Source: Bacteroidales bacterium (GTDB lineage Bacteria; Bacteroidota; Bacteroidia; Bacteroidales; Marinilabiliaceae). From it: a DNA stretch of 64,000 nucleotides. Where the stretch lies: contig JAKSLH010000007.1 of NCBI GenBank assembly GCA_024401335.1, positions 44,571-108,570 on the forward strand, given 5' to 3'. The notes under the pieces were generated by a model, which was given only the letters and a program-made list of their open reading frames with translations, was not told the DNA's origin and did not search any database. The translations under genes were made by a program, and so were the position numbers. Shown here piece after piece: positions 1 to 64,000 of the stretch; position 1 is the first letter of the stretch; every line of letters starts with the position of its first letter.

Positions 1-30
1 ATAAACTTTGACATCGAAAGCGTCGATTAG
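1..30 (+). CDS. 3' end of an upstream gene (last 9 codons)
   Basis: Frame 1 is open from the first base and ends in TAG at 28-30, giving a tail INFDIESVD. The other two forward frames stop at once. The next gene starts 17 bases later on the same strand, so this is plausibly the end of a co-transcribed gene. In many Bacteroidota the gene before this LptF/G-type permease is tgt (queuine tRNA-ribosyltransferase), but nine residues cannot confirm that. Confidence 0.35.
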   Translation: MNFDIESVD

Positions 31-47
31 TCTTCCGCAATAATGTG

Positions 48-1544
48 ATGAAAAAACTTCATAAATTTATACTTAAGAGTTACGCTGGCCCACTGGCTAT
101 GACGTTCTTCATCACAGTGTTTATCCTTGTAATGCAAGGGTTGTGGCGTTATGCCGATGATATAGTGGGCAAGGGTCTCGAAGTGAGCATAATGCTCGAA
201 CTCCTTTTTTACGTGGCTTTGCAAGTGGTGCCTATGGCTTTACCTCTTGCTATTCTTTTGGCTGCGTTGATGACATTCGGAAACTTAGGCGAAAATTATG
301 AACTCACGGCCATAAAGGCTTCGGGTGTTTCGCTGTTCCGAATAATGCGTCCGCTGGTGACCCTGACTTTGATCCTGTCCGTTGTCGCTTTCTGGTTTTC
401 AAATAATGTTTTGCCTGTTGCTAACCTCAAGTTCTATACTTTGCTTTATAGCGTTAGGCAGGCACGTCCAGAACTGGAGATAAGGGAAAAGGTCTATTAT
501 GATGGAGTTGACGGTTTTAGAATTAAGATAGACCGTAAGAATCCGAAGACCGGTATGATGTATGACCTTATCATTCATGATCATCGCGATAAGGTAAACA
601 GAAATGTCAATGTGACAATGGCCGATTCTGGCAAGATGGATATCGATGACAAGCTGGGAGTCATTGTGTTGACACTTTATGATGGAACGACGTATGACGA
701 AAAAGTGGCCTTCGGCAATGGACGAATGACTGACAGGTCACGTCAGATGTATAGGCATGATGAGTTCTCGGAACAGATGGTGATTGTCAAAGTCGATGGC
801 CTTGACTTTTCGCGTTCTGATGAGAGCATATTCAAGACTAGTGATAGAATGAAGAATCTTGACCAGCTTGTGCATGATACTGATTCTTTGTACCAGGTTC
901 GTGATTCTATAACTAGTGATCTTCATAAGATGTCATCATCGTATGCAATGCGAAAGACACGCCATCGCTATGATAGCGATTCGATTTACAGTGTTGTTAT
1001 CGACACTATGAAGGTTGTCCGTGTGGATAGCATTGTCGACCTGCTGAGGGATAGCGAAATACGTACTGCTCTTGAGACGGCTTTGCGACAGGCTAAGAAC
1101 AACAAGCAGTTCGTTGACGAACGTAAGACTCTTTATAATCAGGAACAGTTGAAGGTTAATCGACATGAGATGGAGCAACATCGCAAGTTTACTATGCCAG
1201 TTGCTTGTCTTCTGTTTTTCTTTATAGGTGCTCCGCTTGGTGCTATTATCCGTAAAGGAGGATTGGGAATGCCGGTCGTTGTTTCGGTGTTCTTTTTCAT
1301 ATTTTATTATGTCACCGATACGTTTGGTGCAAAATGCGCTCGTGAAGGTGTCTGGCCTGTACCTTATGGCATGTGGATGTCCACAGCAATTTTGGCGGTC
1401 ATCGGTGCATTCTTGACGTATAAGTCGGCTACTGATTCGGCTCTGTTTAAGTCGGAGGCTTATCAGAAGATCATAGATAAGGTGGTTAAGGCTCTGAAGA
1501 AGAAAAAAAAGAATGTCGAGTGTTCAGAATGTGACTCAGAATAA
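48..1544 (+). CDS. LptF/LptG (YjgP/YjgQ) family permease
   Basis: Inner-membrane permease of the LPS export family. LptF and LptG form, with the ATPase LptB, the transporter that extracts lipopolysaccharide from the inner membrane. About 498 residues. Hydrophobic segments lie near residues 15-35, 55-80 and 100-125, then a long soluble periplasmic part of roughly 250 residues, then a second set of membrane segments from about residue 385 to the end. This 3+3 layout around a periplasmic domain is typical of the family. The cytoplasmic tail is lysine-rich. The ATG at 48 is directly preceded by an in-frame GTG at 45, which could also serve. Whether it is the LptF or the LptG partner cannot be told from this gene alone. 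Confidence 0.9.
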
Positions 1545-1575
1545 AACTAAACTTGAAATACAAACTGTAATAGAA

Positions 1576-2787
1576 ATGTCAGACAAGAAATTAGACACAA
1601 TAGAGGATGCGATTAAGGCGTTTGCCAATGGCGAATTTGTAATTGTCGTTGACGATGAAGATCGTGAAAATGAAGGTGACTTCATCATTGCTGCAGAAAA
1701 GATCACGCCTGAGAAGGTTAACTTCATGCTCAAGAACGGTCGTGGAGTGCTTTGTGCTCCTATTACAATGGATCGTTGCTGTGAATTGGAACTTGACCAC
1801 ATGGTCGGTAACAACACTTCAATACTTGGAACACCTTTTACAGTTACAGTTGACAAGTTGGAGGGATGTACAACGGGTGTGTCTGCTCATGACCGTGCGG
1901 AAACAATAAAGGCGCTCGCTGATCCTAACTCTAAGCCAAGCACTTTTGGACGTCCTGGACATATCAACCCTCTTTATGCTCAGAATAAGGGCGTGCTTCG
2001 TCGCGCAGGACATACTGAAGCTGCTGTTGACCTGGCTCGTCTGGCAGGATTGCAGCCTGCAGCTGCTCTGATTGAGATAATGAACGAGGATGGCACAATG
2101 GCTCGTCTCCCACAGCTTATGCAGATTGCTGAAAAGCATAACATGAAGATCATTACAATAAAGGATCTGATCCGTTATCGCTTGCAGAAGGAATCGATAA
2201 TTGAGAAGGGTGTCGAGGTGAATCTCCCTACTGATTATGGCGATTTCCATCTTATCCCATTCCGCCAGAAGTCAAATGGTAAGGAGCATATCGCTCTCAT
2301 AAAGGGTACGTGGGAACCTGATGAGGCTATTCTTGTCAGAGTTCACTCTTCATGTATGACTGGTGATATATTTGGCTCTAAGCGATGTGAATGTGGCGAA
2401 CAGCTTCATAAGGCGATGCAGACAATAGAGAAAGAGGGAAAGGGTGTTATTATATATCTCAATCAAGAGGGTCGTGGCATTGGACTTATGGCTAAGATTG
2501 AGGCATACAAATTGCAGGAAGAGGGACTTGATACCGTTGATGCTAACATACATCTTGGTTATGATGCGGATGAACGTGACTATGGTGTAGGTGCTTCTAT
2601 ATTGAATGAACTTGGTGTTCATAAGATGCGTCTTATGACTAATAACCCGATTAAACGTGTTGGTCTTGAGGGATTTGGACTAGAGATAGTTGAAAATGTA
2701 CCTATCGAGATAACACCTAACATATATAACAAAAAATACATGGAGACAAAGCGTGACCGTATGGGTCATACATTGCACTTCCGTTAA
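1576..2787 (+). CDS. ribBA: Bifunctional 3,4-dihydroxy-2-butanone-4-phosphate synthase / GTP cyclohydrolase II (RibBA)
   Basis: Catalyses the two entry steps of riboflavin synthesis: ribulose 5-phosphate to dihydroxybutanone phosphate, and GTP to the diaminopyrimidine precursor. The N-terminal half (about residues 1-200) has the RibB acidic loop [10 protein letters not shown] and RPGHINPL. The C-terminal half has the cyclohydrolase II zinc cysteines in [18 protein letters not shown] and the [10 protein letters not shown] motif. Length of 403 residues is normal for the fusion. An in-frame ATG at 1513 would overlap the permease gene and add 21 non-conserved residues. The ATG at 1576 fits the family N-terminus ([13 protein letters not shown]) and leaves a 31-base gap. 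Confidence 0.96.
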
Positions 2788-2796
2788 TAGAATAAG

Positions 2797-3528
2797 ATGA
2801 CAAAGGATATAGTCATAATTCCAACTTATAATGAGAAGGAGAATATAACTGCAATGATAAATGCAGTGTTCTCTTTGTCTCACGATTTTGATATCCTCAT
2901 CATTGATGATGGGTCTCCTGATGGTACAGGACGTATTGTGAAGGATATGATGGCCAAATATGATGACTGTCTTTTCCTTATCGAGCGTCAAGGTAAGTTG
3001 GGATTGGGTACAGCCTATCTTACAGGTTTTAAGTGGGCTCTAGAGCATGGATATGATTACATATATGAGATGGATGCGGATTTTTCGCATTCACCAAGCG
3101 ATTTGATTGATCTTCGTGACGCTTGTACCGAAGATGGTGCTGATCTAGCCATCGGTTCTAGATATATATCTGGTGTGAATGTTGTCAATTGGCCTATGGG
3201 ACGTGTTCTGATGTCATATTTTGCATCAGTTTATGTACGCCTCGTGACAGGTATGAAGATTATGGACACAACAGCCGGATTTAAGTGCTATACACGTAAA
3301 GTCCTTGAGACAATAGATCTTGATAAGGTTAGGTTGAAGGGATATGGCTTTCAGATTGAGATGAAGTTTACCGCATGGAAGTTCGGATTCCGTATCGTCG
3401 AAGTTCCTATTATCTTCACCGACAGAAAACAGGGAACATCTAAGATGAGTGGCGGTATCTTTAATGAAGCTGTGTGGGGCGTGATTAGCATGAAGATAAG
3501 AAGTTGGTTCAAAAGTTATAAACGATAG
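2797..3528 (+). CDS. Family 2 glycosyltransferase, polyprenol-phosphate mannose/glucose synthase type
   Basis: Cytosolic GT2 enzyme of about 243 residues, the size of single-domain DPM1-like synthases, which move a sugar from a nucleotide donor to a polyprenyl phosphate. The GT-A fold signatures are visible: PTYNEKENI near residue 9, DDGSPDGTG near 37, and the metal-binding DADFSHSP near 93. There is no C-terminal membrane domain, so this is the soluble form. It follows ribBA by 9 bases and precedes dihydroorotase by 6 bases, consistent with one transcript. The sugar donor cannot be told from sequence. Confidence 0.88.
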   Translation: MTKDIVIIPTYNEKENITAMINAVFSLSHDFDILIIDDGSPDGTGRIVKDMMAKYDDCLFLIERQGKLGLGTAYLTGFKWALEHGYDYIYEMDADFSHSPSDLIDLRDACTEDGADLAIGSRYISGVNVVNWPMGRVLMSYFASVYVRLVTGMKIMDTTAGFKCYTRKVLETIDLDKVRLKGYGFQIEMKFTAWKFGFRIVEVPIIFTDRKQGTSKMSGGIFNEAVWGVISMKIRSWFKSYKR

Positions 3529-3534
3529 TATAGT

Positions 3535-4866
3535 ATGAAAAGGCTCATTAGGAATATCGAGATTATCAATGAAGGTAAGCGCTTCGAGGGGTCTGTACTC
3601 ATCGAAAATGATGTTATTGCAGCTATATTGCCAGCAAATGCCGACAATGATGCTGACGAAATCGTTGACGGGCGAGGCAAAATGCTTATTCCTGGTGTGA
3701 TTGACGATCAAGTCCATTTTCGTGAGCCTGGCCTTACGCAAAAGGCCGATATAGCATCTGAGTCAATGGCTGCCGTAGCAGGTGGTGTGACTTCATACAT
3801 GGAGATGCCTAATACGAAGCCACAGACAACAACAATAGAGGCGCTAAATGAAAAATACGATATAGCGTCTCGTAAGTCGTTGGCTAATTATTCTTTCTAT
3901 ATAGGTGCTACTAACGACAATCTGGAGATAGTCAAGTCTATCGACTATAAAAGGGTTTGTGGCATAAAGCTTTTTATGGGTTCGTCAACAGGTAATATGC
4001 TTGTTGATAATGAGGAGACTCTGTCTGCTTTGTTCGAAGCTAAACCTGCTATTATTACCGCCCATTGTGAAGATGAGGCTACTATAAAGGCGAATCTTCA
4101 GGCGTATAAAGAAAAGTATGGAGATGACGTTCCATGGGAATGCCACGGAGAGATACGTTCGGCTGAGGCTTGTTACAAGTCTTCCGCTAAGGCTGCCGCA
4201 CTGGCACGTAAATTTGGTGCTCGTCTGCATATCTTGCATCTGTCAACGGCCGATGAGATTGGCTTGCTCGACAAGGGTCCACATGAGGAACGAAAGATAA
4301 CTGGTGAGGTTTGTGTGCATCATCTTTGGTTCACTGATGCAGATTATAAGGAGAAGAAGCAGTGGATAAAATGGAACCCGTCGATAAAGTCTAAGAAGGA
4401 CCGAGATGCTTTGCGTGAAGCTGTTAAGGCTGGAGCTATTGAGGTTGTTGCAACAGATCATGCTCCTCATACTATAGAAGAGAAAACAGGTGGTAACTAT
4501 TTTACAACACCATCTGGCGCTCCTCTTGTTCAGCATTCGCTTGTGACAATGCTTGAAATGGCTGAGCAGGGCATTTGGGATTATGAAACGGTTGTCGACA
4601 TGATGTGTCATAAGCCTGCGCAGCTGTTCAACGTTGAAAAAAGGGGCTTTATAAGACAAGGATATAAGGCCGATCTCGTTATCTTGGAGAAGGCTGAATG
4701 GAAGGTTGCTAAGGGTAATATCTTGTATAAATGCGGATGGTCGCCTTTAGAGGATCAGACTTTCCATAATCGCGTATGCCAGACGTATGTAAATGGACAT
4801 CTTGTGTATGATAAGGGTGTGATAGATTATTCTTGTCGTGGTGAACGTTTGACATTCAACAGATAG
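3535..4866 (+). CDS. pyrC: Dihydroorotase
   Basis: Cyclises carbamoyl-aspartate to dihydroorotate in pyrimidine synthesis. About 443 residues, a class I amidohydrolase. Recognisable parts are PGVIDDQVHFREPGLT near residue 58, the metal-site histidines in TAHCEDE near 180 and LHILHLSTADE near 235, and the catalytic aspartate in VATDHAPH near 305. In the first metal motif the usual HxH of amidohydrolases reads QVH, so the first histidine is glutamine. I recall the same wording in other Bacteroidales dihydroorotases, so it is probably lineage-specific and not a defect. pyrE lies far away at the right of the window. Confidence 0.93.
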   Translation: MKRLIRNIEIINEGKRFEGSVLIENDVIAAILPANADNDADEIVDGRGKMLIPGVIDDQVHFREPGLTQKADIASESMAAVAGGVTSYMEMPNTKPQTTTIEALNEKYDIASRKSLANYSFYIGATNDNLEIVKSIDYKRVCGIKLFMGSSTGNMLVDNEETLSALFEAKPAIITAHCEDEATIKANLQAYKEKYGDDVPWECHGEIRSAEACYKSSAKAAALARKFGARLHILHLSTADEIGLLDKGPHEERKITGEVCVHHLWFTDADYKEKKQWIKWNPSIKSKKDRDALREAVKAGAIEVVATDHAPHTIEEKTGGNYFTTPSGAPLVQHSLVTMLEMAEQGIWDYETVVDMMCHKPAQLFNVEKRGFIRQGYKADLVILEKAEWKVAKGNILYKCGWSPLEDQTFHNRVCQTYVNGHLVYDKGVIDYSCRGERLTFNR

Positions 4867-4870
4867 CAAT

Positions 4871-5356
4871 ATGAGGAATATTTTTGGTATATTGGGATGT
4901 TTATTTGTCGCTATCACTTTCGTGGCATGCGGCAATGGCGGATCTTCTGCCAATAATGAACCTGCGTATGCTGATACAATAACGTATATGGTTTATATAC
5001 GTCAACAAGACCCAACGGATGATTATGAGGCGTTTTATCTTTCTGGATTAGACGCTGAAAAGTTGGTGGAGGATATATATTCATCAGTGTTCCATAATCA
5101 GGCGCAAGCATACGACTTCACTACGGGAGATCCTCTTTCGATAGATGATATAAAGACACGTGAAGTGGAATATCCTGATGTCTATTCACATGATAATGTG
5201 TCTGTAATACAGTTTACAGAGGCTTGGTCTTATGATAGTGAAGCTTTGTCGTTTCACAAGAAGGTCCTGAGCATCCACATAGGATATGGAAAACGTGATG
5301 AGACTGGATTTATTGAAACAAACTACCCGGGATTTATTATCCTAATGAATAACTAA
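4871..5356 (+). CDS. Small lipoprotein of unknown function
   Basis: 161 residues with a lipoprotein signal: charged MRN start, hydrophobic stretch and a lipobox ending in VACGNGG near residue 20, so it is probably anchored in the outer membrane or periplasm. The mature part contains a segment (VSVIQFTEAWSYDSE, then KKVLSIHIGYG) faintly like the core of gliding/secretion protein GldN/PorN, but the match is weak and I do not assign it. Its stop codon overlaps by one base an ATG (5356) in the reading frame of the following 5'-nucleotidase gene, so the two are probably expressed together. Confidence 0.7.
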   Translation: MRNIFGILGCLFVAITFVACGNGGSSANNEPAYADTITYMVYIRQQDPTDDYEAFYLSGLDAEKLVEDIYSSVFHNQAQAYDFTTGDPLSIDDIKTREVEYPDVYSHDNVSVIQFTEAWSYDSEALSFHKKVLSIHIGYGKRDETGFIETNYPGFIILMNN

Positions 5357-5388
5357 TGAAATCAGATAACTTAGAAAAACCACTTATG

Positions 5389-7092
5389 ATGAAAAGAACA
5401 GTTTCTTTATTTGCACTGTTTTCAATGGCTGCAGTCGCAATGGCTCAGACTATTACAGTGTTGTATACGACCGATGTGCATGGAGCCATATTTCAATATG
5501 ACTTCGCTCAGAATCGTGAGGTAAAGAATAGTATGTCTCAGACATATCAATATGTAAAGAGTGTTCGTGATACAACAGATAACGTTATTTTGCTCGATAA
5601 TGGCGATTATCTGCAAGGTACTCCAGCTACTTATTTTTATAACTATGTGAATACAGTATCTACTCACATCGTTGCTGCAGCATATAATTTCATGAAGGTT
5701 GATGCTGTGTCTGTGGGAAACCATGACATTGAAGCCGGACATGATGTGTACGACAATATTCGTAAGCAGTTCAATATGCCTATGCTTTCGGCGAATATCG
5801 TTGATAAAAAGACTGGTGAACCTTATTTCACTCCTTACACTGTGATTGATCGTGGTGGAAAGAAGATCGCTGTCATAGGTCTTACAACTCCTCATATCCC
5901 TCACTGGTTGCCTGAATATCTTTGGGAAGGTATGGAGTTTGAAGATATGGTGGAATGTGCAGCAAAATGGATTAAGATCGTAAAGGAGAAGGAGACTCCT
6001 GATGTTATCATAGGTATGTTCCATGCTGGCTATGATTACACTTATGGTAACCAGACTGCAGATACTTATCGCAACGAGAATGCTTCGGTGCTTGTCGCTG
6101 AGCGTGTAAGTGGTTTCGACGCTATTCTTATGGGACACGACCATAAGCTTTATAACGCTAAGGTGAAGAATCCAGAAGGCAAGGACGTGGTTGTTATTGA
6201 TGCTGGTACCGCCTCTCGCAATATTGGTCAGTTGACTATTACTTTCGATGCTAATGGAACTCCTCAGGTTGATTCTAAGGTTGTCTCGCTTACCAATACT
6301 AAGGCTTCAGCTGAATTCGATAGCCAGTTTAGTGTTCAACAGAAGGCATTGGTTACTTATACACAGAAGGTCCTCGGAACAGTTGATGTGAATATCAACT
6401 CGGCAGATGCTTTGTTTGGCAATTCGGCTTTTGTGGATATCGTTCATGAGACAATGCTTAAGTACTCTAAGGCTGATATAAGTCTTTCTGCTCCACTTCT
6501 TCTTGGAGTTACAATACCTAAGGGCGACTTGAAGATTGGCCAGATGTTCAATATCTATCGTTATGAGAATATGCTCAATGTAATGACCCTTACTGGTGAG
6601 GAGATAAAGAAGTATCTTGAGTATAGCTATAACCTTTGGGTGTCTAATCCATCAGAGACTGGTCATTTGTTAAATGTGAACAATCGTGGTCGTCTTGAAA
6701 AGAATTACTATAACTTTGATAGCGCAGCGGGAATTATCTACACTGTTAATCCTTTCAAGCCTTATGGAGAACGTGTAGAGATATCCTCTATGGCCAATGG
6801 AACTCCTTTTGATATGACTAAGATCTATAAGGTTGCTGTCAATAGCTATCGTTATAATGGTGGCGGTGGCCATCTGGAGCAGGGCTTGGGTTTGACTAAG
6901 GATCAGATCGCAGAGCGTCTTGTTGAGTCTGTTCGCCGTGATCTTCGCGGTATTCTTATTGATGATATTCAGGAATCTGGACATATCGGTCGCAAGCCAT
7001 TAAACAACTGGAAGTTCGTACCTGAGAAGGACTTGAGGGATGTCATCTCTAAGGATTATGATATGATATCAAATAGTAGACAATATAAATAA
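5389..7092 (+). CDS. Secreted 5'-nucleotidase / 2',3'-cyclic phosphodiesterase (UshA/CpdB family)
   Basis: Periplasmic metallophosphoesterase that removes phosphate from nucleotides. The N-terminal catalytic domain shows the metal-binding motifs YTTDVHG near residue 19, NGDYLQGTPATYF near 65, VGNHDIE near 106 and MGHDHK near 247. The C-terminal half is the 5'-nucleotidase substrate domain, ending with the YRYNGGGGH segment. A clear signal peptide (MKRTVSLFALF, cleavage after AMA) begins at the ATG at 5389. Longer in-frame starts exist at 5356 (overlapping the upstream stop by one base) and 5386, but the first would put acidic residues before the signal sequence. Substrate range cannot be fixed from sequence. 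Confidence 0.9.
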   Translation: MKRTVSLFALFSMAAVAMAQTITVLYTTDVHGAIFQYDFAQNREVKNSMSQTYQYVKSVRDTTDNVILLDNGDYLQGTPATYFYNYVNTVSTHIVAAAYNFMKVDAVSVGNHDIEAGHDVYDNIRKQFNMPMLSANIVDKKTGEPYFTPYTVIDRGGKKIAVIGLTTPHIPHWLPEYLWEGMEFEDMVECAAKWIKIVKEKETPDVIIGMFHAGYDYTYGNQTADTYRNENASVLVAERVSGFDAILMGHDHKLYNAKVKNPEGKDVVVIDAGTASRNIGQLTITFDANGTPQVDSKVVSLTNTKASAEFDSQFSVQQKALVTYTQKVLGTVDVNINSADALFGNSAFVDIVHETMLKYSKADISLSAPLLLGVTIPKGDLKIGQMFNIYRYENMLNVMTLTGEEIKKYLEYSYNLWVSNPSETGHLLNVNNRGRLEKNYYNFDSAAGIIYTVNPFKPYGERVEISSMANGTPFDMTKIYKVAVNSYRYNGGGGHLEQGLGLTKDQIAERLVESVRRDLRGILIDDIQESGHIGRKPLNNWKFVPEKDLRDVISKDYDMISNSRQYK

Positions 7093-7099
7093 TCAGAAA

Positions 7100-9658
7100 A
7101 TGAAATTATTAAAAATCGTCGGAGTGATCATTGCTGTCTTAGTGGCGGCAATAGCTGCGGTTCCTTACGCTTTCCGTGATCAGATTGAAGCGTGTGTTAA
7201 AGAGCAGGTCAACAATATGCTCGATGCTAATGTCGATTACAACGATTTTTCTCTGTCGATATTTAGTAGCTTCCCTGATCTGCGCGCAGGTCTCGAAGGG
7301 GTTTCTGTCATCGGACGTGGTCGTTTTGATGGTGATACTCTTGTGTATGCTGATAATCTTAATGCTGACATCAAGATTATGCCGTTACTTGATGGAGATA
7401 TTATGATTAATTCTATCCTTGTTGAATCTCCTATTGTTCGCGCTATTGTTGCCGCCGATTCTACTGCCAATTGGAATATTTACAAGTCGGAATCCACTGA
7501 GGTGGCTGAGGAGGATACAACAAGTGCACCTGTTGCATTAAACCTAGATAAGGTGCTGATCACTAATGCAGATGTGGCATACATTGACTCGACAATGAAC
7601 CTTATGGCTCATATTAAGGAACTTGATACTGAGCTGACTGGTGAGATGATTGGCGACCTTTTCAACGCTACAATAAAGCTCAATACTCCATCTCTTGATA
7701 TCGTGATGGATAATATAAAGTATCTGAGTGGCTCAACAGTTGACTTTAATGCTGGTTTTGAAGCTGATCTTGCAAGTAATAAATACACGTTCAAGGAGAA
7801 TACTCTCAACTTTAGCGGTGTGCCATTGGCATTTGATGGTTTTGTACAACTTCTTGACTCTTCTACTCTTGTAAATCTTAAGCTGGCTGCTAGTGAAACT
7901 AGTTTTAAGACACTTCTTGCTCTTATCCCTGACTATATAATGAAGGATGTAGAAGGCCTGAAGATGGATGGTAGCCTCGAATTATATGCCGATGTCAATG
8001 GCGAATATGTTGATATGCAGCAGATACCTGCAATCGATATGGCATTTAAGGTTAAAGATGGTGTCATTAAGTATCCTGATCTTCCTAAGTCACTCAATGA
8101 CATTAATGTTGATGTGACAGTGAAAAATCCTGGTGGTGATGCCGACTTGACTAAGGTTGACGTGAATAAGTTGCATTTCGAACTGGGTTCAAATCCTTTT
8201 GATGCTAGCCTTAATCTTGTAAAGCCTATGAGTAATCCTACTTTCGAGGCTAAGGTTAATGGTACTATTGATTTGAACTCACTAAAAGATGCACTGCCTC
8301 TTGATAGCATGTCTCTTGCTGGCGTGATAAAGGCTAATCTTAAAGTGGCAACAGATATGGCTGCTATCGAAAAGGAGGATTATGAAAATGTTAAGGCAGA
8401 AGGTGTGGTTGACCTTAGCCAGTTCTCTTTTGAGAGCAATGACTTGCCTCAAAGTGTGAATATCTCGGAGGCGAAGCTTGAGTTTACTCCTAAATATCTC
8501 AATCTCGATCCTCTTAAGGCTACTCTTGGTCAGAGCGATTTCTATGCATCTGGTAAGGTGGAAAGCTACCTCCCTTATGTTCTTAGTGATGGAACAATAA
8601 AGGGATCTCTCACAATCAAGTCTGATTATATCAACTGTAATGAACTTCTTGGTGATTCTGCTCCAGCAGATACAACAGCTGTAGTGGCCGATCCAAATGA
8701 ATCTTCTGTCGTGGAGATTCCTAAAAATATCGATTTCACATTGTCAACTGACATCAAGAAGCTTCTGTATGATAAACTTACTATTACTAACCTTAAGGGT
8801 GGAGTCGTGGTTCGCGACGGTATTGCAAAACTTAAGGACTTGAAGCTAAATGCTTGTGATGGTGAGTTTAATCTTGATGGCACATATAATACAGTGAATA
8901 TCCAAAAGCCTTCCATCGATATGGTTATTGGCATGAATGAAGTTGATGTAAATATGCTTGCATCGTCATTCTCTACGGTCGATAGCCTATTGCCTATTGC
9001 CAAGAAGGCTCACGGAAAGGTGAGTGTCAATATGAGTCTCGTTTCTGAACTTGATCAGCAGATGTCACCTGTCCTTAAGACGATGAATGGTAAGGGTTCG
9101 TTTAGGAGTCAGAGCTTGTCTCTGAAGGAGTCCGATTTCCAGAAGAAGTTGTCAAAGGTTCTTGGTAGTAATAAGTTCAACGAGATGACAATGAAGGATT
9201 TCAAGGGTTCGTTTACGATAAGTGAAGGTAGCATCGTCCTTGTTCCTTTCGATTTCAAGTTGTTGAGCAAAAAGGCGACATTGTCCGGACGACAGGGCCT
9301 TGATCAGGCTATGGATTATCTGATGTCTGTTCCTTTTAGCCGTGAAGAGATTGCTTCTTTGGTCAATAAGACTGGTATCAAGATGTCAACAGATGGTGAT
9401 GACATTCCTGTGGGCATTAAGATTCTGGGTACGCTTTCTGATCCAGATCTTAAGATTGATACAGATGCACTTAAGAAGGCTGTTGGACAAGAGGTGAAGG
9501 AACAAGTGAAGGAGAAGGTCACTGAGGTAGTTGACAAGGCTAAGGAAGAGGTGAAGGAGAAGGTGACTGAGAAGGTTGCGGAAGAGTTGAAGGACAATCC
9601 AGAGGTTAAGAAAGCTGCCGATAAGATTGGTAACCTCTTCAAGAAAAAAACGAAGTAA
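7100..9658 (+). CDS. AsmA-like envelope protein
   Basis: 852-residue protein with one N-terminal membrane anchor (hydrophobic residues about 6-24) followed by a long periplasmic region rich in beta-strand-like repeats, as in the AsmA/TamB/YhdP group of bridge-like proteins linked to lipid traffic and outer-membrane integrity. The early FSLSIFSSFPDLRAGLEGV stretch is typical of AsmA N-termini in Bacteroidota. The C-terminus has a highly charged Lys/Glu/Val segment with repeated VKEKVTE-type units (about residues 795-850), likely a helical tail. It starts 7 bases after the nucleotidase gene and is followed by a strong terminator. Confidence 0.85.
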   Translation: MKLLKIVGVIIAVLVAAIAAVPYAFRDQIEACVKEQVNNMLDANVDYNDFSLSIFSSFPDLRAGLEGVSVIGRGRFDGDTLVYADNLNADIKIMPLLDGDIMINSILVESPIVRAIVAADSTANWNIYKSESTEVAEEDTTSAPVALNLDKVLITNADVAYIDSTMNLMAHIKELDTELTGEMIGDLFNATIKLNTPSLDIVMDNIKYLSGSTVDFNAGFEADLASNKYTFKENTLNFSGVPLAFDGFVQLLDSSTLVNLKLAASETSFKTLLALIPDYIMKDVEGLKMDGSLELYADVNGEYVDMQQIPAIDMAFKVKDGVIKYPDLPKSLNDINVDVTVKNPGGDADLTKVDVNKLHFELGSNPFDASLNLVKPMSNPTFEAKVNGTIDLNSLKDALPLDSMSLAGVIKANLKVATDMAAIEKEDYENVKAEGVVDLSQFSFESNDLPQSVNISEAKLEFTPKYLNLDPLKATLGQSDFYASGKVESYLPYVLSDGTIKGSLTIKSDYINCNELLGDSAPADTTAVVADPNESSVVEIPKNIDFTLSTDIKKLLYDKLTITNLKGGVVVRDGIAKLKDLKLNACDGEFNLDGTYNTVNIQKPSIDMVIGMNEVDVNMLASSFSTVDSLLPIAKKAHGKVSVNMSLVSELDQQMSPVLKTMNGKGSFRSQSLSLKESDFQKKLSKVLGSNKFNEMTMKDFKGSFTISEGSIVLVPFDFKLLSKKATLSGRQGLDQAMDYLMSVPFSREEIASLVNKTGIKMSTDGDDIPVGIKILGTLSDPDLKIDTDALKKAVGQEVKEQVKEKVTEVVDKAKEEVKEKVTEKVAEELKDNPEVKKAADKIGNLFKKKTK

Positions 9659-9672
9659 TGTAGCTTTATGAT

Positions 9673-9708
9673 AAAAGCCGGATCCCTTTGATGAGGTCCG
9701 GCTTTTTT
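9673..9708. terminator. Rho-independent terminator between convergent genes
   Basis: A perfect stem AAAGCCGGA / TCCGGCTTT around a 14-base loop, with T-rich sequence on the right and A-rich on the left. It can therefore end both the forward AsmA run and the reverse run that finishes at 9730. Confidence 0.9.
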
Positions 9709-9729
9709 GTTATTGTGATATCCTGCTTT

Positions 9730-10353
9730 TCAATGGAGTTTGTCAAACTCTGACTGCAGATTGTTATAGAACTCACCGGCAGCTCGTCCGTCCATCTGTA
9801 CATGATGAAACTGCATGGATATGGGTAGTTTATATCTCCAAGGAAAAACTTTGCGATACTTGCCCCACGCCAAAAAAGGTTGGGTGAATTTGTCGTTAAA
9901 TTGATTTACAGCGACGTCAAGATACATGTTTGTTACGCAACTGGTATATATTGGGGCTCCTTCGCCATCTATTATGTGCTCCCCGGTCTCCTTTACCCTA
10001 CGTGTGTTGTTCTCATAGTATTGGTTGAATTCTTCCAGTGTGTCGCAATATGGAAGGTCACAGAACCTAAGCTCTCCATCTTCCCTGGCTATGATTGTTT
10101 GTATGGTCATCCTTTCCGATGTGAACAGTTGCTTCCCGTCAAGGAATGTGTACATCTCTTTGATTTTGCTGGCTGCCTTGACGATACAGTAACACATGAG
10201 CATATTCAGTTTCTTCTTGTGTTTCTTGCTGTATCTTATGACGCGTGTTACATCTAACGTGCTTACTACGGTGACCATTGGCATGGTGTTGTCTATCCAG
10301 CAGTCGTAGGCAAATTGTCGGTCTGCTTCTTGAGGAGTTACCTTCCTTCTCAT
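9730..10353 (-). CDS. CatA-like O-acetyltransferase
   Basis: 207 residues with the fold and length of type A chloramphenicol acetyltransferases. The catalytic histidine motif is present as HHVQMDG near residue 185, and the N-terminal part (QFAYDCWIDNTMPM) also resembles this family. Chromosomal CAT-like proteins in Bacteroidales are common and not necessarily resistance genes. The acyl acceptor is unknown. It is the last gene of a reverse run of five closely spaced genes. Confidence 0.8.
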   Translation of the reverse strand: MRRKVTPQEADRQFAYDCWIDNTMPMVTVVSTLDVTRVIRYSKKHKKKLNMLMCYCIVKAASKIKEMYTFLDGKQLFTSERMTIQTIIAREDGELRFCDLPYCDTLEEFNQYYENNTRRVKETGEHIIDGEGAPIYTSCVTNMYLDVAVNQFNDKFTQPFLAWGKYRKVFPWRYKLPISMQFHHVQMDGRAAGEFYNNLQSEFDKLH

Positions 10354-10388
10354 ACTATTGAACGGTTTTCTTTGTTTTGTGGAATTTG

Positions 10389-10610
10389 TTATTGCTCGTA
10401 TGTATTCTCTTCGAAGTTGTCTTCGTCTTCTGTCTTGCTTGATTTTTCAAATGATTCATAATGCTTTTTTGCCATGTCGGCTATCGCTTGGTCATGGCCT
10501 GTGAGAGCTGCAAAAGGTGCAAATTGTGCCGCGCGTTGATACATAGACATCTGTGGATGATGTTTTGATACGTGATGTGGCATGTTGATTATATCGTCAT
10601 AGTTATTCAT
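10389..10610 (-). CDS. YolD-like small protein paired with a Y-family polymerase
   Basis: 73 residues containing YDDIINMPHHVSKHHP and MSMYQRAAQFAPFAALTG, the core of the YolD-like family usually seen in Firmicutes next to UvrX/DinB-type polymerases. The C-terminal 20 residues are acidic and probably disordered. Its ATG overlaps the stop codon of the polymerase gene by 4 bases, so translation is likely coupled. Role inferred from context only: an accessory of the lesion-bypass polymerase. Confidence 0.75.
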   Translation of the reverse strand: MNNYDDIINMPHHVSKHHPQMSMYQRAAQFAPFAALTGHDQAIADMAKKHYESFEKSSKTEDEDNFEENTYEQ

Positions 10611-12115
10611 GCTTTATGTCCTCCTATCTGTGCATTACGATCGCGTGCTGTCGCTCCATCTGAAAAACTTGTGCCTTTGAGAATGGCGTTTTTGCCAAAG
10701 CGTTGTTTTATGTTTATTAGCGCCTCTTGTATGCGTCGTTCCTTGTCTCGTTGTGCTTCCCTGTTCTCTTCCTCCTCTGCTTTGACGTTGTAGTCGGTAA
10801 ACAGGTCTAGTTGTGTGGGAATACATTTCCTCTTTTGAGCTGTCTCTTCAGGAATTATGCGGTTTGCAACAATGGTCAGTCGTCTCACCATAAGTTTCTT
10901 GTCAACCATATTGTCATAGATGTTCAATATGGAGTCTATAATCTCTTTGCTCGATGAGGTGTGCTCGTTGAGTGTCGCTGTTCCATGTGTCGGTTTCGGT
11001 GCCAGGCGTCCGTAGTAGTCTCTCACAGTGACACCTGGATAATCTGGCCTGTTGTTGTTTGCTTCAAATGATTCGTAGTTGACAGTAAGTGTTAGTTGGT
11101 CGGTTACTAGCCGTTTGCTGACAAGGTCGAGGCTAATGGCGTCGGCCATCTCCATGACAACGTTTCTGGCTTTGGCAAACGTATATGGCTCTGAGAGCAC
11201 CTGTCCGCTGCTCATTGAATTGGTCTCTGGCTTATAGGCCTTGATATAGTCCATTGTGCAGGGCTCCCAGCCCCATGCATGGTCTATTAGTAGTTCTGCG
11301 TTGACACCAAAGAGCTTGTATAGCAGTTCTTCATTTTCTATCGATGTACGCGCTAACTTACCCATAGTGTCAATGCCATATAACGCTAGTTTGTCGGCAA
11401 TGCCCCTGCCTAACCTCCAGAAGCTGGTTAATGGCTTGTGGTCCCATAGCTGACGTCGGTATGCCATCTCGTCAAGTTCTGCAATTCGTACACCATCTTT
11501 GTCTGCTGGTATGTGTTTCGCAACTATGTCCATGGCTATCTTGGCTAGATACATATTGGTGCCAATGCCGGCTGTAGCAGTGATTCCTGTGTTCTTCAGC
11601 ACGTCGCGGATCATCTTTATGGCTAGGTCATGCGCCGACATCTTATATGTGCTGAGATAATTGGTCACATCCATGAAGACCTCATCTATTGAGTAGACGT
11701 GTATGTCCTCTGGGGCTATATACTTCAGATATATCTTATAGATGCGTGTGCTGTAGTCTATGTAGAATGCCATTCGTGGAATGGCTCTGATGAAGTCGAG
11801 CTCCCAGTTTGGATGTTGTTTTATCTCGGTGTCATTGGTTGACTTGCCTGTGAAATGGTTTCCGGGAACTCGTCGTAGTCTTTCGTAGTTTACCTCTTTG
11901 ACTCTTTGAACGGCCTCAAACAAACGCGCACGTCCACTGATGCCGTATGCCTTTAATGATGGCGAGACAGCAAGACAGATCGTTTTCTCTGTCCTGCTCT
12001 CGTCGGCCACCACAAGGTTTGTTGTCAATGGATCAAGCCCTCTCTCAACGCATTCTACAGAAGCATAGAATGATTTGAGGTCAATAGCTATGTATGTGCG
12101 TTGCTTGTCGGGCAT
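10607..12115 (-). CDS. Y-family (UmuC/UvrX-like) DNA polymerase
   Basis: Error-prone lesion-bypass polymerase of 502 residues. The first metal-binding motif is IAIDLKSFYASVEC near residue 10 and the second is VYSIDEVFMDVT near 142. A helix-hairpin-helix-like thumb follows (FWRLGRGIADKLALYG), then the little-finger domain. QLDLF near residue 436 fits the consensus of a beta-clamp binding peptide. The C-terminal tail GATARDRNAQIGGHKA matches the tail I recall from Firmicutes homologues of the YolD-linked type. No LexA-like box was recognised upstream. It lies 6 bases from the nitroreductase gene. Confidence 0.92.
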   Translation of the reverse strand: MPDKQRTYIAIDLKSFYASVECVERGLDPLTTNLVVADESRTEKTICLAVSPSLKAYGISGRARLFEAVQRVKEVNYERLRRVPGNHFTGKSTNDTEIKQHPNWELDFIRAIPRMAFYIDYSTRIYKIYLKYIAPEDIHVYSIDEVFMDVTNYLSTYKMSAHDLAIKMIRDVLKNTGITATAGIGTNMYLAKIAMDIVAKHIPADKDGVRIAELDEMAYRRQLWDHKPLTSFWRLGRGIADKLALYGIDTMGKLARTSIENEELLYKLFGVNAELLIDHAWGWEPCTMDYIKAYKPETNSMSSGQVLSEPYTFAKARNVVMEMADAISLDLVSKRLVTDQLTLTVNYESFEANNNRPDYPGVTVRDYYGRLAPKPTHGTATLNEHTSSSKEIIDSILNIYDNMVDKKLMVRRLTIVANRIIPEETAQKRKCIPTQLDLFTDYNVKAEEEENREAQRDKERRIQEALINIKQRFGKNAILKGTSFSDGATARDRNAQIGGHKA

Positions 12116-12121
12116 GTGTCA

Positions 12122-12739
12122 TTAGAAGTATTTTACAACATCATTGATCTCTCGTCGTTCTGGACGGTTAGGCTCTCCGTTGCGATATCCAAGTGAAATG
12201 ACGGCCATGACGGTCTCCTCAGAAGGAATGCCGAGAAGCTGACGGAGTCCTTCACTGTCGCGCATGCCCATTATGAGTGTGTCAAAGCCCATGGCGCGAG
12301 CCTGGAGTATGAGGTAGGCGTTGCTAAGACCATTGTCGTATGCACCCCAGCCTTCACCGATCTCGTTTGTCGCTTCACCACGGAAAAAGCCTGATTTGCC
12401 CTGCTCAAATGTAGAGACGATGAGCACCGGAGCTCCTGCTATGCGGTCTTTGTTGGCTCCTGTGAGTTCACGTACTGCTTCCACCTTGTCTGGAGATACA
12501 GCTACATAGTACTTTGTTGGCTGCTGGTTGGCCCATGATGGAGCTTCTTGAACCGCTGTGAGCAGCTCTTCCACCTGTTCCTTCGATATGCTCTTTGTGG
12601 CGTCATACGAACGAACGCTGCGACGTGTCTTGATTACTTCGCTGAATGATACATCCGATTGGGTTTCTGTCTGTGCCCCTGTGCAAGAGAACATCATAAA
12701 AGCAGTCACAAGGCCTGCAAATAGAATTGACTTTTTCAT
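12122..12739 (-). CDS. Nitroreductase-family lipoprotein
   Basis: FMN-dependent nitroreductase-type oxidoreductase of 205 residues. FSEVIKTRRSVRSYD near residue 32 is the usual N-terminal flavin-contact motif, and the C-terminus VISLGYRNGEPNRPERR is also typical. Unusually for this mostly cytoplasmic family, it carries a lipoprotein signal (MKKSILFAGLVTAFMMFSC, cysteine near 19), so it should be exported and lipidated. Similar lipoprotein nitroreductases occur in other Bacteroidota. Substrate unknown. Confidence 0.85.
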   Translation of the reverse strand: MKKSILFAGLVTAFMMFSCTGAQTETQSDVSFSEVIKTRRSVRSYDATKSISKEQVEELLTAVQEAPSWANQQPTKYYVAVSPDKVEAVRELTGANKDRIAGAPVLIVSTFEQGKSGFFRGEATNEIGEGWGAYDNGLSNAYLILQARAMGFDTLIMGMRDSEGLRQLLGIPSEETVMAVISLGYRNGEPNRPERREINDVVKYF

Positions 12740-12782
12740 CTTATAAGTATTAGTATTGATGAATGTATTATGAGTTTACTCC

Positions 12783-13298
12783 TTATTGGCAATACTGATA
12801 TGCCAGTCGCTCGTCACCACTCCAGCAATGGATTATCCCGCAGTATCTGAATCCGGCTTTGGTTATGATATTCTGCATGACTTTGTTGTCCCGATGTGTG
12901 TCAATACGTATTGTCTTGTGCTTGCTAAGGGCATATTTCATGACTATGGCGAATATTCCTTTCTCCTCGCCACTACTGGCTATCCTGTGTATTGTCCCGT
13001 ATGACTCATCGTTGATCCACGCTCCGTCGTATATGATTTTATATGTTGGATCCATCCCGCCGCGAAGTACAAATGTAGCAACAACCTTGTCTTCTCTCAT
13101 GCACACGTAGCTGTCACCGCTTTCTATGTCACTCATCAAAAGGTCTTCACTCGGATAAGTCTCCGCCCATTGGTTTGGATTACCGGTCTCTGCCATGAAT
13201 CTGCGTGCAATGGCAAATATCTCATGTAGACGAGGTATGTCTGATATACTCGATTTCCGTATGATTAATTTGCCTGTGTGTAGTGATGCGTTATTCAT
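12783..13298 (-). CDS. GNAT-family N-acetyltransferase
   Basis: About 171 residues. The start of the fold reads LIIRKSSISDIPRLHEIF and the C-terminal part IRIDTHRDNKVMQNIITKAGFRYCGII is the typical acetyl-CoA-binding end of GNAT enzymes. The ATG at 13298 (MNNASLHTG) places the first strand at the usual distance. A longer reading from 13346 adds 16 unlikely residues. First gene of the reverse run. Acceptor substrate unknown. Confidence 0.8.
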   Translation of the reverse strand: MNNASLHTGKLIIRKSSISDIPRLHEIFAIARRFMAETGNPNQWAETYPSEDLLMSDIESGDSYVCMREDKVVATFVLRGGMDPTYKIIYDGAWINDESYGTIHRIASSGEEKGIFAIVMKYALSKHKTIRIDTHRDNKVMQNIITKAGFRYCGIIHCWSGDERLAYQYCQ

Positions 13299-13538
13299 GC
13301 TATAAATATATGCAGTTCCAGCCATATTTCTACTCTCTGATGTCATTTTTCTTCTTCCTTTCTGAAGATTGCTTTGAACTGAGAAATGGTGCTTTTTTAC
13401 TTTTGCTTGAACTATCTCGAACTATGTTTTGTCTCGTGTTGTATGATCGTGATGATAATAAGTGTCATTTTTTTAGCTAATACGAAATATAGTCCAATAT
13501 AAGTGAATTTTCTATCTTTTTTCATGCCTCAAACACGC

Positions 13539-13546
13539 TAACTTTG
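13539..13546 (+). promoter_or_regulatory. -7 element (TAACTTTG) for the export operon
   Basis: TAACTTTG matches the Bacteroidota -7 consensus TAnnTTTG, 53 bases before the tolC-like start. The -33 element is only a T-run near 13515. The rest of the 300-base gap between the divergent genes (13299-13599) shows nothing else I can assign. Confidence 0.6.
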
Positions 13547-13599
13547 TGGTCTGAAATCAAGTATAACGGAGAGAAAACAAAAGAAAACTCGAATTAATA

Positions 13600-15126
13600 A
13601 TGAGACGAATTGTATTATCATTAATCATGATTGTTATGGCGAGCGCTGCGATGGCTCAACCATTGCAACTCAGCCTCGACAGCTGCATCAGTCTTTCAAT
13701 AAAAAACAACAAAGACATCTCTATTGCACAGATGAATCAAGAGGCGGCTAAGTACGCCCGCAAGGAGGCTTTCACTCATTACCTCCCTCGCGTTGAAGCT
13801 GTAGGTACCTATGTGCGTAATCAGAAGGAAATATCATTGCTAAGCGACGAACAGAAGGAGATGTTGAGCGGCATGGGCACCACTATGGGAACTGCGGTCG
13901 GCTCTTCTATGAATGCTATGAACGAAAAGGCGACTGCTATGCTTCAGGGTATGGCTCAGCAGAACCCTCAGATGGCTCAGCAGCTTGCTCCATTGTTCCA
14001 GCAGTTTGGCGATATGGCCAGTCAGATGGCTACTGGTATGGTACAGAGCCTCAGTGGCGTGGGTGACGGTCTTGTCGATGCTCTTCGCACTGATACTCGT
14101 AATGTCACAGCTGTTGCTCTTATGCTTACTCAGCCTGTATATATGGGTGGTAAGATTGTTGCTTATAATAAGATTACTCATTACGCAGAACAGATAGCTG
14201 AGGCACAGGCCGACCAGAAGATCCAGGAGCTTATCGTTCAGGTAGAGACTGCTTATTGGCAGATTGTGTCTCTCGAGAGCAAACGCGAACTCGCTATCGG
14301 ATATAAGAATCTTATCGATACTCTCGACTATAATGTTCAGCAGCTCATAGCTAGCGGCCTTGCTTCTAAGGCTGATGGACTGAGTGTTAAGGTTAAGAAG
14401 AATGAGGCCGACGTGACTATTATCCAGATTGATAATGGCCTGGCTTTGTCTCGTATGCTTCTCTGTCAGTTGTGTGGTTTGGATATAAACACCGACATTC
14501 ATCCTACCGACGATGTTCTCTCTTCACCTGTCGGCGAGGTGGGTCCTTCGTCTTCTTGCGTTGAGACGGCTATGGGTAACCGACCAGAACTTAAGGCTCT
14601 TGGCCTTTTGTCTAAAATCAATGAGGAGAAGGTGAAGGTTGTTCGTTCTGAATATCTCCCATCGGTGGCTGTCACTGCTAACTATATGTGGTCCAACCCT
14701 TCCGTATTCAACGGTTTTGAGAATAAGATGAAGGGTATGTGGAATGTAGGTCTTCTTGTTAAGGTTCCACTTGTTAATTGGGGCGAAGGTGTCTACAAGG
14801 TTAAATCGGCTAAGCTCAAGGCTCGTGTGTCTGATGCTTCTTTGGTTGAGGCTCGAGAGAAGATTGAGTTGCAGACTACTCAGTGCGCTCAGCGTGTGAC
14901 AGAGGCTGCTAACCGTGAGGTGACTGCTCAGCGTAGCATGGAAGAGGCTGAGGAGAATCTTCGTTTCGCTACTCTCGGAATGAACGAGGGACTTGTCCCT
15001 ATCAGCAATGTTCTTATGGCTCAGACGGCATGGCTCTCTGCTAAGTCAACTGTTCTCTCTGCTCGCATCGATCGACGTCTTGCTGAGGTTAACCTTAAAC
15101 GAGCTATGGGTAGTGTGAATTATTGA
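13600..15126 (+). CDS. TolC-family outer-membrane efflux protein
   Basis: 508 residues with signal peptide (cleavage after AMA near residue 19), starting the mature part with LQLSLDSCISLSIKNNKDI as in outer-membrane factors. The protein would form the outer-membrane channel of a tripartite exporter. Between residues about 85 and 165 there is an insertion rich in Met, Gln, Ala and Gly (for example MLQGMAQQNPQMAQQLAPLF) that E. coli TolC lacks; Bacteroidales homologues often carry a similar one. The second repeat ends with RAMGSVNY. It heads an operon with an HlyD protein and two permeases. Confidence 0.92.
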   Translation: MRRIVLSLIMIVMASAAMAQPLQLSLDSCISLSIKNNKDISIAQMNQEAAKYARKEAFTHYLPRVEAVGTYVRNQKEISLLSDEQKEMLSGMGTTMGTAVGSSMNAMNEKATAMLQGMAQQNPQMAQQLAPLFQQFGDMASQMATGMVQSLSGVGDGLVDALRTDTRNVTAVALMLTQPVYMGGKIVAYNKITHYAEQIAEAQADQKIQELIVQVETAYWQIVSLESKRELAIGYKNLIDTLDYNVQQLIASGLASKADGLSVKVKKNEADVTIIQIDNGLALSRMLLCQLCGLDINTDIHPTDDVLSSPVGEVGPSSSCVETAMGNRPELKALGLLSKINEEKVKVVRSEYLPSVAVTANYMWSNPSVFNGFENKMKGMWNVGLLVKVPLVNWGEGVYKVKSAKLKARVSDASLVEAREKIELQTTQCAQRVTEAANREVTAQRSMEEAEENLRFATLGMNEGLVPISNVLMAQTAWLSAKSTVLSARIDRRLAEVNLKRAMGSVNY

Positions 15127-15176
15127 TCCAATGCTCTTTCACAATATTAATTGATAATAGTAAAACATATAATATA

Positions 15177-16169
15177 ATGAAACTCAAGAAATCATCAGTG
15201 GTAGCAATGGTGTTTGCTGCCTTCATATTGGCCGCAATGGTTGTCGTTGTTGCAATGGGCTTGTTCCTTCCTGAACGTTCGGAGACTATTCAGGGTGAGA
15301 TAGAGACAACCGATTACCGTGTTTCAAGTAAGGTCCCTGGACGTGTTCTCGAGATACGTGTTCAGGAGGGCGATCAGGTTCATAAGGGCGATACATTGGC
15401 TATCCTCGAAGCTCCTGATGTTAGCGCTAAGCTTGATCAGGCTAATGCTCTTTTCGAAGCTGCTCAGGCTCTCGAGGATAAGGCTCGCAATGGCGCCTTG
15501 AAGGAGCAGATACAGGGCGCATACGAGATGTGGCAGAAGGCAAAAGCTGGTCTTGAAGTGGCCGAGAAGAGCTACAACCGCGTGTCTAGCCTCCTCAAGA
15601 ATGGTGTTGTCTCTGAACAGAAATACGATGAGGTTAAGGCTCAGTATGATGCAATGGTTGCAACAGAAAAGGCTGCTCAGGCTCAGTATGAGATGGCTCT
15701 CAACGGCGCTCGTGCCGAAGATAAACAGGCTGCTCAGGCTAAGGTTAAGCAGGCTAAGGGTGCTGTTAGTGAGGTCAACTCTTACATCAGCGAGACGGTG
15801 CTTGTTGCTATGGCCGATGGCGAGGTGACTGAGATATTCCCTGAACTTGGCGAACTTGTCGGCTCTGGCGCTCCTATTATGAATGTTGCGATGACTGGCA
15901 ATATATCTGTTATTTTCAATATCCGTGAGGATTACCTCCCTGGCATAACTGTCGGTTCTGAAGTCGTTGCTTATGTGCCTGCTTTTGATAAGAATATCAA
16001 TCTTCGTATCAGCCGTGTGAAGAATGTGGGCAACTTTGCTGTGTGGAAGGCTACTAAGGCATCCGATGGCTATGACCTTAAGATGTTCGAGGTGCGTGCC
16101 CTCCCTGTCGATGCTTCCGACCTTGAAAATATGCGTTCTGGCATGAGCGCTATACTTAAACTAAACTAG
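15177..16169 (+). CDS. HlyD-family periplasmic adaptor
   Basis: 330 residues with one N-terminal membrane anchor (VVAMVFAAFILAAMVVVVAMG). The lipoyl-like half motifs are visible (VPGRVLEIRVQEGDQVHKGDTL near residue 50, and LVAMADGEVTEIFPELGELV near 205) on either side of an alpha-helical hairpin rich in Ala, Gln and Lys, followed by a beta-barrel part. This is the membrane-fusion subunit linking an inner-membrane ABC permease to TolC. The ATG at 15177 is chosen because an upstream in-frame start at 15123 overlaps tolC and lacks a sensible signal. Confidence 0.92.
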   Translation: MKLKKSSVVAMVFAAFILAAMVVVVAMGLFLPERSETIQGEIETTDYRVSSKVPGRVLEIRVQEGDQVHKGDTLAILEAPDVSAKLDQANALFEAAQALEDKARNGALKEQIQGAYEMWQKAKAGLEVAEKSYNRVSSLLKNGVVSEQKYDEVKAQYDAMVATEKAAQAQYEMALNGARAEDKQAAQAKVKQAKGAVSEVNSYISETVLVAMADGEVTEIFPELGELVGSGAPIMNVAMTGNISVIFNIREDYLPGITVGSEVVAYVPAFDKNINLRISRVKNVGNFAVWKATKASDGYDLKMFEVRALPVDASDLENMRSGMSAILKLN

Positions 16170-16197
16170 GCGTCTGTTCTCTGTAAATACATCGCTC

Positions 16198-17391
16198 ATG
16201 ACATTGTTCCCAAAACATAAGAACATATGGCAGAAGATAATTATGCTTTGCGTCGATGATGTGAAGGAGTATATTCATCGTCCACTGGTGCTTTTCAGCT
16301 TGCTCGTGGCTCCTCTGATCTGTATATTCTTCTTTACTTCTCTGATGATGGCTGGCTTGCCTACCGATCTGCCTGCTGCGGTGGTCGATGAAGACGATAC
16401 GCAGGTTACTCGATCTTTCATCCGTACTATGGATGCTATGGAACAGACCGATATTGTCGCTCATTTCCATACTTTCAGTGATGCGCGTGAGGCAATGCAG
16501 AGGGGTGAGATATATGCGTTTTTCTATATCCCTAAGGGAACTACTCAAGAGGCTATATCGAGCCGTCAGCCACATGTCTCTTTCTATACTAATGAGACTT
16601 ATTTCATACCAGGCGCTCTTCTGATGAAGGATATGCGCCTGTCTGCTGAGCTGCTCGGACTTTCTCTCACTCGTGAGACTCTTTATGGAAAGGGCCTTAC
16701 CCCTGAGCGTGCTATGGGCATACTTCAGCCTATCGTCATCGAAAAGCATCCTTTGGGTAATCCGCATCTTAATTATTCGGTTTATCTTACCAACATCATA
16801 TTGCCTGGTATAATATTTATCCTTACCATGCTCATGTCTAGCTACGTGATTGGTATGGAGTGGAAGAAGAACCGTCAGCGTCAGCTCTATCGTGAAGTGG
16901 GCTACTCGCAGACTACTGCGCTTGCTGGTAAGCTGTTGCCTATAACGCTTATCTATTCGTTCTTCATCCTGTTTATCGATGTTTACCTCTACAAATACCT
17001 TGAGTTCCCTTGCCACACTGGCATCTTCCCTATGTTCGTCACTGGTGTGATGGGCGTATTGGCTTCTCAGGGATTGGCAATACTTGTGTTCGGCATATTC
17101 ATAGGCCAGATGCGCTTTTCTATGAGTGTGTGCTCCCTGTGGGGTATATTGGGCTTGTCGCTCTCCGGATTTACCTTCCCGGTGTCGGCTATGCATTCTA
17201 GCCTTCAGACATTGTGCTATCTGTTCCCATTGCGTCATTACTATCTCATCTATGTTAATCAGGCGCTCAATGGTTATCCTATAGGATATGTGTGGAGCAA
17301 TTTCTTTGCATTGCTGTGCTTCATGCTCGTTCCGTTCATTGTGATGCCTCGCTATCGCAAGGCGTTCCTGGTGACAAAATATAAGCCATAA
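16198..17391 (+). CDS. ABC-2 type permease, first of a pair
   Basis: 397 residues in the layout of YhhJ/YbhS-type ABC-2 permeases: one N-terminal membrane helix (LVLFSLLVAPLICIFFF near residue 32), a periplasmic domain of about 150 residues (from LPAAVVDEDDTQVTRSF), then five or so membrane helices from about residue 195. It would form a heterodimer with the next gene product. No ATP-binding domain is fused. Confidence 0.88.
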   Translation: MTLFPKHKNIWQKIIMLCVDDVKEYIHRPLVLFSLLVAPLICIFFFTSLMMAGLPTDLPAAVVDEDDTQVTRSFIRTMDAMEQTDIVAHFHTFSDAREAMQRGEIYAFFYIPKGTTQEAISSRQPHVSFYTNETYFIPGALLMKDMRLSAELLGLSLTRETLYGKGLTPERAMGILQPIVIEKHPLGNPHLNYSVYLTNIILPGIIFILTMLMSSYVIGMEWKKNRQRQLYREVGYSQTTALAGKLLPITLIYSFFILFIDVYLYKYLEFPCHTGIFPMFVTGVMGVLASQGLAILVFGIFIGQMRFSMSVCSLWGILGLSLSGFTFPVSAMHSSLQTLCYLFPLRHYYLIYVNQALNGYPIGYVWSNFFALLCFMLVPFIVMPRYRKAFLVTKYKP

Positions 17392-17397
17392 ACAGTT

Positions 17398-18582
17398 ATG
17401 AGATATATAAGAAACATTCTACAAGTATGGTATGCTGAACTGATGCAGGTTAGCCACAACTTTGGCCTCATCATCTTTTCTGTCCTTGTGCCTCTTGCAT
17501 ATCCGCTTCTCTACACTTTTGTCTATACCGGCGAAACAGTTCGAGAGGTTCCTGTGGCTGTCGTTGACGAATGTCACTCTAGCCTTAGCCGCGAATTTGT
17601 CCGTAAGGTCGATGCTTGCTCTGAAGTCGAGGTGCTCTATCGATGCGATCTCGCTCAGGCTCAGGAACTGATGCGACGTGAAGAGGTCTATGCTGTTATG
17701 CGTATCCCTTCGAGCTTCGGTCGCGATTTGGCTCATGGACAGCAGACTTATGTGAGCCTCTATTGCGACATGCGTAGCATGCTCTACTATAAGGCGGCTT
17801 TGGTCGCAGCTTCCAATGTGTCGCTCGATATGAATGCCGATATCAAGGTTAATAACTATCTACGTCCTACAACCGACCGACAGGCTGAGATAATGAAGGC
17901 TCCGGTGACCAATTCGTATGTCGCTCTCTATAATCCTCAGAGTGGCGTGGCGAGCTTCTTGTTGCCTGCCGTTCTTATGCTTATCATTCAGCAGTTGCTG
18001 TTCTTGAGCATCGGTACATCAATGGGTGTCTTTCGTGAGCAGAATAGGGGAGTGGGCATTCCTCTTAGCAATCCGTTCTACCGCTCTCCTGTGTGCATTG
18101 TATTGGGTAAGACGGCTTTCTATGCTCCGTTGTTCGCTCTTATAGGTGTCTATATGTATGGTGGCGTCACATCGTGGTTCTCACTGCTTTCATTGGGCGA
18201 CTATACAACGTTCCTGGCGTTTCTTGTGCCTTATGTGCTGGCATGCACTTTCATGGGTATAACGATGTCTATATTCCTCTTCCGTAGCGAAGACTCTATG
18301 TTGCTCTATATCTTCATGTCGGTGCCTTTGCTTTTCCTTAGCGGCATGTCATGGCCTGTGGCTTCAGAACCTATGTTCTGGCGTTGTATATCATGGATAT
18401 TCCCTTCTACATTTGGTACACATGGCTATGCCCGTATTATGGGTACAGGAGCTACTATCAATGAGGTGGCATGGGAAGTGCGTAACCTATGGTTGCAGTG
18501 CGCTTTCTATTTTATGACGGCTTGTGCGGTCTATTATTATGAAGTACATCGTCTTGAGAAGAGACTGAGAAATAACGGCTGA
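17398..18582 (+). CDS. ABC-2 type permease, second of a pair
   Basis: 394 residues, paralogous to the preceding permease and with the same topology: membrane helix near residues 20-42, a periplasmic domain beginning VPVAVVDECHSSLSREFVR, then membrane helices from about residue 180 to the end. It starts 6 bases after the first permease. Together with the TolC and HlyD proteins it makes an exporter, but no ABC ATPase gene lies in this operon or elsewhere in the window. Confidence 0.88.
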   Translation: MRYIRNILQVWYAELMQVSHNFGLIIFSVLVPLAYPLLYTFVYTGETVREVPVAVVDECHSSLSREFVRKVDACSEVEVLYRCDLAQAQELMRREEVYAVMRIPSSFGRDLAHGQQTYVSLYCDMRSMLYYKAALVAASNVSLDMNADIKVNNYLRPTTDRQAEIMKAPVTNSYVALYNPQSGVASFLLPAVLMLIIQQLLFLSIGTSMGVFREQNRGVGIPLSNPFYRSPVCIVLGKTAFYAPLFALIGVYMYGGVTSWFSLLSLGDYTTFLAFLVPYVLACTFMGITMSIFLFRSEDSMLLYIFMSVPLLFLSGMSWPVASEPMFWRCISWIFPSTFGTHGYARIMGTGATINEVAWEVRNLWLQCAFYFMTACAVYYYEVHRLEKRLRNNG

Positions 18583-18606
18583 TAAAGCTTGATGTTTATG
18601 ATATAT

Positions 18607-18649
18607 GCAGAGGCTGTCCTTTCCCGGACATGTCCTCTGCTTTTTTTTT
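18607..18649 (+). terminator. Terminator of the export operon
   Basis: Stem GCAGAGG / CCTCTGC, extended by an inner GTCC / GGAC pairing, followed by nine T residues. Confidence 0.88.
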
Positions 18650-18882
18650 GTTCTCTATAGAGTAGCATGCCATTTCTGTGAGGTGCTAAATTCTATCCTG
18701 CTCTAAATTTTAACATTTAGAACAGCGTGAAATTTTGTAATTATTATAATTTTGTAAACAATTATGGACTATGCAGTTAGTCATAAACTGCTAACACATG
18801 CGTTTGTTAGTTTTTATGATATAACGATAGTATATGGCGTTGATATGAAATCAATTGATATTCAAGTAGATACGAGAAAAAT

Positions 18883-18970
18883 GGGGGGGGTAGAATCCGC
18901 TTCTAGTCATCGTCATATCAGATATATAGAGTCTTCTGTTGGTGCAATTGGCATCGGCAGAAGACTTTTT
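18883..18970 (+). promoter_or_regulatory. Leader of the CsgG-like operon with G8 tract and terminator-like hairpin
   Basis: The 419-base gap before the next gene holds a run of eight G (18883-18890) and a hairpin of nine perfect pairs, AGTCTTCTG / CAGAAGACT (18930-18966), running into five T, only about 31 bases before the start at 19002. It looks like a transcription attenuator. It could also end a short upstream transcript. A TAATTTTG box at 18747-18754 could be the -7 element. The small open frame 18764-18979 across this leader has no recognisable protein character. Confidence 0.45.
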
Positions 18971-19001
18971 GCGTTTTGAAGTATAATAAAAATCTATATC
19001 T

Positions 19002-20474
19002 ATGGGAATAATAAATGGTAATATCGGGCGAACGGTCCTCTTGGGCTTGCTGATGTTTTTGTCTGTTGGCAATAATGCTAAAGCTCAGAGCAACTATCTT
19101 GAGTTTGTCGAGGCTAAAAGATACAAAAGCTCTTTCCAGTTCGGCGAGCAGTGGAAATATCTCACAACGGAGATTTATCCGTATAATTTCAATTATCTGC
19201 CAGAGACATTTCGCAGCAATGTGAGAAAGAATCTTCAGTCTATCTACATCTATGCTAAGATACACGGCGGTGAATACGACAAGATTGAATACCCGCTCTA
19301 TTTCTATCAGACTAAGGATAGGGTGCTGACGGTAAGGGGTGCCGACAAGGTGACGCTTCTTAAAGGTCTTCCTATCGACAAGGAAGAAGACATCGATGCC
19401 GACATTACAATCAATGGTATCACAGCAAAGAACAAGTTCCTTGAGATATTGTCTGAACAAGTCGATTTGTTGTCCAACATCAACAATCCTCTTCTGATTC
19501 CTAAGCTGATGGACCGATTCAAGGACTACAAGGAGAAATACAATAAGGGATATGAATATTCATATACCAAGACTATTCCGATTTACGAGGATACGCGCAA
19601 CAGAAAGATTCATTCTGTTTCTATCTACTACATTCGTCCAGCCAGTGGCGGAGCCGATGCTCCTTCCTTGTCTTCTGTCAACCTTCAGGAGTATATCGAT
19701 CGCAATTCAGATGTAGAAAGTCAGTATCTTTCCGACATTCTTCCTCTGTCGGAATGCAAGATGCCTTTTGTGGTAATAGTCAACTATCTCAGCAAGAGAG
19801 ATGACGACACTGTTGCCGAGGAGACATCTAAGCCTAAGACAGGGACGGGAAAGAACAAGAAAAAGGTAAAGACAGGAAGACCACATAAAGACTATTATTC
19901 TGATGAAGAGGATGACGAGGAATATGACGAGTATGACGACGAAGAAGATAATGAGGAAGAATATGTAGCATCATCGGCAAGAAGAAAACCAAAGCACAAT
20001 GGCAGTGGCAGAGATCGCAATCCTGACAGACATCCGGCATCCAATGCATATATGGCCTCTGAATCGGCTGGCGAAGCAGAGGAAGCCGTTGTAGCAAAAG
20101 AAGAAGTCGTGCCTCAAGTCATCTCGGTTTCCCTTTCGTGTGCGGAGAATAACTTTGGCCAGCAATCCACCAACATGGATTCGAAGCTCAAGTCTCTGAT
20201 GTCTGAGAAGTGTACCTTCGTCGAGGAAAACGAGGAGTGTGGCTTTAAGATTACGCTTAAAGGCAAGGCGCGTCAGGGTGCTGGAGACGAACATATTAAA
20301 TATGCATTTGTAGATGTGGACATTACCGTGTATGATTGTAAGAAGAAGACAACAGTATACAGCAATTCCATAACGGCCAAAGGCGGGCATACATCGTGGC
20401 ATCTGGCAGGCAAAGAAGCTTACAACAGTGCCGCGACTAAGATATACGAAGCGATAAAAACATACATAAAATAA
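19002..20474 (+). CDS. Secreted protein with charged linker and LPP20/CsgG-like C-terminal domain
   Basis: 490 residues. A signal peptide is followed by a region of about 250 residues that I do not recognise (starting QSNYLEFVEAKRYKSSFQFG). Next is a strongly charged low-complexity linker, about residues 275-345, with lysine-rich then Asp/Glu/Tyr-rich stretches. The C-terminal 120 residues (VISVSLSCAENNFGQQSTNM to the end) look like the helix-strand modules in LPP20 or CsgG-related lipoproteins. There is no lipobox. It heads a five-gene operon of secreted proteins, and the next gene follows by 5 bases. Function unknown. The linker suggests a spacer across the periplasm or surface. Confidence 0.7.
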   Translation: MGIINGNIGRTVLLGLLMFLSVGNNAKAQSNYLEFVEAKRYKSSFQFGEQWKYLTTEIYPYNFNYLPETFRSNVRKNLQSIYIYAKIHGGEYDKIEYPLYFYQTKDRVLTVRGADKVTLLKGLPIDKEEDIDADITINGITAKNKFLEILSEQVDLLSNINNPLLIPKLMDRFKDYKEKYNKGYEYSYTKTIPIYEDTRNRKIHSVSIYYIRPASGGADAPSLSSVNLQEYIDRNSDVESQYLSDILPLSECKMPFVVIVNYLSKRDDDTVAEETSKPKTGTGKNKKKVKTGRPHKDYYSDEEDDEEYDEYDDEEDNEEEYVASSARRKPKHNGSGRDRNPDRHPASNAYMASESAGEAEEAVVAKEEVVPQVISVSLSCAENNFGQQSTNMDSKLKSLMSEKCTFVEENEECGFKITLKGKARQGAGDEHIKYAFVDVDITVYDCKKKTTVYSNSITAKGGHTSWHLAGKEAYNSAATKIYEAIKTYIK

Positions 20475-20479
20475 CGATT

Positions 20480-20938
20480 ATGAAAAGACTTATATTGATA
20501 TTGACGGTGCTCCTTTGGGCAGGGTTGTCTATGGCGCAGCAGAAGGCTGCATTGTATGCTACCGAAAGCAGTGATGCCAACTTGGCTAATGTGGTCAACA
20601 GCCATATATTGAAGAATCTCAACTTCGACGGCACATATAAGGTTGTGGAACGTACGGAGCAGATATTGAAGATGCTCAACAAAGAGCATGAGTATCAGCG
20701 AAGCGGAGCTGTTGACGACGAGCAGATAGCGGCACTAGGTAAGCAGCTTGGTGTAGATGTTGTTGTAGTAGTTGACGTAGCCTCATTAGGCGAAGAGGCA
20801 TTTGTCAGTGCAAAGATAATCAATGTCACTACAGGCGAGATTGTCAGCAGTGGCAGCGAAGGTATGGAAAAAATTGGTTTTGCTGCAGCAAAAGAGGCAG
20901 CGGAGAAAGTGTCGAAGCAATTATTATTCCTGGATTAA
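20480..20938 (+). CDS. Small secreted CsgG/LpoB-like protein
   Basis: 152 residues with a signal peptide (cleavage after SMA near residue 19). The mature part is one CsgG-like unit: strand-forming KAALYAT, YKVVERTEQILKMLNKEHE, then YQRSGAVDDEQIAALGKQLG, VDVVVVVDVASLG, and FVSAKIINVTTGEIVSSGS. The same plan forms the N-terminal domains of the next three proteins, so this is the stand-alone version. CsgG builds an outer-membrane secretion pore and LpoB activates penicillin-binding proteins; neither role can be assumed here because the lipobox is missing. Confidence 0.75.
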   Translation: MKRLILILTVLLWAGLSMAQQKAALYATESSDANLANVVNSHILKNLNFDGTYKVVERTEQILKMLNKEHEYQRSGAVDDEQIAALGKQLGVDVVVVVDVASLGEEAFVSAKIINVTTGEIVSSGSEGMEKIGFAAAKEAAEKVSKQLLFLD

Positions 20939-20952
20939 AAAGCATTAGTTAT

Positions 20953-22092
20953 ATGAGACAAATATTGATGTTGTTGTTGATATGTTTGACAATGTCGACA
21001 ACGGTTGTATTAGCGCAGAACAAAAAGGTTGCATTGCTAGAACCTCGTGTTGGTGAAGGCTCATCTGCTATTTCTGGTCTTGAGAAAGCTATGATACGAG
21101 GTGAGTTACGTAAGGCTATAGTTAATCATACGGGGTATGAAGCTTTTACTCGTACAGATGTTGACCAAATGATGCAAGAGCAAGGTTTTCAGCGTACAGG
21201 TATGGTGGAAGATTCACAAGTAAAACGTTTGGGCGAGATGTGTGGTGCCGACTATATATGCGTATCGACACTCAATAAATCTAATTCTGAATTTTATATA
21301 GAAGCGTACTTGATAAATGTCGAAACTGCTGCAATTTCTAATCCAGCATCGCAATTCGGAGAGCTTGTAGATGGCAAATTGTCAAATATGCTGCCTGTAT
21401 GCCAAGCACTTGCCCAAGAGCTTTTGGGTACGTATTCTCCTATTGTTAATCAAAAAACTTCGGTAAGTCTGAAACAAGAATCAGCTCAAGTTTCTTCGTC
21501 TAAAAAACAAGCGCAACAAGAGGAACAGGCTCAACCTGTCCGTCAGTCAAGTCCCCAAAACGAGACAACTGTTGGAAGTTTATATACCTTTTCTGATGGA
21601 ACAAAAGGTATTGTGTTCTTTTGTAATTCAGATGGACACGGATTAGTCGTGTCTTTAGACGAAGATATCATGCAATGGGATTCGCACACTAAAAATAGAC
21701 AAGTAGTTGACATAACAAGTATTCCAAATGTTGATGACATTGGTAAGTACATGGTTATGGGGAAAGGGAAAGAGTATACTGAGGCCATTTTAAGTCAGAA
21801 TGCAGGTTTTTGTCCTGCTGCAACATGGTGCGCGAAGCATGGAGCAGGATGGTATTTGCCTAGTGGAGAAGAAATGGGTTACTTGCTCCGAGATGCAAAC
21901 AATACAGCCCGAAAGCACGGTGAAATCAGTAGAGCACTGTTGAAACATGGCGGTGTTCCTCTAGACGGCAGTTGGTATTGGTGTAGCTCTGAAAATGAAA
22001 AAAGCGAAGCTTTCAATATCAGTTCGTCGGGACGCTCGTCTTCTGAGGAAAAGATTACGCCATTGCCTGTACGAGCTATTCGTTCATTTTGA
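20953..22092 (+). CDS. CsgG-like domain fused to a DUF1566/Lcl-like lectin-fold domain
   Basis: 379 residues with signal peptide (MRQILMLLLICLTMSTT). Residues about 22-160 are a CsgG-like domain close to those of the next two genes (KVALLEPRVGEG, FTRTDVDQMMQEQGFQRTGMV). A Gln/Ser-rich linker follows at about 170-205. The C-terminal domain (from GSLYTFSDGTKGIVFF) has the marks of the DUF1566/Lcl family: WCAKHGAGWYLPSGEEM, WYWCSSE and the closing PVRAIRSF. That family adopts a C-type-lectin-like fold also used in DGR targets. Its last 30 codons are not enriched in NNC codons, so I see no adenine-mutagenesis mark here. Confidence 0.78.
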   Translation: MRQILMLLLICLTMSTTVVLAQNKKVALLEPRVGEGSSAISGLEKAMIRGELRKAIVNHTGYEAFTRTDVDQMMQEQGFQRTGMVEDSQVKRLGEMCGADYICVSTLNKSNSEFYIEAYLINVETAAISNPASQFGELVDGKLSNMLPVCQALAQELLGTYSPIVNQKTSVSLKQESAQVSSSKKQAQQEEQAQPVRQSSPQNETTVGSLYTFSDGTKGIVFFCNSDGHGLVVSLDEDIMQWDSHTKNRQVVDITSIPNVDDIGKYMVMGKGKEYTEAILSQNAGFCPAATWCAKHGAGWYLPSGEEMGYLLRDANNTARKHGEISRALLKHGGVPLDGSWYWCSSENEKSEAFNISSSGRSSSEEKITPLPVRAIRSF

Positions 22093-22111
22093 TTAATACG
22101 GCATACTTAAT

Positions 22112-23377
22112 ATGAAATCGATATTGATGCTATTGTTTTTGTGTCTGACAATGTCGACAACGACGTTAGCGCAAAAAAAGACAATTGCATTGTTGGAACC
22201 ACGTGGAGGTGAGGGCTCTACGGCAATTACAGGAATGGATAAAGCTATAGTACGAGGTGAGCTTCGCAAAGGCATTCAAAAACTTGATGGTTTTACAACC
22301 GTTACGCGCACAGATATAGACCAAATGATGAAGGAGCAAAATTTCCAGCGTACAGGTATGGTAAGCGACGAACAGATAAAAAAATTGGGCGAAATGGCTG
22401 GCGCCGATTACATTTGTGTTTCAACAATAAATAAATCGCAGACTCAATTCTATTTAGAGGCCTACCTTATTGAGTTGGAAACAGGTGAAATCTCTAATCC
22501 TGCAACGCAATATGGAGAGATGGTCAATGGCAAATTCTCGGATTTGTTGACAATATGTGAGAATTTGGCCCAAGAATTGTGCGGTATTACGCCTTCTAGA
22601 CACTCGAACAACAGACAAAACAATTCAAGACGAAGTGCCACAGGTCAGGCCTACACCGAAACAGAGCTAGGTCTTGACCTTAAGATGGTGTATGTGGAGG
22701 GCGGCTCATTCCTTATGGGCTGCACCAGCGAGCAGTCGGATTGCAGTAGTAATGAGAAAAATGTAAGAAGAGTCACTCTGGACGGCTACTACATAGGCAT
22801 GTTTGAGATAACGCAGAAGCAGTGGGAGCTTGTGATGGGGACATCGATATATCAGCAACAGACAAAGGCTGGCCTCTCTCAACTGTATGGTGTTGGTCCG
22901 GACTATCCTATGTATTATGTATCGTGGGAAGAGGCAATGACGTTCTGTCAGGAATTAAGCCGCCTTACAGGCAAGACGTACACATTGCCGACAGAAGCAC
23001 AGTGGGAGTATGCAGCACGCGGCGGCAACCGCAATGACGGCACGAAGTACAGCGGCAGTCATAGTGCAGATCTGGTAGCATGGTATGACAGCAACAGCGG
23101 TAACAGCACACACATAGTAGGCGCAAAGCGAGCCAATGGCTTGGGAATCTACGACATGAGTGGCAACGTATGGGAATGGTGCAAAGACTGGTATGCAGAC
23201 AGCTATCAGAGCTATCAGACGAACAATCCGGAAGGTCCTAGCAGTGGGTCTTACCGCGTGACCCGTGGCGGCGGCTGGCTCCTCAGCGCAAGTGTCTGCC
23301 GCGTTGCGTTCCGCTACAACAACACGCCAACGAACCGCAACGGCCTCCTTGGTTTCCGTGTTGTCCTTATTCCCTAG
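22112..23377 (+). CDS. CsgG-like domain fused to an FGE-type lectin-fold domain with a putative DGR variable region
   Basis: 421 residues. After the signal peptide, residues about 20-155 form a CsgG-like domain (KKTIALLEPRGGEGSTAITG, RTDIDQMMKEQNFQRTGMVS). A short Asn/Ser/Arg linker leads to a formylglycine-generating-enzyme-like (FGE-sulfatase) domain from about residue 180: LDLKMVYVEGGSFLMG, WELVMGTS, LPTEAQWEYAARGG, GIYDMSGNVWEWCKDW, and the final RGGGW to GFRVV stretch. This C-type-lectin-like fold is a common DGR target. The last 42 residues hold the variable region described separately. Nearly identical to its downstream neighbour except at that end. Likely a displayed or secreted binding protein; no catalytic role is claimed. 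Confidence 0.82.
   Translation: MKSILMLLFLCLTMSTTTLAQKKTIALLEPRGGEGSTAITGMDKAIVRGELRKGIQKLDGFTTVTRTDIDQMMKEQNFQRTGMVSDEQIKKLGEMAGADYICVSTINKSQTQFYLEAYLIELETGEISNPATQYGEMVNGKFSDLLTICENLAQELCGITPSRHSNNRQNNSRRSATGQAYTETELGLDLKMVYVEGGSFLMGCTSEQSDCSSNEKNVRRVTLDGYYIGMFEITQKQWELVMGTSIYQQQTKAGLSQLYGVGPDYPMYYVSWEEAMTFCQELSRLTGKTYTLPTEAQWEYAARGGNRNDGTKYSGSHSADLVAWYDSNSGNSTHIVGAKRANGLGIYDMSGNVWEWCKDWYADSYQSYQTNNPEGPSSGSYRVTRGGGWLLSASVCRVAFRYNNTPTNRNGLLGFRVVLIP
23153..23251 (+). repeat. Near-identical 99-bp block, copy 1
   Basis: From GACATGAGTGG to the TCT before the variable region, this block is identical to 24480-24578 except at one base (TAT versus TGT codon). The sequence just upstream in the two genes differs at many synonymous sites. 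The step change suggests recent copying or gene conversion of this 3' cassette. Confidence 0.8.
23252..23347 (+). repeat. Putative DGR variable region, copy 1
   Basis: 32 codons compared with 24579-24674. Sixteen differ in amino acid. Fifteen of these are NNC in both copies and are explained by an AAC or AGC template codon; the last (GCG versus TCG) is explained by ACG. The frame motif is RGG-x-W, A-S-x-C-R-V, R, T-P-T, R, L-G-F-R-V-V, as in DGR-diversified FGE proteins. A few C/T synonymous differences are not explained by adenine mutagenesis from one template. Confidence 0.75.
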
Positions 23378-23391
23378 TTCAGGCAGTTTGG

Positions 23392-23404
23392 CAGAACCAT
23401 TCTG
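23392..23404 (+). other. Small hairpin just after the variable region (copy 1)
   Basis: CAGAA / TTCTG with a 3-base loop, 15 bases after the stop codon, followed by TTTGAGCAAA. A comparable hairpin follows the second copy. DGR targets often have a hairpin or cruciform after the variable region. Short stem, so modest confidence. Confidence 0.35.
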
Positions 23405-23438
23405 TTTGAGCAAACAAGATTAATAAAACGTACGTAAT

Positions 23439-24704
23439 ATGAAATCGATATTGATGATGTTAACGTTGTTCTTGGCAATGTCGACAGCGACGTTAGCACA
23501 AAAAAAGACAATTGCCTTGTTGGAACCACGTGGAGGTGAGGGCTCTACGGCAATTACAGGAATGGACAAAGCTATAGTACGAGGTGAGCTTCGCAAAGGC
23601 ATCCAAAAACTTGATGGTTTTACTACCGTTACGCGCACAGATATAGACCAAATGATGAAGGAGCAAAATTTCCAGCGTACAGGTATGGTAAGCGACGAAC
23701 AGATAAAAAAATTGGGCGAAATGGCTGGCGCCGATTACATTTGTGTTTCAACAATCAACAAGTCGCAGTCTGAATTCTATTTAGAGGCCTACCTTATTGA
23801 GTTGGAAACAGGCGAAATCTCTAATCCTGCAACGCAATATGGTGAGATGGTCAATGGTAAATTCTCGGATTTGTTGACAATTTGTGAGGAATTGGCCCAA
23901 GAATTGTGCAATGCTACACCTTCGAGACACTCAAACAACAGACAAAACAATACAAGGCAAAGCGTCTCTGGTCAGAACTATACCGAGACAGAACTTGGTC
24001 TTGACCTTAAGATGGTGTATGTAGAGGGCGGTTCATTCCTTATGGGCTGCACCAGTGAGCAGTCGGACTGTGCAAGTGATGAACAAAATGTAAGAAGAGT
24101 CACACTTGACGGCTACTACATCGGCATGTTTGAGATAACGCAGAAGCAATGGGAACTTGTTATGGGAACATCGATAAATCAGCAAAAGTCAAAGGCTGGA
24201 AAATCTTTACTTAAAGGTGTTGGTCCGGACTATCCTATGTATTACGTATCATGGGAAGATGCTATGACCTTCTGCCAGGAGCTAAGCCGACTTACAGGTA
24301 AGACATATACATTACCGACAGAAGCCCAGTGGGAATTTGCAGCTCGCGGGGGTAATCGCAACGACGGCACGAAATACAGTGGTAGCCACAGTATCGATTT
24401 GGCTGCATGGTATTTCTACAACAGCGGTGGAGGTACACACTTAGTTGGCACGAAGCGTGCGAATGGCTTGGGGATATATGACATGAGTGGCAACGTATGG
24501 GAATGGTGCAAAGACTGGTATGCAGACAGCTATCAGAGCTGTCAGACGAACAATCCGGAAGGTCCTAGCAGTGGGTCTGACCGCGTGAACCGTGGCGGCT
24601 GCTGGGGCTTCAACGCGAGTCGCTGTCGTGTTTCGCACCGCGACGGCATCACGCCTACGAGCCGCAGCATCTTCCTTGGCTTCCGTGTTGTTCTTATCCC
24701 CTAG
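23439..24704 (+). CDS. Tandem paralogue: CsgG-like domain plus FGE-type domain with a putative DGR variable region
   Basis: 421 residues, the same length and plan as its upstream neighbour: signal peptide, CsgG-like domain (about 20-155), Asn/Gln/Arg linker, FGE-sulfatase-like domain from about 180. The N-terminal domains of the pair are almost identical in DNA, the first part of the FGE domain is clearly more diverged, a 99-bp block is nearly identical, and the last 32 codons differ at half of the positions. Here the terminal motif reads RGGCW ... LGFRVV. The gene is preceded by a 61-base spacer and followed by a long region without intact genes. Probably a secreted or surface ligand-binding protein. 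Confidence 0.82.
   Translation: MKSILMMLTLFLAMSTATLAQKKTIALLEPRGGEGSTAITGMDKAIVRGELRKGIQKLDGFTTVTRTDIDQMMKEQNFQRTGMVSDEQIKKLGEMAGADYICVSTINKSQSEFYLEAYLIELETGEISNPATQYGEMVNGKFSDLLTICEELAQELCNATPSRHSNNRQNNTRQSVSGQNYTETELGLDLKMVYVEGGSFLMGCTSEQSDCASDEQNVRRVTLDGYYIGMFEITQKQWELVMGTSINQQKSKAGKSLLKGVGPDYPMYYVSWEDAMTFCQELSRLTGKTYTLPTEAQWEFAARGGNRNDGTKYSGSHSIDLAAWYFYNSGGGTHLVGTKRANGLGIYDMSGNVWEWCKDWYADSYQSCQTNNPEGPSSGSDRVNRGGCWGFNASRCRVSHRDGITPTSRSIFLGFRVVLIP
24480..24578 (+). repeat. Near-identical 99-bp block, copy 2
   Basis: Partner of 23153-23251, with one base difference. Marks the constant part of the 3' cassette next to the variable region. Confidence 0.8.
24579..24674 (+). repeat. Putative DGR variable region, copy 2
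   Basis: Partner of 23252-23347. Residues at the variable codons are D, N, C, G, F, N, R, S, H, D, G, I, S, S, I, F, against Y, T, G, L, L, S, V, A, F, Y, N, N, N, N, G, L in copy 1. The fixed residues between them are the same in both. Confidence 0.75.
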
Positions 24705-24712
24705 TTCAGACT

Positions 24713-24735
24713 AAACGGGCAGCATCATCCTGTTT
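24713..24735 (+). other. Small hairpin just after the variable region (copy 2)
   Basis: AAACGGG / CCTGTTT with one G-T pair and a 9-base loop, 9 bases after the stop, then GAGCAAAAAAAG. The same CTGTTTGAGCAAA follows copy 1, so this 3' flank was duplicated with the gene. It could act as a weak terminator or as a DGR homing hairpin. Confidence 0.4.
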
Positions 24736-24752
24736 GAGCAAAAAAAGAAATT

Positions 24753-24830
24753 GTCTAGTGCGATAGCGTAGGGTGCGTTAAGCCCCGAAGCTATGGCACT
24801 GGACTTGGTATTATTTCCGCCGAAGGCGGA
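24753..24830. repeat. REP-like palindrome and adjacent GC hairpin
   Basis: Arms 24753-24767 and 24790-24804 pair over 15 positions with one mismatch and one G-T pair around a 22-base loop that itself holds GGG/CCC. Eleven bases on, TCCGCC-GAA-GGCGGA (24816-24830) is a perfect 6-bp hairpin. The loop TAGGGTGCGTTAAGCCCC recalls REP-type interspersed palindromes of other bacteria. It might instead be a structured RNA. I cannot decide from one copy. Confidence 0.5.
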
Positions 24831-24902
24831 TGATTAACATCGTCCTGTAGCTCGAATGTTGATTACTAAATTGGCCATCCGAAAGATACTTTGTTGTTAT
24901 TG

Positions 24903-25339
24903 TTATGCGTCTCCTTCCTTTCCTAGATTCTCTATCCCCTTTATAGCATTAAGATAATCCCTCTCCACATCGCTTATTGTACGTTGTTTATATTTCCTAT
25001 ATTCAGATGTCGCATGCTCCATGGCTTCTTCATCATAGGTGTCTCACGTTCTGCTTGTCGTTCTGTAAAGTCAAGATAACCAGAGACCAGTTGTCCCATA
25101 GAGTGCAGTTCCTTTTCGTTGAGATAGTTTTTTGCCGTACGACCAAGTTTCTTCAGGCGTTCGTCATCCATTGTGAACCCCCTTCTGAATATATTCCTTC
25201 AATCGTTGAGTAGCCCACTGACGAAATCTTGTAGCTATGATGCTTCGCACACGATAACCTAGGGCTATGATCATATCGAGGTTGTAGAAATTGGTCATAT
25301 ATGACTTCCCGTCTGAAGCAGCTCTCCTTCTTCAAATAC
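24903..25339 (-). pseudogene. Degraded rhuM-family gene
   Basis: Three reading frames must be joined to recover the RhuM family. First VFEEGEL (25339 leftward), then ASDGKSYMTNFYNLDMIIAL, GYRVRSIIATRFRQWATQRL and KEYIQKG. After a run of five G (C5 on the plus strand at 25178-25182) the frame shifts to FTMDDERLKKLGRTAKNYLN and SGYLDFTERQAERE, then shifts again to YRKYKQRTISDVERDYLNAI with a stop at 24903. Parts of the middle and the N-terminal region are missing. RhuM proteins are found on islands and near mobile DNA. This copy cannot make a full protein and marks decay in the region. Confidence 0.75.
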
Positions 25340-25485
25340 CCATCACACTAACTAACATTTATAACATCTAACACTAACACAAAAAAACAGGCACCCATAA
25401 CCCATTTATAAAGACATTTTATGCATAAAGTCATTTGTCTGGATGATTTAGATGCAATTTACCTCTAGGGGTATGCATATTTTTC

Positions 25486-25530
25486 TGTTATAACTGTTAG
25501 ATGTGTTAGAAGTGTTATAACTGTTAGAAC
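25486..25530. repeat. Five 9-bp tandem repeats (TGTTAnAAn)
   Basis: TGTTATAAC, TGTTAGATG, TGTTAGAAG, TGTTATAAC, TGTTAGAAC stand end to end. An inverted, less regular version (CTAACA / ATAACA units) lies at about 25348-25380, so the roughly 100 bases between are flanked by similar repeats in opposite orientation. Iteron-like in look; function unknown. Confidence 0.7.
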
Positions 25531-25536
25531 AAGGTG

Positions 25537-25569
25537 ACTATACCATCACTATACCCTCAGTATACCTTT
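25537..25569. repeat. Three 11-bp tandem repeats (AnTATACCnTn)
   Basis: ACTATACCATC, ACTATACCCTC and AGTATACCTTT follow each other directly, 6 bases after the 9-bp array. Confidence 0.65.
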
Positions 25570-25595
25570 AGACCCTATCTTTACTTCTCCCTCTC

Positions 25596-25626
25596 TTTGC
25601 TTTATATCATCAATTTCTTATATTTG
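25596..25626 (+). promoter_or_regulatory. Bacteroidota promoter for the nicotinamidase-like gene
   Basis: TTTG at 25596-25599 and TATATTTG at 25619-25626 with a 19-base spacer, 28 bases before the start at 25655. A very good match to the known -33/-7 pattern. Confidence 0.75.
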
Positions 25627-25654
25627 TATTGATACTGTCTAAAACGATATTGAT

Positions 25655-26152
25655 ATGAAATACTTCATAATAATCGACATGCAAGTCGACTTCGTGACAG
25701 GTGCTCTTAAAAACGATGCGGCTAAAGCTATTATTCCTGGCATTGTTGAAAAGGCTAGGGAATTGAAGCAAAAGGGATATACTATTGTCGCAACTCGCGA
25801 TACGCATCAGATTAACTATCTTGATACTCAAGAGGGAAAGTTCCTGCCTGTGCCTCATTGTATAGAGGGAACCGAAGGGTGGCAGGTCGTCGCTGATATA
25901 ATACCTTTGGTCGATGTGTTTGTCGATAAGCCTAGCTTTGGCTATCATGATTGGAATCTTGAGGATGTAGAGGCTATCGATATGTGTGGCACTTGTACAG
26001 CTATTTGTGTGGCCTCTAATTTTTCGATCCTTAAGGCTGCCTATCCAGAAGTGCCTATAACCGTATATCCTCAGCTGTGTGCCTGCCTGTCTCCGGCTAC
26101 ACATCACGCTGCCATAACGGTGATGAAGACTCAACAGGCTATAATCGCATAA
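25655..26152 (+). CDS. Isochorismatase-family hydrolase, nicotinamidase-like
   Basis: 165 residues. The catalytic triad of cysteine hydrolases is in place: Asp in IIDMQVDFV (residue 8), Lys in VDKPSFG (near 91) and Cys in AIDMCGTCTAICV (near 115). Nicotinamidases turn nicotinamide into nicotinate for NAD salvage. The protein is shorter than E. coli PncA (about 210), so another amide or isochorismatase-like substrate is possible. It stands alone with its own promoter and terminator. Confidence 0.82.
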   Translation: MKYFIIIDMQVDFVTGALKNDAAKAIIPGIVEKARELKQKGYTIVATRDTHQINYLDTQEGKFLPVPHCIEGTEGWQVVADIIPLVDVFVDKPSFGYHDWNLEDVEAIDMCGTCTAICVASNFSILKAAYPEVPITVYPQLCACLSPATHHAAITVMKTQQAIIA

Positions 26153-26154
26153 AT

Positions 26155-26185
26155 AAAAAGGGTGACTGTTTAGTCACCCTTTTTT
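26155..26185. terminator. Bidirectional terminator
   Basis: AAAAAGGGTGACT / AGTCACCCTTTTT with a 4-base loop, perfect stem and T/A runs on both sides. It serves the forward hydrolase gene and could end the reverse small gene at 26189. Confidence 0.92.
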
Positions 26186-26188
26186 GTA

Positions 26189-26296
26189 TTACTTTTTTAC
26201 CTCTTTGTCGTCTTTCCCTTTGAATGGTGCAGTGAACACATTCTTTAGAAGGTCGCAGAAAAATGACTTTATTCCGCTTACTACTTTATTTCCCAT
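26189..26296 (-). CDS. Possible 35-residue basic protein
   Basis: Open frame of 35 codons, MGNKVVSGIKSFFCDLLKNV then FTAPFKGKDDKEVKK. The middle could form an amphipathic helix and the tail is charged. It ends exactly at a strong terminator and lies downstream of the FKBP gene on the same strand. A TACATTTG box on the reverse strand (near 26318-26325) could drive it. No family recognised. Judged from composition and placement only. Confidence 0.4.
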   Translation of the reverse strand: MGNKVVSGIKSFFCDLLKNVFTAPFKGKDDKEVKK

Positions 26297-26339
26297 AGTT
26301 TATTTGTTTTATTGTTTATGCAAATGTACAAAAAGTTTG

Positions 26340-26837
26340 CTAAAGTACCGCTATTAGTTCTACCTCAAATATGAGTGTGGCGTATGGAGGTATTGTTGCG
26401 TAGCCAGATGGACCATATCCGAGGGTATATGGTATGATAAATCGGTACTTGTCTCCCTCTGTCATATACTGCAATCCTTCTGTCCATCCTGCAATGACTC
26501 CGTTAAGTGCAAATTCACTTGGCTCTCCTCGTTTTACAGAACTGTCAAACAGCGTGCCGTCGATGAGCCATCCTTCATAGTGACATCTTACTTTGTCTGT
26601 TGACTTAGGTGATTTGCCCTCGCCTGTTCCCTTGCTGATCACCTCATATATCAATCCTGTTTCGGTCACTGTAACTCCATCTTTCTTGGCATATTCTTGA
26701 AGATAGGCGATGTTGTTATTGAACTGTGTCTCCAGGTATTCCTGATAATCTATGGTGTTGTCTTTCTCTTTCTCGCATGAGCTGAATGATAATATACCGA
26801 CACCGATTATCGCTGCTTTGATGATATGTTTCAACAT
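26340..26837 (-). CDS. FKBP-type peptidyl-prolyl isomerase lipoprotein
   Basis: 165 residues from the ATG at 26837. The signal sequence (MLKHIIKAAIIGVGILSFSSC) ends in a lipobox cysteine. The C-terminal FKBP domain has DKVRCHYEGWLIDGTLFDSS, GVIAGWTEGLQYM and GYGPSGYATIPPYATLIFEV, including the usual active-site aromatics. An upstream in-frame ATG (26882) would put 15 polar residues before the signal, and the -7 box TATCTTTG (26861-26868, reverse strand) lies inside that extension. Likely a periplasmic or outer-membrane folding catalyst. Confidence 0.88.
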   Translation of the reverse strand: MLKHIIKAAIIGVGILSFSSCEKEKDNTIDYQEYLETQFNNNIAYLQEYAKKDGVTVTETGLIYEVISKGTGEGKSPKSTDKVRCHYEGWLIDGTLFDSSVKRGEPSEFALNGVIAGWTEGLQYMTEGDKYRFIIPYTLGYGPSGYATIPPYATLIFEVELIAVL

Positions 26838-26885
26838 GATATAGTGGTTTTGTGTTTGCACAAAGATACTCTTTTTCTGCAATAC

Positions 26886-26923
26886 AAAAAAATTGCGTCA
26901 GGTTACCATCTCGGTCCTGACGC
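26886..26923 (-). terminator. Terminator of the reverse starch arm
   Basis: On the reverse strand, GCGTCAGG / CCTGACGC with a 13-base loop, followed by AA and seven T residues, 56 bases after the stop of the GH13 gene. Confidence 0.85.
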
Positions 26924-26978
26924 TGAAAAGTCAACTGCTTTTTCCCGTAATTTTATGTCGTATAATTTGGGTCTGGTT

Positions 26979-28829
26979 TTATTTCTTTAGTTCTATCACC
27001 ATGGCTGTCTTTCCATCTACACTTATGTTGCTGAGGTCAACATTGCTGCCGCTGATGATGTCTTTGCCTGTCGCATAGTTGGCTAGGCACTCCGCATAAC
27101 GTGCACTGTCAAGTGTCTGCTTGTCGGCGTTGTTGTTGATGACTACCATCACGCAGTCATTCGCTGTTGTGCGGAAATATACATATACCTCGTTCGCTGG
27201 CAAGAAGTGTAGTAGGTCTCCATGTCTGAGTGCATCACTTGTCTTGCGGTAGTTGAAGAGCTTGGCTACATAGTCATACATGTCGGCTTCATTGCCCTTG
27301 CGTGCCTTGAAGTTGTCTTTCGCATCGCCCTTCCATCCGCCGTCGAAGTCACGGCGTATCTCGCAATGACGGGCTCCGTCACCTTCCATGAGCACCTCAG
27401 TGCCTACATACCACTGTGCTATGCCTCTTACTGTCGCCAAGAAGGCGGTTGCCATCTTGAGGCTCTTGATGTTCTTGTTTACACAAGTGAATAGGCGGCC
27501 TGCATCGTGGTTCTCACCCATCACCAAGATATTGTTGGTGTTGGCGTAGAGATAGTCGTTGGCAAGCGAATTGTAGAGTCTTATGATGCCTTCGTCCCAT
27601 CCTGGATTTTCGTTGAACGCTGCATGCAAAGCTGACATCAATGGGAAGTCCATGATGGTTGGTAGCTCTGAGTTGTATCCGTCGCGGTTGTTGGCGTCTT
27701 TCTGCCAGTAGGCTAGCTTCTCCGCCTGACTTATCCATGCCTCACCTACGATGTTGAAGTTCGGATACTCCTCTCGCACGCGGAGGTTCCATTCTCGCAT
27801 GGCTTCCTTGTCGCTATATGGATATGTGTCCTGACGTATGCCGTCGAGACCTACTGTCTCTATCCACCAGATGCTGTTCTGGATGAAGTAGTTCTTTACG
27901 AGTTCGTTGCCAAGGTTCATGTCGGCCATGGTGTGGTCAAACCAGCCTTCTGTTGCTAGCTTGAGGTCGTATTGCGACGCGTGCATGTCTGCTACGGTCG
28001 ACAGACGGTATGATGATCCGTGGTACTGGCCGTCCCACTGGAAGATCCAGTCTTTAGCAGGAAGGTCCTTCATCCACCAGTGGTTGGTGCCGCAGTGGTT
28101 GAACACCATGTCCATGATGACTTTGATGCCTTTTTCATGACACTTGTCGCACATCACTTTGTAGTCTTCCAAAGAGCCGAGTCGCGCATCTACATTGTAG
28201 TAGTCGGTTATTGCATAGCCATGGTACGACGATGCTTCCATGTTGTTCTCCAAGATAGGTGTCATCCACAAGGCTGTCATGCCAAGGTCGGCAATGTAGT
28301 CAAGGTGCTCTGTTACTCCCTTGAGGTCTCCTCCATGACGTCCGTAGTCGGCCTTTCTGTTTGCCTTCTCTACCATGCCTGGCATGTCGTCATTGCTTGG
28401 GTCGCCATTGGCGAAACGGTCTGGCATGAGCAGGTATATGGCATCTTCACTTGTGAAGCTCATTCGGTTGGCTGAGTTGGCTGCTCGTTCCTTGAGCTCA
28501 TATTCGTGTTTTGTTATCTCTCGTCCGTCTTTGAAGAACTTGATGTCAAATTTGCCTGGCTTCACGTCGGCTGCAAGTTCAAGGTTGACGAAGAGGTAAT
28601 TGGCGTTGTCTGTTACGACGGTGCCTGCTACCTTTACTCCCGGATAATCTACCTCAGCTGTCGCGCCACTTATGTTGCGGGCGTTGACAAGGAGCTGTAG
28701 TGAACTGTTGTGCATGCCAGCCCACCAGTTCTGTGGCTCTACACGATTTATAGCTAGCAATGGCTTCTTATGAGCCATAGCTGGTATGGCTGTTGCCAGT
28801 GCGATGAGTGCTAATGCTATCTTTTTCAT
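26979..28829 (-). CDS. Periplasmic GH13 enzyme (SusA-like neopullulanase/cyclomaltodextrinase)
   Basis: 616 residues with a signal peptide (cleavage after PAMA near residue 18), an N-terminal beta domain of about 110 residues (INRVEPQNWWAGMHNSSLQL, typical of the neopullulanase/cyclomaltodextrinase N-terminus), then the GH13 barrel: YLLMPDRFANGDPSND, KVIMDMVFNHCG, LDGIRQDTYPY with the nucleophile Asp, FNIVGEAWI with the acid Glu, and VMGENHDAGR with the third carboxylate. No lipobox, so probably soluble in the periplasm, where it would cut imported malto-oligosaccharides to maltose. Last gene of the reverse arm; 27 bases after the phosphorylase gene. Confidence 0.9.
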   Translation of the reverse strand: MKKIALALIALATAIPAMAHKKPLLAINRVEPQNWWAGMHNSSLQLLVNARNISGATAEVDYPGVKVAGTVVTDNANYLFVNLELAADVKPGKFDIKFFKDGREITKHEYELKERAANSANRMSFTSEDAIYLLMPDRFANGDPSNDDMPGMVEKANRKADYGRHGGDLKGVTEHLDYIADLGMTALWMTPILENNMEASSYHGYAITDYYNVDARLGSLEDYKVMCDKCHEKGIKVIMDMVFNHCGTNHWWMKDLPAKDWIFQWDGQYHGSSYRLSTVADMHASQYDLKLATEGWFDHTMADMNLGNELVKNYFIQNSIWWIETVGLDGIRQDTYPYSDKEAMREWNLRVREEYPNFNIVGEAWISQAEKLAYWQKDANNRDGYNSELPTIMDFPLMSALHAAFNENPGWDEGIIRLYNSLANDYLYANTNNILVMGENHDAGRLFTCVNKNIKSLKMATAFLATVRGIAQWYVGTEVLMEGDGARHCEIRRDFDGGWKGDAKDNFKARKGNEADMYDYVAKLFNYRKTSDALRHGDLLHFLPANEVYVYFRTTANDCVMVVINNNADKQTLDSARYAECLANYATGKDIISGSNVDLSNISVDGKTAMVIELKK

Positions 28830-28856
28830 AGGCCTTTATATTTTCTGATAGAGTGA

Positions 28857-31166
28857 TCAATTGCGGTTGAACTGACGTACCTCACCATCGTTTATCGAGC
28901 AGTCGTTGCCATACACGTTGATGTCGAGCTGGCCGTTGCCGTGCTGCTTGATTGTTGTGCCCTGCGCATCGACTGTCACCTCTATGTCGTGGCCACGGAA
29001 GGTGAGGAAGAAGGTATAGCTCTTCCACTGGTCTGGTATAGATGGCTTGAGGTAGAGCTTGCCGTTGTATGCTCGCTTGCCGCCAAAGCCTTCTACTATC
29101 GACATCCATGTGCCTGCCATCGATGTGATATGGAGTCCTTCATGGGCCTCGCTGTTGTAGTCGTCAAGGTCAAGGCGCGATGTGCGTAGATACATCTCGT
29201 ATGCCTTCTCTTTGCGACCGATACGTGAAGCGAGTATCGAGTGTACGCATGGTGATAGCGAACTCTCATGTACGGTGCGTGGCTCATAGAAGTCGAAGTG
29301 ACGTGCTATGGTGTCTGTGTCAAATTCGTCTTCAAAGAGATATATGCCCTGCAATGTGTCTGCCTGCTTGATAAAGCATGAACGGAGTATGCGGTCCCAT
29401 GACCAGTGCTGGTTGATAGGGCGCTCCGAAGCTGGCAACTGCGATGTGAGTATCTGCTCTTTGTCCATGTAGCCATCCTGCTGCATGAAGATGTTGAGCT
29501 TCTCGTTGAATGCATAGTGCATGTTGTTGTTGATGTCATGCCAACGCTCTGTCTCTTTCTCGTCGAAGTTGAGCTTCTTGCTGATGCGCATCCATGCCTG
29601 CTCATTGCTGCGTTTCACATATTCAATGCACTCTGCGGCATATTTCATACACCAGTTAGCAAGGCGGCTTGTGTACCAGTTGTTGTTTACGTTGTTCTCA
29701 TATTCATTAGGTCCTGTAACGCCGAGCATTACATATTTGCCTCTCTCTTCTGAGAATGTGATGCGCTGGCTCCAGAATCGTGCAATGCCTATGAGCACCT
29801 CAAGACCATACTCCTCGAGATATTTGTAGTCAAGGGTGTGACGGATATAGTTGTGTATAGCAAATGCTATGGCTCCGTTACGGTGTATCTCCTCAAAGGT
29901 GATCTCCCACTCGTTGTGACACTCCTCGCCGTTGATGGTTACCATAGGGTAGAGCGCTGCACCATTGTTGAAGCCGAGCTTCTGCGCGTTTTCTATCGCT
30001 CTCTCAAGATGCTTGTAGCGATATACAAGCAACTGACGTGTTACCTTAGGATCGGCTGTCGAGATGAAGAATGGTATGCAGTATGCCTCTGTATCCCAAT
30101 ATGTTGTTCCGCCGTATTTCTCTCCGGTGAAGCCCTTAGGACCTACATTCAGACGGTCGTCTTCACCTGTATATGTCTGGTTGAGCTGGAAGATGTTGAA
30201 GCGAATGGCTTGCTGTGCCTCGATGTCTCCCTCTATCTTGATGTCTGAGTGCTTCCACTTGTTTGCCCACATGGCAATGTGCTCCTGCATCATTCGGTCA
30301 TATCCCTTGTTCATGGCTTTCTGCGACTGTGTCTCAGCTGCTACCATGATGGTCTCTGGACTGTAGTTGAGCGTAGATGTGACACCGATATACTTCTCAA
30401 TGGTGATGGTGCTGCCCTGTGTGCCGTTGATGATCACACGGTTGCCTATCCACGCCTCTTTCTTGATGAGTTCTGGCTTTACATTGAGCTCGTTGCTGTT
30501 CTCGTATATCTTGTAGCGCATTGAGAAGGCTACACGGAAGTCAAGTTTCTTTGTCTGTCCTACGAGTGTCGCCTGGCCGCCTTTGACGTCCATCTCTAGT
30601 ATGTTCCAGAAGGCTTCGTCGTAGTTCGAGTCGGTATTGACAACTCCTCCGTCGATATATGGCACAAAGCCTATCTTGCCTGAGAAGTTGAGTGGCTTGA
30701 CACTGTAGCGTATTGCTGCTGTCTCGGTGTCGGCCATGCTGAGGAATCGCTTGGTGCTTACCTCTATCTGCTTGCCGTCACTCATCTCTGCCTTGAATGT
30801 GCGCTCCAATGTGCCCTCTTTCATGTTGAGCACACGGCGGAAGTCGCTTACCTTGCAGATGAAGAGGTTGAGCATCTCGCCATCGATGGTTACGTCAATG
30901 CCGATGTAGTTAGGTGAGTTGAGCACCTTGGCAAAGTATTCTGGATAGCCGTTCTTCCACCAGCCTACACGTGTCTTGTCTGGATAGTAGATGCCTGCTA
31001 TATAGCTGCCTTGGAGGGTAGGACCGGAATACTTCTCCTCGAAGTTGGCTCTCTGGCCCATCTTGCCGTTGCCAAGGCTGAATATGCTTTCTGATGAACG
31101 GTGGTTGTCAGGATTGAATCCATCTTCTATGATGCACCACTCGTCCGCAGTGAGATATTTCTTCAT
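28857..31166 (-). CDS. GH65 glycoside phosphorylase, probably maltose phosphorylase
   Basis: 769 residues, normal for family GH65, without a signal peptide. Features include the N-terminal super-sandwich region (SIFSLGNGKMGQRANFEEKY), the catalytic barrel with the acid Glu in CHNEWEITFEEIHRNGAIAF near residue 415, and GVTGPNEYENNVNNNWYTSR. Phosphate splits maltose into beta-glucose 1-phosphate and glucose. GH65 also includes kojibiose and trehalose phosphorylases, but the neighbours (beta-phosphoglucomutase, sugar transporter, amylases) point to maltose. Confidence 0.9.
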   Translation of the reverse strand: MKKYLTADEWCIIEDGFNPDNHRSSESIFSLGNGKMGQRANFEEKYSGPTLQGSYIAGIYYPDKTRVGWWKNGYPEYFAKVLNSPNYIGIDVTIDGEMLNLFICKVSDFRRVLNMKEGTLERTFKAEMSDGKQIEVSTKRFLSMADTETAAIRYSVKPLNFSGKIGFVPYIDGGVVNTDSNYDEAFWNILEMDVKGGQATLVGQTKKLDFRVAFSMRYKIYENSNELNVKPELIKKEAWIGNRVIINGTQGSTITIEKYIGVTSTLNYSPETIMVAAETQSQKAMNKGYDRMMQEHIAMWANKWKHSDIKIEGDIEAQQAIRFNIFQLNQTYTGEDDRLNVGPKGFTGEKYGGTTYWDTEAYCIPFFISTADPKVTRQLLVYRYKHLERAIENAQKLGFNNGAALYPMVTINGEECHNEWEITFEEIHRNGAIAFAIHNYIRHTLDYKYLEEYGLEVLIGIARFWSQRITFSEERGKYVMLGVTGPNEYENNVNNNWYTSRLANWCMKYAAECIEYVKRSNEQAWMRISKKLNFDEKETERWHDINNNMHYAFNEKLNIFMQQDGYMDKEQILTSQLPASERPINQHWSWDRILRSCFIKQADTLQGIYLFEDEFDTDTIARHFDFYEPRTVHESSLSPCVHSILASRIGRKEKAYEMYLRTSRLDLDDYNSEAHEGLHITSMAGTWMSIVEGFGGKRAYNGKLYLKPSIPDQWKSYTFFLTFRGHDIEVTVDAQGTTIKQHGNGQLDINVYGNDCSINDGEVRQFNRN

Positions 31167-31184
31167 GATTTTTCAGTTGTCGTT

Positions 31185-31838
31185 TTATTTGATAGTATTT
31201 AGTTTCTCTACGTTCATCTCGTGAAGGCCGTTGACTACCATGTTGGCTCTGTGAAGAACATCTGGCGAACCGATGCCTACACATCGCATTCCTCCGTTGA
31301 TGGCGGCCTCGAGTCCGGCTGCTGCGTCCTCAAACACCACACACTCCTCTGGCTTGAGTCCCAAGGCTTCTGCTCCTTTGAGGAACACCTCTGGGTCTGG
31401 CTTTGCCTTGCTTACCTTTGTGCCGTCGATGATGGCGTCAAAGAGCTCTACTAGGCCAAGGCGTGTCAATATCGTCATGGCGTTCTTGCTGGCCGATCCG
31501 AGTGATATCTTGATGCCGTTCTTACGTAGCTCCTTCAAGAAGTCTGTCGCTCCTGGCAACACCTCTTCTGGCGTCATCTTGCTGATGAGGTCTACATAGT
31601 TGGCGTTCTTCTCTGCTGCCATTGCCTGCTTCTCTTCCTCGCTCTTGCCTTTGATGCCTCCTACTTCGAGTAGTATCTCGAGCGATGCCATGCGGCTTAC
31701 GCCCTTCAGACGTTCGTTGTCTTTCTCTGTGAAGTCAAAACCTAGCTTCTGCGCTAGCTGACGCCATGCTATATAATGGTATTTTGCTGTATCTACTATT
31801 ACACCATCAAGGTCGAATAAACATCCTTTGATTTCCAT
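31185..31838 (-). CDS. pgmB: Beta-phosphoglucomutase
   Basis: 217-residue HAD-superfamily enzyme. The nucleophile and acid aspartates are in LFDLDGVIVDTA, the cap residues in YHYIAWRQLAQ, then GVSRMASLEILLEVGG, SLGSASKNA and VVFEDAAAGLEAAINGGM. It converts beta-glucose 1-phosphate, the product of the adjacent GH65 phosphorylase, to glucose 6-phosphate. It lies 18 bases upstream of the phosphorylase gene in the reading direction. Confidence 0.93.
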   Translation of the reverse strand: MEIKGCLFDLDGVIVDTAKYHYIAWRQLAQKLGFDFTEKDNERLKGVSRMASLEILLEVGGIKGKSEEEKQAMAAEKNANYVDLISKMTPEEVLPGATDFLKELRKNGIKISLGSASKNAMTILTRLGLVELFDAIIDGTKVSKAKPDPEVFLKGAEALGLKPEECVVFEDAAAGLEAAINGGMRCVGIGSPDVLHRANMVVNGLHEMNVEKLNTIK

Positions 31839-31885
31839 TGTGTTTTTATGTTGTTGTAATTATTGTGTCCGTTTTATTGCCTACG

Positions 31886-33205
31886 CTATTTCTTCTTGCG
31901 TATGATACTTACCGCCGACGCTCCGCAGATGAGTAGAACTCCGGCTACCGCGAGCATCGCTGGCTGTGAACCTACCACACTGAGGATGGCTCCACCACAC
32001 AGCGCCGCAACAATCTGTGGCATGCAGATGGCGCAGTTGAACAATCCCAGATATGCTCCCATGCTGTCCGATCCTTCAAGCGCATTGGTGAGCAGTGTGA
32101 ATGGTAGGGCGAGCATCGCTGCCCATGCGAAACCTATTAATATGAGTGGAACGAACATCAGATACTGGTCGTGTACGAACATCGTGCCTATGAAGCCGAG
32201 GCCGCCGAGTACAAGGCTCACTACGTATGCCATCTTGAGCGACTTGAAACGTGGTATGGCCATCGCCCACACTACCGAACCGATCGCCTGCACCGCATAG
32301 AGTATGCCTACCCAGTTGCCTGCCTCCTGATATGCCTCTGATGTCACGTCGGTTGTGTTCCATACGTTGTCGGCTACCGCTCCTGGCATATATGTCCACA
32401 TATATAGGAAGGCTGCCCAGCAGAAGAACTGCACGAGACTGACGGTCCAGAACTCACTTGGTGCCTCTTTCAGCAATGTGAGTATGCCGCGGCTCTCTTT
32501 CTTCTCCTCTTTCTTCGCAAGGTCTATGCCGTGGAATTCAGCATATTCCTGTGGCGGCATCTCTTTTACTCTTATTGTGGTGTAGATGACACACAAGATG
32601 AGGATGGCTGCTCCTACATAGAACGAATAGATCACGGTGTCTGGTATGACGCCTTCTGGAGCTACATTGCTTATGCCTATCCATGCAAAAAGGAATGGGA
32701 AGACGAAGCCGACTAGCGAACCTGCGTTGCAGAGGAAGCTCTGGATAGAGTAGGCAAGGCCCTTCTGCTTCTCGTTCACCATGTCGCCTACGAGCATCTT
32801 GAATGGCTGCATGGCCATGTTGATGCTTGTGTCTAGAAACATGAGTGCTACAAGACCAAAGGCCATGGCCGCTGCTACCGAGAGGTTGAATCCGCCTGCG
32901 TTTGGCAACAGGCACATGACGATGACTGCCACTGCCGAACCGATAAACAAATAAGGAATGCGTCGTCCGAAACGTGTCCATGTGCGGTCGGATAACGTAC
33001 CAATTATTGGCTGTACTATCATTCCCATGAGGGGTGGTAGAACCCAGAAGAAGCTCAGATCATGTGGGTCTGCGCCAAGGGTTGCGAAGATTCGGCTTAT
33101 GTTTGCGCTCTGTAGTGCATAGGCTATCTGAACTCCGAAAAATCCGAAGCTGATGTCTGTCAGTGCGCGAAACGACAAGTCGCGTTGTGCGTTGATGTTA
33201 CTCAT
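31886..33205 (-). CDS. MFS (GPH/SLC45-like) sugar transporter, probably for maltose
   Basis: 439 residues with 12 probable membrane helices. FGFFGVQIAYALQSANISRI near residue 20 and PIIGTLSDRTWTRFGRRIPY near 66 are typical of sugar:cation symporters related to SLC45 sucrose/maltose carriers. First gene of the transporter, pgmB, maltose phosphorylase, amylase operon. It would bring maltose or short malto-oligosaccharides across the inner membrane. A Bacteroidota promoter and two LacI-type operators lie upstream. Confidence 0.88.
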   Translation of the reverse strand: MSNINAQRDLSFRALTDISFGFFGVQIAYALQSANISRIFATLGADPHDLSFFWVLPPLMGMIVQPIIGTLSDRTWTRFGRRIPYLFIGSAVAVIVMCLLPNAGGFNLSVAAAMAFGLVALMFLDTSINMAMQPFKMLVGDMVNEKQKGLAYSIQSFLCNAGSLVGFVFPFLFAWIGISNVAPEGVIPDTVIYSFYVGAAILILCVIYTTIRVKEMPPQEYAEFHGIDLAKKEEKKESRGILTLLKEAPSEFWTVSLVQFFCWAAFLYMWTYMPGAVADNVWNTTDVTSEAYQEAGNWVGILYAVQAIGSVVWAMAIPRFKSLKMAYVVSLVLGGLGFIGTMFVHDQYLMFVPLILIGFAWAAMLALPFTLLTNALEGSDSMGAYLGLFNCAICMPQIVAALCGGAILSVVGSQPAMLAVAGVLLICGASAVSIIRKKK

Positions 33206-33305
33206 ATTAGTGTTTTTCTCTAGTTATCTATGGTCTCCGAGAGAAAGAATGCAACTGTCGCAGCTGCCTACACTAATGAAAATGTCTTGATATAAAGTCC
33301 GATTG

Positions 33306-33336
33306 CAAAGTTAGCTGTTTTTTGTTTCTTGCAAAA
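33306..33336 (-). promoter_or_regulatory. Promoter of the maltose operon
   Basis: On the reverse strand, TTTTG (33332-33336) and TAACTTTG (33306-33313) with an 18-base spacer, about 100 bases before the transporter start. Good fit to the -33/-7 pattern. Confidence 0.7.
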
Positions 33337-33394
33337 CCTGACCGACTATGCAACATGTGATGTTTCACGCTGTTAGATGCTCTCATCCCTTATT

Positions 33395-33406
33395 TCAAAC
33401 GTTTGC
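33395..33406. promoter_or_regulatory. LacI-family operator, site 1
   Basis: TCAAACGTTTGC, 11 of 12 matches to GCAAACGTTTGC. It lies 59 bases upstream of the -33 element of the maltose operon promoter. Confidence 0.65.
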
Positions 33407-33461
33407 GAAACACCTTGCGGATTATGTCATTTTTCTTGAAATTTTTTTTAGTGCGCAAATT

Positions 33462-33473
33462 GCAAACGTTTGC
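33462..33473. promoter_or_regulatory. LacI-family operator, site 2 (perfect palindrome)
   Basis: GCAAACGTTTGC, extended to a 16-bp palindrome TTGCAAACGTTTGCAA (33460-33475), the classic shape of a LacI/CcpA-type operator. It lies between the lacI stop and the maltose promoter. Confidence 0.75.
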
Positions 33474-33498
33474 AAAAGACCGCCTTTGCCTGCTTTAG

Positions 33499-34518
33499 CT
33501 ATCTCCTTGTCGATTCTCTCGGACGTAATGTAGGCGTGAAGACGCGTGTCTCATAGTCCAGTGGCATGGTGCCGCTCTCTATCATCTTTGTCAGCATCCT
33601 CATCGCCTCTGCTCCCATCTCATAGCCTTTCTGCTCTACCGTCGAGAGGGTAGGCGATACAATGTCCGACATCGGCCCGTCGCCAAACCCTATGACCGCT
33701 ATGTCTCGTGGTACGTTGTATCCGTTCTTCTGCAATAGCTGTATCGCGGCTATCGCTGTCGTGTCGTTTATGGCAAATATGCCGTCTATCTCTGGCGCTA
33801 TGGTTATGAGCTTGTCGCTGTTGGCGTTCAATGACTCGCGCGAATCGGCCTCTATTATCAATTCCGACTCTACTGCTATGCCATTCTCCCTGAGCGCAGT
33901 CATGTAACCGTCTTTCCTCTGTCTGCTTATCACGAGCGACTCGGCTCCTGTCAGATGTGCTATGTGTCGGCAGCCTACATCTATAAGGTGTCTCGTAGCT
34001 ATCCTGGCTCCCTCAAAGTCGTCGGTGATGACTCTGTGCGATGGTATGTCCTCGCATACTCGGTCAAAGAACACCATCGGTATGCCGTCGTCCTGCAGCC
34101 TCTTCAAGTGCTCGTAGTTATGCGTGTTCTTGCTTATCGATATAAGGAATCCGTCAATGCGCGAATCGAGCATTGCCTGTATGTTTATCTTTTCTCTCTC
34201 CTCACTCTCGTTGGTTTGGCATATCATGGTGTTATATCCCGTAGAATATGCTATGTCATCTATTCCGCTGATGATCGATGAGAAGAAATGATGTACTATC
34301 TCTGGAATTACTAGTCCTATCGTGTTTGTCTTGCTCTTTCTCAAGCCTAAAGCTAAGGCGTTGGGGCGGTAGTTCACCGACGATGCAAGTTGCTGCACCT
34401 GTCTCTTCGTCTCCGCACTGATGTCTGGGTGATCCTTTAACGCTCTCGATACTGTCGAGGCTGATATTCCAAGCGTTCTCGCAATATCTTTAATAGTTAT
34501 CTGATGCGATTTTATCAT
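33499..34518 (-). CDS. LacI-family transcription regulator of the starch/maltose locus
   Basis: 339 residues. The N-terminal helix-turn-helix with hinge helix reads ITIKDIARTLGISASTVSRA, followed by the periplasmic-binding-protein-like sensor domain (TIGLVIPEIVHHFFSSIISG, DGFLISISKNTHNY, VVFFDRV-type strand, AVIGFGDGPMSDIVSPTLST). The ATG at 34518 (MIKSHQ) gives the normal distance to the helix-turn-helix. A longer reading from 34578 would run through the promoter. Operators near its own promoter, the transporter operon and susC suggest it governs all three. Ligand probably a malto-oligosaccharide or a sugar phosphate (inference). Confidence 0.92.
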   Translation of the reverse strand: MIKSHQITIKDIARTLGISASTVSRALKDHPDISAETKRQVQQLASSVNYRPNALALGLRKSKTNTIGLVIPEIVHHFFSSIISGIDDIAYSTGYNTMICQTNESEEREKINIQAMLDSRIDGFLISISKNTHNYEHLKRLQDDGIPMVFFDRVCEDIPSHRVITDDFEGARIATRHLIDVGCRHIAHLTGAESLVISRQRKDGYMTALRENGIAVESELIIEADSRESLNANSDKLITIAPEIDGIFAINDTTAIAAIQLLQKNGYNVPRDIAVIGFGDGPMSDIVSPTLSTVEQKGYEMGAEAMRMLTKMIESGTMPLDYETRVFTPTLRPRESTRR

Positions 34519-34551
34519 AGTTGTTAGCGTGTTCGTTTGTTTGGTTATGCA

Positions 34552-34584
34552 CAAAGATAGACTTTTTTCGTTAATCATCGCAAA
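34552..34584 (-). promoter_or_regulatory. lacI promoter overlapped by an operator
   Basis: On the reverse strand TTTG (34581-34584) and TATCTTTG (34552-34559), spacer 21 bases, 33 bases before the start codon. The -33 element lies inside the operator-like GCAAACGTTACC (34580-34591), so binding there would block the promoter. This suggests self-repression. Confidence 0.65.
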
Positions 34585-34591
34585 CGTTACC
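34580..34591. promoter_or_regulatory. LacI-family operator, site 3 (imperfect)
   Basis: GCAAACGTTACC, 10 of 12 matches to GCAAACGTTTGC, on top of the -33 element of the lacI promoter. Confidence 0.5.
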
Positions 34592-34646
34592 GCAAATTTT
34601 GCTCTTTACGCACCGCAACCGATTTGTCACGCCTATCTTCTCTTCT

Positions 34647-35162
34647 CTATGTCTGCCTTCCTGCCTTCTCTCTATTCCGTTTCTTGCCTCTGCTCACTGC
34701 CATCCATCGCTTGCCTATACTTATAATATATACTTTGCTGTCATCCCTGTCTTTCTTGGTCTCTCTCTTCTGTGTGGTGTCATCTTCTCCCTCTCTCGTT
34801 ATGATCTTTGTTGCTCTCTCTTCTCCCTCTCGTTTCCGACCTGGCTCCTTGCCTCTCATCTCTGCCATATACCATGCTCTCGCACATCCCATTGCTGTCT
34901 TATAACCCATCTCCTCCGCCTTCTTCAGCCAATACTCTCTTCTCCCTTCTAGCGTCATGTCCTCTCGCGCTCTCTCATTCGCTTCCCTCATCGCTTCTCT
35001 ACACTCTAGCTGCAACTTCGTGTTGGGTTGCTTGCACTTGAACTTCTTGAATGTGAATAACTTGCCGTTTCTCTTGGTTATCCTAAAAGAACCGCCCCGC
35101 TTGGTCATCATCCGCCTCGCTCCTTTCAACGTTATCCCGTCATTCAATTCTATCCTCGCCAT
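34647..35162 (-). CDS. Small basic hypothetical protein
   Basis: 171 residues, rich in Arg and Lys. No domain recognised with certainty. The middle (RREYWLKKAEEMGYKTAMGC, then ARAWYMAEMRG) resembles short conserved proteins I have seen in Bacteroidales. The N-terminus (MARIELNDGITLKGARRMMT) is strand-like. The last 60 residues are charged and probably disordered. No signal peptide. A -7 box TATATTTG on the reverse strand at 35202-35209, 39 bases before the ATG, supports expression. It stands between lacI and a divergent FKBP gene and has no clear link to starch use. Confidence 0.55.
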   Translation of the reverse strand: MARIELNDGITLKGARRMMTKRGGSFRITKRNGKLFTFKKFKCKQPNTKLQLECREAMREANERAREDMTLEGRREYWLKKAEEMGYKTAMGCARAWYMAEMRGKEPGRKREGEERATKIITREGEDDTTQKRETKKDRDDSKVYIISIGKRWMAVSRGKKRNREKAGRQT

Positions 35163-35201
35163 TTCGTCTTTCTGTTATTTTCCTGCGCAATTATGTACCC
35201 G

Positions 35202-35209
35202 CAAATATA
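35202..35209 (-). promoter_or_regulatory. -7 element (TATATTTG) for the basic hypothetical gene
   Basis: Matches TAnnTTTG on the reverse strand 39 bases upstream of the ATG at 35162. No clear -33 TTTG at the standard distance. Confidence 0.45.
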
Positions 35210-35369
35210 CTGATTATTTTCGAAACACGTACTTTCACTATACAAATATGCCTGCATCGCCTTACTCTCGCTTTACTATTATGCTCCTTATGTCTGCGAT
35301 TTTCGATATATTGTCTCTTTATTCAATTATTTGTTGTAATTTCGCGCGGAAATTAATTAATCACATTAT

Positions 35370-35957
35370 ATGAGAAAGATTAGCTATGCTCTTGGCATGA
35401 ATATCGCTTCACAGCTCAAGCAGTCGGGCGTGAAGGAACTCGATAGCAAAGCATTTGCAGAGGGTATCGATGCAATACTCAAAGGTACTGCTCCTGAAGT
35501 GCCTTTCAATGAGGTCGGTCCTGTCCTCAACAAGTTCTTTACTGAACTTCAGGAAAAGCAGGCTCAGGTTCAGATCGAAGGCGGTAAGGCTTTCCTCGCT
35601 GCTAACGGCGAACGTAAGGAGGTCGTTACTCTCCCTAGCGGTTTGCAGTATGAGATAATGACAGCTGGCAACGGTCCTAAGCCTAAGGCTACCGACAGCG
35701 TTAAGTGCCACTATCATGGTACTCTCATCGACGGCACTGTCTTCGATAGCTCTGTACGTCGTGGCGAGCCTGCTGTGTTCCCTGTTAATGGCGTTATCCA
35801 AGGCTGGGTAGAGGCTCTTCAACTTATGCCTGTCGGCTCTAAGTGGAAGCTCTTCATCCCTTATAACCTCGGTTATGGCGCTCGCGGCGCTGGTGAGTCT
35901 ATCCCTCCATACGCTACTCTTATCTTCGAAGTAGAACTCCTTTCAATCGAAAAATAA
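35370..35957 (+). CDS. FKBP-type peptidyl-prolyl isomerase (Mip/FkpA-like), cytoplasmic form
   Basis: 195 residues. The N-terminal dimerisation helices (ISYALGMNIASQLKQSGVKE, then AFAEGIDAILKG) match Mip/FkpA proteins. The FKBP domain holds VKCHYHGTLIDGTVFDSSVR, NGVIQGWVEALQLMPVGSKW and YGARGAGESIPPYATLIFEV. No signal peptide is visible, unlike its downstream neighbour. Codon use is strongly biased (CTC, AAC, GCT, CGT), as in the susC to GH97 run, suggesting high expression. Followed after 36 bases by a second FKBP gene. Confidence 0.9.
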   Translation: MRKISYALGMNIASQLKQSGVKELDSKAFAEGIDAILKGTAPEVPFNEVGPVLNKFFTELQEKQAQVQIEGGKAFLAANGERKEVVTLPSGLQYEIMTAGNGPKPKATDSVKCHYHGTLIDGTVFDSSVRRGEPAVFPVNGVIQGWVEALQLMPVGSKWKLFIPYNLGYGARGAGESIPPYATLIFEVELLSIEK

Positions 35958-35993
35958 TCGGTCTATTATTGACCTATATCAATAAATACTAAA

Positions 35994-36812
35994 ATGAAAA
36001 ACTTTATTATGAAGGTTGCCATGGTGGCCGTAGTGTTCGCTACTGCATTCGCAACTACTTCTTGCCAGAACAAGTACGCTAATAAGTGTACTTTGAAAAA
36101 TGATATCGATAGCGTAAGCTACAGCCTTGGCTACTTCGAGGCTAAGGGTATCATCCAGATCTTCCAGCGTATGCCTTTCGATTCTCTCGACACTAAGACT
36201 ATCGCTAAGGCTTTTGTCAATAGCAATCTCAACGAAGACTACTTCAAGTCTCGTAAGGAACAGTTCGACACTCTCGACATCGAGTCTTTCAAGTATGGCT
36301 TCCATACTATGTTGACTTACCAGAAGGGTCAGATCGACGACGTTGTTGCTAATATGATCTGCCAGGCTCGTTTCGACGCTGTTCGCGCTCGTAAAGAGGC
36401 TGAACGTAAGGAACTCGCTGCTAAGACACTCGCTGATGGTCTTAACTTCCTCGCTGAAAACGCTAAGAAGGAAGGCGTTATTACTACAGCTAGTGGCCTC
36501 CAGTACGAGGTTGTTAAGATGGGCGACGGCGCTAAGCCTAAGGTTACCGACCGTGTTAAGGTTCTCTACACTGGTAAGCTCATCGATGGCACTGTATTCG
36601 ACTCTACTGCCGATCGCGACAATGAGCCTGCTACATTCGGTCTCAATGGCGTTATCAAGGCTTGGACTGAGGCTCTTCAGCTTATGCCTGTTGGCTCTAA
36701 GTTCACTATCTACGCTCCTTCTGAACTCGCTTACGGCGAGCGCGGCGCTGGTGAGAAGATCCCTGGCAACTCTGCCCTCATCTTCGATATCGAACTCGTA
36801 GGCATAGAATAA
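35994..36812 (+). CDS. FKBP-type peptidyl-prolyl isomerase lipoprotein
   Basis: 272 residues. A lipoprotein signal (MKVAMVAVVFATAFATTSC, cysteine near residue 24) is followed by an N-terminal helical dimerisation region (SVSYSLGYFEAKGIIQIFQ) and a C-terminal FKBP domain (VKVLYTGKLIDGTVFDSTAD, NGVIKAWTEALQLMPVGSKF, YGERGAGEKIPGNSALIFDI). Paralogue of the gene just upstream. Likely a periplasmic or outer-membrane-anchored folding factor. A second ATG at 36009 could also start the signal. Confidence 0.9.
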   Translation: MKNFIMKVAMVAVVFATAFATTSCQNKYANKCTLKNDIDSVSYSLGYFEAKGIIQIFQRMPFDSLDTKTIAKAFVNSNLNEDYFKSRKEQFDTLDIESFKYGFHTMLTYQKGQIDDVVANMICQARFDAVRARKEAERKELAAKTLADGLNFLAENAKKEGVITTASGLQYEVVKMGDGAKPKVTDRVKVLYTGKLIDGTVFDSTADRDNEPATFGLNGVIKAWTEALQLMPVGSKFTIYAPSELAYGERGAGEKIPGNSALIFDIELVGIE

Positions 36813-36841
36813 TCAGTTCTATCAATATAACAATATCCTTT

Positions 36842-36878
36842 AGCCCGACATGCCCACCCACGCATGCCGGGCTTTTTT
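36842..36878 (+). terminator. Terminator after the FKBP pair
   Basis: AGCCCGaCATGC / GCATGcCGGGCT with one mismatch, then six T residues. Confidence 0.88.
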
Positions 36879-37046
36879 ATTCCCTCTTCCCGTCCCAATC
36901 ATGCCTATTGTCATGTCCCGACGTGATTCATTTGTTCTATTGTGACTCATTTGTGATATATTTTTTTATGAACTGTTCAAGGATTGTCCATAGATTAACA
37001 AATATCCTTAAAAATATTTACATGATATTTGTCATACTCAATTCTT

Positions 37047-37082
37047 GCAAACGTTTGCGCAAACGATTGTGCAATCGGTTGC
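37047..37082. promoter_or_regulatory. Triple LacI-family operator array before susC
   Basis: Three 12-base sites stand head to tail with no spacer: GCAAACGTTTGC (37047-37058, perfect), GCAAACGATTGT (37059-37070) and GCAATCGGTTGC (37071-37082), the last two with 10 of 12 matches. The array ends about 66 bases upstream of the -7 box at 37149. In the 520-base gap before susC I see only this array, the preceding terminator and the promoter. Confidence 0.72.
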
Positions 37083-37148
37083 GGTGATTAGTCGGTTAAC
37101 AGGTGTTTTGCCGCCTAAAAAAATGTTGAATTTCCTTGTTTCTCATTT

Positions 37149-37156
37149 TATATTTG
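37149..37156 (+). promoter_or_regulatory. -7 element (TATATTTG) of the sus operon
   Basis: Matches TAnnTTTG; only a weak GTTG-type -33 lies about 20 bases upstream. It leaves an untranslated leader of roughly 170 bases before susC. Confidence 0.5.
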
Positions 37157-37332
37157 CATCGTGGAAAAGAGAGAAAGGGTGCAGTGATGCATGCCTTCCA
37201 CTTAATGAAAGGTCCACGATTAAAGTCCAAACAGTCCGATACTTATTATATATGATGTACACATATATGATTCGTCCGGCAAAAAACAGAAAACAATTAA
37301 ATTTTAATTTATCAATCTTAAATCAATCTATC

Positions 37333-40300
37333 ATGAACGGAAGACTATTCCTTAGAAGAGCACTTTTGATGGTGATTGGCATGATGGGCGTTATGACAGC
37401 TTACGCTCAGCAGCTCGCCGTTAAGGGTGTTGTTCGTGATGCAGCCGACAACTCTCCAATACCAGGAGTTTCGGTATTTGTCAAATCAACAACAAAAGGT
37501 ACAATCACAGATTTCGACGGTAACTTCGCACTCAACGTCAATCAAGGTGATGTCCTAGTGTTCTCATTTATCGGTTACGCAAGTCAAGAATTGATGGCGT
37601 CAACTGATATGTATGTATCTCTCGTCTCTGACACTCAGGAACTCGACGACGTAGTAGTCATCGGTTACGGTACTGCTAAGAAGAACGATATGACAGGTTC
37701 TGTTACAGCTATCAAGCCTGACGCTATGAATAAGGGCCTTGTGACTAACGCACAGGACATGCTCTCTGGTAAGATCGCCGGTGTAAGCGTAACTTCTGAT
37801 GGTGGTACTCCTGGTGGTGGATCTACAATCCGCGTACGTGGTGGTTCTTCTTTGAACGCATCTAACGATCCTCTTATCGTTATCGACGGTCTCGCAATGG
37901 ACCAGTCTGGTGTTAAGGGCCTCTCTAACCCACTTTCAATGGTTAACCCTGCCGACATCGAGAGCTTCACAGTATTGAAGGATGCTTCTGCTACAGCAAT
38001 CTATGGTAGCCGCGGTTCTAACGGTGTTATCATCATTACTACTAAGAAGGGTGACGCTAATAGCAGCCGTCCTAAGATCTCTTACAACGGTAATGTTTCT
38101 GTAAGCAAGATCCAGAATAGCATCGACGTTCTCTCTGGCGACGAGTTCCGCGCTAAGATTGAAGAGAAGTATGGTAAGGATAGCGACGCTTACAATCACC
38201 TTGGCACAGCTAACACTGATTGGCAGGACGAGATCTATCGCACTGCTCTCTCTACTGACCATAACTTGACTATCTCTGGCGGTATCGCTAAGACTACTCC
38301 TTATCGTGTGGGCTTCGGCTACACTAAGCAGAACGGTGTCCTCGATACTTCTGACTTCGAGCGTTATACTATGTCTATGAACATCAATCCTTCATTCCTC
38401 GATAAGCACCTTACTTTCAATGTAGCTGCTAAGGGTATGTTGGCTAAGTCTAGATTCGCTGATACTGGCGCTATCTCTGCTGCAGTATGGATGGATCCTA
38501 CTCAGAGTGTTAAGGACGACCGCGATGAGTATAAGAACTTCGGTGGCTACTTCCAGTGGCTTACTAACGGTGCTTCACTCAACGACCCTAACTGGGCTTA
38601 CAACTCTAACAGCAACGCTACAGCTAACCCTGTTGCTCTTCTCGATAACAAGGAGGATAAGGCTACTTCAAAGTCTTTCGTAGGTAGCATCGAAGGCGAC
38701 TATAAGATTCACGGTTTCGAAGACCTCCGCCTCCATGGCAGCTTCGGTATCGACGCTTCTACTGGTAAGCAGACTACTGACATCACTCCTACTTCTTCTA
38801 GCAACACTTACTTCGGTTGGAACGGCTGGGAGCAGATCGATAAGTATAACATGTCTATTAATGCTTACGCTCAGTACAACAAGGATTTCAACGAGGCTAA
38901 CCACTTCGATATCATGGCTGGTTACGAATGGCAGCACTTCCATAAGGAGACTAGCCGCGATGGTTGGGGTCTCTATCCTTCAACAAATAGCGACGCTTCT
39001 CTCGCTGGTACTCAGTACAAGCGTGACGATAAGGTTGAGAAGACTGAAAACTACCTCGTTTCTTTCTTCGGTCGTATGAACTACTCACTCCTCGATCGTT
39101 ATTTGTTGACTGTTACTGTTCGTGAAGACGGTTCTTCACGCTTCAGCGATCACTGGGCTCTCTTCCCTTCTGTAGCTCTCGGTTGGAGAGTTAAGCAGGA
39201 AGCTTTCCTTATCGATGTTGACGCTATCTCTGATATGAAGGTTCGCCTCGGTTATGGCCAGACTGGTCAGCAGGAAGGTATCGGCGACTACAGCTACTTC
39301 GCTTCTTACAACGTAAGCTCTGGCGTTGGTTCTAAGTATCCTCTCGTTGGCGATGGTACTATGTATCGTCCTGACGCTTACAACAAGAACCTCACTTGGG
39401 AAACAACAACTACTTACAACGCTGGTCTCGACCTCGGCTTCTTCAACAACCGTTTGGTTATCAACGCCGACTACTACTATCGTGAGACTACAGACCTCTT
39501 GAATAAGGTTTCTGTTGCTGCTGGTTCTAACTTCCGCAACGAGGTTATGTCTAACATCGGTTCTCTCGAGAATCAGGGCTTCGAACTTGGCATCACTGCT
39601 CATCCTATCCATACTGATGATTTGCATTGGGAAGTTAATGCTAACGCTACTTACAACAAGAACGAGATTACTGAACTTATCAGCAACGACGAAGGCTACT
39701 ATGTTCCAACAGGAGATATCTCTTCTGGTACTGGTAACAAGTGTCAGGCTCATGCAGTAGGTCACACAGCTAGCTCTTTCTATGTGTTCCAGCAGGTTTA
39801 CGACAACAATGGACGTCCTATCGAGGGTGTGTATGTTGACCGCAACGCTGATGGCCAGATCACAGCTGATGACAAGTATTTCTATAAGGCTCCTACAGCT
39901 CCTTGGACTCTCGGTTTCTCTTCTAAGTTGATGTGGAAGAATATCGACTTCGGCTTCTCTCTCCGTGCAAGCATTGGCAACTATGTTTACAACGACCTTG
40001 AGGCTGGCACTAGCAACCTTAGCGAGGGTACTGGTCTTTGGAACTCTTCTTTCGAATACCTCTCTAACCGTCCTAAGTTCTCTTTCGACAAGAACTGGCA
40101 GACTTACGACTACGCTCTCTCTGACTACTTCGTACAGAATGCTTCTTTCTTGAAGTGCGACAACATCACTCTTGGCTATAGCTTCAAGAATATCGCTTCT
40201 GCTAAGATCAACGGACGCGTTTATGGCACTGTTTCGAATGTGTTCACAATCACTAATTACAAGGGTATCGACCCTGAGGTGTTCGGTGGTATCGACAACA

Positions 40301-40353
40301 ACGTTTACCCACGACCAATCAACTTCCTCGTAGGTCTTTCACTTAACTTCTAA
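37333..40353 (+). CDS. susC: SusC-family TonB-dependent outer-membrane transporter
   Basis: 1006 residues from the ATG at 37333. Order of parts: signal peptide (cleavage after TAYA near residue 24), carboxypeptidase-regulatory-like domain (VKGVVRDAADNSPIPGVSVF), TonB-box and plug domain (VVIGYGTAKKNDMTGSVTAI, SGKIAGVSVTSDGG, IRVRGGSSLNASNDPLIVID), then a 22-strand-type barrel ending GLSLNF. It imports malto-oligosaccharides with its SusD partner, powered by TonB. An upstream in-frame extension (from 37045) covers the operator array and is not coding. Very biased codon use suggests strong expression. Confidence 0.94.
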   Translation: MNGRLFLRRALLMVIGMMGVMTAYAQQLAVKGVVRDAADNSPIPGVSVFVKSTTKGTITDFDGNFALNVNQGDVLVFSFIGYASQELMASTDMYVSLVSDTQELDDVVVIGYGTAKKNDMTGSVTAIKPDAMNKGLVTNAQDMLSGKIAGVSVTSDGGTPGGGSTIRVRGGSSLNASNDPLIVIDGLAMDQSGVKGLSNPLSMVNPADIESFTVLKDASATAIYGSRGSNGVIIITTKKGDANSSRPKISYNGNVSVSKIQNSIDVLSGDEFRAKIEEKYGKDSDAYNHLGTANTDWQDEIYRTALSTDHNLTISGGIAKTTPYRVGFGYTKQNGVLDTSDFERYTMSMNINPSFLDKHLTFNVAAKGMLAKSRFADTGAISAAVWMDPTQSVKDDRDEYKNFGGYFQWLTNGASLNDPNWAYNSNSNATANPVALLDNKEDKATSKSFVGSIEGDYKIHGFEDLRLHGSFGIDASTGKQTTDITPTSSSNTYFGWNGWEQIDKYNMSINAYAQYNKDFNEANHFDIMAGYEWQHFHKETSRDGWGLYPSTNSDASLAGTQYKRDDKVEKTENYLVSFFGRMNYSLLDRYLLTVTVREDGSSRFSDHWALFPSVALGWRVKQEAFLIDVDAISDMKVRLGYGQTGQQEGIGDYSYFASYNVSSGVGSKYPLVGDGTMYRPDAYNKNLTWETTTTYNAGLDLGFFNNRLVINADYYYRETTDLLNKVSVAAGSNFRNEVMSNIGSLENQGFELGITAHPIHTDDLHWEVNANATYNKNEITELISNDEGYYVPTGDISSGTGNKCQAHAVGHTASSFYVFQQVYDNNGRPIEGVYVDRNADGQITADDKYFYKAPTAPWTLGFSSKLMWKNIDFGFSLRASIGNYVYNDLEAGTSNLSEGTGLWNSSFEYLSNRPKFSFDKNWQTYDYALSDYFVQNASFLKCDNITLGYSFKNIASAKINGRVYGTVSNVFTITNYKGIDPEVFGGIDNNVYPRPINFLVGLSLNF

Positions 40354-40359
40354 AAACCA

Positions 40360-41961
40360 ATGAATATCATGAAACTCAAATATATTCTTCCTTCAGCTGT
40401 TTTGGCTGTAATGGGAATGAGCTCATGTGTCAACGACTTGGACGTGACTCCTATTGATCCAAGTACTGTGATGACTGTTGATGCTGGCGCTCTCTTCAAC
40501 AAGTGCTACGCTAATATGGCTGTCGCTGGCAACGGTGGCGCTAACGGCGACTGCGACGTAGATGGTCTCGATGGCGGTACTACTGGTTTCCTCCGTCAGA
40601 TGTGGAATGCAAACGAACTTACTACTGAAGAGGCTATCTGCTGCTGGGGTGATGAAGGAATCCCTGCTTTCAACTTCAACCAGTGGACTGCTTCACATCC
40701 AATGCTTAAGGGTTTCTACAACCGTCTCTATCTTGGCGTTACTCTCTGCAACTTCTACCTCTCTGAGGTTGGCGAATATGATGCTACAATGAGTGCTGAG
40801 GTTCGTTTCCTCCGTGCATTGTACTACTATCATATCATGGACTGCTTCGGCAACGCTCCTTTCTTGACAGAAATGTCTGCAGAAAATGCACAGCAGGCTT
40901 CTCGTTCTGAACTCTTCGCTTTCGTTGAGTCTGAACTCCTCGAGGCTGTTGAAGCTATGGCTGAACCTCGCACTAACACTTACGGCCGTGCCGATAAGGT
41001 GGCTGCTTGGAACCTCCTCGCTCGTCTCTACCTCAACGCTGAGGTTTATACTGGCACTGCTCAGTGGGCTAAGGCTGCTGAATATGCTAAGAAGGTAATG
41101 GACTCTAACTACGAGATCTTTACTAACGCTGGCGCTTACGCTGGCAAGCAGGGCTGGTCTGCATACCAGATGCTCTTCATGGGCGACAACTCTACTAATG
41201 GCGCTCAGAATGAAGCTATACTCCCTCTTCTTCAGGATGGTATCAATACAACTAGCTGGGGTACTTCTCTCTTCCTTATGGCTTCAACTTTCAAGGCTGA
41301 TATGACTCTTGTTGGTGATGCTACTAACAACACTAAGGAGGCTTGGGGCGGTAACCGCGCTCGCCCAGAACTCGTAGCTAAGTTCTTCCCTAATGGCGAC
41401 GCTCCACAGGTTGGCCTATGGGCTATGCTCGAGAAGGCTGGCGATGACCGCGCTCTCTTCTGGGGTAAAGACCGTAAGCTCGATGTTGAAACAACTTCTG
41501 AGTTCACTGAAGGTTACTCTGTATGTAAGTTCACAAACTTCTTCTCTAACGATGGTGCTCCTAGCGATCCACAGTTCCCTGATGCTGACTTCTTCTTGAT
41601 GCGTAAGGCTGAGGCTAACCTCACTTATGCTGAGGCTCAGGCTCGCTTGAACGGTGGTGTGGCTCCTGCTGATGCTATCGAGGCTCTTAACGCTCTCCGC
41701 ACTCGTGCTCACGCTGATACTAAGATTAGCTTCACTCTCGATGAGATCTGCGACGAATGGTGCCGTGAGTTCTACTATGAGGGCCGCCGTCGTTCCGACC
41801 TTATCCGCTTCGATAAGTTCGGTGGCAACAATTCATACAAGTGGCAATGGAAGGGTGGCGTTATGGCTGGTGCTAACTTCGATAAGCACCTCAACGTGTT
41901 CGCTATTCCTGATGCCGATATGAACGCTAACTCTAACCTTGTTCAGAACCCAGGTTACTAA
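40360..41961 (+). CDS. susD: SusD-family starch-binding outer-membrane lipoprotein
   Basis: 533 residues with lipoprotein signal (MKLKYILPSAVLAVMGMSSC). The RagB/SusD fold is indicated by NDLDVTPIDPSTV, LRALYYYHIMDCFGNAPF, KVAAWNLLARLYLNAEVYTG and the closing EFYYEGRRRSDLIRFDKFGG. It caps the SusC barrel and binds starch helices at the cell surface. Starts 6 bases after susC. A second ATG at 40369 also fits the signal. Confidence 0.94.
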   Translation: MNIMKLKYILPSAVLAVMGMSSCVNDLDVTPIDPSTVMTVDAGALFNKCYANMAVAGNGGANGDCDVDGLDGGTTGFLRQMWNANELTTEEAICCWGDEGIPAFNFNQWTASHPMLKGFYNRLYLGVTLCNFYLSEVGEYDATMSAEVRFLRALYYYHIMDCFGNAPFLTEMSAENAQQASRSELFAFVESELLEAVEAMAEPRTNTYGRADKVAAWNLLARLYLNAEVYTGTAQWAKAAEYAKKVMDSNYEIFTNAGAYAGKQGWSAYQMLFMGDNSTNGAQNEAILPLLQDGINTTSWGTSLFLMASTFKADMTLVGDATNNTKEAWGGNRARPELVAKFFPNGDAPQVGLWAMLEKAGDDRALFWGKDRKLDVETTSEFTEGYSVCKFTNFFSNDGAPSDPQFPDADFFLMRKAEANLTYAEAQARLNGGVAPADAIEALNALRTRAHADTKISFTLDEICDEWCREFYYEGRRRSDLIRFDKFGGNNSYKWQWKGGVMAGANFDKHLNVFAIPDADMNANSNLVQNPGY

Positions 41962-41971
41962 ATCATTATAA

Positions 41972-43225
41972 ATGAATCGTAATATGAAAAAGTTATTATA
42001 TAGCGCATTGGCCCTCGCTTGCCTTGGCATCTTCGCTTCTTGCGAGGACGATCGCGACGACAATCCTACTCTTGTTGAGGCTACAGAATTTATCCTCAAT
42101 GAGCCAGCTTACGCATCACAGCTTGTTGACCTGGCTACTTCTTCTCAGATCAACCTCGTTTGCTCACAGCCTAACTGGCAGTTCCCATTGGCTGTTAGCT
42201 ACGTGCCACAGGTCTCTCTCGATGGTAACTTCACTGTGTCTAACCTTCAGCAGGATGCTGATGAGACTGGCGCTGTAAAGGCTAACTACTATCAGTTCGA
42301 CCCTACTACTTCTAATAACATCTCTATCAACTCTGAAGAGGTCGCAAAGGCTATCACTTACCTTAACAGTTGGAATAGCGAGGATGTTATCCCTTCATCT
42401 ATGGCTATTTATGTTCGCGCTATCGCTACTCCAAGTACTCAGACTGCGCCAACAGCTCCTGTTGAGTCTTTAGCTATCGCTTCTAATGCGGTTAAGATGA
42501 CTGTATCTCCTTACTATGTTGAGCTCGCTGATGCTCCTGTCGTAATGTGGTACCTCGTTGGTAACTTGTTCGGTGGTAAGTGGGGCTCTATCCCTGGTGA
42601 GACTGCTCTCCCTATGTTCATCGACCCTGAAGCTGCTTACGATAAGAAGGATGGTACTGGTGTGCTCACTTATACTAACTACTTCATTACTGGTGATTAT
42701 GAGGGCAATGAGTGCGGTACTGCTGGTTTCAAGATTCAGCCTTCTAACTTCAACTGGGATTTCGGTATGACTGGCGACAACTCTACTAAGGGTTCTATTA
42801 TCTACCGTGACGGTGGTTCTGATGGCGGTCATATCGTGGCTGAGGCTGATGGTTACTACACATTGACTCTCGACACTAAGACTCTTACAGGTAAGCTCGA
42901 GAAGTATGAGGGTGATGTTAAGACTTTCGCTTCTGTCAGCATCTCTGGTAGCTTCAATGACTGGTCTGATACTGAAATGCTCCCATATAACGGCTCTGGC
43001 GAAAACCACGCTTGGTATACTGTTCAGGAGTTCTCTGAGAAGGTTGAGCTTAAGTTCAAGGAGACTGGTTCATGGGACACTAACTGGGGCTTCGGTTCAG
43101 AAAATGGCGAGGTTAACCTCCGTGGTGTTGGTGTCGGCAACGGTAACAACATCGGTATCGAAGCTGGTAAGTGGTTGATCATCCTCGATGATATCACTGG
43201 AGTATTCAACATCATGGCTTTGTAA
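41972..43225 (+). CDS. SusE-like starch-binding lipoprotein
   Basis: 417 residues. Lipoprotein signal (MKKLLYSALALACLGIFASC), then an N-terminal SusE domain (ATEFILNEPAYASQLVDLAT, LVCSQPNWQFPLAVSYVPQV), followed by SusF/SusE-type starch-binding modules that contain MWYLVGNLFGGKWG and VSISGSFNDWSD. The protein sits on the outer surface and holds starch near the SusCD transporter. Immediately follows susD. Confidence 0.87.
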   Translation: MNRNMKKLLYSALALACLGIFASCEDDRDDNPTLVEATEFILNEPAYASQLVDLATSSQINLVCSQPNWQFPLAVSYVPQVSLDGNFTVSNLQQDADETGAVKANYYQFDPTTSNNISINSEEVAKAITYLNSWNSEDVIPSSMAIYVRAIATPSTQTAPTAPVESLAIASNAVKMTVSPYYVELADAPVVMWYLVGNLFGGKWGSIPGETALPMFIDPEAAYDKKDGTGVLTYTNYFITGDYEGNECGTAGFKIQPSNFNWDFGMTGDNSTKGSIIYRDGGSDGGHIVAEADGYYTLTLDTKTLTGKLEKYEGDVKTFASVSISGSFNDWSDTEMLPYNGSGENHAWYTVQEFSEKVELKFKETGSWDTNWGFGSENGEVNLRGVGVGNGNNIGIEAGKWLIILDDITGVFNIMAL

Positions 43226-43300
43226 GATTAGTAGAAACACAAATGTGATCTCTGAGGTTGATTTGTTCAGCCTCAGAGGTTATAAAAATCAAAAGTAAAA

Positions 43301-44725
43301 ATGAAGAAATTAGTATATAGCACACTCGCTTTGGCTGCCCTCGGTTTCTCTGCATGTGAAGATGAGAGCTACAACGATTGGGCTTCTCCAGTCATTAACG
43401 CTCAGGAGGCTGCTCAGAGTGTTAAAATGACAGTGGCTGATGCTGCTGCCATCAATTTCGAAGGCCTCACAGGCGACAGTGTTAAGGTGTTCGTTCCTTC
43501 TATCGCTGTCTCTGACGAAGCTGCTTCTTTCACAAATTATGCTATCGAATTTGCTAACGGTGTAGTCCTTTATGCTAACGCTAATGGTGAGGTTCTCGCT
43601 AGCGAACTTAAGGATGTCGTTGAGTCTATCTATGGTAAGGCTCCAGTAGAGCGCACTCTTGAAGCTACTGCTACTGCTTACATCTCTAACAACGGCCAGT
43701 CGGTTAAGACTGATCCTGAGAAGATAGCTGTTAAGGTTACTCTCGTTGCTCCTATCATCGAGGACGCTTACTATGTAATTGGCGACTATCCTGGTTGGGA
43801 CTTCAAGGCAGCTGCTACTGCTAAGTTCTGCCGCGCAGATGAGAGCGTTAGCGTCTATGATGATCCTGTCTTCACTATCACTGTACCTGCTCCTACTAAC
43901 GAAGATGGCGAGCGTGTCGATTACTGGTTCCGCTTCCTCTCTCAGTCTGCCCTAGACGCGGCTGACTGGTCTGGTACTATTGGTGCTGTAGAGAATGGTC
44001 TTTCTGACCTCGAAGGTTCTTTGTACTTCAAGGATGAAGGTGGCCATGGAGACGCTTGCATTAAGATGCTCGCTTCTGATGGTGCTAAGTTCTACAAGAT
44101 TGAACTTAATATGATGGATTACCGCTACAAGATTACTCCTCTCTCTTTTGAAGAGTATATCTATGTTCCTGGTAATGCACAGGGCTGGAAGCCAGAGACT
44201 GCAGCTGCTCTTAAGCATGAAGGTGAAGGTATCTACAAGGGCTTCGTTGTGATGGATGGCGACTTCAAGTTCACTCGTGAGCGTGCTTGGGCTGCAGAAT
44301 ATAACGCTGGCGACTTCAAGACTGTTTCTGAAGGTCTCGACGTGAGCGCTGGTGCTGGTCAGAATATCAAGTACACTGGTGAGCGTGCTTTGTATCATTT
44401 CACCGTTGATGTGGTTAATGGCTCTATCGAGGCTACTAAGATCGAATATATGGGCGTAACTGGCGACTTCGCAGGCTGGAATGAGGGCGTTAAGATGACA
44501 TGGGATGATGAGAATCTCTGCTTCGTACTCGAGAATGCAGGCGTGACTGAGGCTGGCTGGAAGTTCCGCGCTAACGGTCTTACTGATCCTGATTGGAAGA
44601 TTAACCTCGGCGGTGATCTTGCTGATCTCTCTTATGGTGGTTCTAACATCGCTGTTGTTGGTTCTACTGTCAAACTCTATCCTTGCCGCACAACAAGCGA
44701 CAAGTTCTATGCTACTGTAGAATAA
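43301..44725 (+). CDS. SusF-like starch-binding lipoprotein
   Basis: 474 residues. Lipoprotein signal (MKKLVYSTLALAALGFSAC), then an N-terminal Ig-like domain (about residues 35-150: VFVPSIAVSDEAASFTNYAI, SELKDVVESIYGKAP). C-terminal tandem starch-binding modules each show a W-rich site: YYVIGDYPGWDFKAA, IYVPGNAQGWKPETA and YMGVTGDFAGWNEGVK. So three probable glycan sites. The N-terminal domain is clearly related to that of the amylase encoded next. Confidence 0.86.
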   Translation: MKKLVYSTLALAALGFSACEDESYNDWASPVINAQEAAQSVKMTVADAAAINFEGLTGDSVKVFVPSIAVSDEAASFTNYAIEFANGVVLYANANGEVLASELKDVVESIYGKAPVERTLEATATAYISNNGQSVKTDPEKIAVKVTLVAPIIEDAYYVIGDYPGWDFKAAATAKFCRADESVSVYDDPVFTITVPAPTNEDGERVDYWFRFLSQSALDAADWSGTIGAVENGLSDLEGSLYFKDEGGHGDACIKMLASDGAKFYKIELNMMDYRYKITPLSFEEYIYVPGNAQGWKPETAAALKHEGEGIYKGFVVMDGDFKFTRERAWAAEYNAGDFKTVSEGLDVSAGAGQNIKYTGERALYHFTVDVVNGSIEATKIEYMGVTGDFAGWNEGVKMTWDDENLCFVLENAGVTEAGWKFRANGLTDPDWKINLGGDLADLSYGGSNIAVVGSTVKLYPCRTTSDKFYATVE

Positions 44726-44744
44726 TATTTACTATTTTGATAAC

Positions 44745-44782
44745 AGCTCCCTGCCTCTTCCGTATAAGGGTGGGGAGCTTTT
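44745..44782 (+). terminator. Hairpin terminator or attenuator between the SusF-like and amylase genes
   Basis: AGCTCCC / GGGGAGCT around a pyrimidine-rich loop, then TTTTA. As the amylase and GH97 genes follow in the same direction after 26 bases, this may lower their transcription relative to the susCDEF part rather than end the operon. Confidence 0.7.
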
Positions 44783-44807
44783 ACTACTCCATAACTAAAG
44801 AAATAAT

Positions 44808-48649
<3,842 letters not shown>

Positions 48650-48680
48650 TTTTTTCAAATATTATTGTTATTTGCTCTTA

Positions 48681-48716
48681 GGGTGGGTCAGCAACGCTGG
48701 CTCACCCTTGCTTTTT
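48681..48716 (+). terminator. Terminator of the sus operon
   Basis: GGGTGGGTCAGC / GCTGGCTCACCC, 12 pairs with two G-T pairs and a 3-base loop, then a T-rich stretch. Confidence 0.88.
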
Positions 48717-48964
48717 ACTTCTGATGAATATCATCTCTGTGTCGCTCAATACTCACTCTTATCACGTCGCTGTCAGTCTCTTCGACGCTTTTATGTGCTC
48801 GTTGACATGGTGTTTGCGTATGTTCGTCACCGATTTTTGTACGTTTGTCAAAAAGTTTGTTTAGTATCTCTTGTATGTCCTTTTTTTTGTTGAACTTTGA
48901 ATTACCAATAACTTATGGACAGTTGTCCAAATAATACTAAATTAATAACTATTCAAAAAAACAA
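48717..48964. other. Non-coding gap before the coiled-coil lipoprotein gene
   Basis: Nothing certain here. A TACGTTTG box at 48840-48847 with TTTG about 23 bases upstream could be a promoter. AT-rich from 48880 on. Confidence 0.3.
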
Positions 48965-50377
48965 ATGAAGAAGAAAGTTCTTTATCTGTCTGTAGCAGCC
49001 CTCCTTTCTATGGGTTTTGTTGGCTGTATCGAAGAGGATAACTCAGAGTATGCACAGCTTATGCGTGACATCAAGATCGAAAAGGAGCAGATCGCTCTCG
49101 AAACTCTCCGTCTCAACTTTGAAGAGGCTAAGGCTAGAAACGAAGTGTCTCTATTGCAAATCCAGAAGAATCTCATGGATGCTAAAGAGGCTTTGGCTGA
49201 TGAAAAGTATAACGAGATGTCTTTTTATTCAAGTCGTTATGCAAATGCTATTACAGCTTTGGCTACTGCAAAGGCTGGTTTGGAGAGCTCTCAGCGTACA
49301 CTCGATATCTTGAAGCAGTTCCCTAAGGACAATTCTGCTAATGAGGCTTTGATCGCTCATTACAACACTATGATCAACAACGAGACTGCAAAGATTGAGG
49401 CTTATAAGAAGTATAGCAACTACTCTGAAGACGTTAACAAGCTTTGGGCTGATTGGCAGGCTTTGGAAAATCAGAAGAATTTCGATATTCAGGCTCGCGA
49501 TGCTGCAAAGGCTGTTGTCGATGGTATGATTATCGATGATTTCAGTAAAAACGAATTCGCAGTGTTTATCTCAAATGGTGGTAAGCTTTCTTGCAACAAA
49601 TACGATCTTTCTAGTGCCTACACTCACACTAAGACTGTATCTGCAAGCGATTTTGGCTATTCTGTTAATGCATATTTCTCTAACGACTATTTGACTATAG
49701 CTTCAAAGCACTATGAGTATGATGAATATAGTGACATGAAGTTGTCTGAGACATTCGAGGCTACAACTAGCTATAGCTCTTCTTATGCTAAGGAGCAGTT
49801 CGACTATTATTTAGATTTATATGACGGTGTTGAATGCGAAATCGAGCTTGTTAAGAAGGTATACGATTTCTGCGTTAACTTCGACACGTATAAGGCAGAA
49901 CTCTCAAAGGCTGTTGCTGAACGCAACAAGGTTAATGCTGAAAGAAATGAGGCTATAAGAACATGGCTTGAGTTGTGCGACGTTGTTTATGAGGAGTCAA
50001 ATGAAGGTTTCGCTGCATATATCGCCCTTAATAATGCTAAGGCTGATTATAATGATGCTGCTGCTGTTTCTGGCTCAGTGTCACAGGCCTATGGTGAATA
50101 TGTTCAGGGACTTGTTGCTGCTGCAGAGCAGAATATAAAGAGCTATAAGAACTTGATAGCATCTTTAATGGGTAGTGATGAGGCTGCAAGCTATCAGACT
50201 CGTTTGGCACAAGCAGAGGCTGCTGTTACAAGTTGCACTGTTGAGGTTGAGGCTGCTCAGAAGTTGCTCGATGAGGCTAAGGCTCAGTATGAGGCTTTCG
50301 TTAAGGGCGTAACTACAACACCTACTACCCCTTCTACCCCAGATACTACTGAGACTCCTTCTACTCCTGCTGAGTAA
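48965..50377 (+). CDS. Coiled-coil lipoprotein of unknown function
   Basis: 470 residues. Lipoprotein signal (MKKKVLYLSVAALLSMGFVG then C near residue 21). Residues about 28-190 and 320-460 are long helices with heptad-like Ala/Glu/Lys patterns (for example EKEQIALETLRLNFEEAKAR), so it probably forms antiparallel coiled coils around a central beta-like part at about 195-290 (VFISNGGKLSCNKYDLSSAY). The C-terminus is a Thr/Pro-rich tail. No known family recognised. Followed after 23 bases by an outer-membrane barrel gene, so the two may form a surface structure together. Confidence 0.7.
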   Translation: MKKKVLYLSVAALLSMGFVGCIEEDNSEYAQLMRDIKIEKEQIALETLRLNFEEAKARNEVSLLQIQKNLMDAKEALADEKYNEMSFYSSRYANAITALATAKAGLESSQRTLDILKQFPKDNSANEALIAHYNTMINNETAKIEAYKKYSNYSEDVNKLWADWQALENQKNFDIQARDAAKAVVDGMIIDDFSKNEFAVFISNGGKLSCNKYDLSSAYTHTKTVSASDFGYSVNAYFSNDYLTIASKHYEYDEYSDMKLSETFEATTSYSSSYAKEQFDYYLDLYDGVECEIELVKKVYDFCVNFDTYKAELSKAVAERNKVNAERNEAIRTWLELCDVVYEESNEGFAAYIALNNAKADYNDAAAVSGSVSQAYGEYVQGLVAAAEQNIKSYKNLIASLMGSDEAASYQTRLAQAEAAVTSCTVEVEAAQKLLDEAKAQYEAFVKGVTTTPTTPSTPDTTETPSTPAE

Positions 50378-50400
50378 TAAGTATTAATCTTTTAAGTGTT

Positions 50401-51111
50401 ATGATTAACAAACTTATTGCTGTAGCATCTCTTCTTTTGGCGTCTCTTGTGACTTCGGCTCAGGCGCCAGAACAGAACAACTTCACTGTCGCTGTGACTG
50501 TTGGCTACAATAGTTTCGCTTCAGTTGAAGCTCAGGCTGGCACAAGCTCCGCTTATAGTGCGGTGGCGCCAAATACTAACTGGTCTAACAAGAAGCTTAT
50601 GACTGGCTTCGAATTGGGTTGGTTTGCTGCTCCTAATATCAAGGTGTCTTTGGGTGGCGGTGTTAACTACACCAAGAATCCAGGATACTCTGAGATTCCA
50701 GGTACTTCTAGTGGTCTTCCTACTTATTACGCTGTTAACGAGTCGATGACATTCTGCTATGACGCTCATTTGGCTGGCGACTACTATTTCAATACTCGTG
50801 TTGAAAACCTTAAGCTCTATACTGGCCTTCGTGGCGGTTTCGCTTATTGTGTAGATGAGAAGACTTATGACAATTCTGAATACTATGGTAAGTCACAGGC
50901 TGAGGCTTATACTATTAAGGGCTCTATCGATTTCGGCGCTGATTATTTCATCGCAAAGGGCTTTTATGTAGGCGCTCAGGTTGATTTCGGTTCTTTCACT
51001 TATGGTCTTGTTAACTATAAGCCACAGGCCGGTTTGCCTAACCTTCAGGCTGATAACTTCGGATTCAGTTTCCTCTCTGCTCCTACTCTTAAGATCGGTT
51101 TCGCATTCTAA
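50401..51111 (+). CDS. Small outer-membrane beta-barrel protein
   Basis: 236 residues. Signal peptide (cleavage after TSAQA near residue 22), then alternating hydrophobic/polar strands: FTVAVTVGYNSFASVEAQAG, MTGFELGWFAAPNIKVSLGG, FCYDAHLAGDYYFNT, LYTGLRGGFAYCVD, FGADYFIAKGFYVGAQVDFG, closing with LKIGFAF whose terminal Phe is the usual barrel signal. Probably an eight-stranded porin-like protein. Ligand or partner unknown. Pair with the preceding lipoprotein. Confidence 0.75.
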   Translation: MINKLIAVASLLLASLVTSAQAPEQNNFTVAVTVGYNSFASVEAQAGTSSAYSAVAPNTNWSNKKLMTGFELGWFAAPNIKVSLGGGVNYTKNPGYSEIPGTSSGLPTYYAVNESMTFCYDAHLAGDYYFNTRVENLKLYTGLRGGFAYCVDEKTYDNSEYYGKSQAEAYTIKGSIDFGADYFIAKGFYVGAQVDFGSFTYGLVNYKPQAGLPNLQADNFGFSFLSAPTLKIGFAF

Positions 51112-51137
51112 TTGTAGTCGAGTATAATACTAATTTC

Positions 51138-51176
51138 AAGGGTGAACTTGCGTTGCATGTTCACCCTTGTTCTTTT
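51138..51176 (+). terminator. Terminator after the beta-barrel gene
   Basis: AAGGGTGAAC / GTTCACCCTT, perfect 10-bp stem with an 11-base loop, followed by a T-rich tract. Confidence 0.88.
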
Positions 51177-51326
51177 TATCTTGTCTGTAATTCTACCCCT
51201 GTTTTTCATGTTGGAATATGGCTCAATCATGTTCTTCGCTTCGTAAACACCTCTTTTTTTATGACTTGTGTCCTAATAGTCATGCAAATAACTTACTGTT
51301 TAATTTTTCATTTAAAGTGTTTTTTG

Positions 51327-51334
51327 TAATTTTG
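51327..51334 (+). promoter_or_regulatory. -7 element (TAATTTTG) for the TPR/PD40 gene
   Basis: TAATTTTG, 54 bases before the start at 51389, with a T-rich -33 area near 51304. Confidence 0.5.
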
Positions 51335-51388
51335 TACGTCCTTAAAGGAAAGACTAGTTTATACCTCTATTACTGACCAAGATTTGAA

Positions 51389-53287
51389 ATGAAAAAACAT
51401 TTAATCTGTGCCATCGTGTTGCTGACTTCTTTGGTAGTCGCTTCAGCTCAAGATTCTGATCGTAAGAACTTGCGTCGTTTCAACAAGGCATATACCTATG
51501 CTACAGAAGGAAATAACCGTAAGGCAATAGATTTGCTTCAGACAGTTTATAAGTCAAATCCCGACGATATCAATGTTGCATATAACTTGGGTGTCTGCTA
51601 TCTTAATATGAGTGGTAATCCTGACTCGGCTATGTTCTACTTCAATCGCGTTGTTGAACTTGACAATGGTGAATGGAGCGAGGCTCGTAGTACTCTAATG
51701 CTCGCTATCGCCCGTGTAAAGCAGCTTAAATATGATTTCGATGGCGCTCTTGAGGTTTACAAAGAGATAGAAAGCCACGATGCTGAGCGTGAATTTGCCG
51801 AAGATATCGCTCGAGAAAGGGAGATATGTGCCAATGCGAAATTGTTGGTCGCTAATCCGGTGAAGTTCAATGTGAAGCGCCTAGATGATAATGTTAACTG
51901 CCAGTTCAATGATTATCGTCCTGTATTGTCTAATGATCAGAACACTCTTATCTTTACTTCTCGTCGTAGAAATGGCACTGGCGTCTATTTCGATGACGGT
52001 GAGGGCGAAGAGATGAGCTATATATGCTATAAGGAGAATGGCAAGTGGTCTGCAGCTGAACGTCTCGATGATTTGTTCTCTTCTAAGGGACAGGCTACTG
52101 TGACATGTATATCTGGTAATGAGCTATATCTTGTTCGTGACGGTAATATCTATGTCTCAAAGAAGGATTCCGCTTCTGGCAAGTGGTTGCGTGCTGAAAA
52201 TGTTGGTGCCCCAATCAATAGCCGTGATAATGAGAAATATGCCTATGTTACTCCTGATGGTAGTGAGATGTTCTTCTCTTCTGACCGCGAAGGTGGCTTC
52301 GGAGGTTATGATATCTACCATAGCTATAGATTGCCTAATGGTCTGTGGGGTAAGCCTTGTAATGTGGGCTCTTCTATAAACACTCAGTATGATGAAGATT
52401 CGCCTGTTATGCATCCTACAAAGAGAGTTCTCTATTTCAGCTCTAATGGTCATAACACAATGGGTGGTTACGATGTCTTCTATTCTATTCAGAATACTGC
52501 CGACTCTACATTCGAAGTTGTTCAGAATTTCGGATACCCTATTAATACTCCTGACGACGACTTGTTCTTTGTCCCTACATCGGTTAAGGATATGGCATAT
52601 TATGCAAGTATCCAGTGGAATAAGGGCGCTGACAAGTTTACCGGCTACGATATATATGAGGCGGAATACGATGAGCCAGAAGTCAACAAGCTTGTTATTC
52701 TAAGTGGTGTAGTTTTCAGCGAAAATATTGCTGATATAAAAGTTACTGCTGAATGTGACGGTGAGACTATCGGTAGATATGTTCCTAATCAGGAGACTGG
52801 TAAGTTTGTTGTCATCGTTGAAGAGGGTAAGTCCTATACTGTGATTGCATCTAACGGCAAGACTGAAAGAACTGCAGAGGTCGCTACCAATGTCGGTGAT
52901 AGTTATTACAAGCTTGGCCATACTGTGAAGTTGGCTGACTTCAGCTTTGTTGAGGAAGAAAAGAAAGAGGCTGCATTGGCCGCTAATATTGTCGAGGAAC
53001 AGCAGCCTATCAACAGCACTGTTGCTAAGGTTACAGAAGATGCCAACGGTGGATATACAGTTCAGGTATTTTCGCTTCGTAAGCCTGTTAATATGAAGTG
53101 CGTTAAGTCTCTCGATCCTGATCAGATTAATGAATATCAGTATAAGGATGGTTGGTATGTGTATTCATACGGCCACTATGAGACATACTCTGGTGCTAAG
53201 AAGGTTCGCGATATGATTATCGAGACTTCTCCTTATATCGACGCTTTTGTTCGTAAGATATCTAGCTACGACAAGTTCCTCAAGTAA
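51389..53287 (+). CDS. Envelope protein with TPR, WD40-like PD40 repeats and a SPOR-like end
   Basis: 632 residues. Signal peptide (cleavage after VASAQ near 21). TPR helices occupy about residues 30-150 (AIDLLQTVYKSNPDDINVAY, DSAMFYFNRVVELDNGEWSE). Then a PD40 beta-propeller (NDQNTLIFTSRRRNGTGVYF, SEMFFSSDREGGFGGYDIYH, LYFSSNGHNTMGGYDVFYS), a short carboxypeptidase-regulatory-like domain near 430-510, and a C-terminal region (YTVQVFSLRKPVNM to the end) that looks like a SPOR fold. This plan resembles PorE-type periplasmic proteins of type IX secretion, but the OmpA-like peptidoglycan domain of PorE is replaced by the SPOR-like end. Function inferred: cell-wall-associated scaffold. Confidence 0.78.
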   Translation: MKKHLICAIVLLTSLVVASAQDSDRKNLRRFNKAYTYATEGNNRKAIDLLQTVYKSNPDDINVAYNLGVCYLNMSGNPDSAMFYFNRVVELDNGEWSEARSTLMLAIARVKQLKYDFDGALEVYKEIESHDAEREFAEDIAREREICANAKLLVANPVKFNVKRLDDNVNCQFNDYRPVLSNDQNTLIFTSRRRNGTGVYFDDGEGEEMSYICYKENGKWSAAERLDDLFSSKGQATVTCISGNELYLVRDGNIYVSKKDSASGKWLRAENVGAPINSRDNEKYAYVTPDGSEMFFSSDREGGFGGYDIYHSYRLPNGLWGKPCNVGSSINTQYDEDSPVMHPTKRVLYFSSNGHNTMGGYDVFYSIQNTADSTFEVVQNFGYPINTPDDDLFFVPTSVKDMAYYASIQWNKGADKFTGYDIYEAEYDEPEVNKLVILSGVVFSENIADIKVTAECDGETIGRYVPNQETGKFVVIVEEGKSYTVIASNGKTERTAEVATNVGDSYYKLGHTVKLADFSFVEEEKKEAALAANIVEEQQPINSTVAKVTEDANGGYTVQVFSLRKPVNMKCVKSLDPDQINEYQYKDGWYVYSYGHYETYSGAKKVRDMIIETSPYIDAFVRKISSYDKFLK

Positions 53288-53302
53288 AAAGCATTGGTTC
53301 TG

Positions 53303-53824
53303 ATGCTTAGCGGTAAACTGTGTTTCCTTAGAGCTGTTGAGCCTTCTGATGTAGAGATTCTATATCAGATAGAGAATGATGTTACTCTTTGGAATGATGG
53401 TTCTCTGTCACAACCTGTGACGCGTTTCAGCATCGAGGGGCTGGTTGCACAGGCTGATGCTGATGTCTACCAGACTCACCAGTTCCGCCTTATGATATGC
53501 GATCGTCTTACTAATGAGGAGGTTGGCTGTGTCGATTTCTTCGATTTCGACCCTCATAATATGAATGGTAGCATTGGTATAATGGTCAGAAAGGATTATC
53601 GGGGACGTGGCTATGGATGCGATGCTTTGATGACATTTGTCGATTATCTCTTTTCTCATCTTCATGTTCATTCTCTTGCTGCGACGATGAGGGCATCTAA
53701 TGATGTCAGTCAGCAGTTGTTCCTTAAGTGTGGTTTCGAAAGGGTAGGGGTTCGACGTGAATGGGTACGCACTTCCTGTGGATATGAGGATGAAGTGCTG
53801 ATGCAAAGAATATCATCTATATGA
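53303..53824 (+). CDS. GNAT-family N-acetyltransferase (RimJ/SpeG-like)
   Basis: 173 residues from the ATG at 53303. LSGKLCFLRAVEPSDVEILY at the start, GSIGIMVRKDYRGRGYGCDA with the acetyl-CoA pyrophosphate loop near residue 95, and LFLKCGFERVGVRREWVRT near the end are typical of the RimJ/SpeG branch. Acceptor not determined. Follows the PD40 gene by 15 bases. Confidence 0.87.
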   Translation: MLSGKLCFLRAVEPSDVEILYQIENDVTLWNDGSLSQPVTRFSIEGLVAQADADVYQTHQFRLMICDRLTNEEVGCVDFFDFDPHNMNGSIGIMVRKDYRGRGYGCDALMTFVDYLFSHLHVHSLAATMRASNDVSQQLFLKCGFERVGVRREWVRTSCGYEDEVLMQRISSI

Positions 53825-53830
53825 AATAAT

Positions 53831-53870
53831 AAGAGGCTGACTATCTACTTAGTCAGCCTCTTGCTTTTTA
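53831..53870. terminator. Terminator between convergent genes
   Basis: AAGAGGCTGACT / AGTCAGCCTCTT with an 8-base loop and a T-rich right side. Between the GNAT gene and the reverse kinase gene. Confidence 0.88.
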
Positions 53871-53888
53871 TATGTCTATATAGCCTCT

Positions 53889-54791
53889 TTATTGTTTCTT
53901 CGATATATAATTCTCAAGGCTCTGGCACACCTCAGTCGCGAACTCAATACCATGACGCATTGCGGTGATCATCTTGTCTGCGTCTTCTATGTCGGCTTTT
54001 TGTATTCCGTTCTTATACATGCCGTATGCTGTGCCTGCATTGAAGCTGTCGCCGGCTCCTACTGTGCTCACTGGCGCTAGCTTTTTGCCCTCCACATGCC
54101 TCTCCTCGTTGCCTACTAGTATGCTTGCCCCTTTGGATCCCTGAGTGCAGATGAATGTCTTGCAGTGTGGCTCTATATGCTTGTGGTAGGCGTCTCTCCA
54201 ATCGTTTGTTGAGAACATTATCTCAAAGTCTTCGTCTGACCCTTTTACTATGTCTGCCAGCTTGAAGTTCTCTACAAGCGTTGGCATGAGTTCATTCACT
54301 TCGTGCTTGTGTGTGGCGCGGAAATTTACGTCGTAATAGAGTATTCCGCCGCGTTCCTTGGCGTGGATGAGGAAATCGCTTACAGGCTTTCTTATGATGG
54401 GATTGAGTGCAAAAAACGAACCGAAAAGCACTATGTCGCCTGCCTCGATGTCTGGATATACGAACTGAAGCTCCTGCGACTTGTAATCTTTGTAGAAAGA
54501 ATATCTGGCGTTCTTGTTCTCGTCAAGGAAGGCGAGAGCTAGTGGACTCTTGCTGCCTTTGTGGTGATATATGCATTTGTTGTCCACGCCATTGTCAACA
54601 AGAAAATTGCATATTATATCGCCAACCTGGTCGTCACCTACTTCACTTATGAATGTGCATGGCACGTGACTTCTTCCGAGTGATATCAGTGAGTTGAATA
54701 CTGAACCTCCTGGGTTGGCTCTCTGTGGCTGGTTGTCTGCACCGAATATGATGTCGAGCACAGTCTCGCCTATGCCTATTATCTTTCTCAT
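53889..54791 (-). CDS. PfkB-family carbohydrate kinase (fructokinase-like)
   Basis: 300 residues with both ribokinase-family signatures: NPGGSVFNSLISLGR near residue 26 and the catalytic APVSTVGAGDSFNAGTAYG near 247. Phosphorylates a sugar, most likely fructose, with ATP. No sugar transport gene adjoins it, so the substrate stays open. Upstream in the reverse direction lies guaB with its own terminator between. Confidence 0.87.
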   Translation of the reverse strand: MRKIIGIGETVLDIIFGADNQPQRANPGGSVFNSLISLGRSHVPCTFISEVGDDQVGDIICNFLVDNGVDNKCIYHHKGSKSPLALAFLDENKNARYSFYKDYKSQELQFVYPDIEAGDIVLFGSFFALNPIIRKPVSDFLIHAKERGGILYYDVNFRATHKHEVNELMPTLVENFKLADIVKGSDEDFEIMFSTNDWRDAYHKHIEPHCKTFICTQGSKGASILVGNEERHVEGKKLAPVSTVGAGDSFNAGTAYGMYKNGIQKADIEDADKMITAMRHGIEFATEVCQSLENYISKKQ

Positions 54792-54807
54792 CTGTGTTTC
54801 TGATTAG

Positions 54808-54842
54808 ATAAAAAGCCGTAGCACCTTATGGATGCCACGGCT
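54808..54842 (-). terminator. Terminator of guaB
   Basis: On the reverse strand, AGCCGTGGCA / TGCTACGGCT with one mismatch and a 9-base loop, then TTTTTA. Confidence 0.85.
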
Positions 54843-54866
54843 ATGTTGATTGCTTGTTTTTCCGGA

Positions 54867-56351
54867 TTAACCGCGAGTGTAGTTAGGCGCCTCCTGTGTG
54901 ATTGCTACATCATGTGGATGACTTTCCTGCATACCAGACGCTGTGATGCGTGTGAACTTGGCATTGTGGAGCTGCTCGATTGTTGCAGCACCGCAGTAAC
55001 CCATACCAGAGCGGATACCGCCGAGAAGCTGATATATCACTTCAAACAATGTGCCCTTGTATGGAACGCGTGCAGAGATACCTTCTGGAACGAGCTTCTT
55101 AACATCATCCTCTGTATCCTGGAAGTAACGGTCCTTAGAACCCTTCTGCATTGCTTCGAGTGAACCCATGCCTCGGTATGACTTGAACTTACGGCCGTTG
55201 TAGATGATAGTCTCTCCTGGTGACTCCTCGCAACCTGCAAAGAGTGAACCGCACATTACGCAGAAACCACCTGCTGCAAGAGCCTTAACAAGGTCACCTG
55301 AATAACGGAGACCACCGTCTGCGATAACTGGAATGTTGCCGTATCCGTTGTCTTTGAGTGTCTTTGCTACATCATAGATGGCTGTGAGCTGTGGTACACC
55401 AACACCTGCGATGATACGTGTTGTACAGATAGAACCAGGACCGATACCTACCTTTACTGCATCTGCACCTGCCTTTACAAGCTCGAGCGCTGCTGCTCCA
55501 GTTGCTATGTTACCCACGATGATGTCGATGTTTGGATACTTCTCACGAGCCTTCTTGAGTGTCTCGATAACACCACGGCTGTGACCGTGAGCTGTATCAA
55601 TCACGATTGCGTCAACGTTTGCCTTTACAAGGGCGTCGATACGCTCAAATGTGTTATATGTAACGCCAACACCTGCTGCTACACGCAAACGACCCTTTGA
55701 GTCCTTGCAAGCCATTGGCTTGTCCTTTGCCTTTGTGATGTCCTTGTATGTTACAAGGCCGAGGAGCTTAAAGTTCTTGTCAACAACTGGCAACTTCTCA
55801 ATCTTGTTCTGCTGAAGAATCTCTGCAGCCTTGTTGAGGTCTGTTGTCTGGTCTGTTGTGATAAGGTGCTCCTTTGTAGTCATTACATCGGCAATGCTCT
55901 TTGCCATGTCCTGCTCAAAGCGAAGGTCACGGTTAGTTACAATACCAACAAGATAACCATATTCGTCAACTACAGGAATACCACCAATCTTGTATTCCTT
56001 CATAAGTGCAAGCGCATCGCCTACAGTGCGATCCTTTACAATAGAAACAGGATCGTAGATCATGCCGTTCTCAGCACGTTTTACAATCTCAACCTGCTTA
56101 GCCTGCTCTTCAATTGTCATGTTCTTATGGATAACACCGATGCCACCTTCGCGTGCAATAGCAATAGCGAGACGAGCCTCAGTGACGGTATCCATAGCTG
56201 CCGACACAATGGGAGCGTTGAGTTTGATGTTGCGAGAGAAATTGGTGCTCATTGACACCTCACGTGGGAGTACTTCCGAATAGGCTGGTACCAGAAGCAC
56301 GTCGTCGAATGTAAGGCCATCCGAAACGATCTTATCTTCAATGAATGACAT
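54867..56351 (-). CDS. guaB: Inosine-5'-monophosphate dehydrogenase
   Basis: 494 residues. Oxidises IMP to XMP, the committed step to GMP. The barrel begins with [20 protein letters not shown], two CBS domains are inserted at about residues 95-210 ([38 protein letters not shown]), and the catalytic cysteine lies in [13 protein letters not shown] near 305. The flap motif GMGSLEAM and the C-terminal [12 protein letters not shown] are present. A TACATTTG -7 box lies at 56390-56397 on the reverse strand. Confidence 0.97.
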
Positions 56352-56389
56352 TATGATGTAATTTTAATTTCTTCTACTAAAATTACGCG

Positions 56390-56397
56390 CAAATGTA
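56390..56397 (-). promoter_or_regulatory. -7 element (TACATTTG) of guaB
   Basis: Matches TAnnTTTG on the reverse strand, 38 bases before the guaB start. No clear -33 TTTG. Confidence 0.5.
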
Positions 56398-56445
56398 TGA
56401 AAAAGCACGCTATAAAAAAAGGCTTCGTTTGAAATTTATGACATT

Positions 56446-57474
56446 TTAATTAATCAATTGTTTGAATCCTTCGGTCATTAACTCTTTTTGTTTTTTGTCC
56501 GAGTCTTCATATATGATATATACTTCTATGCCTTCCATGCCTTCTATCAGTTTGATGGCTTCCTCCGGACCGAGCACCATGCATGTTGTTGACAATGCGT
56601 CGGTTGTCATGGTGTTCGGACCTATTACCGTTACGCTTAGCATGCCGTGCTCTACTGGTCGCCCTGTGAGCGGATCGATGGTGTGCTGCATTCTCTTGCC
56701 GTCGTGGGTGTAGTAGAACTGTCTGTAGCTTCCTGATGTCGATACGGCACAGTCGGTTATCCCTATTATGCTTTGTGAGGCTCTGTTCAACTCATTGCTG
56801 CCTTCTATTGGCTTGTCTATCGAGATCCTCCACTTGTTGCCCTGCGGATTGAGACCTTTGACGTGCAGCTCACCTCCTATCTCTACCATATAGTCTGTGA
56901 CACCATTCTCTTCGAATACCGACGCAGCAACGTCAATGCCATATCCTTCTGCCAATGCTGCGGCTTCTATCATTGTCCTGCTGTCGTCTTTGATGAGGCG
57001 TTTGCCCTCAAGTCGTGTCTTGTCAAGGCCGACAAATGCTCTTACACTGTCAACTTTGGCCATGATGCTGTCTATGGTGACCTGTGAAATGGTGTCAGGG
57101 GTGTTGTCGCCAAACTTCCAGAGTCGGCTCAGTGGCTTTATTGTTATGTCAAAACGATGGCCTGATAACTCGTATATCTCTTGGGCTTTGTTATATACTG
57201 TGGTGAAGAAGTCATCTACTTCAACATCTTCATTCCTATTGATCTTGCTGATGATGGAGTTCTTGTTGTATGTTGACAGTGAGTTGTCGTATGCTCTGAG
57301 CTTTTCGAGCATCTCTGCTTCGAGGCTGTGGTCGTGTTTGTATGTTATGTGATATGTCGTGCCGAAGATATAGCCGGTCTCCTTGATATATTGGTCTTTC
57401 GCCTGCTTGCTTTTCTGACACGACGATAGACTGGCTATGATGCAGCATATTATTATGGATAATACAGTTCTCAT
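56446..57474 (-). CDS. apbE: FAD:protein FMN transferase (ApbE family) lipoprotein
   Basis: 342 residues. Lipoprotein signal (MRTVLSIIICCIIASLSSC). ApbE attaches FMN to threonine residues of Nqr/Rnf-type proteins in the periplasm. Family segments seen: YIFGTTYHITYKHD near residue 36, DNSLSTYNKNSIISKINRNE, GYGIDVAASVFEENGVTDYM, GGELHVKGLNPQGNKWRISI, and the metal-site region MTTDALSTTCMVLGPEEA near 290. Bacteroidota often have a lipidated ApbE. Confidence 0.92.
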   Translation of the reverse strand: MRTVLSIIICCIIASLSSCQKSKQAKDQYIKETGYIFGTTYHITYKHDHSLEAEMLEKLRAYDNSLSTYNKNSIISKINRNEDVEVDDFFTTVYNKAQEIYELSGHRFDITIKPLSRLWKFGDNTPDTISQVTIDSIMAKVDSVRAFVGLDKTRLEGKRLIKDDSRTMIEAAALAEGYGIDVAASVFEENGVTDYMVEIGGELHVKGLNPQGNKWRISIDKPIEGSNELNRASQSIIGITDCAVSTSGSYRQFYYTHDGKRMQHTIDPLTGRPVEHGMLSVTVIGPNTMTTDALSTTCMVLGPEEAIKLIEGMEGIEVYIIYEDSDKKQKELMTEGFKQLIN

Positions 57475-57487
57475 TGACTGATGATTT

Positions 57488-57520
57488 AAAAAAAGGACCG
57501 TCTCTGTGTGAGACAGTCCT
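57488..57520 (-). terminator. Terminator after the SRPBCC gene
   Basis: On the reverse strand, AGGACTGTCTC / GAGACGGTCCT with one T-G pair, then seven T residues. Confidence 0.87.
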
Positions 57521-57544
57521 ATGATTGTTTTGTCAGATGTCTTT

Positions 57545-57955
57545 CTAATAGTATGGATGGAGTGCTATAGACTCTGCTAGCATGTCGACAAACTTCTGGA
57601 GCTGTGAACCAACCATCATCTTTATCATCGGATTGAGGTCGGCCTTGAGGGTCACCTTGATTCGCGAGTTATATGGCTCTACCTCTTTCATCTGAACCCA
57701 GATGTTGAAGTTGAATCGTGTCGCGCCATCAGCGGTGTACTTTACACAAGCATTCTCCTCTCTGTCGGCAATGCGCAACCCAATCTCACCCATGTTGTCT
57801 ATTGAAAAACGACAAGTGTCACGTGTCGCCTCCCAATTCTGAACCTTGTCCTGCGGAATAACTCCGTTGAAGTTCTGGAAGTCGGCAAGTTTGTTGTAGA
57901 TCACACTTGCACTGTTGGTGACTACTTTGATTGCGCTTTCGTATTTTGTCTCCAT
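57545..57955 (-). CDS. SRPBCC-family (START/polyketide cyclase-like) protein
   Basis: 136 residues, no signal peptide. The start KYESAIKVVTNSASVIYNKL with NFNGVIPQDKVQNWEAT and the final amphipathic helix (MVGSQLQKFVDMLAESIALH) fit the helix-grip fold. Ligand unknown. It follows pyrE by 22 bases in the reverse run; this pyrE/SRPBCC pair is common in Bacteroidales as far as I recall. Confidence 0.75.
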   Translation of the reverse strand: METKYESAIKVVTNSASVIYNKLADFQNFNGVIPQDKVQNWEATRDTCRFSIDNMGEIGLRIADREENACVKYTADGATRFNFNIWVQMKEVEPYNSRIKVTLKADLNPMIKMMVGSQLQKFVDMLAESIALHPYY

Positions 57956-57977
57956 TGTCTATTTCAAGGCAATATTA

Positions 57978-58610
57978 TTATTTGCCCCACTCTGATGGGT
58001 TCTTACGCCACTCCTGAAGTGTTGCAACGTCTGCGTCTGTTACATAGCCCGACTGTACAGCTGCACCAATCATCTCCTGATAGTTGCTCAATGTTGTGAG
58101 CTCTACGTTTGCTGCCTTGAATGCCTCTTCTGCTATTGGGAAGCCGTATGTGAAGATTGCAAGCATGCCTACAACGTCACACTGTGCGTTGCGCAAAGCT
58201 TCTACAGCCTTGAGTGAACTGCTTCCTGTTGAGATGAGGTCTTCGATGACAAGAACTTTCTGGCCTGCCTTGATGTCACCTTCGATGAGGTTAGCCAAGC
58301 CGTGGTCTTTTGGAGCTGAACGAACATATACAAAAGGCTTGTTGAGGAGGTCGGCAACAAGAGCACCCTGTGCTATGGCACCTGTGGCAACACCTGCAAC
58401 AACGTCGATGTCTGCATATTTCTCCTTCGCGAGTTCTGCAAATGCAGTCTTTATATATGTACGAACATCAGCGTATGAAAGTGCCTTGCGGTTGTCGCAA
58501 TAGATAGGTGACTTCCATCCTGATGCCCATGTAAAAGGATTCTTTGGCTGAAGCTTGATAGCCTTGATGTCGAGGAGTTGCTTAGCAACTGTAATAGCGT
58601 ACTTGCTCAT
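57978..58610 (-). CDS. pyrE: Orotate phosphoribosyltransferase
   Basis: 210 residues. Joins orotate to PRPP giving OMP. The N-terminal hood and substrate part reads AIKLQPKNPFTWASGWKSPI, VVAGVATGAIAQGALVADLL is the core strand, and the PRPP-binding motif is KVLVIEDLISTGSSSLKAVE near residue 117. A TAAATTTG -7 box (58651-58658, reverse strand) sits between it and rnhB. Confidence 0.95.
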   Translation of the reverse strand: MSKYAITVAKQLLDIKAIKLQPKNPFTWASGWKSPIYCDNRKALSYADVRTYIKTAFAELAKEKYADIDVVAGVATGAIAQGALVADLLNKPFVYVRSAPKDHGLANLIEGDIKAGQKVLVIEDLISTGSSSLKAVEALRNAQCDVVGMLAIFTYGFPIAEEAFKAANVELTTLSNYQEMIGAAVQSGYVTDADVATLQEWRKNPSEWGK

Positions 58611-58650
58611 CGTATTTTGAGTTTTATAGTTTCTGTTTGAATATCAAATG

Positions 58651-58658
58651 CAAATTTA
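58651..58658 (-). promoter_or_regulatory. -7 element (TAAATTTG) of pyrE
   Basis: Matches TAnnTTTG on the reverse strand 40 bases before the pyrE ATG, just past the rnhB stop. Confidence 0.45.
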
Positions 58659-58659
58659 G

Positions 58660-59343
58660 TTATTCTAGGGCGAATAGCGTGCTTTCGTTGTCGGTTTTTG
58701 CACTCTTCTTTTTTGAAGCTCTCTTTTTAGCCACTGGCTTGGATTTAGGTGCCCCAAATGTTACGCGGTGCAAATCTGTCATTCCATGGATAGCAATGGC
58801 GTCTCTATGTGCCTTCGTTGGGTATCCTTTGTTGGTCTTCCAGTCATATTCTGGATGCTCCTTGTCTAGGTTCATCATCAGTTCGTCTCTATGTGTCTTG
58901 GCTAAAACTGATGCTGCGGCGATCGACATGTACTTGCCGTCGCCTTTGACTATTGTCTGATGCCCTATCTCTCTGCCTGCATCGGATACGCCTATCGGAC
59001 TTGTGTATGGCTTGAACTTGTTGCCGTCGACAATAATGTAGTCGGGTCTTGTCTTCAGCTGGTCGAGTGCCAGATGCATGGCTCTGATAGAGGCGTTGAG
59101 GATATTTATCTGGTCTATCTCATGGTTGTCAACCATGGCGACTGCCCAGGCCAATGCTTCTCTCTCTATTATGGGACGCAGTGCTTCTCTTTGCTTTTCT
59201 GTCAACTGCTTCGAGTCGTTGAGCAGGTCGTTTTCAAAACCTTCTGGTAATATGACTGCCGCCGCAACGACAGGTCCTGCCAGACATCCTCGTCCTGCCT
59301 CGTCACAGCCCGCCTCAATACGTCCCTTTTCTAGATATGGCAT
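58660..59343 (-). CDS. rnhB: Ribonuclease HII
   Basis: 227 residues from the second ATG (59343); another ATG lies at 59349. Removes ribonucleotides from DNA. The catalytic DEAG motif is in AGCDEAGRGCLAGPVVAAAV near residue 13; further acidic residues lie in YIIVDGNKF and in the SIAAASVLAKTHRDELM region. A lysine/serine-rich tail (KKRASKKKSAKTD) extends past the usual end. Confidence 0.94.
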   Translation of the reverse strand: MPYLEKGRIEAGCDEAGRGCLAGPVVAAAVILPEGFENDLLNDSKQLTEKQREALRPIIEREALAWAVAMVDNHEIDQINILNASIRAMHLALDQLKTRPDYIIVDGNKFKPYTSPIGVSDAGREIGHQTIVKGDGKYMSIAAASVLAKTHRDELMMNLDKEHPEYDWKTNKGYPTKAHRDAIAIHGMTDLHRVTFGAPKSKPVAKKRASKKKSAKTDNESTLFALE

Positions 59344-59360
59344 CAACATATGTCTACGCT

Positions 59361-60356
59361 TTATTCGTTGTATAACACATATAACAGGGTGCGTCCTACA
59401 GCTTCAAGAGTGGCTTTGTCGATATTGTCCGCAGTGTCGTTGTGCGTATGCCAGTGCTTGTAGAATGAAGAACTTGAGGATGGATCATATTGTATGATGT
59501 CGATACAAGGTATCTTGGCATGTTTATATACATAGTAGTGGTCGTCTGTGATGTAGCCGCCATTGTCGTTTACGAAATAGTTGCCATAGCCTATTGTCTG
59601 TGCGGCTTTCCATACCTTGTCGATTACGCTTTGTGCTGTCGACTTTGAATGATACTCCTGAAAGAACTGTGCTCCTTGGGCACCTACCATGTCCAGCAAT
59701 ATGCCGTAGCGTGCCTGGCAGTTCTCTCCTAACTCGCTCTTGGCCCAGTATTGGCTGCCAAGACACCAGGTGTCGGCCACATATTCCTTCATTTTGATGT
59801 GCTCAGGTGTGCCGTAATCTTCGGTGTCAAACAGTATTATGTCGATGCCGATGCCTGGCTTGCGTATCTGCATCTGTCGAGCTATCTCAATCAGTACACC
59901 AACACCGCTGGCTCCGTCGTTGGCTCCGTCGATAGGTGTGTTGTGGTATTTCGTGTCTTCATCCTGATCGGCAAACGGACGGCTGTCCCAATGCGAGCAG
60001 AGAATCACTCTGTTGGCTTTTTGTGGGTTGATCTTGGCTATCACGTTCCTTACTGGGAGCATCTTGCCTTCAAACGATTTGCCTTCGCCTTCCTGTATGG
60101 TTACCTCTGTGCCCATGCGCTCCAGTGTGTTCTTCAGATACGCAAGGCATTTGCTATGACTTTCGCTCCCAGGTACTCTAGGCCCGAATAATGTCTGTTC
60201 TTTTACATACTTGAACGCTGAGTCGGCCGAGAATTGTATCTCGCTGTCGGCCACTTTAATTTCTTTGACGATTACCGCGTTGTTTGTCTTGCTGCACTGT
60301 GTGAAGGTCATAGCTGATAATGTAGCTATGACAGCTGCGGCTAATTGTTTTTTCAT
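59361..60356 (-). CDS. M28-family glutaminyl-peptide cyclotransferase-like lipoprotein
   Basis: 331 residues with a lipoprotein-type signal (MKKQLAAAVIATLSAMTFTQC). The M28 zinc-site pattern is there: CSHWDSRPFADQDEDT near residue 118, PIDGANDGASGVGVLIEIAR near 137, DIILFDTEDYG near 172, and the TDDHYYVYKHAKIPCIDIIQ end. The wording (FGPRVPGSESH; HWDSRP; GANDGASGVGVL) is that of the animal-type glutaminyl cyclases of oral Bacteroidales such as Porphyromonas and Prevotella, which cyclise N-terminal glutamine of exported proteins after signal peptide cleavage. Aminopeptidase activity is the alternative. Confidence 0.8.
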   Translation of the reverse strand: MKKQLAAAVIATLSAMTFTQCSKTNNAVIVKEIKVADSEIQFSADSAFKYVKEQTLFGPRVPGSESHSKCLAYLKNTLERMGTEVTIQEGEGKSFEGKMLPVRNVIAKINPQKANRVILCSHWDSRPFADQDEDTKYHNTPIDGANDGASGVGVLIEIARQMQIRKPGIGIDIILFDTEDYGTPEHIKMKEYVADTWCLGSQYWAKSELGENCQARYGILLDMVGAQGAQFFQEYHSKSTAQSVIDKVWKAAQTIGYGNYFVNDNGGYITDDHYYVYKHAKIPCIDIIQYDPSSSSSFYKHWHTHNDTADNIDKATLEAVGRTLLYVLYNE

Positions 60357-60376
60357 ATGATCAACTCTGTTATAAC

Positions 60377-61048
60377 TTAAATATCTACGCCCCAGAAACT
60401 GTCTGAACTTCTGAAGTCGACTATCTGGACATGTGGGTATAGTTGTAAAGCGTGTTTCCTTATTACTTCGTATGCATCATTGGCCAGCACGTCGTCATCT
60501 CCAGGAAGTCTGTTGTAAACAATGGTGTGGAGATCTATGTCATGGCTTTTGCATACGTCAATGCTCATCAGGGCGTGGTTGATGCCACCGAGTTTAGATG
60601 TTGTCACCAATATCAGAGGTAGTCTTCGCGATGCTACGTAGTCTATGGTGAGCATGTCGTCGTTGAGCGGAACCATGAGTCCACCTGCTCCTTCTACAAG
60701 CACGATGCTGTATCTGCTCAGGAGGTAACGTGTGTCTCTGTCTATCTTTTCCGGGTCGATAGTTACGCCTTCAAGTTTCGCTGCCAGATGTGGTGACGCA
60801 GGTTTCTTGAACAAGTAGGAGCATGTGCGTCCCTCCTTGTCCTCTAACAGCATGCCGCATCCCATGACTTTTCTGTGCTCAACAAGGTCGTCGGCCACTG
60901 TTACACATCCTGTCTGTATGGGCTTCTGGGTGATAACTGAAACGCCTCTGTGTCTCAGGTATGCAGCCATTCGTGCTGTTACGTATGTTTTCCCGCTGTC
61001 AGTGTCTACTCCGCTGATGAAGTATGCACCATATCTGTGTTCTATCAT
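60377..61048 (-). CDS. bioD: Dethiobiotin synthetase
   Basis: 223 residues. ATP-dependent carboxylation of 7,8-diaminopelargonate in biotin synthesis. The P-loop is SGVDTDSGKTYVTARM near residue 12, with ITQKPIQTGCV and VLVEGAGGLMVPLN near 112 for substrate and magnesium binding. Other bio genes are not nearby, so biotin genes are split in this genome or biotin synthesis is partial. Confidence 0.92.
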   Translation of the reverse strand: MIEHRYGAYFISGVDTDSGKTYVTARMAAYLRHRGVSVITQKPIQTGCVTVADDLVEHRKVMGCGMLLEDKEGRTCSYLFKKPASPHLAAKLEGVTIDPEKIDRDTRYLLSRYSIVLVEGAGGLMVPLNDDMLTIDYVASRRLPLILVTTSKLGGINHALMSIDVCKSHDIDLHTIVYNRLPGDDDVLANDAYEVIRKHALQLYPHVQIVDFRSSDSFWGVDI

Positions 61049-61057
61049 TGTGTGTCG

Positions 61058-61738
61058 TTAATCTTCTTCTTCGTCAGAGTCTTCGTCGTCATCGTCGCCT
61101 CTGTCTTTCTTTTTCTTGTCTTTCTTCGACTTCTTGTCCTTCTTGTCGGCTCTCTCTTTTCTTTCGATGTTGACCTCTTCCTTTACTATCTCTTCTGCTG
61201 TATTGCCGGTGAGCTCCTCGTAAAGTTCAGAGGCGTCTGAATAGGCCTTCTCTGCTGCCTTGACTGCATCTTTGGCTGCTTTTTGGCCTGTCTCGCCTTT
61301 GCTTATGTTGGCTTTGCCCTTGGCAGAAGCCTTCTGCGCGTTGGCAATGGCCTTGTCTATTTTCTTGATGCTGTCGGCAGAAAGCTTGTCGAGTGCCTTC
61401 ACGTCAGCAAGTGCCTGCTTGGCTACGGCCTGATCCTTGTCCTTCAGGTATTTGTTGAAGCCTTTTCTCTCTTCAGCAAACTCCTTGATGGCAGCCTTCT
61501 TGGTCTCGTTTAGATCCTTGATCAAGAATTCTGCCTCTTCAACCTGTATCTTGCCGGCTTCAATGAGTGAGTCGTTGATGTATGCTTTCCTGTTGGCCTT
61601 GCGCAATTTCTCCTTTGCGCTTTCGTATTTAGTTGTGGCTTTGAGCTTTGCTGCTTCCACCTTGTCTTGAGCGTTTGATTGTGCAAATGCGCCTATGGCT
61701 ATAAAGGCTGCGATTGCTGTAACGATTATCTTTTTCAT
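61058..61738 (-). CDS. Secreted lysine/glutamate-rich coiled-coil protein
   Basis: 226 residues. Signal peptide (cleavage after GAFAQ near 20). The mature protein is almost wholly helical with many Lys, Glu and Ala (EAAKLKATTKYESAKEKLRK), then a poly-basic segment (KKDKKSKKDKKKKDRG) and a final acidic tail (DDDDEDSDEEED). No family recognised. A TATATTTG -7 box lies upstream. Confidence 0.7.
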   Translation of the reverse strand: MKKIIVTAIAAFIAIGAFAQSNAQDKVEAAKLKATTKYESAKEKLRKANRKAYINDSLIEAGKIQVEEAEFLIKDLNETKKAAIKEFAEERKGFNKYLKDKDQAVAKQALADVKALDKLSADSIKKIDKAIANAQKASAKGKANISKGETGQKAAKDAVKAAEKAYSDASELYEELTGNTAEEIVKEEVNIERKERADKKDKKSKKDKKKKDRGDDDDEDSDEEED

Positions 61739-61766
61739 GGATCGTAATGTTTATGCGTTGATTATG

Positions 61767-61774
61767 CAAATATA
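61767..61774 (-). promoter_or_regulatory. -7 element (TATATTTG) of the coiled-coil gene
   Basis: Matches TAnnTTTG on the reverse strand 28 bases before the ATG at 61738. Confidence 0.5.
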
Positions 61775-61836
61775 TATACTTGTACGTAATTTTTGTGCCA
61801 AGGTTTTGAAAAAGCCTGCGCTGATGCCTATGTTTG

Positions 61837-62310
61837 TTAGCTGAACAGTGATCCTATGGCTCCTATGATCCAAACAAGGAGATATATAAGGGCGCCTATC
61901 AGGAATAGTAGTACGAATATCGCTATCCCCATAATGAGGGCTTTGCCGTTGACTTCTTTGACGATTTTCTCGTCATTGTCAATGAATCCTTCAATTAGTA
62001 TGAGGTTCTTCTTGTACGATTTCAAGAATATGTCGGCCAGGTCGCCTATGAAGAATGGTATGAGCCCTACCATGAAGTCAAGCAGTATGTTGCATATTAT
62101 GGCAAGTGTTAGTGGTGTTGACTTTATCTTTGCTATGCTGATGTAGAGGTAGGGTATTGAGAACAACTGTGTTATGAAGTCGCCTACACCTGCCGGCAAG
62201 GCGAAGCCTGCGATAGGGTCCAGGTAGTAGTCGTCCATATATCTAGCTATCTTGCGGGTGAGCTGATATGTGGATGATGTCTCCATCTTTTTTCTGAGTT
62301 CAGTTGTCAT
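61837..62310 (-). CDS. DUF4112 membrane protein
   Basis: 157 residues. The DUF4112 pattern is visible: a conserved opening (RKIARYMDDYYLDPIAGFAL, PAGVGDFITQL) and hydrophobic segments at about 40-75 (SIPYLYISIAKI, TLAIICNILLDFMVGLIPFF) and at the C-terminus (ALIMGIAIFVLLFLIGALIY). Function unknown. The ATG at 62310 is favoured over 62328 because a -7 box (TATATTTG, 62326-62333, reverse strand) overlaps the longer start. Confidence 0.82.
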   Translation of the reverse strand: MTTELRKKMETSSTYQLTRKIARYMDDYYLDPIAGFALPAGVGDFITQLFSIPYLYISIAKIKSTPLTLAIICNILLDFMVGLIPFFIGDLADIFLKSYKKNLILIEGFIDNDEKIVKEVNGKALIMGIAIFVLLFLIGALIYLLVWIIGAIGSLFS

Positions 62311-62325
62311 GCCTGCCGTTTTTCT

Positions 62326-62333
62326 CAAATATA
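62326..62333 (-). promoter_or_regulatory. -7 element (TATATTTG) of the DUF4112 gene
   Basis: TATATTTG on the reverse strand, 15 bases before the chosen ATG; short leader. Confidence 0.45.
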
Positions 62334-62363
62334 GTGTTTTGCTTTCATACTTGTGCTTCGTAT

Positions 62364-62402
62364 GAAAAAAAAGTAGCCGAAAACCATCACGGCTCGGCTA
62401 TT
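62364..62402 (-). terminator. Terminator downstream of the chromate-transporter pair
   Basis: On the reverse strand TAGCCGA / TCGGCTA with a 13-base loop, then C and eight T residues. It lies about 240 bases after the last chromate gene; the bases between (62403-62639) hold nothing I can assign. Confidence 0.75.
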
Positions 62403-62639
62403 TTGTTTTACTCATAAATACCTTGATGTGCATCGTCACGAGCATCATCAAAATAAACCCAAAATCCAAAAATTAATGAAAACTCTATCTTTACTCAAGG
62501 CAAAATTATAAAGAAATAGAAGAGTCGCAACATAATGGTGTCATTTAGCGAAATAGGGGAAAAACATGTTCTTTTTTCGATAAAAAGCACTTCTGTTTGT
62601 TTGCGTTTTGGGTTCGTTTTGAGGTGTTTATGTGATGTG

Positions 62640-63320
62640 TTACAGCCCGATGATGCCGAAGGCTATTATGCCTATCGCTGCACATGCAAGGAGAGTATAT
62701 ATCATGCTCCATTTGTATCTCCTTGTGCCGTGAAGTACGACAAGGAATATTGCGATGGAGAGTGCAAAACCTATTGGTGACTGTTCGGCCTTGCCGAAGT
62801 TGGCCTCTGAAATGCCGAAGTTGCTCTCTATGTTGAGCGCACTGCCGATGTTGTCAATGTCAATGTCGGTGAGGAGGCATAGTGATGCTGACACGAGAAG
62901 TCCAACGACAGCGGGACGGAGTGTCTCGAATATCGATGTTGTTATGCAGTGGTCCTTATAGCGCAGTATTATCTTCGATACGAGAATCATGACGAAGAAG
63001 GGTAGCCAGATGACTCCGAATGTGGCTATTACAGAACCCAAGACGCCCATGAACCCCAATAGCATTGGCGTGTCTCCGAATGTCTCTATCATCCATGCGT
63101 CGTTGATGACTGATGTATATCCGCTGTATGTTGCTGCGTTGATTCCTATAGGGCCTGGTGTCATCTGCGAGATGGCAACGATGTCGGTGAATTCGCTTTG
63201 TGTCATCCAGTGATTGTCGCTCACGACCTCCGATTGTATGAATGAGATCATGGCATATCCACCGCCGAAGTTAAACAGCCCGATGTAGCTGAATACCCAA
63301 AATAAGCGTAGTAGTATCAT
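62640..63320 (-). CDS. Chromate transporter (CHR family), second half-size subunit
   Basis: 226 residues with about six membrane helices. The CHR signature is at the start: FSYIGLFNFGGGYAMISFIQ and SQMTPGPIGINAATYSGY. Half-size CHR proteins work in pairs with opposite topology. It lies 1 base after its partner on the reverse strand. Family members export chromate, though many homologues have unproven substrates. Confidence 0.88.
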   Translation of the reverse strand: MILLRLFWVFSYIGLFNFGGGYAMISFIQSEVVSDNHWMTQSEFTDIVAISQMTPGPIGINAATYSGYTSVINDAWMIETFGDTPMLLGFMGVLGSVIATFGVIWLPFFVMILVSKIILRYKDHCITTSIFETLRPAVVGLLVSASLCLLTDIDIDNIGSALNIESNFGISEANFGKAEQSPIGFALSIAIFLVVLHGTRRYKWSMIYTLLACAAIGIIAFGIIGL

Positions 63321-63321
63321 G

Positions 63322-63885
63322 CTATCTCCCCTTTGATGATTTGATGACGGCTCTGACTACTCCCAGCAGTGCAGCTCCGATGATTATCCATGCCGGCGAT
63401 ACTCCGAGCAGCCATATCAGTATGGCCGCGGTTATGGTGAGGGCCAGCTGCCATACGACGCCTTCGCGCCATTTGCCTATGCCGGCGTTTCTGCCCATGG
63501 TGAACACCGGTAGCGTTATGAGGGCTACTACGGCAGGTCTGAGACCTCTGAAGGCGGCTTCTACCCAGTAGTTGTCCTTTATCGATGTGAAGCATATCGC
63601 TATGCCAAGTATGATTACGAGCGAAGGCAATATGGTTCCTATAGAGGCGGCTATGGCTCCTTTGACGCCGTTGGTCTTGTATCCGATGTGTGATGCCATG
63701 TCAACGGCAAAGATTCCTGGTGTTGCCTGTGATACTGCTACAATGTCGAGGAATTCGGGTTTCCCTAGCCAGTGGTTCTTGTCGACAACTTCTTTTTCCA
63801 TGACCGGAAGCATCGCCATGCCTCCGCCCAGTGTGAAGCCGCCGATCTTCATGAAGGTGATGAAGAGTTCTTTGTTGGTTGACAT
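63322..63885 (-). CDS. Chromate transporter (CHR family), first half-size subunit
   Basis: 187 residues, the same family: FMKIGGFTLGGGMAMLPVME with EVVDKNHWLG, then VSQATPGIFAVDMASHIGYK. It pairs with the next gene. Together they equal one long-chain CHR protein (about 400 residues). Confidence 0.88.
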   Translation of the reverse strand: MSTNKELFITFMKIGGFTLGGGMAMLPVMEKEVVDKNHWLGKPEFLDIVAVSQATPGIFAVDMASHIGYKTNGVKGAIAASIGTILPSLVIILGIAICFTSIKDNYWVEAAFRGLRPAVVALITLPVFTMGRNAGIGKWREGVVWQLALTITAAILIWLLGVSPAWIIIGAALLGVVRAVIKSSKGR

Positions 63886-63908
63886 AGGAATATCTTATTT
63901 GGTATAAT

Positions 63909-63945
63909 AAAAAAAGCAACCGAATTGTTTCCAATCGATTGCTTT
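63909..63945 (-). terminator. Terminator after the tRNA gene
   Basis: On the reverse strand AAAGCAATCG / CGGTTGCTTT with one T-G pair, then further T residues; directly after the tRNA 3' end. Confidence 0.8.
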
Positions 63946-63949
63946 GTAG

Positions 63950-64000
63950 TGGGCGTTGACGGATTCGAACCGCCGACCCTCTGCTTGTAAGGCAGATGCT
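63950..64000 (-). tRNA. tRNA-Val (anticodon TAC), 3' part only
   Basis: On the reverse strand the anticodon arm TCTGC-CTTACAA-GCAGA is clear, with TAC as anticodon, followed by a variable loop, T-arm with GGTTCGAATCC, and acceptor AACGCCC plus discriminator A. CCA is not encoded. The 5' part lies beyond the window edge. Confidence 0.9.

What the first reader, a model, noticed from the sequence alone, without database searches (positions are those of the whole stretch)
23252..24674. Two tandem genes end in putative DGR variable regions
In the last 32 variable codons of the genes at 22112-23377 and 23439-24704, 16 codons differ in amino acid. Fifteen are NNC in both and fit an AAC or AGC template with changes only at adenines. 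The sixteenth, GCG/TCG, fits ACG. Fixed residues between them spell the FGE-type C-type-lectin frame (RGG-x-W ... L-G-F-R-V-V) known from diversity-generating retroelement targets. Against a single recent template: some C/T synonymous differences in the same stretch, which imply two templates or later drift. No reverse transcriptase, Avd-like gene or template repeat is in the window.
Basis: partly seen in the sequence, partly recalled or inferred. Interest (0 to 1): 0.88.

Follow-up and report, generated by a model that had tools for sequence, protein, structure and literature searches.

The report
Hypervariable gene ends, mutating machinery missing
Two neighbouring bacterial genes end in stretches that carry the fingerprint of a known self-mutating system (a diversity-generating retroelement), but the enzyme and template that would write them are not in this incomplete genome assembly, so they are either leftovers or served from an unseen place.

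Summary
In detail: the genes at 22112-23377 and 23439-24704 differ at 16 amino acids in codons 381-412, 15 of them NNC in both copies, against 4 of 35 outside. Natural FGE-type templates, found by template/variable-region scan in other genomes without using their Asn pattern, predict the changed bases: 20 of 30 template-adenine sites differ between the two genes against 5 of 66 other sites. The best PDB match is the Treponema denticola DGR variable protein. Two intact DGRs elsewhere target genes of the same LpoB/CsgG-like plus FGE architecture. No DGR-type reverse transcriptase and no template was found in the host assembly, which is 84.6% complete; its one RT hit is Drt4-like. No strain data were available, so present activity is unproven. 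The sixteenth codon (GCG/TCG) is better read as a difference between two templates than as an adenine site. FGE targets without RT or template are already reported in T. denticola (PMC4891356). Verdict: real; a new member of a known kind; moderate interest.

The parts
22112..23377 (+). Target gene 1: LpoB/CsgG-like module (about codons 20-180) plus FGE domain (residues 191-418)
   Evidence: Pfam FGE-sulfatase 176.2 bits, LpoB 26.0 bits (cut-off 22.3)
23439..24704 (+). Target gene 2, tandem paralogue, 88% identical protein
   Evidence: Pfam FGE-sulfatase 165.6 bits, LpoB 26.2 bits
23252..23347 (+). Variable region 1 (codons 381-412)
24579..24674 (+). Variable region 2 (codons 381-412)
23153..23287 (+). 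Codons 348-392 of gene 1: tract with 0 silent differences from gene 2 in 45 codons, against 50 of 167 in codons 181-347
24480..24614 (+). The same tract in gene 2
20953..22092 (+). Upstream gene with the same N-terminal module (61% over 181 aa) and a C-terminus only weakly like Lcl_C (18.2 bits, cut-off 34.9); its end does not look NNC-restricted (by eye)
20480..20938 (+). Upstream 152-aa gene, the N-terminal module alone (28% over 132 aa to gene 1; Pfam CsgG 26.6 bits, cut-off 20.8)

Best explanation
The two genes are target (variable-protein) genes of a diversity-generating retroelement. Their last ~32 codons were written by reverse-transcribing a template RNA with errors at template adenines and pasting the cDNA into the C-type-lectin (FGE) end of a probably secreted LpoB/CsgG-like protein, so that surface residues change while the scaffold stays. 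The machinery is not in this assembly. I think it more likely (about 2 to 1) that it was lost fairly recently and left these genes behind than that it lies in the missing ~15% or on an unseen element and acts in trans. Shown: the pattern, its fit to natural templates, the architecture shared with intact DGR targets, absence of RT and template from the assembly. Inferred: the mutagenic homing itself, two templates rather than one, secretion, a binding role, and the 2-to-1 odds.
For: 0 of 16 changed codons alter the third base, 15 of 16 NNC/NNC. A template from another genus of the same family (L110), found through its RT, predicts 18 of 19 changed first/second positions (p = 8.8e-7). Twelve template/variable-region pairs found by scan alone, in 11 of 46 loci plus one A-rich artefact that stayed in the count, give 20 of 30 adenine sites changed against 5 of 66 others (p = 3.7e-9). 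Best PDB match 2y3c, T. denticola variable protein, E = 8e-36, in register to the end. Intact DGRs L183 and L190 target the same two-module architecture. Amino-acid changes at six template sites lie inside a tract with no silent difference, so mutagenesis is younger than the homogenisation.
Against: No DGR-type RT and no template found in the assembly; no DGR RT in 15 genomes of the genus and in only 2 of 71 of the family at E<=1e-15. C/T silent differences at codons 396 and 397 and GCG/TCG at 399 do not fit one template. The NNC score alone does not predict an RT in other genomes: 5 of 17 high-scoring against 5 of 17 others (my tally). No strain or read data.
Confidence: 0.88

Rival explanations
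1. Ordinary FGE-domain paralogues whose exposed loop residues diverged by point mutation under selection; no retroelement was ever involved.
For: FGE ends without NNC restriction in other genomes also vary at these columns; no RT or template in the assembly.
Against: Point mutation does not spare the third base in 16 of 16 codons while 4 of 16 neighbouring fixed codons carry silent changes, nor pick template-adenine sites of other genomes (p = 3.7e-9). Among 54 gap-free FGE ends the two window copies have the highest NNC score (13 of 13).
Confidence: 0.05
2. The DGR is present and active now, in the unassembled ~15% of the genome or on a plasmid or prophage, and acts on these genes in trans.
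For: The assembly is 84.6% complete. Template-site changes sit in a tract with 0 silent differences in 45 codons, and 15 of 15 adenine-type codons keep C at the third base in both copies. Targets at incomplete loci are diversified in Thiohalocapsa, for which action in trans was considered (PMC10907252, passages). An FGE-type DGR lies on viral contig L113.
Against: No RT or template found in the 85% that is held; none in 15 genus genomes. Recency is only relative to the divergence of the two copies.
Confidence: 0.3
3. Ready-made variable ends are shuffled among tandem paralogues by gene conversion; a DGR acted only in a distant ancestor or donor.
For: Mosaic of silent differences: 0 of 45 codons in 348-392, 50 of 167 in 181-347, 7 of 29 in 393-421; the identical tract begins upstream of where natural templates keep similarity (about codon 379).
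Against: Conversion makes copies alike, yet the homogenised tract holds changes at template sites 381, 384, 388, 390, 391 and 392. No donor was found: the only third FGE match in the assembly is 38% identical over part of the domain.
Confidence: 0.1

Closest known systems
Treponema denticola DGR targets, TvpA type (PMC4891356: passages and section 11 seen; structure 2y3c)
   Same: FGE-sulfatase-like C-terminal variable region; target genes persist in isolates without RT and TR and are read there as leftovers; HRDC accessory gene in the intact systems
   Different: T. denticola targets are described as predicted lipoproteins; here there is no lipobox cysteine by eye, and the FGE domain is fused to an LpoB/CsgG-like module in a tandem array
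Intact FGE-type DGRs L183 (same family) and L190 (another family of the order), found here
   Same: Target = CsgG/LpoB/FlgO-like module plus FGE with the variable region at the end; template Asn codons fall on the window's variable codons
   Different: RT and template are next to the target (an HRDC gene was identified in L183 only); N-terminal modules are only about 30% identical to the window's
Thiohalocapsa PB-PSB1 FGE/CLec DGR targets (PMC10907252, passages seen)
   Same: FGE variable ends, incomplete or remote target loci, N-terminal domain shuffling combined with hypermutation
   Different: Those targets carry NTPase, vWA or similar conflict-system domains; Pfam finds none of these in the window genes

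Membership tests
DGR target (variable protein) gene | Differences confined to template-adenine sites | tested here: met
   20 of 30 template-A sites changed against 5 of 66 others with templates of other genomes; 18 of 19 changed first/second positions with L110 alone. Cognate template not available; the five others are 393, 396, 397, 399 and 406
DGR target (variable protein) gene | Variable region at the C-terminal end of a C-type-lectin/FGE fold | tested here: met
   Sequence match to 2y3c in register to the end; Pfam FGE-sulfatase. No structure was predicted
Complete DGR | DGR-type reverse transcriptase in the genome | tested here: not met
   None in the 84.6%-complete assembly; the only RVT_1 hit is Drt4-like, 389.5 bits, cut-off 450
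Complete DGR | Template repeat | tested here: not met
   one search finds the other copy at 79% identity and then only matches of E >= 2
Complete DGR | Accessory protein (Avd or HRDC type) | not tested
   Not searched separately in the host genome
Complete DGR | Population-level hypervariation at the variable region | not testable with these tools
   No second strain or reads of this species were reachable
Formylglycine-generating enzyme (catalytic) | Catalytic cysteine pair | not tested
   Domain similarity only

The most novel reading that the evidence does not exclude
A Bacteroidales locus in which one secreted LpoB/CsgG-like module is re-used with interchangeable C-termini (none, Lcl_C-like and FGE here; MORN repeats in relatives), where tandem FGE copies were diversified by a DGR acting from elsewhere with two cognate templates and were then mixed by gene conversion: domain swapping, conversion and templated hypermutation in one locus.
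Probability: 0.25. Interest if true: 0.62.

Novelty: new member of a known kind. Interest (0 to 1): 0.42.

Why it matters
It shows that a DGR target can be recognised without its RT or template, by aligning its variable codons to templates of other hosts. That matters because Roux et al. [quoted passage not shown] It also ties an LpoB/CsgG-like module to templated hypervariation: two intact loci and this orphan pair.

Tried and rejected
A loose all-offset TR/VR scan (and parts) gave mostly A-rich artefacts; it was replaced by a score that rewards matches at non-A bases. A first codon table lost the window genes through a filter error and was redone; that filter still drops ends without a WEW-like motif, for example that of L011.

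The 12 templates were picked with a peptide pattern that itself asks for N, S, K, D, T or H at columns 400, 402-404, 408 and 410-412, so for those columns the test is partly circular; columns 381, 384, 388, 390-392 and 395 were free. I therefore repeated it with templates found by scan only: 13 pairs in 46 loci, one of them an A-rich artefact (L189, 41 A mismatches). Nine of the 12 pattern-picked templates have a verified variable region there; L162, L164 and L182 have none in the stretch held.

Remote FGE genes in G069 and G073 as trans targets: 19 loci given, 9 rows read, two of them repeats; in G069 only L146 of the five other FGE genes was read, and it is not NNC-restricted. No link was found from RTs elsewhere in the genomes of L010, L011, L012, L024 and L069 to the FGE genes of those loci (one search repeated only L011).

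NNC enrichment as predictor of an RT failed: 5 of 17 genomes of loci with 10 or more NNC of 13, against 5 of 17 other genomes (my tally, whose E limits differ; genomes of both groups counted once as high; L020, L070, L074, L076 and L084 were not tested).

Phages: 22 records with FGE homologues, each best place under 60% identity. Viral contigs: 2 and 4 relatives. Genus: 8 of 15 genomes have an FGE homologue at E<=1e-30, at most 48% identical outside the host. Structure prediction, fold search, Rfam, plasmid and E. coli searches were not run.

Full report
What is there. The window lies in a 2.7-Mb assembly of 33 contigs, 84.6% complete. Two tandem genes, 22112-23377 and 23439-24704, encode 421-aa proteins that align without gaps and are 88% identical. 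Each has a signal-peptide-like start (by eye), a module with weak but above-cut-off similarity to LpoB (26 bits, cut-off 22.3) and a strong FGE-sulfatase domain at residues 191-418. Two genes upstream carry the same module: 20953-22092 (61% over 181 aa; C-terminus weakly Lcl_C-like, below cut-off) and 20480-20938 (28% over 132 aa, module only).

Check of the observation. In codons 381-412 (23252-23347 and 24579-24674) 16 of 32 codons are nonsynonymous, 0 of 16 change the third base and 15 of 16 are NNC in both copies. Outside, 14 of 35 nonsynonymous codons change the third base and 4 of 35 are NNC/NNC (p = 1.7e-8). Third-base C is 66% inside and 22% in codons 1-380. Among 54 FGE C-termini that passed the gap-free filter in the loci then held, the two window copies have the highest NNC score, 13 of 13. 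So the pattern is real and not a codon-usage effect of this genome.

Independent templates. The window has no template, so natural ones were sought elsewhere. L110, a DGR in another genus of the same family, was found through its RT and has its template in the C-terminal extension of the RT frame. It alone predicts 18 of 19 changed first/second positions in codons 385-412 (p = 8.8e-7). A profile of four DGR RTs matched 48 of 393 genomes of the order at E<=1e-60, the host not among them. A peptide pattern found 12 FGE-type templates in the 30 loci of that search plus six others, L110 among them. They read like GSNRVNRGGSWNNNAxNCRVANRNNNTPxNRNNNLGFR. In codons 385-412, 18 of 26 sites that are A in at least 75% of them differ between the window copies, against 5 of 58 others (p = 2.9e-8). 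With codons 381 and 384 added by reading (Asn in 11 and 8 of 12), 14 of 14 template Asn codons vary against 2 of 18 others (p = 5e-7); the two are 388 (Ser AGC/AGT in 11 of 12, first base A) and 399.

Control for circularity. That pattern asks for Asn-like residues at part of the columns, so I repeated the test with templates found only by scanning for adenine-type mismatches against an FGE gene end. This gave 13 pairs in 46 loci, of which one is an A-rich artefact. In the 12 good pairs 11-16 mismatches face A and 0-4 do not. Over codons 381-412, 20 of 30 adenine sites differ between the window copies against 5 of 66 others (p = 3.7e-9; the artefact was left in the count). Because these templates belong to other hosts, both window copies also depart from the 12-template majority at 13 and 14 of 54 non-A bases: the fit is to positions, not to a cognate template.

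Known relatives. The best PDB match is the T. denticola variable protein 2y3c, E = 8e-36, in register to the end. Among the 12 fetched regions around FGE-type DGRs (several cut by contig ends), two have targets with the same module plus FGE: L183 (same family) and L190 (another family). Their modules are 30% identical over 169 aa and 31% over 119 aa to the window's (the E-values there are for a 9-sequence database). Further verified FGE-type DGRs: viral contig L113, 17 adenine and 0 other mismatches over 127 bases, and L050. Relatives L009, L025 and L032 carry arrays of the same module with FGE, MORN, weakly Fib_succ/Lcl_C-like or other ends. The FGE pair of L025 shows the same sparing (16 nonsynonymous codons from -32 to -9, none with a third-base change, counted). 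That of L012 does not (8 of 28 differing codons change the third base).

The machinery. The only RVT_1 hit in the host is Drt4-like (389.5 bits, cut-off 450). DGR-type RT: none in the host, none in 15 genus genomes, 2 of 71 family genomes at E<=1e-15 with one RT as query. Templates: none; one search found the other gene copy at 79% identity and then only matches of E >= 2, so an assembled template of similar identity should have been seen. With about 15% of the genome missing this is informative, not final.

History of the two ends. Codons 348-392 have 0 silent differences in 45 codons against 50 of 167 in codons 181-347 (binomial 1.1e-7) and 7 of 29 in codons 393-421. Natural templates lose similarity upstream of about codon 379, so the identical upstream part is more likely gene conversion or unequal crossing-over than retrohoming. 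The seven amino-acid changes in this silent-free tract (368, 381, 384, 388, 390, 391, 392; six at template sites) must be younger than the homogenisation. Mutagenesis is therefore recent relative to the divergence of the copies (95% upper bound on the silent rate 0.064 per codon, against 0.30). Further on, C/T silent differences at 396 and 397 and GCG/TCG at 399 do not fit one template; codon 399 is Ala GCx in 8, Ser TCx in 3 and Gly in 1 of 12 natural templates, which points to two templates rather than to ACG. This is inference. Several template/target pairs in one locus occur in the Odoribacter lunatus genome (L126).

What counts against. The NNC score alone does not predict an RT: 5 of 17 against 5 of 17 genomes (tally). 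No strain comparison was possible. FGE domains without NNC restriction also vary at these positions.

Comparison with print. PMC4891356 (passages, and section 11 in full) reports that all T. denticola target genes it examined were predicted as FGE-sulfatase, that an HRDC gene lies between TR and RT, and that isolates without RT or TR keep target genes with adenine-patterned variable regions, read as leftovers. PMC10907252 (passages) reports diversification at incomplete or remote target loci and domain shuffling with hypermutation. PMC8144416 (passages) says its approach would not detect remote targets. Searches of the held library for the DGR term with CsgG or LpoB returned 0 papers each; I found no report of this module as a DGR target there. 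Verdict: orphan FGE-type DGR target pair, a new member of a known kind.

Noticed in passing
L001:865-2364 (G000:C4, about 50 kb): The host's only RVT_1 hit is a Drt4-like antiviral RT (below NCBIfam's cut-off) next to an ORF that looks like a type I restriction specificity subunit (by eye).
   Followed up: partly
L111 (G035): A second DGR in the same family, of another type: target with an Lcl_C domain, 16 adenine and 0 other mismatches over 50 bases.
   Followed up: partly
L013:10001-12000: An FGE target followed by a decayed DGR RT and a template-like stretch, a possible intermediate of DGR loss; its genome also holds other DGR RT matches.
   Followed up: partly
L126 (Odoribacter lunatus genome, G072:C35): Several template/target pairs in one DGR locus, each pair matching best with itself.
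   Followed up: no
L189:4200-8453: A 1418-aa ORF ending in an FGE variable region (13 adenine, 0 other mismatches); looks like a conflict-system protein by eye.
   Followed up: no
window 23378-23420 and 24705-24747: Just after both stop codons lies a shared CTGTTTGAGCAAA; in copy 1 it can form a 6-bp stem (TGTTTG-AG-CAAACA), broken in copy 2. Whether it has to do with homing is unknown.
   Followed up: no
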